Part shown: positions 1 to 22,841 of the stretch, piece by piece
Position numbering within the stretch: position 1 is the first letter of the stretch
Layout: the number at the start of each line of letters is the position of its first letter
IMG/VR virus record: IMGVR_UViG_3300026473_000782
Coordinates: 1 to 22,841 of that record
Direction: 5' to 3' (one strand)
From: a virus
DNA: 22,841 bases
The notes under the pieces: model-generated
What the model saw: only the letters and a program-made list of their open reading frames with translations
Database searches by the model: none
What the model was told of the DNA's origin: nothing
Made by a program: the position numbers and the translations under genes

Positions 1-9
1 GGTTCTGAG

Positions 10-1512
10 ATGGCCTTTTGGAAAAAACTCACAGCCTATGTGGGCTGGAATTCAGTTCACGAGGCTGCTGGCTCAGGCCGCAGATCTCGTGTTTGGAATC
101 CTGGTGACCCGGGGGCGGTCTCGGCGATGCTGGCCACGGGCAATCAACTGCGGGTCAAGTCGCGAGACTTGGTGCGCCGAAACGCTTGGGCGGCCAACGC
201 GGTCGACAGCTTTGTTTCGAATGCAATCGGCACTGGCATCAAGCCGCAATCCTTGGTGGATGACCCCAAGTTTCGGGAGCGAATTCACGCTTTGTGGTGG
301 CAGTGGGTGGAGGAGGCAGACAGCAACAACCTCACAGATTTCTACGGCCTGCAGTCACTAGCCTGCCGGGCCATGGTCGAGGGCGGCGAATGCCTGATCC
401 GTATCCGCAATCGGCGACAAGAGGATGGCCTGAGTGTTCCGATCCAGTTGCAGATTCTGGAGCCCGAGCACCTGCCTTTGAGCCTGAACACGCTCAGCGC
501 ATCGGGTAACCCGATTCGTAGCGGCATCGAGTTTGACGCCCTTGGACGTCGGGTGGCTTACCACCTTTACCGCGAGCATCCGGGGGACCCGAGCTTGACG
601 GTCAATGGCAATGACCTGGTGCCCGTTCCTGCTGAGGAGATCGTTCACCTGTTTCGCCCACTGCGGCCAGGTCAGATTCGTGGCGAGCCCTGGCTGTCGC
701 GAGCCTTGGTCAAGCTCAATGAACTCGATCAGTACGACGACGCAGAGCTGGTTCGAAAAAAGACGGCAGCCATGTTCGCTGGCTTCATCACGCGCCAGTC
801 GCCTGAAGACCAATTGCTGGGCGAAGGCGAAGCAGATGAGTTGGGCGTAGCCATGGCGGGTTTGGAGCCAGGAACCCTGCAAGTCCTGGAGCCGGGTGAG
901 GACGTGAAATTCTCTGATCCAGCGGATGTTGGTGGCTCCTATGCGGAGTTCCTTCGGGTGCAGTTCCGTGCAGTCGCTGTGGCCATGGGTATCACCTATG
1001 AGCAGTTGACGGGCGACCTTTCGGGTGTGAACTACTCGTCGATCCGTGCCGGGCTCCTGGAATTCCGTCGCCGTTGTGAAGCCATCCAACACGGTGTGAT
1101 CGTGCATCAGATGTGTCGACCGATCTGGCGTGCCTGGATGGATGCGGCAGTGCTCAGTGGTGCGCTGGCCGCACCTGGATATGCCAAAAGCCGTCAAGCC
1201 GCCAGAGCGTGGCAGACGGCGAAGTGGATTCCCCAAGGCTGGCAGTGGGTAGATCCTGAAAAGGAATTCAAAGCCTTGCAGTTGGCCATTCGATCCGGAT
1301 TGATGAGCCGTTCCGAAGCGATTTCGTCCTTTGGCTACGACGCGGAATCGATCGACAAAGAGATCGCAGCTGACAACGCACGAGCCGATGCGTTGGGACT
1401 CGTTTTAGATACGGACCCCAGGCAAGTGGCCCGCAATGGCGCGACCAACTCGGCAGTGCCATCGCTCCCCCCTGACTCACCAAGCGCGCCTTTGGTTGAT
1501 CAGCAAACCTAA
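10..1512 (+). CDS. Phage portal protein (lambda gpB family)
   Basis: This 500-residue protein is recognised as a lambda-type portal. The family forms the dodecameric ring at one capsid vertex through which the terminase pumps DNA and to which the tail connectors attach. The N-terminal part has the usual block of basic and aromatic residues around a conserved Arg-Arg-Asn-Ala-Trp-Ala stretch (residues 56-61), followed by the mixed alpha/beta stem and clip region and a C-terminal half rich in Ala and Arg. Length is typical for the family (about 480-550). It is followed after 12 bases by the S49 protease/scaffold gene, the standard lambda-like order. Only nine bases precede the ATG, so its ribosome-binding site is cut by the window edge. 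The terminase genes should lie just upstream, outside the window. The Pro/Ser/Thr-rich last 30 residues are probably disordered. Family call is confident. Confidence 0.95.
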   Translation: MAFWKKLTAYVGWNSVHEAAGSGRRSRVWNPGDPGAVSAMLATGNQLRVKSRDLVRRNAWAANAVDSFVSNAIGTGIKPQSLVDDPKFRERIHALWWQWVEEADSNNLTDFYGLQSLACRAMVEGGECLIRIRNRRQEDGLSVPIQLQILEPEHLPLSLNTLSASGNPIRSGIEFDALGRRVAYHLYREHPGDPSLTVNGNDLVPVPAEEIVHLFRPLRPGQIRGEPWLSRALVKLNELDQYDDAELVRKKTAAMFAGFITRQSPEDQLLGEGEADELGVAMAGLEPGTLQVLEPGEDVKFSDPADVGGSYAEFLRVQFRAVAVAMGITYEQLTGDLSGVNYSSIRAGLLEFRRRCEAIQHGVIVHQMCRPIWRAWMDAAVLSGALAAPGYAKSRQAARAWQTAKWIPQGWQWVDPEKEFKALQLAIRSGLMSRSEAISSFGYDAESIDKEIAADNARADALGLVLDTDPRQVARNGATNSAVPSLPPDSPSAPLVDQQT

Positions 1513-1524
1513 CTCAGAGGACCT

Positions 1525-2913
1525 ATGAACCACATCTCGTCGATGCCACATCTGGCATCGCGAATCTTTGGCACGCCCCTGCTGATTCACCCCAGAAAGC
1601 TGGATGTGATTCTCTCGGTGATTGGCCCCCGTTTGGGGTTGGCCATGTCAGATGATTCGCAACAACTCATAAAGCACTTGGCTGCGCAGGCCCCGCCTGC
1701 CAATCCAACCTCGTTGACATCGAACATCGCAGTCATCAGCGTGTCCGGCACTTTGGTGCGGCGAGCGGCAGCGGTCGATGCGGCCTCGGGCCTGACCAGT
1801 TACTCGGCCATCAGTGCGCAGCTTGCGCAGGCGGTTCGGGATCCTGCAGTCAATGCGATCTTGCTGGACATTGACTCACCAGGCGGCGAAGCCGGTGGTG
1901 CGTTTGATCTGGCAGACCAGATCGTGGCGGCTCGGCAGATCAAACCCATCTGGGCCGTTGCCAACGACGACGCGTTCTCAGCAGCGTACGCCATTGCCAG
2001 TGCAGCCACCCGGGTCTATGTCACCCGAACTGGTGGTGTGGGCTCTGTTGGCGTGATCGCACTGCATGTGGATCAGTCCCAGCGGGACGCCATGAACGGA
2101 CTTCGCTACACGGCGGTGTATGCCGGGGACCGCAAGAACGACATGTCGCCTCATGCGCCTTTGTCTACCGATGCGGCGCAAGCCCTACAGGCCGAAGTGG
2201 ACCGGCTGTATGGCCTGTTCGTTTCGACGGTCGCAGTCAATCGAAACCTTTCTGCACAAAACGTTCAAGACACCGAAGCCGGACTGTATTTCGCACAAGA
2301 CGCGATTGATGCCGGTCTGGCCGACGTGGTCGGGACGCTTGACGACGCACTGCTTGCTCTGAGTGAAGAGCTCCAAACGAAAACGACATCCATCGCGCGA
2401 ATTCAAGGTTCGGGCCGCGAGATGGGGATCTCCACGCCCGGGCCGTCCATGAAAAGGAGCGTTTGCATGCAAAACGATGCAACCCAAACTGCCGATGGGC
2501 AGACCAACCAAGAAGAGCAACACCAACCAGCCGACCAGACAGATACTGGGCCTGCAAAAGATGGCGATGCCGCTCAAAGCACGGGTGATCAACCCGGCGC
2601 TCAGGTGCAAGCCAGTGCCGCAGCTCAAGGCCACGACATCAAGGCGGCCAGTGCCCAGGTGCTGGCCATTGCCGAGATGTGTCTTCTGGCGGGCAAGTCC
2701 GAGATGACGGCGGCCCTGATCGAGCGTGGTGTCTCAGTTGACCAAGCTCGCAAGGAGCTGTTGGCGGCCAAGGCCTCTGGCTCTCCCGAAATCTCCAGCC
2801 GCATCTTGCCCGAGGCAGGAACCCAAGCCAAGACCGAAGACAGCCCTGTCGTTCGTGCCGCGCAGCAGCGCGCTCAAAAGCAGCGTGACGCATCGCAAGT
2901 CACCCACCGTTAA
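1525..2913 (+). CDS. S49-family prohead (head maturation) protease fused to C-terminal scaffold
   Basis: A 462-residue protein of the ClpP/crotonase-like S49 (SppA) peptidase family, equivalent to lambda gpC. The protease domain spans roughly residues 65-285. Visible hallmarks are Asp-Ser-Pro-Gly-Gly (117-121), the presumed nucleophile Ser152 in a Phe-Ser-Ala-Ala-Tyr context, Gly-Ser-Val-Gly-Val (173-177), and the likely general base Lys204. The family assembles inside the prohead and cleaves scaffold and portal before DNA packaging. Residues 300-462 are Gln/Asp/Ala-rich and helical, as expected for the scaffolding part, and can also be made alone from an internal start (separate entry). The gene sits between portal and decoration protein, and a Shine-Dalgarno-like AGAGGA precedes its ATG. 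Catalytic assignment is by motif position, not by alignment. Confidence 0.94.
   Translation: MNHISSMPHLASRIFGTPLLIHPRKLDVILSVIGPRLGLAMSDDSQQLIKHLAAQAPPANPTSLTSNIAVISVSGTLVRRAAAVDAASGLTSYSAISAQLAQAVRDPAVNAILLDIDSPGGEAGGAFDLADQIVAARQIKPIWAVANDDAFSAAYAIASAATRVYVTRTGGVGSVGVIALHVDQSQRDAMNGLRYTAVYAGDRKNDMSPHAPLSTDAAQALQAEVDRLYGLFVSTVAVNRNLSAQNVQDTEAGLYFAQDAIDAGLADVVGTLDDALLALSEELQTKTTSIARIQGSGREMGISTPGPSMKRSVCMQNDATQTADGQTNQEEQHQPADQTDTGPAKDGDAAQSTGDQPGAQVQASAAAQGHDIKAASAQVLAIAEMCLLAGKSEMTAALIERGVSVDQARKELLAAKASGSPEISSRILPEAGTQAKTEDSPVVRAAQQRAQKQRDASQVTHR
2467..2913 (+). CDS. Internal in-frame start: scaffold protein (lambda Nu3-like)
   Basis: Inside the protease gene, the in-frame ATG at Met315 is preceded by AAAAGGAG at 2452-2459 with a 7-base spacer, a better ribosome-binding site than most genes here have. 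Translation from it yields a 148-residue product that is the protease's C-terminal region alone: a Gln/Asp/Pro-rich linker, then an Ala/Glu-rich helical stretch, and a basic C-terminus. In lambda the scaffold Nu3 is made the same way, from an in-frame start inside gene C, so that free scaffold is in excess over the protease-scaffold fusion. The site and frame are seen directly; the scaffold role follows from the lambda precedent and position just upstream of the decoration and capsid genes. Not proven by sequence alone. Confidence 0.75.
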   Translation: MQNDATQTADGQTNQEEQHQPADQTDTGPAKDGDAAQSTGDQPGAQVQASAAAQGHDIKAASAQVLAIAEMCLLAGKSEMTAALIERGVSVDQARKELLAAKASGSPEISSRILPEAGTQAKTEDSPVVRAAQQRAQKQRDASQVTHR

Positions 2914-2925
2914 TAGGAGAACCTG

Positions 2926-3303
2926 ATGACTGCCATTACCAATGACCTCACCTTGGGCGACCTGCTCAAGTACGAAGAGGAAAACCTGTATTCCCGTGAC
3001 CAGGTCACAGTGCTTTCTGGACAAAACCTCAAGCTCGGTGCCGTGATTGGCCGAGTCAGTGCGACCCAAAAGGTCAAAGCACTCGACCCTTCTGCAACCG
3101 ACGGTTCCGAGGTCGCGGCTGGCGTGGTGCTGCAAAGCATCGATGCCAGTGCCGCAGAAAAAACCAACGGCCTGATTGTTTCGCGTCAGGCCATCGTGGC
3201 CGATCACGCGCTCATCTGGCCTTCTGCCATCACCTCGGAAGAAAAAACCGCAGCCATCGCTCAGCTCGAAGCGATTGGTGTCCTCGTTCGCCAAGGAGTC
3301 TAA
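2926..3303 (+). CDS. Head decoration protein (lambda gpD-like)
   Basis: A 125-residue protein recognised as the lambda gpD family. The family forms trimers that sit on the three-fold positions of the expanded capsid and stabilise it after DNA filling. The sequence has the typical N-terminal arm leading to a Leu-Ser-Gly-Gln-Asn-Leu segment, a Gly-rich beta core with Gly-Ala-Val-Ile-Gly, an Ala-Gly-Val-Val-Leu strand, and a C-terminal helix followed by Leu-Val-Arg-Gln-Gly-Val. Length (gpD is 110) and position directly before the major capsid gene agree. A GGAG ribosome-binding site lies just before the ATG, and only three bases separate its stop from the capsid start. Unlike lambda gpD, the N-terminal 35 residues carry several charged residues (Lys-Tyr-Glu-Glu-Glu) that may contact the capsid. 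Confidence 0.92.
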   Translation: MTAITNDLTLGDLLKYEEENLYSRDQVTVLSGQNLKLGAVIGRVSATQKVKALDPSATDGSEVAAGVVLQSIDASAAEKTNGLIVSRQAIVADHALIWPSAITSEEKTAAIAQLEAIGVLVRQGV

Positions 3304-3306
3304 GCA

Positions 3307-4311
3307 ATGAACAATCCTTTCCAGTCCACCGCGTTTTCGATGACGGCGCTCACCGCTGCCATCAACATCCTGCCTAACCAGTTCGGCAAGCTCGATCAGA
3401 TCAACCTGATGCCTGCTCGTCCTGTGCGCTTTCGCCAAATTGCGGTGGAAGAGCGCAATGGCGTTCTGAACCTGCTGCCTACACTGCCTGTCGGTGCCCC
3501 TGGCACGGTGGGCAAGCGTGGTCGCCGCACGCTGCGCTCGTTCATCATCCCGCACATTCCGCACGACGATGTGGTGCTGCCCGAAGAAGTGCAAGGCCTG
3601 CGTGCCTTTGGTTCTGAAACCGACACCGAAACCATCGCGAATGTGATGGCCGAGCATCTGCAGTCGATGCGCAACAAGCACGCCATCACGCTCGAGCATT
3701 TGCGCATGGGCGCACTCAAGGGCGTGATCCTGGATGCGGACGGTTCGGTCCTCTACAACCTCTTCGATGAGTTCGGCATTGAGCCCAAGGAGTTCAACTT
3801 CGCGCTCAACAACGAGAAAACCGATGTCAAGAAGAAGTGCCTGGATCTCAAGCGCTACCTTGAGCTCAACCTCAAGGGCGAATACATGACCGGCGTTCGC
3901 GTGCTGGTCTCTCCGGAGTTCTTCGATCTTCTGACGGCTCACCCCAATGTGGTCAAGGCATATCAGTGGTACCAGGAGAGTCTGGCGCTGCGTGCAGACC
4001 AACGCACCGGTTTCACCTTTGCGGGCGTCACCTTTGAGGAGTATCTGGGCCAAGCATCCGATGTGGATGGCAATGTCCGCAAGTTCATCGCCTCTGGCGA
4101 AGGCCATGCCTTCCCCGAAGGCACGGTGGACACATTTGCCACGTACTTCGCACCGGCTGACTTCAACGAGACGGTCAATACGCTGGGCCAGCCCCTGTAC
4201 GCCAAGCAAGAGCCTCGTGAATTTGGTCGTGGCACGGATCTGCACACGCAGAGCAATCCGCTGCCGATGTGCCATCGCCCTGGGCTCTTGGTCAAGCTCC
4301 TGGCCAGCTGA
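3307..4311 (+). CDS. Major capsid protein (lambda gpE family)
   Basis: A 334-residue protein recognised as the lambda gpE major capsid family, an HK97-fold shell protein; lambda gpE is 341 residues. Features seen include the N-terminal arm (first 60 residues with Phe-Gly-Lys-Leu and Met-Pro-Ala-Arg-Pro-Val-Arg), an Arg-Thr-Leu-Arg-Ser-Phe stretch leading to Pro-His-Ile-Pro-His-Asp-Asp (about 78-90), the long helix with Glu-His-Leu-Arg-Met-Gly-Ala-Leu-Lys-Gly that precedes the family's beta strands, and a C-terminal segment ending in Leu-Leu-Val-Lys. It is co-transcribed with the decoration gene. Its stop overlaps the next ATG (TGATG), implying translational coupling. There is no sign of truncation or of an unusual insertion. 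Confidence 0.95.
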   Translation: MNNPFQSTAFSMTALTAAINILPNQFGKLDQINLMPARPVRFRQIAVEERNGVLNLLPTLPVGAPGTVGKRGRRTLRSFIIPHIPHDDVVLPEEVQGLRAFGSETDTETIANVMAEHLQSMRNKHAITLEHLRMGALKGVILDADGSVLYNLFDEFGIEPKEFNFALNNEKTDVKKKCLDLKRYLELNLKGEYMTGVRVLVSPEFFDLLTAHPNVVKAYQWYQESLALRADQRTGFTFAGVTFEEYLGQASDVDGNVRKFIASGEGHAFPEGTVDTFATYFAPADFNETVNTLGQPLYAKQEPREFGRGTDLHTQSNPLPMCHRPGLLVKLLAS

Positions 4312-4652
4312 TGCCACGCGATCCGTTTGCACTGGGTGTCAAGCGGCTGTTCGCAAGTTTGGGATCCCCGGCGCAGTACAGCACTGTGGCCGGGGAGACC
4401 ATCGAACTCAAGGTCATCAGCAAGGCACCGGATTCGGTACAGGAATTCGGCCAGTCACATCTGGCAATGACCTCGTATCGGTTTGACTTGCAAGCAGCCG
4501 ATGTTGCCCGGCCTCAAGAGGGCGATCGCCTGACGTGGCGGGGTGTCATCTACGTCATTCAAGGCGATGCGCTGGTCGACCGTGATCGTTTGATCTGGAC
4601 GGTGAGCGCCTACCCCTTGCCTGACTATCCCTCGACGGCGAGATCAGCATGA
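4311..4652 (+). CDS. Head-tail joining / connector protein (lambda FII-like position)
   Basis: A 113-residue protein starting at the ATG that overlaps the capsid stop (TGATG), which I prefer over the upstream in-frame ATG at 4269 inside the capsid gene. It opens with Pro-Arg-Asp-Pro-Phe and contains short beta strands, ending with a strand that includes Leu-Thr-Trp-Arg-Gly-Val-Ile-Tyr-Val-Ile. Small beta-rich proteins at this location (between major capsid and the Z/U-type tail genes) act as the head-completion or head-tail joining ring that seals the portal and receives the tail. The assignment depends mainly on size and position; I do not recognise a decisive motif. The stop overlaps the start of the following gene by four bases (ATGA). 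Confidence 0.65.
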   Translation: MPRDPFALGVKRLFASLGSPAQYSTVAGETIELKVISKAPDSVQEFGQSHLAMTSYRFDLQAADVARPQEGDRLTWRGVIYVIQGDALVDRDRLIWTVSAYPLPDYPSTARSA

Positions 4653-5320
4653 GCGTGAAATCGGGTGTGAGATTACTGGCTGCCCTGCAGGGCGATCTCT
4701 CCAAGATGATGGCGCAGGAGCTGAACTCGGCTCGGGTGGCAGTGACCACAGGCGTGCGAGAGGCGACACAAGGACTCAAGAGTGAATTGCGCTCGCAAAT
4801 CGAAGGCTCTGGTCTGGGCTCACGTCTGGCCAATACCTGGCGTGGGGAGGTGTACCCGAAGGGACGCCCCAGCTTGGGTTCGGCGGGGCTTGTGTACAGC
4901 CGCGCGCCTGTTGTCGTTGCGGCGCACGACCAAGGTGCGTTGATCCGTTCGAAGAACGGGTTTTGGCTCGCCATCCCGCTCCCTGCAGCAGGCACTGGGT
5001 CACGCGGCAAACGCATGACGCCTGGTCTGTGGGAGCGCATGCGCGGTCAACGACTGCGCTTTGTGTATCGCTCAGGCAAACCGTCGCTCTTGGTGGCGGA
5101 CAACTTTCGGGCCAAAACAGGCAAGCGCGGAGGCTTCGCGGCAGCATCTGCCTCCGCTCAGAAATCAGGGTGGGGGCTGACCACAGTCCCCATTTTTTTG
5201 TTGGTACCGCAAGCCCAACTCAAGAAGAAATTCGACATCGCCAGTGCCGCCCAGCGGTGGCAAGACAGGCTGATGGTGTTGGTCACGCAGTGGTGGCCAG
5301 AAGAAAGTTCGGACACATGA
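4649..5320 (+). CDS. Minor tail / tail-completion protein (gpZ-like position, DUF6441-like)
   Basis: A 223-residue, Arg/Lys-rich protein. It starts in an ATGA overlap with the preceding gene. The N-terminal 60 residues look helical. The middle has repeated Gly-rich basic patches and a strand pattern including Leu-Arg-Phe-Val-Tyr-Arg-Ser-Gly-Lys-Pro-Ser-Leu-Leu-Val-Ala-Asp, which I associate with the DUF6441 family of phage proteins, though from memory rather than a search. The C-terminus has Gln-Arg-Trp-Gln-Asp and ends acidic. In lambda-like genomes the protein between head-tail joining protein and tail terminator is gpZ, needed to make tails competent for joining, and this slot fits. The specific biochemical role is not evident from sequence. 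No catalytic motif or membrane segment is seen. Confidence 0.62.
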   Translation: MSVKSGVRLLAALQGDLSKMMAQELNSARVAVTTGVREATQGLKSELRSQIEGSGLGSRLANTWRGEVYPKGRPSLGSAGLVYSRAPVVVAAHDQGALIRSKNGFWLAIPLPAAGTGSRGKRMTPGLWERMRGQRLRFVYRSGKPSLLVADNFRAKTGKRGGFAAASASAQKSGWGLTTVPIFLLVPQAQLKKKFDIASAAQRWQDRLMVLVTQWWPEESSDT

Positions 5321-5321
5321 A

Positions 5322-5768
5322 ATGACGATCAAAACCAGCCAACGAGAAGCGGCGCTGGGGGCTTTGTTCACGCTGTTGGACGGCCTTCCACTGCAGCCCA
5401 GTGCCATACGCAGAAATTCATCTTTGCCTGAGCGTCTCAGCGAGCACGCTATGGTGTTCCTGCGAGATGGGGACATGACTCAGGTCGATGTCACCTTGTC
5501 GCCTGTCACCTATTTGTGGGAGCACGCGGCAAGCATCGAAATCTATGTCGCGCACCCCGAGGCATCTGCCAGAGACGCGCGCATGGATGAATTGCTTCAG
5601 GCGCTGGGAACCCTGGTCTTGGCCGATCCGACCTTGTCTGGACAGATCGACCACACCGAAGTGATGCCGCCCAAATTTGAAGACGTCACACCCGAAGGGT
5701 CTGTGGGCATCAAGGCCTGCACGCTCGACGTGGTGATGCATTACGCGAGCAGCCATCCCTTGGCCTGA
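5322..5768 (+). CDS. Tail terminator protein (lambda gpU-like)
   Basis: A 148-residue acidic protein whose start lies one base after the preceding stop. It shows an N-terminal helix (Arg-Glu-Ala-Ala-Leu-Gly-Ala-Leu-Phe), a short loop, then a sheet with an Ala-Ser-Ile-Glu-Ile-Tyr-Val strand and a helix with Asp-Glu-Leu-Leu-Gln-Ala-Leu-Gly. It ends in a strand of the form Cys-Thr-Leu-Asp-Val-Val-Met-His-Tyr. This alpha/beta pattern and size match the gpU-type terminators that cap the tail tube at its final length and provide the head-binding interface. It is placed directly before the tail tube gene, the conserved order. Confidence comes from position and secondary-structure-like pattern; no single diagnostic motif exists for this family. 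Confidence 0.75.
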   Translation: MTIKTSQREAALGALFTLLDGLPLQPSAIRRNSSLPERLSEHAMVFLRDGDMTQVDVTLSPVTYLWEHAASIEIYVAHPEASARDARMDELLQALGTLVLADPTLSGQIDHTEVMPPKFEDVTPEGSVGIKACTLDVVMHYASSHPLA

Positions 5769-5803
5769 TCGCCTCACAAACTTTAACAACCTGGAGATTC
5801 ACC

Positions 5804-6742
5804 ATGGCTCGTGCATATGGCGCGAACGCCAGCCTATTGGCTGCGTTTGAACCCACCTATGGCAACACACCGACCGGAGACTTTGGAAAGATTCCATTTG
5901 TCTCCACCACCTTGGGCTCAGAGCAAGGCCTGATTGCTAACGATCTGATTGGCCTGGGTCGAGACCCGAGTGCGCCCATCCGTGACGTGATCAAAGTCGA
6001 GGGTGACATCGTCATTCCCATTGACCTGCGAAACATCGGCATGTGGCTCAAAGCCCTGCTGGGTAATTCAGTGAGCGTTGGGGACACCGCACACACCCAC
6101 ACCTTTGTGTCTGGCAACTCAGGTCTGCCGAGCCTGTCACTGGAGACAGGACTGCCAGACATCCCGGCTTACTTCCTGGCCTCTGGTGTGATGGCCAACT
6201 CGCTGCAGGTGAAGTTCGCACGCTCTGGTGCAGCGGATGCCACCTTGGGCCTGATTGCTCAGGGTGAGGTCAAGCGCACCGCCAGCGCAGACGCGACGCC
6301 CACAACTTTGCCGATCACCCGCTTCAATCAGTTCCAGGGTTCGATCAAAAAGAATGGTCAGGCTCTGGGCAACGTAGTCGCGGCGCAGTTGACCTATTCG
6401 AACAATTTGGCGCGCATCGAAACGATTCGCTCCGACGGAAAGATCGAAGGGGCCGATCCCACGGTGGCCAGCTTGACGGGCAACTTGGAAGTGCGCTTTG
6501 CGGACACGGAATTGATCGACGCCGCGACCAACAACACCCCGCTGGAGTTGACCTTCAGCTATGTCATTGACGCCACCAAGAGTCTGACTTTCATCGCGCA
6601 TGAGGTGTACCTGCCCAAGCCCAAGCTTTCGATCTCTGGCCCGGGGGGTATTCAAGCCACCTTCGACTGGCAGGCTGCCAAGAACACCGCAGCCGGTCAC
6701 ATGCTGACCGTGCAACTCGTCAATGACGTGGTTGCGTACTGA
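5804..6742 (+). CDS. Major tail tube protein (gpV-like)
   Basis: A 312-residue protein with an almost uninterrupted beta-strand pattern, as in the tail tube proteins that stack as hexameric rings to form the DNA conduit. It begins Met-Ala-Arg-Ala-Tyr-Gly-Ala-Asn-Ala after a GGAG ribosome-binding site. Blocks with Asp-Ile-Val-Ile-Pro-Ile-Asp-Leu-Arg, Tyr-Phe-Leu-Ala-Ser-Gly, Asn-Gln-Phe-Gln-Gly and a repeated Asn-Asn-Thr-Pro-Leu-Glu-Leu strand suit the tube fold. It is longer than lambda gpV (246), which has a tube domain plus an Ig-like surface domain; here I see no clear Ig motif and think the extra length is in tube-domain loops. It lies between terminator and the G/GT chaperone, the conserved location. 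Confidence 0.88.
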   Translation: MARAYGANASLLAAFEPTYGNTPTGDFGKIPFVSTTLGSEQGLIANDLIGLGRDPSAPIRDVIKVEGDIVIPIDLRNIGMWLKALLGNSVSVGDTAHTHTFVSGNSGLPSLSLETGLPDIPAYFLASGVMANSLQVKFARSGAADATLGLIAQGEVKRTASADATPTTLPITRFNQFQGSIKKNGQALGNVVAAQLTYSNNLARIETIRSDGKIEGADPTVASLTGNLEVRFADTELIDAATNNTPLELTFSYVIDATKSLTFIAHEVYLPKPKLSISGPGGIQATFDWQAAKNTAAGHMLTVQLVNDVVAY

Positions 6743-6757
6743 ACTTAAGAGGCAAAC

Positions 6758-7108
6758 ATGCTCAAACTCAATCTGAAACGTGAGCCGTATTGGCTCGACC
6801 TGGTCCAAGGTGTGCGCATCAAAGTCAAGCCTGCGACCACTGCTCTGGTCATGGCAGCTCGCCATGCAGCGGCCCTGATCGATGGCAAAGACCACGCGGC
6901 AGCCGGAGAACGCACCGCCACCCTCATCACCGAGTTGGCCAAGGCTGCCATCTTGGCTTGGGAGGGTGTGGGTGACGAAAAAGGCAAAGCCGCAGCCGTT
7001 ACGCCCGACGGCATTGCTGCGCTCATGGAACTGTGGCCTGTAGCCGATGCCTTCGAGCGTGAATACCTGGCCGCGCTTTATCTCTTGGATGCCGAAAAAA
7101 ACGGCTGA
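6758..7108 (+). CDS. Tail assembly chaperone, unshifted product (lambda gpG-like)
   Basis: A 116-residue helical protein that begins after an AGAGG ribosome-binding site 15 bases downstream of the tube gene. It has a beta-strand start (Leu-Lys-Leu-Asn-Leu-Lys) followed by several Ala-rich helices. In siphophages this gene makes the G chaperone, which coats the tape measure protein during assembly and is absent from the finished virion. The zero-frame stop follows the heptamer at 7096-7102, so most ribosomes make only this product. The companion -1 product is listed separately. Sequence identity is too low to call orthology by eye; position and the frameshift signal carry the assignment. Confidence 0.88.
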   Translation: MLKLNLKREPYWLDLVQGVRIKVKPATTALVMAARHAAALIDGKDHAAAGERTATLITELAKAAILAWEGVGDEKGKAAAVTPDGIAALMELWPVADAFEREYLAALYLLDAEKNG

Positions 7109-7425
7109 AGGCCCGCACCGAATGGCACTTCGGTGGTGGGGCCGCGTACTGCGGGGCATGCGAGGCGACCTGTCCTGAGTGTCCGTACCAGGTGAATTCA
7201 CCCCGGACCGAAGAAGGCTGGCAGGCCCTCGCGGTGCTTGATGTCTGTTCATCCCAAGTGCGCGCTGTTCAAGGTGCAGTGCTGGGCATGGACTTCAACG
7301 CGTGGATGTCTGCCAGCCAGGCCCTGGATGCAGACCCTGCTGCCATGACCCATTTATTCCCAGCCGTCGAGGCGGGCCTGACTCAAGCGTTGAACAAACC
7401 ATCTTCGGACAACCCACATGGCTGA
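6758..7425 (+). CDS. Tail assembly chaperone, -1 frameshift fusion (lambda gpGT-like)
   Basis: Ribosomes slipping by one base at A AAA AAC (7096-7102) continue from 7102 in the -1 frame to a stop at 7423-7425, giving a 222-residue fusion: 115 residues of G, then 107 residues of the T domain. The T frame has no good start of its own before 7192, so most of it is expressed only by frameshift. In lambda the T domain binds the tube protein and brings it to the chaperone-coated tape measure. The T part here carries a Cys-x2-Cys-x3-Cys-x2-Cys group at fusion residues 132-142 (after Ala-Ala-Tyr), which looks like a zinc knuckle and has no counterpart I know in lambda gpT. The stop falls just inside the tape measure gene, whose ATG is at 7418. 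Confidence 0.86.
7096..7143 (+). promoter_or_regulatory. Programmed -1 ribosomal frameshift signal
   Basis: The heptamer A AAA AAC at 7096-7102 is in the correct phase (GAA AAA AAC in the zero frame). After a 7-base spacer, a two-part stem follows: GGCCC at 7110-7114 pairs with GGGCC at 7139-7143, and CACCGAA at 7116-7122 pairs with TTCGGTG at 7129-7135 across a 6-base loop. Only a small internal loop separates the two helices. The zero-frame stop TGA at 7106-7108 lies in the spacer. Slippery site, spacer and structure together match the G/GT signals of tailed phages. Confidence 0.9.
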
Positions 7426-10045
7426 ACGTAACCTATCGATTCGACTGGCTGTCATTGACGGCGGCAAAGTCAAAGCCGAACTGGCAGATGTGGGCGAGGC
7501 CGGAGAGCGATCGCTCAAAAAGATCGAGTCGGCATCGCAGCCTGCCTCTGCTGGTCTGAACCTGCTATCCAAGGCGGCCAACGATGCATTCGTGCGCATG
7601 GAAGACGCAACATCCCGTCTAGGAATGCTGGGCAGTGTTCTCGGTCGTCTTGGTCCCGCCGGGATGATCGTGGGGGCATCCGTTGCTGCGCTCGGCTATG
7701 GCATGCATCAGCTGGTTGTTCCGGTTGCTGAGGTTGGCGAAGAGCTCAACAAGCTTTCTCAGAAAACCGCTGTTTCGGTCGAGGCCTTGTCGGCACTGTT
7801 GTATGCCTCCGAGCTGTCGGACGTGAGTGCTGAGAGTTTGACCAAGGCGCTCAAATTCCTCTCGACTGCCATGTTTGACGCCAAGGTCAAGGGTGGCGAA
7901 GGCAGTGCGGCGCTCAAGGCGTTCGGGGTGTCGGCGCTGGATGCGCAAGGGCAGATTCGACCAACTGAGCAGGTGCTCTTGGATCTGGCGGAGAAATTCG
8001 CAGCCATGCCCGACAGTGCAGAAAAGGCGGCACTCGCTGTCAAACTGTTCGGTAAGAACGGTCTAGACATGATCCCCATGCTCAACCAGGGGCGTGATGG
8101 GCTGACTGAAATGATGGAAGAAGCCAAGCGCCTCGGGCTGGTCATGTCTGCCGATGCAGCACGCGCTGCAGAGGAATTCAACGACAACATGAAGCGCTTG
8201 CACGCGGTCAACGAAGGCGTGCAGCGCCAAATCGGATCCGCGTTGCTGCCGATCCTGGCTGACCTGACGGAGCAGATGTTCCTGGCCAAAACCGAGGCCG
8301 GTGGATTCACGAGCGAGTTGCAGACCATCACGCACAACAGGCAACAGGTTCTGTCCTTTCTCGAGGAGGTCGCGACAGGGCTGGGATTCATTGCCGAGTC
8401 GGCAGTGCTTGCCAAGCGTGTGATCAGCCAGCCGTTTGACAGTCTGCAAGTGGTCGCCAAGGACGTGGAGACCTGGATCAAGACGGACATGCTGCGCTCC
8501 ATGAAGTCCATGGGTTATGACGAGACGCAGATCAATGCCGAAATCGCCAAGTTGCAAGCGGCGCGCGATCGGTTTGTCGAGGCGGCCAACGACCGCTTGA
8601 CGCACCTGACGGACAACCCAGGCTACGTCAACAAGATCGAAAAGTTCTTCGATGAGCAACGTCGTACGGTGCGCGTCATGGGGCAGAAATTTGTCCTGGA
8701 AACAGCAGAGCAAGCTGCACAGGTTCAGAAGATCTATGACGAGTTCTTGCCCAAGATGCCTCGCAAACGACCCAGTGGGTTAGATCTGTCTGGCTTTGAA
8801 AAGAACAACGAAGGCTTGCAATTCCTGAAGCAGTTGGAGCAGCGGGCGCTGCGCGTCACCCAAGGTGAAGGCGCTGAGTTGCGCGCACGGGCCTTGGAGC
8901 TGGAGCGCAAGGGCTATGCAGGTGTTGTCAAGGAAGCGGAGAAGTACATCGAAGCCATCGAGCGGATGGAAAAGCAGAAGGAAGCCGACAAGAAATTCGA
9001 GGAGTACGAGAAGGAGCTGCAAAAGGTCCATCAGATCACCGAGAACTACATCGGCAACAACCGCCTCAAGCAGGAAGAGTTGCAGTTGAAGCGCCAGCTA
9101 CTGGATGTCGGCGAAGTCGAGCGCGCTGCGCTGCAGACCCGCTTCGAAATGGAAAAGGCGGCTGTCATGGCATTGCGCCAGGCCGAGCAAATCAACGACC
9201 CTGGCCTCAAAGCCGAGGCTATCGCTGCGATCAACGATGCTTTGGCGCGGCAGTTGCCGATCGTTGAAGAGCTTGCACGGGCCAATGTGGAATATCAACG
9301 CAGCTTTGACTATGGCCTTCGCAGTTCTCTGCGCACCTACATCGAGGACGCGACCAATGCGGCCAAGCAGGCTGAACGTGCCGTAACCGGTGCGTTCAAG
9401 TCCATGGAGGACGCGATGGTTCAATTTGTGACGACCGGCAAGGTGGACTTCAACAGTCTGGCCAACTCGATCATTGCGGACCTGGTGCGTATCCAGATTC
9501 AAAAAATGATCACCTTGCCTTTGGCCGGGTGGATGAGCGGACTGAACCTGTTTGGTGGTTCAGGCGGCAACGGGTTGGGCGGTGCATTCCCTGCTGGAGC
9601 TACGGACCTGATGTCGGGCGGCACGATGGTGGCGCACACCGGTGCCCTGATTGGCAGCGATGTGCTGGCCACACGCTCTGTCGGGCTGCAGCACTTCGAT
9701 GGCGCTCAGCGGTTTCATACCGGTGGCTTGGTGGCAGGTGAGGTGCCCATCATTGCGCAGCCGGGTGAGGCGGTATTCACGCCGGGCCAGTTGCGCGCCT
9801 TAGGTGGTGCATTGGTAAAAAACAATCCGTCGCCGGTCAAGGTGCTGGTGAATGTGACCAACCATGCCTCGGGCGTGGACGCGAGAGTTCAAACCACCCA
9901 GCAACCCGACGGCAGTACCCGGCTGGATGTGATCGTCGAGCAGATCGAGGCGCGCATGAATCGTTCCATCAACCAGGGCGTGGGCATTGCCCCCACGCTT
10001 GAGCGTCGCTATGGGCTTAACCCAGCGGTAGGAGCTTTGCGATGA
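7418..10045 (+). CDS. Tail tape measure protein (lambda gpH family)
   Basis: An 875-residue mostly helical protein whose length sets that of the tail tube. Residues 1-60 are a short globular start. A Gly/Ala-rich hydrophobic stretch around residues 75-95 resembles the membrane-inserting parts of tape measures. Long Ala/Glu/Lys/Gln-rich helical segments follow, including a highly charged coiled-coil-like section around residues 500-560. The C-terminal region around residues 660-705 has the Phe-Lys-Ser-Met-Glu-Asp-Ala and Lys-Val-Asp-Phe-Asn-Ser-Leu pattern typical of the lambda tape-measure C-terminal domain, followed by Gly-rich loops. The ATG at 7418 overlaps the GT stop. By the rough lambda relation of residues to tail length, a tail a little longer than lambda's (gpH is 853) is expected; this is an estimate. 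Confidence 0.93.
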   Translation: MAERNLSIRLAVIDGGKVKAELADVGEAGERSLKKIESASQPASAGLNLLSKAANDAFVRMEDATSRLGMLGSVLGRLGPAGMIVGASVAALGYGMHQLVVPVAEVGEELNKLSQKTAVSVEALSALLYASELSDVSAESLTKALKFLSTAMFDAKVKGGEGSAALKAFGVSALDAQGQIRPTEQVLLDLAEKFAAMPDSAEKAALAVKLFGKNGLDMIPMLNQGRDGLTEMMEEAKRLGLVMSADAARAAEEFNDNMKRLHAVNEGVQRQIGSALLPILADLTEQMFLAKTEAGGFTSELQTITHNRQQVLSFLEEVATGLGFIAESAVLAKRVISQPFDSLQVVAKDVETWIKTDMLRSMKSMGYDETQINAEIAKLQAARDRFVEAANDRLTHLTDNPGYVNKIEKFFDEQRRTVRVMGQKFVLETAEQAAQVQKIYDEFLPKMPRKRPSGLDLSGFEKNNEGLQFLKQLEQRALRVTQGEGAELRARALELERKGYAGVVKEAEKYIEAIERMEKQKEADKKFEEYEKELQKVHQITENYIGNNRLKQEELQLKRQLLDVGEVERAALQTRFEMEKAAVMALRQAEQINDPGLKAEAIAAINDALARQLPIVEELARANVEYQRSFDYGLRSSLRTYIEDATNAAKQAERAVTGAFKSMEDAMVQFVTTGKVDFNSLANSIIADLVRIQIQKMITLPLAGWMSGLNLFGGSGGNGLGGAFPAGATDLMSGGTMVAHTGALIGSDVLATRSVGLQHFDGAQRFHTGGLVAGEVPIIAQPGEAVFTPGQLRALGGALVKNNPSPVKVLVNVTNHASGVDARVQTTQQPDGSTRLDVIVEQIEARMNRSINQGVGIAPTLERRYGLNPAVGALR

Positions 10046-10542
10046 GTGATGTGACCTTGCCTGTTGGCATCCCTGTTTGGCCGGACACCTTGCCGTTGCC
10101 ACGTATCGAGGGCTATGGGCTGGCCCCGCAATCGAATGCGGTGCGAACGGACATCGATGCCGGGGCGGCTCGGATGCGCTTGCGCTCCACGAGCACGCTT
10201 TATCGGGTGCGCGTTGAGTGGCGTTTCTCGCAGGAGGCGTTTGCCGTTTTTGATGCCTGGTGGATGCATGTCCTCAACCAAGGCGTTCTCTGGTTTGCGA
10301 TGCCCTTGGCGGCTGGCTTGGGTGTTCAGGCGGTGCAGTCCCGCTTCATTGCGCCGTGGGACACCGAGCTGTTGACCGGCAACCGATGGCAAGTCAAAGC
10401 GCAATTGGAAGTGCAGGAATTTCCACGGCTCACAGCCGATGAAACCCAAGTCGCTGCGGTGCTGGGGCCGGATGCCATTGCGCTGGGCGAGCGCCTGCAC
10501 ACCTGGCTCAACCAATCCATGGCGGCGGCTGATTACTGGTAG
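10042..10542 (+). CDS. Minor tail protein, gpM-like position
   Basis: A 166-residue protein starting in an ATGA overlap with the tape measure stop, with TAGGAG upstream as ribosome-binding site. It contains Arg-Met-Arg-Leu-Arg-Ser-Thr-Ser, a strand with Arg-Val-Glu-Trp-Arg-Phe, and an aromatic segment Phe-Asp-Ala-Trp-Trp-Met (about 71-76) followed by a Gly-rich beta region. It ends with a helix and Asp-Tyr-Trp. In lambda the gene after the tape measure is M, a small tail-tip protein that joins the tube to the L/K/I/J tip, and the size and place fit. I do not recognise a specific family motif, so this is assigned by context. The next gene of lambda order (L) is not next here; the fibre region begins instead. 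Confidence 0.6.
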   Translation: MSDVTLPVGIPVWPDTLPLPRIEGYGLAPQSNAVRTDIDAGAARMRLRSTSTLYRVRVEWRFSQEAFAVFDAWWMHVLNQGVLWFAMPLAAGLGVQAVQSRFIAPWDTELLTGNRWQVKAQLEVQEFPRLTADETQVAAVLGPDAIALGERLHTWLNQSMAAADYW

Positions 10543-10563
10543 ATCAATTTAAGGAACCCAATC

Positions 10564-13272
10564 ATGACCCTCAAGACCCGGCTGGATGAAGCTGTGGGAA
10601 CGATCGAGGGGGATGCCCAACTGCTCCATGAGATCGTCCACGGGGATGATCAGACGACCGTGACCACGCAAGGTGGCCAGGTCAAGAGCGTGGCCAACGT
10701 CATACATGGGGTTCAAACCCAACTTGATGCGTCCCGCCAAGATCTGACCAATCAGGTGGCTACGGCCACCCAACAAGCGAGTAATGCTGCTCAATCGGCT
10801 AGCAATGCATCGACATCGGCCACAACAGCCAGTACCAAGGCAAGTGCGGCCAGTGATTCTGCAACCAGTGCGGCAAGTTCTGCGACGGCTGCGGCGTCTT
10901 CGGCAACCACGGCCAGTACCAAAGCCAGTGATGCCAGCAGCAGCAAAACGGCAGCGGCCACCTCTGCAACCAATGCGGCCACCAGTGCCACCAATGCAGC
11001 GAGCTCGGCAACAGCGGCGGCAGCCTCGGCCACCACCGCGACGCAAAAGGCCAGCGATGCGGCCACCAGTGCCAGTTCGGCGGCGAGCTCCGCCTCCACG
11101 GCCAGCAGTAAGGCAACAGATGCACAGACCGCTTTGGCGTCGGCTCAGTCGCAGGCTTCGTTGGCGTCTGACTGGGCGCAAAAAACCGCTGCAACCGTTG
11201 ACGGCACTGGGTATTCGGCGAAGTATTGGGCCGGTCAGGCAGCCAACTCGGCAGCAGTGGTGACCACCAATACGGTGATTCCGGCTGATGTGTTTGCAGG
11301 GGATGGCGTCAAGACGGATTTCACCCTCAGCCATCCCGTGGCCTATCCGGGTGCTGTGTTGGTGACGGTGGCTGGAGTTCCTCAAGCACCGATAGATTCG
11401 TACTCGGTCCCCGCAAGTACGACCCTGCGCTTTGTGTCCGCACCGGCAACAGGTGTGGGCATCAGTGTTCGGTATCTCGACAAGGAGGCTCAATCTGGCG
11501 CAGCGTCTGCACAGGAGTGGGCCACCAAAACCGGCGGTGTGGTCTCCGGCTCGACGGAATATTCGGCCAAGTACCACGCCCAGGCAGCTGCTGCGAGTGC
11601 CACTTCGGCATCGTCGTCTGCGACGGCGGCATCTGGAAGTGCGACATCGGCAGCAGGCTCCGCAACCACGGCCACGACCAAGGCTGCCGATGCAGGGACG
11701 TCGGCCACCAATGCGGCAACTTCAGCCACCACAGCCAGCACCAAGGCCAGCGACGCTGCGACATCGGCGACCAATGCTGCCAACAGTGCCAGTGGTGCAT
11801 CTGCCTCTGCAACAATAGCAACGGCTAAGGCCACCGATGCAAACAGCAGCGCAACAGCTGCAGCAAGTTCGGCCAGCAGTGCATCTGGCAGTGCCATTCT
11901 GGCGCAGGATTGGGCGACCAAAACGACAGCCCCCGTCAGCGGCAGCGACTATTCGGCCAAGTATTACGCCCAGTCGATCTCTGCTTCAGCATCAACCGCC
12001 ACGCAAAAGGCAACGGATGCGGCGGCCAGTGCGACGGCTGCGGCTGGTTCAGCAAGTACCGCCTCGACCAAAGCCTCGGATGCCGCAACGTCGGCGACCA
12101 ATGCAGCGACTTCTGCCAGTACCGCCAGTACGCAGGCGGCTGCAGCGGCAACCTCAGCCACGAATGCGGCGAGCTCCGCTACTGCAGCGGCAGGTTCGGC
12201 CACCACCGCAAGTGGCAAAGCGACGGACGCAGCCAACAGTGCCACAGCGGCAGCAACCTCGGCCAGCAACGCCAGCACGAGTGCCACCAATGCAGCAACT
12301 TCGGCCACGTCGGCAGCTGGGGCAGCCACAACGGCAACGACTAAAGCTGGGGATGCAACGGCGAGTGCAACTTCCGCTGCTAATTCGGCGACTGCGGCGG
12401 CAGGCAGTGCCACAAGCGCAGCAGGGTCGTTGACGGCATCGCAGGCGCAAGCAACACTGGCTTCTGATTGGGCGCAAAAGACCACCGGTACGGTCGACGG
12501 CAGTGGTTACTCAGCCAAATACTGGGCGGGGCAAGCGGCAGGATCGGCAGCAGCGGTGACGGCCAATACGGTCATTCCCGCCGATGTGTTCACCGGCGAT
12601 GGCGTGAAGACGGATTTCACAATCAGTCGGCCCGTTGGATATCCCGGAGCACTGATGGTGACGGTTGCCGGGGTGCCTCAAGCACCCTTGGATGCCTACA
12701 CCACACCAGCCACGACAACACTCAGATTCAGTTCGGCTCCTGCCAATGGCGTCGTGATCAGCGTGCGCTACCTGGACAAGGAAGCGCAGTCTGGCGCAGC
12801 CGCAGCCGAGGAATGGGCGAACAAGACGTCGGGACCTGTTTCAGGATCGACCGAGTATTCGGCCAAGTACTACGCACAGTCCATCGCTGCAAGTGCGGCG
12901 ACGGCCAGTCAGCAAGCAACCAGTGCCGCGAATTCGGCTGCGGCGTCGGCTGGCAGTGCGACCGCATCGGCGAACTCTGCGACAGCATCAGCAACATCTG
13001 CCACCCAAGCTCAGAGCTACATGAGTCAGGCGCAGGGGTATGCCGCTGCAGCGGGCGGCTCCAGCGTCGCTCCACAGGTCTTTACAGGCAATGGTTCGGC
13101 TACTGACTTCAGTCTGAGCACTGCAGCGTCCAGCGTCCACAAATTGATCGTGACGGTCAATTACGTGGTGCAGGACTCACTCGATGCCTACGTCCTGGTC
13201 AATTCCGGGGCGACTTTGCGATTCACATCAGCACCAGCCGCCAGCGCGCGGATTGTGGTGCGTTACATCTAA
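10564..13272 (+). CDS. Long side tail fibre, Ala/Ser/Thr repeat protein with duplicated beta modules
   Basis: A 902-residue protein beginning after AAGGA. Residues 1-65 form a polar attachment domain with many Gln/Asp, the type seen at the base of lambda-like side fibres. The rest is dominated by Ala-Ser-Ala-Thr-rich repeats of the form Ala-Thr-Ser-Ala-x-x-Ala, typical of fibre shafts. They are interrupted by three copies of a beta-rich module with Thr-Asp-Phe-Thr/Ser-(Leu/Ile)-Ser and a final Val-Arg-Tyr: about residues 237-305, 669-737 and 836-902. Five Trp-Ala-x-Lys-Thr ... Tyr-Ser-Ala-Lys-Tyr motifs are scattered between. The shaft is likely a trimer. The final module ends the protein, so receptor binding probably relies on the following fibre-tip protein. 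Function by analogy with lambda Stf; receptor unknown. Confidence 0.9.
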   Translation: MTLKTRLDEAVGTIEGDAQLLHEIVHGDDQTTVTTQGGQVKSVANVIHGVQTQLDASRQDLTNQVATATQQASNAAQSASNASTSATTASTKASAASDSATSAASSATAAASSATTASTKASDASSSKTAAATSATNAATSATNAASSATAAAASATTATQKASDAATSASSAASSASTASSKATDAQTALASAQSQASLASDWAQKTAATVDGTGYSAKYWAGQAANSAAVVTTNTVIPADVFAGDGVKTDFTLSHPVAYPGAVLVTVAGVPQAPIDSYSVPASTTLRFVSAPATGVGISVRYLDKEAQSGAASAQEWATKTGGVVSGSTEYSAKYHAQAAAASATSASSSATAASGSATSAAGSATTATTKAADAGTSATNAATSATTASTKASDAATSATNAANSASGASASATIATAKATDANSSATAAASSASSASGSAILAQDWATKTTAPVSGSDYSAKYYAQSISASASTATQKATDAAASATAAAGSASTASTKASDAATSATNAATSASTASTQAAAAATSATNAASSATAAAGSATTASGKATDAANSATAAATSASNASTSATNAATSATSAAGAATTATTKAGDATASATSAANSATAAAGSATSAAGSLTASQAQATLASDWAQKTTGTVDGSGYSAKYWAGQAAGSAAAVTANTVIPADVFTGDGVKTDFTISRPVGYPGALMVTVAGVPQAPLDAYTTPATTTLRFSSAPANGVVISVRYLDKEAQSGAAAAEEWANKTSGPVSGSTEYSAKYYAQSIAASAATASQQATSAANSAAASAGSATASANSATASATSATQAQSYMSQAQGYAAAAGGSSVAPQVFTGNGSATDFSLSTAASSVHKLIVTVNYVVQDSLDAYVLVNSGATLRFTSAPAASARIVVRYI
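11161..11583 (+). repeat. Direct duplication, copy 1, inside fibre gene
   Basis: This stretch and 12457-12879 encode the same Trp-motif plus beta-module block, and are collinear at a fixed offset of 1296 bases (432 codons) with no insertion or deletion visible between them. They differ mainly at third positions and a few replaced residues, which points to an old internal duplication with continued selection. Confidence 0.85.
12457..12879 (+). repeat. Direct duplication, copy 2, inside fibre gene
   Basis: Second copy of the block at 11161-11583, offset 1296 bases. Shared landmarks include the Asn-Thr-Val-Ile-Pro-Ala-Asp-Val-Phe start of the beta module and the Leu-Asp-Lys-Glu-Ala-Gln-Ser-Gly-Ala segment that follows it. 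A third, partial and more divergent beta module without this linker lies at 13072-13269. Confidence 0.85.
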
Positions 13273-13284
13273 CTAGGAGAAATC

Positions 13285-13839
13285 ATGGCGATTACGCGCA
13301 TCCCCAAAGCGGGGCTGGATGATGCCTTGCAGAACGAAATCAATGGCAAGTTGGACAAGGCCGGTGGAACCATGACGGGCTCCATCACGATGACCAATGG
13401 AGCCTTGTTCAAGAGCAGCGTCACAAGTGATGACGCTCGAAATACGGGCTACAAGATGGCCGACGGGCAGGACATCGGAGAGATGAATCGCTCAAGTCAG
13501 TACTACGACGACCGGGCCACCAACTGCAATGGATATCTGCCTAATGGCAACTGCGCCAGTAACGGGTACTGGAATCCACCCAATGGCAATTGGTGGACTT
13601 GGGGAGTGAGCGGCGTGCCGACAGGAAACTGTGCCAACTGGGGCAGCTATGACGGTGCAGGCGGCACCTCTCAGGTCTTCAACGCGGTGTCGGTCGGATT
13701 CAACTACGACGGGTACTACGAAGCCGCCAATGAGATCGGTGGTTCTGAATACCACCGTTGGTATCGCAATTGCAACTGTGGGGCGTTCAACTGCCGAACC
13801 AATTGCAATTGCAACTGTGCCTGTTGCGGCTGCTGCTGA
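13285..13839 (+). CDS. Fibre-tip-like protein with Asn-Cys-rich C-terminal tail; candidate substrate of a modification system
   Basis: A 184-residue protein that starts after AGGAGA. Residues 1-50 resemble the short repeats of tail fibres, with Lys-Leu-Asp-Lys-Ala-Gly-Gly-Thr-Met-Thr-Gly at 22-32, common in T4 gp37/short-fibre-like proteins. Residues 78-125 are Asn/Gly/Trp-rich (Trp 96, 103, 104, 106, 119). The last 22 residues (163-184) hold ten cysteines, alternating with Asn as Asn-Cys-Asn-Cys then ending Ala-Cys-Cys-Gly-Cys-Cys. In total there are 13 Cys, nine of them directly preceded by Asn (81, 90, 116, 163, 165, 170, 174, 176, 178). I know no fibre family with this tail. Position just before the beta-rich protein and the oxygenase/radical SAM genes makes it the best candidate substrate. 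A metal-binding tip is an alternative. The tail has no visible peptidase site, and nothing suggests export. Confidence 0.8.
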   Translation: MAITRIPKAGLDDALQNEINGKLDKAGGTMTGSITMTNGALFKSSVTSDDARNTGYKMADGQDIGEMNRSSQYYDDRATNCNGYLPNGNCASNGYWNPPNGNWWTWGVSGVPTGNCANWGSYDGAGGTSQVFNAVSVGFNYDGYYEAANEIGGSEYHRWYRNCNCGAFNCRTNCNCNCACCGCC

Positions 13840-13848
13840 GGAGATGCG

Positions 13849-14682
13849 ATGAAAGTCTATATCACCCGTCCCCCGGCCTATGCAAGCTCGCCAGATCACG
13901 TGGTTCGTGTCTTGGTCGATGCGCCAAAGCAACGCGTTGGTGTTGAGATGTGCATTGTTTTTTCACCCAATCCCAGCGAACCAGTGCCAGATGATGGGAG
14001 CGTTGTGCAAAGCGGTGACAAGTTCTACAAGGTCATCGCTGCCAGCGAGTTTGACTATGAGCTGCTCAAAAGAAGTACGGGGTGGGCGGATCGTCAAGCC
14101 TGGCATCTGACATTCCGTTGGGATGTCCGGTCGTTCACTGATCCGATCCCGCTCTACACCTATTCCATGGCCACCAAGATGTCGGCCCCAGAGTTGTCCC
14201 GAACGACTTACCAAAACAATCTGTCGGTGGGCTTTGTGGTTCCGTTCTCGGACTCGGCCTTTGAAGACTGTGCTGTGACCGTGAACATCAACCCCGATGT
14301 GAACAAAGGCGATTGTGTGGTGATGGGCGTGGACGCCTCGGAAATCGAACGTACCGACTATTCGGCGAGTGCCCAGGTACGGGAGTTGATCTTGTTGCCT
14401 GGTGTCCAGATATCAGCGCCAACGAGCTGTACACCTGACGGCCAGGTCAACGTCCAGGTGCAAGTGCTTGATGCAAATGACATGCCTATTGAGCACGATG
14501 CTGAAATCTTTCTTGAGGCGGTCAATGGCTACCTTCCAAAGACCCGCATCAAAACAGTCAACGGCCAGGCAAGTGTCCCTTTCATGGCCTTGGGCCTTGT
14601 GGCAGGAGATTCAGCACGGGTCAAAGCCGGTTTCAAATATTTCAGTGGTGCTTCTGATGTCTCCATCCAGATCCATGACTAA
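13849..14682 (+). CDS. Beta-rich tail-associated protein with C-terminal Ig-like domain, unknown function
   Basis: A 277-residue protein of predicted beta character, start after GAGGAG. Residues 1-185 are of unknown fold, with Trp/Tyr-containing strands and a Val-Gly-Phe-Val-Val-Pro-Phe strand near 126-132. Residues 185-277 look like an Ig-like (bacterial Big/invasin type) domain: Ile-Ser-Ala-Pro-Thr-Ser-Cys-Thr-Pro-Asp-Gly at the start, alternating Val/Ile strands, then Val-Asn-Gly-Gln-Ala-Ser-Val-Pro-Phe and Ala-Gly-Asp-Ser-Ala-Arg-Val-Lys-Ala. Ig-like domains are common on phage surface proteins, where they may help bind to carbohydrates. Its place between the Cys-rich tip and the oxygenases suggests it is either a second structural tip component or a partner of the modification genes. 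No catalytic motif is seen. Its stop overlaps the next start by eight bases. Confidence 0.75.
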   Translation: MKVYITRPPAYASSPDHVVRVLVDAPKQRVGVEMCIVFSPNPSEPVPDDGSVVQSGDKFYKVIAASEFDYELLKRSTGWADRQAWHLTFRWDVRSFTDPIPLYTYSMATKMSAPELSRTTYQNNLSVGFVVPFSDSAFEDCAVTVNINPDVNKGDCVVMGVDASEIERTDYSASAQVRELILLPGVQISAPTSCTPDGQVNVQVQVLDANDMPIEHDAEIFLEAVNGYLPKTRIKTVNGQASVPFMALGLVAGDSARVKAGFKYFSGASDVSIQIHD

Positions 14683-15283
14683 GGAGCTGTTTGGAGCAAG
14701 GGTATATGTCGGTCTCCATCCATTTCCAGATGACGTGATGCTGGAGATGCGCAAACGGGCGCTGGCTTTACACGAGAGCATTAATCCTCATGGCATGCCA
14801 TGGTCTCGATGCACACGGGAGAGTTTGCATGTCGTCGAACCATTTCAGCAGGTTACGGAATTGATCGAGCATGTGGTCGAGACTGAGTACGGATGCAGTG
14901 TGAGCCACCTGACTGGACGAGAAGTGGTCATACAGAAAGGGCAATGCCTGCCGCTGCACTGTGAGGACACCGATCTGTCAGCGGTATTCGTGCTGAGTAC
15001 TGAAGCCAGGGCGAATCCTGAGCGCAGTGATTACTCCGGCGCATTCGTTTTGGTCAATCCGAGTGGAGCGTTTGGATTCAAGCGCCTGCCATGGGAGGGG
15101 CTGAGATCGGAACTGATTTATCCGGCAGCAGGAATGCTGTTGATTTTCCCGAGCTACCTGGCTCACCACACTCACCCCTACAACGCACAGGAGCCAGCGG
15201 TTGAGTTGCACTTCGAACTCAACGTGGTCGACAACCATGCCCATCAACGTTTACGACAACCCAGTTTCCCCCGAACTCTGTGA
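14675..15283 (+). CDS. 2-oxoglutarate/Fe(II) oxygenase-like protein 1
   Basis: A 202-residue protein from the ATG at 14675, which overlaps the preceding stop by 8 bases; an in-frame ATG at 14657 is a second option. The second half shows a double-stranded beta-helix signature of the 2OG/Fe(II) oxygenase superfamily: a Leu-Pro-Leu-His-Cys-Glu-Asp (92-98), then Leu-Ser-Ala-Val-Phe-Val-Leu (101-107), a Gly-Ala-Phe-Val-Leu-Val-Asn-Pro strand, a Pro-Ala-Ala-Gly-Met-Leu-Leu-Ile-Phe-Pro turn (150-159), and His164/His165. Candidate metal ligands are His95, Glu97 and a His of 164-167. The 2OG-binding Arg expected near residue 176 is not obvious (Val/Glu there), so activity is uncertain. If active, it would hydroxylate or oxidise a protein side chain. 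Its last 47 bases overlap the next gene. Confidence 0.7.
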   Translation: MTKELFGARVYVGLHPFPDDVMLEMRKRALALHESINPHGMPWSRCTRESLHVVEPFQQVTELIEHVVETEYGCSVSHLTGREVVIQKGQCLPLHCEDTDLSAVFVLSTEARANPERSDYSGAFVLVNPSGAFGFKRLPWEGLRSELIYPAAGMLLIFPSYLAHHTHPYNAQEPAVELHFELNVVDNHAHQRLRQPSFPRTL

Positions 15284-15824
15284 AGCAACGCGAGCCTGGC
15301 TTTTGTCGCAAAGCCCCATCTTCGGATGGCGAGCACACGCGAATGCACCAGGCGTGTTCTGGCATCGAAATTTCGTGTTGCCAGGAATACATCAACACCA
15401 CTATGACGATGATGCTTGGAATTCTGAGCTGAGTTACGAGGCCTTTTGTGCGTCGAAAAGCCCCTTGGCTGAGGTTGCCGAGATCGTTCGCCAGCAGCAC
15501 TTTGGCGGAGAGTCCTTCACTCGGATCTGGGCTAACTTTCAGTCCTTTGGTGACGAGTCAGCATTTCACAGGGACTTCCCTGTGCAGTACGCACGGACTG
15601 CCCGCACAGCCGTTTGGTATCCAATGATGAACTGGGAGAGGGATTGGGGTGGTGATTTCATCACTCTCTCGGATGACGGAGAGGTCGATGCCTGCACATT
15701 GATTAAACCCAATCGACTGGTGGTGTTTAACGGGACGCAAACGCATGCAGCTCGTCCAATTTCTCGCTACTGCAGCGAACTGCGAATAGCAGTTTCATTC
15801 GGATGTGAGGTGATCAATGCTTGA
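15237..15824 (+). CDS. 2-oxoglutarate/Fe(II) oxygenase 2, prolyl-4-hydroxylase-like
   Basis: A 195-residue protein of the P4H-like 2OG/Fe(II) dioxygenase family, the clearest of the three. The His-x-Asp is His111-Arg-Asp113, the distal His is His170 (in Asn-Gly-Thr-Gln-Thr-His-Ala), and the 2OG-binding Arg is Arg183, 13 residues on (Glu-Leu-Arg-Ile-Ala-Val-Ser-Phe). A Trp-Gly-Gly-Asp-Phe (138-142) sits in the usual fold position. Such enzymes hydroxylate Pro, Asn, Asp or other side chains of proteins using O2 and 2-oxoglutarate. I choose the ATG at 15237 over an in-frame ATG at 15201; both lie inside the preceding gene, so the two overlap. Substrate is unknown; the Asn-Cys tail of the 13285 protein is the inferred target. 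The end overlaps the next gene by eight bases. Confidence 0.88.
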   Translation: MPINVYDNPVSPELCEATRAWLLSQSPIFGWRAHANAPGVFWHRNFVLPGIHQHHYDDDAWNSELSYEAFCASKSPLAEVAEIVRQQHFGGESFTRIWANFQSFGDESAFHRDFPVQYARTARTAVWYPMMNWERDWGGDFITLSDDGEVDACTLIKPNRLVVFNGTQTHAARPISRYCSELRIAVSFGCEVINA

Positions 15825-16482
15825 GCATCTATGGAGCACTCCAGTTCTCCATGAGGAGTCGCCCTTCACCATGGACCAGCTTGAGGAGTTGAAGCAATTC
15901 ACAACTGAGCGATTTCGCAATCACAAAGCCAATCCGCCTCGTCATGCATTGCCTGATGTGCCCGTGAAGTTGCGAACGCAGCTGAATCTGTTCTTGCCTG
16001 ATCATGAGATGCATGCCCCAGCGGTCTGGTTTGAATTCAAACGCTGGGTAGATCGCACCTACCGCGCCTATCTGAAAGAGGCCCATGGAGTTAGGAATGT
16101 GAACGAGCTTGAAGTGCTCGCTCGGTGCATCCCTGTCTGCTACCAAAAGGGCATGCGCGCGCAGCCTCATTACCACCACACTGGCGATCATGTGCTGTGT
16201 CTGTATTTGGATTGCGGCAACGACCGAATACCTCCTCAGGACCGTGATTGGACGGTCGGAGATGGTGAATTGCTCTTACAGGACCCCCGCCCCATGGCGG
16301 GGTTTCCATTTTGGGAGAAGGTTCGCTACATCGAAACATCTCCCGGCCTGGTCGTATTGCACCCATCGCGGGTATGGCATGAGACCAACCCCTTCAATGC
16401 CCCAAGCGGTCAACGCACCTTGTTGGTCGTGACCCTGCGTGTGGCGTCCCACAACTACACCGAGCTGTACACCCGGCTATGA
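15817..16482 (+). CDS. 2-oxoglutarate/Fe(II) oxygenase-like protein 3
   Basis: A 221-residue protein whose core resembles the TIGR02466-like branch of 2OG/Fe(II) oxygenases: Gln-Pro-His-Tyr-His-His (116-121) before Val-Leu-Cys-Leu-Tyr-Leu-Asp, Gly-Glu-Leu-Leu-Leu-Gln-Asp-Pro-Arg (150-158), a Ser-Pro-Gly-Leu-Val-Val-Leu-His-Pro-Ser turn (175-184), His188 and Arg200 (Gly-Gln-Arg-Thr-Leu-Leu-Val). This spacing of His188 and Arg200 fits the distal His and 2OG-binding Arg. The first metal pair is not a plain His-x-Asp; His118 and His120 or His121 are the candidates. The N-terminal 100 residues are helical and charged and may bind the substrate. It is the third oxygenase-like gene in a row and is not closely similar to the other two by eye, so it is not a recent duplicate. 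Confidence 0.75.
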   Translation: MLEHLWSTPVLHEESPFTMDQLEELKQFTTERFRNHKANPPRHALPDVPVKLRTQLNLFLPDHEMHAPAVWFEFKRWVDRTYRAYLKEAHGVRNVNELEVLARCIPVCYQKGMRAQPHYHHTGDHVLCLYLDCGNDRIPPQDRDWTVGDGELLLQDPRPMAGFPFWEKVRYIETSPGLVVLHPSRVWHETNPFNAPSGQRTLLVVTLRVASHNYTELYTRL

Positions 16483-16500
16483 GCCGATTCGGAGATGACG

Positions 16501-16698
16501 ATGATTGAGAAAACCATAGACCTCGTTGATGACGAGCATGTTTTGTTCACTGTGACGGTAGTCGAAGGCGAGCGTATCCGCTCCCGTCGTGAGTACCACT
16601 TGGCCAAGTTCGCCCACCAAGACGCTGAAGAGGTCTGCCGACAGGCTTGCCCCGAGGCATTCGCACAAGAGCCGTCGGTTCAGAGTGGAGGCGTGTGA
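16501..16698 (+). CDS. Small 65-residue protein of unknown function between oxygenases and radical SAM gene
   Basis: A 65-residue acidic protein. I choose the ATG at 16501, six bases after GGAG at 16491-16494, over an in-frame ATG at 16495 which is too close to that site. The first half shows alternating hydrophobic residues of a small beta-hairpin (Val-Leu-Phe-Thr-Val-Thr-Val-Val-Glu-Gly-Glu), then a helix containing Gln-Asp-Ala-Glu-Glu-Val-Cys. It has two Cys (46, 50). The stop overlaps the radical SAM ATG (TGATG), so it is likely made in step with that enzyme. Small adapter proteins that bind the precursor are common next to peptide-modifying radical SAM genes, but this one lacks an obvious winged-helix (PqqD-like) pattern and is shorter. 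I do not recognise its family. Confidence 0.7.
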   Translation: MIEKTIDLVDDEHVLFTVTVVEGERIRSRREYHLAKFAHQDAEEVCRQACPEAFAQEPSVQSGGV

Positions 16699-18059
16699 TG
16701 GCCAAGTTCACATTGCTGGCACGCGATCGTGCCAATTCACCCGTTACGCTGACTTACGACAACCAGACCAGTGAACTGCTTGATGGGGATCTGATGCCTT
16801 GGCCTCTGCCGTATGTGGAAAAAACCTGGTCGGTTGGTCACATCGAGGCGATTAGCCAGACGATGCCAGGGCGCAAAGAGAGTCCAAAAGTTCTGAAAAT
16901 TCAGCTCGGTCTTTCATGCAACTATTCGTGTGACTACTGCAGCCAGCGATTCGTTCCTCATGCTGAAGAAACAACGCAGTCAGATGTGCCGCAGTTCTTG
17001 CATCTGCTCGAATCAAGTCTTGAGAGGGCTCCAGAGCGCATTGAGTTCTGGGGAGGGGAGCCGCTGGTCTACATCAAGACCTTGCGTCCATTGGCCGAGG
17101 CCCTGCGACAGCGATACCCGACTGCTTCATTCAGCATCGTTACCAACGGCTCTTTACTCAACCCTGAGGTCAACACCTGGCTTGATGTGATGGGATTTGG
17201 CGTCGGCGTTAGTCACGACGGACCAGGACAACCCGCTCGCGGCCCAGATCCGTTGAATGATGAGGCGAGTCGCGAAGGAATCATGGATTTGTATCAACGA
17301 CTTGCACCGAAGGGGCGCATTTCGTTCAATGCTATGGTCCATAGAACCAACACCAGCCGGGAGGAAATCGCCAAGTTCTTCCTCCAGTTGACAGGAGACC
17401 CATCGCTGTCAATCGGCGAAGGTGCTTTTGTTGATCCTTACGATGCTGGTGGCTTGGCCAATTCGATCCAGTCTGATCAGGAGGCGTTTGCATTCCGACG
17501 TCAATCGCTTGATGAGATCCGTCGTGGTCGTATCGTTCATTTGGACGTGGCTCGATCCCGCATGCAGGAATGGGCGCGCAGTATCTTGGAGCGTCGTCCT
17601 GCCAGCGTATTGGGCCAAAAGTGCGGGATGGATACCGCGAATCAAGTCGCCGTCGACCTTATGGGTAATGTGCTCACCTGTCAGAACGTGAGCTCGGTTT
17701 CTGTTGCACCCAATGGGCAATCACATCACATTGGCCATCTCTCCAATCTCAAAGCAGCTGCACTCAACACATCGACACACTGGTCAAAGCGTACGGAATG
17801 CCTGAATTGCCCAGTGCTTCAGGCTTGTAAGGGCGCTTGCATGTTCTTAGAGGGGCCGTTGTGGACAGCCGCCTGCGATAACGCGTACTCGGACCATGTG
17901 CCATTCTTTGTGGCCGCTATTGAACACCTAACCGGGTGTGCCGTTTATCGCATCGAAGGCGATTTGCCAGAGGATCGAGCTGACGTTTTTGGGCTGAAGT
18001 CGCAGGACCAAAGATCACCGCGACGCAAGTTCATCCCGATCGAGGTCTCAAATGCCTGA
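16698..18059 (+). CDS. Radical SAM/SPASM-domain protein-modifying enzyme
   Basis: A 453-residue radical SAM protein with a SPASM domain. I choose the ATG at 16698 (ribosome-binding site GTGGAG) over the in-frame ATG at 16647. The canonical cluster motif is Cys74-x3-Cys78-x2-Cys81, with Gly-Gly-Glu-Pro at 119-122 and Thr-Asn-Gly-Ser near 149-152. The C-terminal auxiliary domain has a complete SPASM pattern: Cys309, Cys328 (Cys-x13-Gly-x4-Cys), then Cys368-x2-Cys371-x5-Cys377-x3-Cys381, and Cys393, enough for two auxiliary 4Fe-4S clusters. SPASM enzymes mostly act on ribosomal peptides or proteins, making thioether, carbon-carbon or other crosslinks, or serving as maturases. The target is inferred to be the Cys-rich tip protein at 13285. 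It ends 8 bases inside the next tail gene. Enzyme class is certain; reaction is not. Confidence 0.93.
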   Translation: MAKFTLLARDRANSPVTLTYDNQTSELLDGDLMPWPLPYVEKTWSVGHIEAISQTMPGRKESPKVLKIQLGLSCNYSCDYCSQRFVPHAEETTQSDVPQFLHLLESSLERAPERIEFWGGEPLVYIKTLRPLAEALRQRYPTASFSIVTNGSLLNPEVNTWLDVMGFGVGVSHDGPGQPARGPDPLNDEASREGIMDLYQRLAPKGRISFNAMVHRTNTSREEIAKFFLQLTGDPSLSIGEGAFVDPYDAGGLANSIQSDQEAFAFRRQSLDEIRRGRIVHLDVARSRMQEWARSILERRPASVLGQKCGMDTANQVAVDLMGNVLTCQNVSSVSVAPNGQSHHIGHLSNLKAAALNTSTHWSKRTECLNCPVLQACKGACMFLEGPLWTAACDNAYSDHVPFFVAAIEHLTGCAVYRIEGDLPEDRADVFGLKSQDQRSPRRKFIPIEVSNA

Positions 18060-18594
18060 TGCAGCACTTTCTGAGGCGCTTCGGGAGGCTTATGCAAGCG
18101 CTCCAAGCAACGTGATCATCCTGCATACCCTGGAGATCCGGCATCCGGACTTCAGGGACGACGCGGGTAACTCGACGGCGATCCGGGTGGTGCGTGATCA
18201 GCAAGACTTACTTGCGAGGCTTGAGGCATCAGCCCCAATCAATGCGGGCCAGCAGGTTCGATTCGTTGCCATGGGCTTTGAGCTTGATCTTCCGCCGGTG
18301 GATATCGCGCCGGTTCCCGAAATTGCGATCACCCTGGACAACGTCACCCGAGAGATCGTGAAGCACTTGGACGAGGCATCGGCTTCGGAGTCATCCATTG
18401 AAGTGACCTACCGTCCGTACCTGTCCAACGATCTGAGTGGTCCGCAGATGGATCCACCGATCACGCTCGTGATCACCGAAGTCGAGGCCGACGTGCAGCG
18501 GGTCACCGCCAAGGCACGCATGGCGGACATTGGCAACAAGACATTCCCGTCACGTCTGTACACCGCAACCGAATTCCCAGGGCTGGCCCGATGA
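18052..18594 (+). CDS. DUF1833-family minor tail protein (gpL-like position)
   Basis: A 180-residue protein recognised as DUF1833, a phage tail-tip family. It starts with Leu-Arg-Glu-Ala-Tyr-Ala-Ser-Ala-Pro and shows Leu-His-Thr-Leu-Glu-Ile-Arg-His-Pro (25-33), a Phe-Val-Ala-Met-Gly-Phe-Glu-Leu-Asp-Leu-Pro strand, and ends with Lys-Thr-Phe-Pro-Ser-Arg-Leu-Tyr-Thr, all typical for this family. It occupies the place of lambda gpL, which joins the tape measure tip and may carry an iron-sulphur cluster; this protein has no cysteine, so no such cluster is expected here. It resumes the tail gene order after the modification genes and starts inside the end of the radical SAM gene. The stop overlaps the next start by four bases. 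Confidence 0.85.
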   Translation: MPDAALSEALREAYASAPSNVIILHTLEIRHPDFRDDAGNSTAIRVVRDQQDLLARLEASAPINAGQQVRFVAMGFELDLPPVDIAPVPEIAITLDNVTREIVKHLDEASASESSIEVTYRPYLSNDLSGPQMDPPITLVITEVEADVQRVTAKARMADIGNKTFPSRLYTATEFPGLAR

Positions 18595-19013
18595 CAGATG
18601 AAGATTCACCGAGTTGGGCGATCCAGTACATCGGTCGTCCGTGGATTGCAGGTGAGAGAGGCCCCGAGTCATTTGACTGCTGGGGCCTTTTTCTATGGGT
18701 TCAGAAGACGCACTTCGGTCGTGATCTTCCTGTGATTCCTGTGGACGCACTGAATCTGCGCACGGTCCTTCATACGTTCAGAACCCACCCTGAGCGGCAG
18801 CGTTGGGTGGCAGTCGATGTGCCCAAGCAGGGCGATGCAGTGTTGATGCGTCAGTCTCGACACCCCGTGCATGTGGGCGTGTGGGTCGATGCGGACGGCG
18901 GTGGTGTCTTGCATTGTGCCCAGCAAATTGGGGTGGTGTTTCAACAACTGAGTTCCCTTGCTAGTCACGGCTGGCAGGTGGAGGGGTATTACCGATGGAA
19001 GGAATTGCCATGA
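18591..19013 (+). CDS. NlpC/P60-family tail-tip peptidase (gpK-like)
   Basis: A 140-residue protein of the NlpC/P60 cysteine peptidase family. The catalytic Cys30 lies in Phe-Asp-Cys-Trp-Gly-Leu, His94 in Pro-Val-His-Val-Gly-Val, and the third polar residue is probably His108 (Gly-Gly-Val-Leu-His-Cys). In lambda, gpK carries this domain after an N-terminal JAB (Mov34) domain; here only the NlpC/P60 part is encoded. The role suggested for the family is local cutting of peptidoglycan stem peptides during DNA entry. Start is in an ATGA overlap with the preceding gene, and the stop overlaps the gpJ-like ATG at 19010. A terminator-like hairpin falls within its first third (separate entry). Confidence 0.9.
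   Translation: MTDEDSPSWAIQYIGRPWIAGERGPESFDCWGLFLWVQKTHFGRDLPVIPVDALNLRTVLHTFRTHPERQRWVAVDVPKQGDAVLMRQSRHPVHVGVWVDADGGGVLHCAQQIGVVFQQLSSLASHGWQVEGYYRWKELP
18659..18692 (+). other. Terminator-like hairpin inside the NlpC/P60 gene
   Basis: AGGCCCC at 18659-18665 can pair perfectly with GGGGCCT at 18682-18688, and inside it AGTCA (18667-18671) pairs with TGACT (18674-18678); a run of T follows (18688-18692). The form is that of an intrinsic terminator, yet it lies in a conserved coding stretch (around the catalytic Cys codon) and upstream of the essential gpJ-like gene. It may be coincidental, or read through under late-gene antitermination. Confidence 0.45.
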
Positions 19014-21304
19014 CAAGCGTTTGCATGTCAGGCCTACCTAGTCCTGGACTGGTCATTTGGATGCGAAATCCGTTCGAGCCCAGTGATCGGCAGGTAAGCC
19101 ATGTGTTTGGTTCGCCCACGATCGCTCAATGGATGAATCGCGATGGCATCGAGCTCGATCAGCCCACCTTGATCCTCAAAAATGGCCAGCCGGTGCTGAT
19201 GGCGCATAGAGCTGTGACGCCGATCGATGCAGGTGATGTTGTTGCTTTGGTCACTTTGCCCCAAGGCGGTGGAGGTGGCGGCAAGAACCCGCTGAGAACT
19301 GTCCTCATGATCGCCGTCCTGGTCGTTGCCAATGCGTATGGCGGCGCACTGGCTGCCTCAATGGGGTATTCAGGAACGCTGGCCACGGCGGTGGCGTCCA
19401 CTGCGATAGCGGTTACAGGGTCGGTGCTCGTCAATGCACTGGTGCCATTGCCCAATCAGTCCTTGCCCTCTGCATCGGCTAACACGACATCCCCCAGCCC
19501 AACCTATTCCTTGCAGGCGCGCGGTAACTATGGACGTCTGTCGCAACCAGTGCCCGTGATTTATGGCCATCATTTGGTGTACCCGGACCTGGCCACCATG
19601 CCCTATACCGAGTACGAGAACAACGAGGAATATCTGCATCAGCTGCACGTCATCGGCGTGGGCCAGTTTCAGTTTGAGGAGCTGTCCATCGATGACAGCC
19701 CGATCAGCTCGTTTGCCGAGGTGCAGGCACAGGTCATTGAGCCTGGCGGACAGAACACCTTGTTCAATCCCGATGTGGTCACTGCCCCAGAGGTGTCCGG
19801 ACAGGAGTTGATTGCAGTCAGCGATGCTGGTTCTATTGTTGGCCCCTTTGCCCTGAACCCCGTAGGCACACAGATCAATCAGGTTGGTGTCGATGTGGTG
19901 ATGCTGCGCGGTCTTTATTACGCCAATGACAGCGGTGCATTGGAGAGCCGGTCGGTGCAATGGCGCGTCGAAGTGCGAAGCATCAACGACGATGGCGATG
20001 CCACCTCGGGCTGGCTCCATGTGGCAGACGAAACCTTTTCAGCCGCCACGAATACCGCGCAACGCTTGTCGTTCAAGTATTCGGTGTCACCTGGGCGTTA
20101 TGAGATTCGCCTGCAGCGTCTTGATGCGCGGGACACCAGCAACCGAGTCGGTCACGAGCTGCGCTGGGGGCAGGCCAAGGGCTATTTGGCGGGATCGAAT
20201 TTGCCCACTGATCTGACCTACTTGGCGCTCAGGATGCGTGCCACCGACAACTTGTCCCAGCGCTCCTCACGGCTGGTCAATTGTCTGGTGACGCGCAAGC
20301 TCCCTATCTGGAATCCGAGCACTGGATGGTCTGCGCTGCAACCCACTTGCTCGATTGCGTGGGCCTTCGCGGATGCGGTCAAGTCCAGCTATGGCGCAGG
20401 GTTGCCTGACCGGCAATTGGACCTGGCGGACTTGGCACGTTTGGATGCGGTGTGGTCGGCACGAGGGGACACCTTCAATGCCGTGTTCGATCAAAACCAG
20501 ACGGTGTGGGACGCCTTGGGGCAGATTGCCAGGACGGGGCGTGCTGTACCGTTCTTGCAAGGCGGGATTGTTCGTATCGTTCGTGATGAACCCAAGACCA
20601 TCCCGGTGGCGCTTTTTTCTGCAAGAAACATCGTGCGCAACAGCTTGAAGATCCAGTACCTGATGCCAGGCGATGCCACGGCGGATGCAGTCACGATCGA
20701 ATACGTCAATCCCAAGAGCTGGAAGTCCGATGAGTTCACGGTGGCCTTACCTGGATCTCAGGCGGCCAAGCCTGCTCGTGTGAGGCTGTTTGGCTGTACC
20801 GATAAGTCCCAGGGTATACGCGAGGGGAAATACATCGCGGCGGCCAATCGGTATCGCCGACGAATCGTGACCTTTCGCACTGAGCTGGAAGGGTTGATCC
20901 CGACCTATGGCGACCTGATTGCCCTCAGCCATGACATTCCACGTTGGGGTGTGAGTGGTGAGGTCTTGAGCTGGGACAGCCAGTCGAGAACCGTGCGGTG
21001 TTCTGAGCCGCTGGGTTGGCAGTCAGGAGCGGCTCATTACCTTGTTCTGCGAAAGCCAGATGGCTCGGTTTCTGATGCCGTTGAGGTTACGCAGGGCTCA
21101 ACTGCCGCCCATGCCATCCTGAAAACCCAGCCCGGTTTTGAGCCACTGGTTGGTGCTGACCGAGAGCGAACGCACTTTGCTTTTGGTGTGGGGCAGTCCT
21201 GGTCTCAATTGGCGCGCGTCATGAGCGTCAAGCCCAGGGCTGAGCAGGTTGAACTGACTTGCGTGACTGAGAACGCGTTGGTGCATACCGCTGATCAATC
21301 CTGA
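19010..21304 (+). CDS. Central tail-tip / host specificity protein (gpJ-like, short form)
   Basis: A 764-residue protein; ATG at 19010 is preceded by GGAAGGA and overlaps the previous stop, better than the ATG at 18995. It fuses an N-terminal part, residues 1-150, with a hydrophobic Ala/Val/Gly segment at 96-146 (equivalent to the lambda gpI membrane-like region), to a gpJ-type core beginning with Gly-Arg-Leu-Ser-Gln-Pro-Val-Pro-Val-Ile-Tyr-Gly (about 174-185). The core continues through Ile-Asp-Asp and Arg-Gly-Leu-Tyr-Tyr beta segments, as in tip hub proteins. It ends without the long fibronectin/receptor-binding tail of lambda gpJ (1132 residues), so host recognition probably sits in the fibre genes at 10564-14682. 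It is the last gene before the strong terminator. Family call is confident, domain limits approximate. Confidence 0.9.
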   Translation: MTSVCMSGLPSPGLVIWMRNPFEPSDRQVSHVFGSPTIAQWMNRDGIELDQPTLILKNGQPVLMAHRAVTPIDAGDVVALVTLPQGGGGGGKNPLRTVLMIAVLVVANAYGGALAASMGYSGTLATAVASTAIAVTGSVLVNALVPLPNQSLPSASANTTSPSPTYSLQARGNYGRLSQPVPVIYGHHLVYPDLATMPYTEYENNEEYLHQLHVIGVGQFQFEELSIDDSPISSFAEVQAQVIEPGGQNTLFNPDVVTAPEVSGQELIAVSDAGSIVGPFALNPVGTQINQVGVDVVMLRGLYYANDSGALESRSVQWRVEVRSINDDGDATSGWLHVADETFSAATNTAQRLSFKYSVSPGRYEIRLQRLDARDTSNRVGHELRWGQAKGYLAGSNLPTDLTYLALRMRATDNLSQRSSRLVNCLVTRKLPIWNPSTGWSALQPTCSIAWAFADAVKSSYGAGLPDRQLDLADLARLDAVWSARGDTFNAVFDQNQTVWDALGQIARTGRAVPFLQGGIVRIVRDEPKTIPVALFSARNIVRNSLKIQYLMPGDATADAVTIEYVNPKSWKSDEFTVALPGSQAAKPARVRLFGCTDKSQGIREGKYIAAANRYRRRIVTFRTELEGLIPTYGDLIALSHDIPRWGVSGEVLSWDSQSRTVRCSEPLGWQSGAAHYLVLRKPDGSVSDAVEVTQGSTAAHAILKTQPGFEPLVGADRERTHFAFGVGQSWSQLARVMSVKPRAEQVELTCVTENALVHTADQS

Positions 21305-21327
21305 TCTGAACCTGATTTTTGTAACCG

Positions 21328-21360
21328 CCCGCCGAGGAGCAATCCTGGCGGGTTTCTTTT
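21328..21360 (+). terminator. Intrinsic terminator after the tail operon
   Basis: CCCGCC at 21328-21333 pairs with GGCGGG at 21347-21352. AGGA (21335-21338) and TCCT (21343-21346) extend the stem past one bulged G, closed by a GCAA tetraloop at 21339-21342. The stem is followed by TTTCTTTT. It lies 23 bases past the gpJ-like stop and directly ahead of the holin ribosome-binding site, and separates tail from lysis transcription unless antiterminated. Confidence 0.92.
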
Positions 21361-21371
21361 TGGAGAAATGA

Positions 21372-21755
21372 ATGCCAGAACCGACAAGTAGTGGGGTTGC
21401 CGGAGCAGCGGTGGCCTACAAGGCGCTGGGAGGGACAGCCGCCGCTGTAGCGAGCGGGGCAACTTTGGCCGCCGTGGTGGTCATGCTGATGACCCCACCT
21501 CGGAATAAGCGGGAGTGGGCCGTCGGCTTGATCAGTACGGTGGTGTCCAGCATCGGCGGCGGTGCATTCACAGTCGAACATTTCGATCTGCATCACTGGG
21601 CGTTCTCAACCATCGGACTGTGTGCCATGGGTGGATTGATCTTCGCCTGTGGCCTGCCGGGATGGGCGATGGTGCGCTGGACCTTTGCTTTCATCGACAA
21701 GCGTCGGGATGACTCGATCGACGAGGTGGCCAAAGATGTAAAGGAGCTGCTATGA
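21372..21755 (+). CDS. Holin, three transmembrane segments
   Basis: A 127-residue membrane protein. GGAG at 21362-21365 is six bases before the ATG at 21372; a nearby ATG at 21368 leads to an early stop. Three hydrophobic segments are visible: about residues 21-40 (Ala/Val-rich), 49-68, and 76-100. A charged, acidic C-terminus (residues 107-127) ends in Val-Lys-Glu-Leu-Leu. This fits a class I type holin that opens the cytoplasmic membrane to release endolysin. Two further arguments are the position at the head of the lysis cassette and the ATGA overlap with the endolysin gene. The sequence does not tell whether an antiholin start is used: no second in-frame ATG lies within its first 15 codons. 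Confidence 0.85.
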   Translation: MPEPTSSGVAGAAVAYKALGGTAAAVASGATLAAVVVMLMTPPRNKREWAVGLISTVVSSIGGGAFTVEHFDLHHWAFSTIGLCAMGGLIFACGLPGWAMVRWTFAFIDKRRDDSIDEVAKDVKELL

Positions 21756-22216
21756 AACCGATTGAGTTCATCGCCTTGATCGGCTCTTCCGCTCAAGGTA
21801 CAGCGAAGCGAACGGGCGTATTCGCCAGCATCACTATCGCGCAAGCGGCGCTGGAGTCAGGGTGGGGTGAGTCGGGTCTAGCCAAGGTGGGCAAGAACCT
21901 CTTTGGCATCAAGGCAGACAGTCGCTGGCGAGGGGAGACTTTGACTTTGCAGACCAAGGAATTCATCCGTGGCCAGTGGGTTGTGGTGCCTGCTAAGTGG
22001 CGCAAATACGCAAGCTGGCAAGAAAGCATCGATGACCACGCCGCCTTCCTCAAGCGCAACCCTCGCTACAAGGCCTGCTTTGCATGCACCACTGCCCAGG
22101 CCTTTGCCAAGGCACTGGCGCAGGCGGGCTATGCCACCGACCCTGCATATGCGGACAAAGTCATTGGCCTGATCAAGCAGCACAACCTGCTGGCCTTGGA
22201 CGGAGGTGCCCCATGA
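21752..22216 (+). CDS. Endolysin, glucosaminidase (GH73/FlgJ-like)
   Basis: A 154-residue protein whose first 120 residues match the GH73 (FlgJ-type) N-acetylglucosaminidase family: Ile-Ala-Gln-Ala-Ala-Leu-Glu-Ser-Gly-Trp-Gly (29-39), with Glu35 the likely catalytic acid, then Gly-Lys-Asn-Leu-Phe-Gly-Ile-Lys (47-54), Trp-Arg-Lys-Tyr-Ala-Ser-Trp (near 87) and Ala-Gly-Tyr-Ala-Thr-Asp-Pro (near 125). It lacks a signal peptide or membrane anchor, so it should need the holin for release. It cleaves the glycan chains of peptidoglycan. Start overlaps the holin stop (ATGA) and its end overlaps the Rz start. Length is complete for a single-domain lysin with no cell-wall-binding extension, as usual for Gram-negative hosts. 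Confidence 0.92.
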   Translation: MKPIEFIALIGSSAQGTAKRTGVFASITIAQAALESGWGESGLAKVGKNLFGIKADSRWRGETLTLQTKEFIRGQWVVVPAKWRKYASWQESIDDHAAFLKRNPRYKACFACTTAQAFAKALAQAGYATDPAYADKVIGLIKQHNLLALDGGAP

Positions 22217-22710
22217 ACTGGCTTAACCGTTTCATGCTGGCCAACTGGTCGCACATCCTGAATGCGTTCTTTCTGCTCATGGCGCTGCTGTGCGGGATGC
22301 AGATGGGCGAGTCCCGTGTCCAGAAGGCCTGGGATGCCGAAAAGCAAAAGATCGCGCTGGCCCAGGCAAGGCAAGAGCAGCACGTAGTCGATGTGCGGCT
22401 GACCCAATCTCAAATCACCCAGGAAATCTCAAATGAATACGCAAAAAGGTCAAAGCTGCTGGCTGATCGCCAGCCTGACAGTCGCGCTGGCGGGGTGTAC
22501 AACGCCCCCGCAACCGGTGGCAGGGATCTGCCCGCCGTTCCCGACGGTCCCACAAGAGCTGATGCAGCCAGCACCGACCCTCTACCTGCTACCTCTGGAA
22601 ATGCGGGAGCGGTGAGCTGCGAGCAGATGAGCAAGGATGCGGCGCAGACTACGTTGATGCTCATTGAAATTCAGCGGTGGTATGAGCGCGAGTCAAAAAC
22701 TCTTCAATGA
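22213..22710 (+). CDS. Rz: Inner membrane spanin Rz
   Basis: A 165-residue i-spanin. After a short cytoplasmic start it has one transmembrane segment (about residues 15-33), followed by a charged helical stretch rich in Gln, Ala, Lys and Glu (34-75) that should form a coiled coil in the periplasm. A Pro/Gly/Ala-rich part follows, ending with a Glu-Ile-Gln-Arg-Trp-Tyr-Glu helix. Together with Rz1 it spans the periplasm and fuses inner and outer membranes in the last step of Gram-negative lysis. Start overlaps the endolysin stop; I prefer the ATG at 22213 over in-frame ATG at 22084 inside that gene. Rz1 lies wholly within it in a different frame. Confidence 0.88.
   Translation: MNWLNRFMLANWSHILNAFFLLMALLCGMQMGESRVQKAWDAEKQKIALAQARQEQHVVDVRLTQSQITQEISNEYAKRSKLLADRQPDSRAGGVYNAPATGGRDLPAVPDGPTRADAASTDPLPATSGNAGAVSCEQMSKDAAQTTLMLIEIQRWYERESKTLQ
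22433..22615 (+). CDS. Rz1: Outer membrane lipoprotein spanin Rz1, embedded in Rz
   Basis: A 60-residue lipoprotein read in the +1 frame relative to Rz, fully inside it. It has a short basic start, a hydrophobic signal stretch (residues 10-20), and a lipobox Leu19-Ala-Gly-Cys22, so Cys22 would carry the lipid. The mature part (about 38 residues) is rich in Pro, as in known Rz1 proteins. Overlapping of Rz1 with Rz is the classical lambda arrangement. A plain ribosome-binding site is weak here (AGGAAAT before the ATG). Confidence 0.88.
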   Translation: MNTQKGQSCWLIASLTVALAGCTTPPQPVAGICPPFPTVPQELMQPAPTLYLLPLEMRER

Positions 22711-22841
22711 ATTACGGAGAACGGTTGGCGACGAAGCAACACCTGATCCTGGAGCTTTCTGAAGAACTTGGCGTTGGCGTGCAAAAGAGCGTTCATGTCA
22801 GCACGGAAGTCCAGCCAGAAGGTCTGGGCCGAACTGCATGA
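22707..22841 (+). CDS. Small ORF of 44 residues after Rz, unknown
   Basis: An ATG at 22707 overlaps the Rz stop (ATGA) and opens a complete 44-codon reading frame that ends with TGA at the last three bases of the window. The product starts Met-Asn-Tyr-Gly-Glu-Arg-Leu-Ala-Thr-Lys and has a central amphipathic helix-like stretch. ATGA coupling is used by several genes here, which supports translation, but no ribosome-binding site or family is recognised. It could also be the beginning of a region of other genes lying past the edge. Confidence 0.4.
   Translation: MNYGERLATKQHLILELSEELGVGVQKSVHVSTEVQPEGLGRTA

Follow-up and report, generated by a model that had tools for sequence, protein, structure and literature searches.

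The question raised by this locus is whether a phage carries, among its tail genes, a radical SAM enzyme that modifies the neighboring fiber. The window (the whole stretch of DNA analyzed) is a 22.8-kb fragment of a siphovirus-like phage. In one overlapping run of plus-strand genes it encodes a fiber-like protein of 184 amino acids (13285..13839), a beta-rich Ig-like protein (13849..14682), three 2OG-Fe(II) oxygenase-like proteins (14675..15283, 15237..15824, and 15817..16482), a 67-amino-acid protein (16495..16698), and a full SPASM radical SAM enzyme (16698..18059). These open reading frames confirmed the gene positions given in a first-pass annotation of the same DNA. Its description of starts that overlap or abut the preceding stops from 14675 onward was correct for the run with the exception of a 12-nucleotide gap before 16495, and the small protein that it had placed there was present, but with a length of 67 rather than 65 residues. 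Upstream of the module lies the gene for a long, Ala/Ser/Thr-rich tail-fiber stalk protein of 902 amino acids (10564..13272, plus strand), which matches PHROG tail fiber families (best match phrog_3279, E = 4e-27). Because the gene for a DUF1833 minor tail protein (18052..18594, plus strand; PF08875, E = 3e-43; phrog_396) adjoins the module downstream, we place the module within the tail genes. The 184-residue protein gave weak PHROG tail-fiber matches (best E = 0.02), and from these matches and the gene context we infer that it is located in the virion.

This fiber-like protein, the proposed substrate, contains 13 cysteines, 10 of which fall within its last 24 residues, in agreement with the 10-Cys tail described earlier. 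The C-terminal Asn/Cys segment, NCNCGAFNCRTNCNCNCACCGCC (13768..13836, plus strand), has the form (X-Cys)n. Its codons are mixed (AAT/AAC and TGC/TGT), and pairwise comparison of the tail segment among tails closely related to that of the window revealed 81 synonymous and 4 nonsynonymous codon differences; the tail is therefore not a DNA-level repeat. Across non-redundant loci, X was Asn in 355 instances (69%), Ala in 74 (14%), and Asp in 46, with other residues rare. The tail was kept in more than 150 related loci. It either lies at the very end of the protein or close to it, or immediately precedes a Hint self-cleavage domain; in 54 of 97 loci the protein stopped exactly at the motif. The (X-Cys)n tail is under constraint at the protein level. 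The proteins that bear it vary in form: the locus L256 (2321-2785) encodes a collagen-like (GPQ)n fiber with the terminus NCNCACDCGNN, and in L162, L185, and L201 three short fiber-like proteins are encoded in tandem before a single radical SAM gene, and every one of them carries an (X-Cys)n tail.

The first-pass annotation had proposed that the tail be sought in other genomes together with a nearby radical SAM gene, and had held that tails regularly occurring without such a gene would speak against a common system. Viral contigs were scanned with a DNA pattern for NCNCNCxC without consulting the enzyme, which yielded at least 120 loci. Among the matches listed, the motif ended an open reading frame or preceded a Hint domain in 72 loci, and 63 of these had the radical SAM gene on the same record (56 in the fetched DNA and 7 elsewhere on the record). 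Eight of the nine listed tail loci without the gene were fiber tails with no more than approximately 1.2 kb of contig downstream, and the ninth, L102, appears to be a chance open reading frame. The other motif hits among the matches listed had a radical SAM gene in 3 of 48 cases, all three apparently the same system (63/72 versus 3/48; Fisher p = 3e-20, a value that ignores relatedness). Clustering of the 72 listed tail loci at 80% fiber identity gave 45 clusters, 41 of them with the radical SAM gene. When the search was begun from the enzyme, a tail on the same strand was found in 111 of 137 radical SAM loci. Twenty-five of the 26 misses had no more than approximately 2.6 kb of upstream sequence, and the remaining one, L034, begins in a run reading LQLQLQ, consistent with a tail in another frame. 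The radical SAM gene was mostly less than 3 kb downstream of the fiber gene, in the same run. A scan of bacterial genomes added 80 further enzyme loci, most with a tail, and the pair was present in contigs of Limnohabitans, Burkholderia paludis, Thalassobacter, Rhodoplanes, and others, as well as in Achromobacter phages 2-1 and JWF. A motif search of 301 genomes of one family, the Comamonadaceae, matched mostly pure AACTGC hexamer repeats and was too noisy for use, and tblastn of the window fiber and Ig-like protein against the phage collection returned no match. Collectively, the (X-Cys)n tail and the radical SAM enzyme are conserved as a pair in both viral contigs and prophages, and tails regularly lacking the enzyme gene were not observed in the viral-contig and bacterial scans. 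Because tail-ended fibers almost always precede the same radical SAM gene, we propose that the tip of the virion fiber is very probably chemically remodeled.

This near-obligate pairing would be without reason if the tail were a metal- or Fe-S-binding tip, like that of the iron-tipped phage spikes, and the enzyme acted on something else nearby. The CxCxC array would be a plausible set of ligands, and a fiber trimer may unite three tails, but given the pairing we regard this explanation as very unlikely. Related enzymes also occur in non-phage chromosomal contexts without a tail (L241, L262, L271, L273, and L283), as might be expected if the locus made a secreted, bacteriocin-like peptide that the phage carries, its resemblance to a fiber being incidental. 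However, a search of the entire genomes from which these five loci come did not reveal the tail motif pattern, neither a transporter nor a peptidase could be recognized among the genes of the window module, and the tail-bearing substrates are mostly 90 to 740 amino acids in length, many of them encoded among tail genes, with the motif C-terminal or before a Hint domain. We give the bacteriocin explanation the least credence, as a highly improbable one.

Several more distant enzymes were encountered in these searches. The radical SAM genes of Erwinia, Campylobacter, and Salmonella phages were set aside; they probably belong to another system, since the fetched stretches contained no such (X-Cys)n tail. 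The phages of L103 and L176 carry a very divergent radical SAM enzyme (tree distance approximately 3.5) and 2 to 3 further radical SAM-like genes; close by is a short protein with an (NC)4-type tail at its end, and the pairing of tail and radical SAM enzyme may have originated a second time here. In L271 and L273, the chromosomal relatives of the enzyme adjoin proteins of 64 to 65 amino acids with one Cys, possibly a cellular peptide system.

The identification of the 16698 product as a radical SAM/SPASM enzyme was upheld by PF04055 (29.7 bits, just over the cut-off of 29.5), by the NCBIfam SPASM domain model TIGR04085 (above cut-off), and by a full set of cysteines; it also matched phrog_1802. 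The enzyme contains a CxxxCxxC motif and the complete SPASM set (Cys309, Cys328, Cys368, Cys371, Cys377, Cys381, and Cys393), and all ten of these cysteines (three in the former, seven in the latter) were invariant in 48 of 48 diverse homologues. The nearest NCBIfam models included those of the PapB ranthipeptide, geopeptide, quinohemoprotein, and SCIFF maturases, all matched far below cut-off; the best by E-value, the PapB model NF047865, scored 62 bits against a cut-off of 340, which leaves the enzyme outside that equivalog family. In a Foldseek search, the top solved match was the thioether maturase CteB (E = 9e-12, TM 0.51), followed by ChlB, anSME, TigE, SuiB, and SkfB. Many RiPP maturases carry an RRE domain. 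The AlphaFold model of the phage enzyme (mean pLDDT 92.5) lacks this N-terminal winged helix, and its residues 3-28 form short beta strands with no wHTH. To our knowledge, SPASM chemistry is not reliably predictable from sequence.

The Aux I site is open in CteB and fully ligated in anSME (PMC6231123). By alignment, the seven-Cys SPASM pattern of the phage enzyme fits that of CteB; the additional Aux I Cys of anSME sets that enzyme apart, and the phage enzyme is expected to have an open Aux I site. The SCIFF/CteB system differs from the phage module in that the phage enzyme is without an RRE domain and its proposed substrate is an alternating, C-terminal repeat. The enzyme might instead oxidize the tail cysteines to formylglycine, as anSME does, creating an aldehyde tip with the potential to bond covalently to receptor amines. 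Indeed, anSME, a SPASM enzyme with a protein Cys as its substrate, ranks with the closest solved relatives in both sequence and fold, and one record of phage JWF annotates the enzyme as an anaerobic sulfatase-maturating enzyme. However, Gln329 stands in the place of the Asp that follows Cys276 of anSME, which we take to be its catalytic base, and the alignment shows no Cys at the position of the fourth, additional Aux I Cys of anSME, making formylglycine formation unlikely. Alternatively, the strict two-residue alternation of the tail could reflect epimerization of the X residues, so that D- and L-residues alternate and the tail adopts a beta-helix fold, as in polytheonamide-type peptides. The spread of Asn, Ala, and Asp at X would be tolerable for an epimerase, but the phage enzyme has a full SPASM domain with seven invariant cysteines, and the epimerase EpeE was a far weaker structural match (E approximately 6e-7, TM approximately 0.34) than CteB. 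Epimerization thus seems rather unlikely.

Thioether formation is the reaction that we favor: it is quite likely, as judged from the sequence and structure comparisons, that the radical SAM maturase modifies the C-terminal tail of the phage fiber, probably by installing thioether links. The earlier proposal that the enzyme modifies the neighboring fiber protein is supported to this extent by its pairing with the tail and its kinship with thioether maturases (NCBIfam and Foldseek), but not in its inclusion of essential oxygenases and Asn hydroxylation. The dedicated SPASM enzyme would act on the (X-Cys)n tail before fiber assembly, and the likeliest products would be links from Cys to a neighboring residue, with a loss of 2 Da each. 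A tail linked in this way may form a tip that is compact, rigid, and resistant to chemicals, or a knob that contacts the receptor. PapB joins Cys to Asp at adjacent positions as well, and its substrate PapA, like the phage tail, is Cys-rich with repeated acidic partners (PMC9413430); thus, neighbor links in a CxCxC tail are chemically possible. Since X is Ala at 14% of positions, which is unsuited to a beta-carbon Asx link everywhere, the link may instead be made to the alpha-carbon, or the reaction may be a different one. The two SPASM systems differ in that PapA is a small peptide, whereas the phage substrate is the C-terminus of a fiber.

Modification of a larger protein has a parallel in QhpD, the quinohemoprotein amine dehydrogenase maturase, a SPASM enzyme that forms thioether links within a protein-complex subunit and not in a free peptide. 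The phage enzyme, however, scored 52 bits against the QhpD cut-off of 453, and no common substrate sequence was seen. Iron-tipped phage spikes of the P2 gpV type bear a chemically special trimer tip with a His-based metal site and are not known to involve an enzyme; the proposed module resembles them in placing a special tip on a tail part but differs in including an enzyme. The literature searched contained nothing on point for radical SAM enzymes and phage tail modification.

A Cys-initial domain follows the tail directly in 15 loci, a count in which two entries duplicate Achromobacter phage records. This domain is a Hint domain in Achromobacter phage JWF (PF05203, above cut-off), and the combination of an N-terminal Cys and a Hint match after the tail, the signature of a self-cleaving domain, was found in relatives; the window contains no Hint domain. 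The tail-Hint loci are scattered on the enzyme tree, and therefore the joint between tail and Hint domain arose or was lost several times. In this minority of phages, the Hint domain presumably excises itself to leave a fiber ending at the tail, an end state that the window fiber would reach naturally, its protein already terminating at the tail. We lean toward regarding these proteins as a widespread virion class in which a dedicated radical SAM enzyme converts the C-terminus into an (X-Cys)n tip with multiple links; in several lineages Hint domains are joined to the tail. If so, phages would apply RiPP-style radical chemistry to a virion part, and the module would offer a new way of making receptor-binding tips that are rigid and protease-resistant, along with a large natural set of (X-Cys)n substrate/enzyme pairs. 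The C-terminal NCNCNC tail is a simple marker for the module, which occurs in uncultured phages by the hundreds as well as in named bacterial genomes. Among isolates, Achromobacter phages 2-1 and JWF carry it and are open to direct testing.

The remaining genes of the module differ in constancy. The Ig-like family was present in 78 of 91 non-redundant tail loci. The label of a beta-rich, Ig-like protein for the 13849 product proved sound: its AlphaFold model (pLDDT 95.7) has two domains, the C-terminal one resembling the Ig-like domains of intimin (Foldseek 1f00/6tpl), and unnamed phage homologues match along its full length. This near-constant partner is probably a further part of the tip or a factor that presents the tail. 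The 67-residue protein, which had no Pfam or NCBIfam match, belongs to a family found in 33 loci, in all of them at position -1 to the radical SAM gene.

The naming of three oxygenase-like genes was supported for 14675 by a Pfam match above cut-off (PF13759, 27.3 bits against 27), while the FlmC-like 15237 (PF13640, 26.8 bits; NF052475, E = 2e-11 but far below its cut-off) and 15817 (PF13759, 26.7 bits; phrog_81) fell just under the same Pfam cut-off of 27. In the A4 alignment of these proteins two His residues are invariant and the second ligand varies (H, E, or D); the Arg after the distal His is kept in 15237 and 15817 and absent in 14675. The commonest gene order was fiber, Ig-like, 2OG, radical SAM (64 loci, not de-replicated). 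Families of 2OG genes were found in 65 of the 91 non-redundant tail loci and were missing from 26, which does not support the view of the oxygenases as part of an essential system. Nor did the Asn content of the tail depend on their presence (0.72 in loci with and 0.68 in loci without 2OG genes, p = 0.91), which leaves the suggested hydroxylation of tail Asn without support. The 2OG genes are accessory to the module, and their products would be optional tailoring enzymes. An expanded module was observed in L033, L034, L059, and L081. Its further genes resemble 2OG enzymes by eye, with no Pfam match for the representatives scanned, and those loci that were inspected closely also hold a desaturase-like gene.

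Follow-up and report, generated by a model that had tools for sequence, protein, structure and literature searches.

An Asn-Cys tail of phage fibre tips, its strict linkage to a radical SAM/SPASM enzyme gene and its probable chemical modification

The protein encoded by the positions shown above ends in a run of closely paired asparagine and cysteine residues, and a radical SAM/SPASM enzyme is encoded a few genes downstream. The question raised by the locus is what this tail is for, and whether the enzyme acts on it. The window analysed, which is the whole stretch of 22,841 bases of an IMG/VR virus record, is the tail module of a tailed phage, and the answer supported by the evidence below is that phages probably modify chemically the tips of their own tail fibres.

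The tip protein and its surroundings

From 5' to 3', a long fibre gene is followed by the 184-residue tip ORF, a 277-residue ORF, three oxygenase-like ORFs, a 67-residue ORF, the radical SAM/SPASM gene, and a DUF1833 gene (Table 1; gene calls are mechanical ORF calls). The genes of this cassette mostly overlap or are closely spaced, and several candidate protein-modifying enzymes are found among them. The host is most likely a freshwater burkholderialean, since Limnohabitans, Paraburkholderia, Polynucleobacter, and various alphaproteobacterial assemblies carry relatives of the enzyme in prophage-like regions, the closest isolate relative being Limnohabitans sp. JirII-31 (76% in the enzyme).

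Table 1. Position, strand, and supporting evidence of the fibre gene, the cassette, and the Asn-Cys units
Feature	Position	Strand	Evidence
Ala/Ser/Thr-rich tail fibre protein, 902 aa, upstream neighbour of putative substrate gene	10564..13272	+	PHROGs tail fibre families, best phrog_3279 E 4e-27
Fibre-tip protein, 184 aa, with Asn-Cys tail, putative substrate	13285..13839	+	PHROGs tail-fibre matches weak, E 0.02-0.06
Upstream Asn-Cys units N80-C81 / N89-C90 / N115-C116	13522..13527 / 13549..13554 / 13627..13632	+	Asn-Cys is the rule for isolated Cys
C-terminal Asn-Cys tail NCNCGAFNCRTNCNCNCACCGCC, residues 162-184, putative modification site	13768..13836	+	Cys spacing conserved in all relatives; co-occurrence with radical SAM gene
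Cassette partner, 277 aa, C-terminal intimin/invasin-like Ig domain	13849..14682	+	AlphaFold2 pLDDT 95.7; Foldseek
Candidate 2OG-Fe(II) oxygenase A, 202 aa, likely start ATG 14675	14675..15283	+	PF13759 26.2 bits (cut-off 27); phrog_81 E 2e-8
Candidate 2OG-Fe(II) oxygenase B, 195 aa, likely start ATG 15237	15237..15824	+	PF13640 26.6 bits (cut-off 27); FlmC model E 2e-11, under its cut-off
Candidate 2OG-Fe(II) oxygenase C, 221 aa	15817..16482	+	PF13759 26.7 bits (cut-off 27); phrog_81 E 3e-9
Small 67-aa protein	16495..16698	+	Stop overlaps radical SAM start (TGATG); only in the window's subgroup, ~55 loci
Radical SAM/SPASM enzyme, 453 aa, putative maturase of the tail	16698..18059	+	phrog_1802 E 6e-60; TIGR04085 SPASM 33.5 bits (cut-off 27)
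DUF1833 minor tail protein, conserved, right edge of cassette, used as anchor	18052..18594	+	PF08875 E 2.5e-43

The coding sequence of the tip protein runs from 13285 to 13836, with a ribosome-binding site, AGGAGA, ahead of its ATG. The protein holds 13 Cys in 184 residues, and the count in the first-pass annotation of nine of them directly preceded by Asn, the upstream pairs at 81, 90, and 116 included, is borne out by the residues of the ORF (the others being Cys 163, 165, 170, 174, 176, and 178). At least nine such pairs arose in 3 out of 200,000 shuffles of the protein's own residues. The tail itself had been placed at 13771-13836, residues 163-184, and is indeed found there; its motif truly starts at Asn162, one codon earlier, and its alternation is interrupted, the pattern being NCNC-GAF-NC-RT-NCNCNC-AC-CGCC.

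Comparison with the related locus L006 shows 10 codons and no residues differing among the final 23, with dN of 0.024 and a saturated dS of ~2 over the whole tip gene; judged by these codon differences, the tail is under strong purifying selection. A tandem repeat at the DNA level was rejected as its cause: AAT/AAC and TGC/TGT codons are mixed and the differences from L006 in the tail are silent. By the same codon evidence, it is as a protein and not as DNA that the tail is selected. Related loci of the tip protein number 70 in IMG/VR, and in 38 aligned representative relatives residues N162, C163, N164, C165, N173, C174, N175, C176, C178, and C180 are invariant, N169, C170, N177, and C181 being conserved in at least 90%. 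The terminal runs of these relatives vary from 3 to 10 x-Cys units, the variation being distal and the Cys spacing constant.

Sequence searches of the annotated phage collection with the tip protein, as well as those with a model Asn-Cys-rich peptide, gave no match, low-complexity filtering possibly hiding some, and a profile of the tip protein had no match in the PDB. Its single-chain AlphaFold2 model shows a mean pLDDT of 66, with values below 50 for residues 164-184, and is not usable; fibres are usually trimers, whereas the models produced here are of single chains.

Linkage of the tail to the enzyme

In hundreds of phage sequences the Asn-Cys tail is accompanied by a dedicated radical SAM enzyme gene, and the linkage between both is strict. 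IMG/VR was scanned for DNA coding for (Asn-Cys)4, a query that favours Asn, and at least 93 ORFs of 60 residues or more were retrieved in which the repeat lies no further than 12 residues from the stop; the repeat proteins are tail and fibre proteins that carry it at the extreme C-terminus. Among the matches listed, the enzyme was nearby on the same strand in all 56 C-terminal cases followed by at least 4 kb of DNA and, at 3 kb, in 66 out of 67, these linkage counts not being independent because the loci are related. Again among the matches listed, the enzyme was almost never near matches that were not C-terminal or not within an ORF, and the two exceptions (L164 and L268) are tail-type proteins too, in which further residues follow the run.

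When the survey was anchored on the enzyme, an x-Cys repeat ORF was found near most loci; those without it are contigs cut short, members of a chromosomal branch outside phages (Variovorax and Ramlibacter), and a few others (e.g., L096, L099, L141, and L150). Anchoring on the DUF1833 gene, which is retained in relatives without the cassette, gave 32 contigs with at least 5.5 kb upstream, with enzyme and repeat together in 19, neither in 13 (one of these, L361, being a contig that ends before the cassette), and one alone in none. The label requires ~2 changes on the DUF1833 tree, so this contrast does not represent 32 independent events. Since the negatives also lack the 277-residue protein and the oxygenases, the whole cassette is exchanged as a block.

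The tail is, moreover, found on many proteins. The 150 residues preceding the repeat fall into 12 single-linkage groups with no BLAST similarity between them (E-values of locus comparisons refer to the fetched loci only), including the type found in the window with its linked fibres, and small Asn-Cys-rich ORFs located 9-75 bases upstream of the enzyme. In the Achromobacter phages JWF and 2-1 the fibre run ends as NCNCDCNCNCSC or NCNCDCNCSC, and its last Cys opens a Hint domain, detected in JWF from residue 308 (Pfam, 47.5 bits against a cut-off of 32.1, E 3e-12). In L151 and L136, an S74 chaperone domain starts two residues after the run, at an SD motif (29.1 and 22.4 bits, respectively, against a Pfam cut-off of 22; E 1e-6). 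S74 and Hint domains cut at their own start, so that in such relatives the repeat would become the new C-terminus. The tip protein of the window contains neither domain and ends in the tail itself.

A third type of extension, of sequence CSKIICAKL... or similar, directly follows the Asn-Cys run in L112 (6952-7854), L164 (44-943), and L020 (7830-8729); this domain, in the position of Hint or S74, had no confident match in Pfam or PHROGs.

The other members of the cassette are less constant. Among 110 loci with tail, enzyme, and enough flank, at least one relative of the 2OG-Fe(II) oxygenases is present in 64, and the 277-residue family or its apparent alternative, jw29, in 88; tail and enzyme are still present in some loci without either of the latter. 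Foldseek matches of the 277-residue protein are Ig domains of intimin and invasin; its modelled fold is more in keeping with a structural or adhesin partner than with an enzyme, and same-fold relatives occur in other phages. The three oxygenase-like ORFs reach Pfam E-values of ~1e-5, with PHROG 81 backing two of them.

Regarding the enzyme, PF04055 is matched with 29.6 bits (cut-off 29.5), the CxxxCxxC cysteines 74, 78, and 81 are conserved, and PHROG 1802 is matched over residues 71-416 of the 470-residue ORF (E 6.4e-60). The full seven-Cys SPASM pattern, CX9-15GX4C..CX2CX5CX3C..C, is present in the family: in 25-26 diverse representatives C309, G323, C328, C368, C371, C377, and C381 are invariant and C393 is conserved in at least 90%, the set of cysteines being complete for two auxiliary clusters. 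The best named models, all distant and far under their cut-offs, correspond to thioether or peptide maturases, namely PapB (NCBIfam equivalog, 62.2 against 340 bits), geopeptide, and QhpD (51.5 against 453 bits). Since every named maturase cut-off lies far above the scores of the enzyme, a reaction type is not transferable from these models. Among solved structures, those nearest in sequence are 8vpo, an unnamed radical SAM protein, the anaerobic sulfatase maturase (anSME), and CteB. Pfam and NCBIfam yielded no match to an RRE model, and no leader peptide was identified.

Some relatives of the enzyme depart from this arrangement. In L332 (Polynucleobacter) and L339 (Halomonas), the radical SAM gene is split into pieces in different frames, and the neighbouring tail of L332 is also irregular (NCNCDRNCGC). 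On Variovorax and Ramlibacter chromosomes (L323, L324, L326, L329, and L335), relatives of the enzyme lie near a ~780-residue protein that ends in HPCT or HPFT and has no Asn-Cys tail, these relatives being possibly a non-phage branch with another substrate.

Sequence rules and candidate chemistry

Asn occupies position -1 in 434 of 477 distinct isolated-Cys contexts (91%), no other offset being similar, while the 367 x positions of terminal runs are taken mainly by Asn (218), Ala (80), and Asp (42), with Asn at most of the first positions and Ala and Asp entering distally. Within runs, Gly (2 observed, 46 expected), Ser (3, 32), Thr (5, 33), Tyr (0, 25), and Pro (0, 14) are rare, Gly, Ser, Thr, and Tyr being common just upstream. 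An enzyme that needs a substituted carbon from x, or that recognises Asn-Cys, could be expected to impose such exclusions; if the tail served only for metal binding or disulphides, there would be little reason for Gly, Ser, and Thr to be shunned.

Two stricter rules were not borne out. A strict need for the Asn side chain does not hold, and the Asn amide cannot be essential in the distal run, because Asn is often replaced there by Ala or Asp. The NxxC thioether spacing (i/i+3, as in NxxcA) is unsupported for isolated Cys, Asn at -3 occurring at 0.9x background; inside runs the Asn-x-x-Cys spacing occurs trivially.

The first-pass annotation had proposed a region selected for chemistry on each Asn-Cys unit, and named as support for it homologues in which the units would vary in number and keep their pairing. 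At the genetic level the proposal is strongly supported, a radical SAM/SPASM enzyme being present in every testable case, and the related proteins agree with it in the varying number of units, the fixed Cys spacing, and the Asn before isolated Cys. The pairing itself is looser than proposed, since Ala or Asp often stand for Asn in the distal run; the unit is better written as (Asn/Ala/Asp)-Cys, and its chemistry would be as follows.

Our preferred reading, to which we give a probability of roughly three in four, is a phage-encoded, RiPP-like maturation cassette in which the SPASM enzyme acts on the Asn-Cys units at the fibre tip and most probably forms thioethers. The tail with its conservation and terminal position, the linkage to the enzyme, the residue rules, and the intact motifs of the enzyme are observed in the sequences; what we infer comprises the action of the enzyme on the tail, the type of bond, and the purpose. 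The 184-residue protein would be the fibre tip, its C-terminus presenting the (Asn/Ala/Asp)-Cys run; the radical SAM/SPASM enzyme of the same cassette, possibly helped by the candidate 2OG-Fe(II) oxygenases encoded in between, would modify the units before or during virion assembly; the likeliest product would be thioether links from the Cys sulphur to the alpha or beta carbon of Asn, Ala, or Asp; and a flexible tail may thereby become a rigid, reduction-resistant tip for host contact or entry. Thioethers are considered likeliest because (i) SPASM enzymes with two auxiliary cluster sites make them on Cys-rich substrates in all the nearest characterised cases, and (ii) NxxcA and freyrasin contain C-beta links of the Cys-Asn and Cys-Asp kind (PMC8326336). 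The suggested purpose, a rigid exposed tip, is read only from the position of the tail at the fibre end. Since the NxxC spacing is not enriched for isolated units, either a new cross-link geometry, for example between adjacent residues, or a role of Asn-Cys as recognition unit for links elsewhere would be implied; we know of no precedent for a thioether to the adjacent residue.

It is also reasonably likely that the cassette represents a widespread form of viral virion maturation, in which phages of freshwater Burkholderiales and other hosts convert fibre-tip (Asn/Ala/Asp)-Cys repeats to a new poly-thioether structure, possibly between adjacent residues, or to an otherwise modified one, with Hint or S74 domains exposing the end in some of them.

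The alternative that survives best, though we consider it unlikely, is that the enzyme acts on the tail without forming thioethers, either by epimerization (PoyD-like, giving an alternating D/L beta-helix) or by converting Cys to formylglycine (anSME-like). The strict 1,3 periodicity of the runs fits the every-second-residue pattern of PoyD, with polytheonamide as precedent (PMC8326336). The exclusion of Gly fits epimerization as well, and both the presence of anSME among the nearest solved structures and the frequency of 2OG oxygenases among the loci favour this alternative as a whole. However, the Asn-Cys pairing holds also for isolated units outside periodic runs, and the SPASM domain of the enzyme is complete, while we know of no PoyD-type epimerase with a complete one. 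As for formylglycine, the anSME target motif CxPxR/CxAxR is absent from the tail, and the sulfatase-maturase model yields 38.8 bits against a cut-off of 349.

Less probable still, and in our judgement doubtful, is an unmodified tail that serves as a metallothionein-like metal-binding or disulphide-locked tip, the enzyme targeting something else, such as the 277-residue partner or nucleic acid. The C-x-C repeats and the terminal CCGCC do look like metal ligands, and the authors who described the radical SAM module of the Thermus phages Cumys and phiMa tentatively suggested DNA modification for it (PMC11437467). Nonetheless, metal or disulphide chemistry leaves unexplained both the Asn before 91% of isolated Cys and the loss of Gly, Ser, and Thr between Cys; it is with the tail that the enzyme is linked, the 277-residue family or its alternative being missing in some loci; and no metallothionein family was matched in Pfam. 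The metal-binding tip and disulphide cap that were first offered as alternatives are possible as final states, but alone they account neither for the enzyme nor for the exclusion of Gly, Ser, and Thr. Finally, that tail and enzyme are neutral hitchhikers in an often-swapped fibre cassette is highly improbable. In its favour, the cassette is built of modules and is swapped as one block among related phages; against it, the tail has one and the same enzyme family beside it in ~12 unrelated contexts with several gene orders, and purifying selection acts on the tail.

Relation to known systems

Radical SAM/SPASM chemistry has been described for natural products of peptide origin and for a small number of cellular enzymes. 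In the open-licence PMC literature, preprints excluded, no description was found of a radical SAM enzyme acting on phage fibres. If fibre tips are modified in this way, by thioethers or otherwise, a viral particle would carry RiPP-type chemistry at its point of host contact, and phages would finish their virions with reactions that nobody sought there, with possible effects on host recognition, stability, and entry; a large natural substrate set with an unusual Asn-Cys dipeptide rule would be gained as well for finding new enzyme chemistry. The hypothesis is directly testable: Achromobacter phage JWF, an isolated phage (PMC3899368), has the enzyme together with an Asn-Cys-Hint fibre, and cultured Limnohabitans strains have close relatives of the cassette.

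Repeat proteins and radical SAM genes were also observed together in other phages. In Salmonella phage SPN3US (NC_027402), two distant radical SAM genes, gp102 and gp103 (7184-9299), closely follow the gene of a protein with Cys-x3-Cys repeats (...SCSGGCSGTCTGSCSGGCGKSCSANC...; ~5093-5914), possibly as a second, independent phage system of the same kind. In Campylobacter phage CP220, a 123-residue protein with 27 Cys in CxxC repeats (15845-16216) lies ~7 kb from the radical SAM genes CPT_0017 and CPT_0023. ORFs of ~70-80 residues ending in HTHxFxDDY[SG]T[AN]CNCNCNCNC occur in L159 (11426-11671), L165, L200, L208, and L224, with up to four radical SAM genes downstream where there is enough DNA. 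In Thermus phage Cumys (PQ109079, 6940-9230), a His-x-Asp repeat protein directly precedes the radical SAM gene within the baseplate module, and the C-terminus of the enzyme itself has the same HGD-type repeats.

Cumys and phiMa resemble the present locus in having a radical SAM gene by tail or baseplate genes, directly after a repeat-rich protein (PMC11437467), and differ from it in that their enzyme is distant (28% identity over a third) and their repeat is His-x-Asp instead of Asn-Cys. Self-processed phage fibres, which remove their C-terminal domain (S74 endosialidase chaperone), and Hint/BIL domains are related through the relatives in which S74 or Hint directly follows the Asn-Cys tail, but the protein of the window has neither domain. 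QhpD, the SPASM enzyme of quinohemoprotein amine dehydrogenase, puts thioethers into a folded functional protein and not into a peptide product, as is proposed here; unlike the phage enzyme, it is cellular, and makes Cys-Asp and Cys-Glu links in a dehydrogenase subunit. A further parallel in layout is that of ranthipeptides and sactipeptides (PapB/freyrasin, NxxcB/NxxcA, CteB with SCIFF, and RumMC/ruminococcin C), where a Cys-rich repeated substrate is likewise found beside a SPASM enzyme with two auxiliary cluster sites, and Asn, Asp, or Ala next to Cys are plausible acceptors. In contrast to them, the substrate here would be the C-terminal tip of a phage tail or fibre protein and not a small leader-core peptide, the enzyme falls far under all named families with no RRE or leader found, and the rule is an Asn-Cys dipeptide and not an NxxC or CX3D motif. 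The locus combines a known enzyme class with a new kind of substrate and setting, and would be categorically new if modification of the virion is proven.
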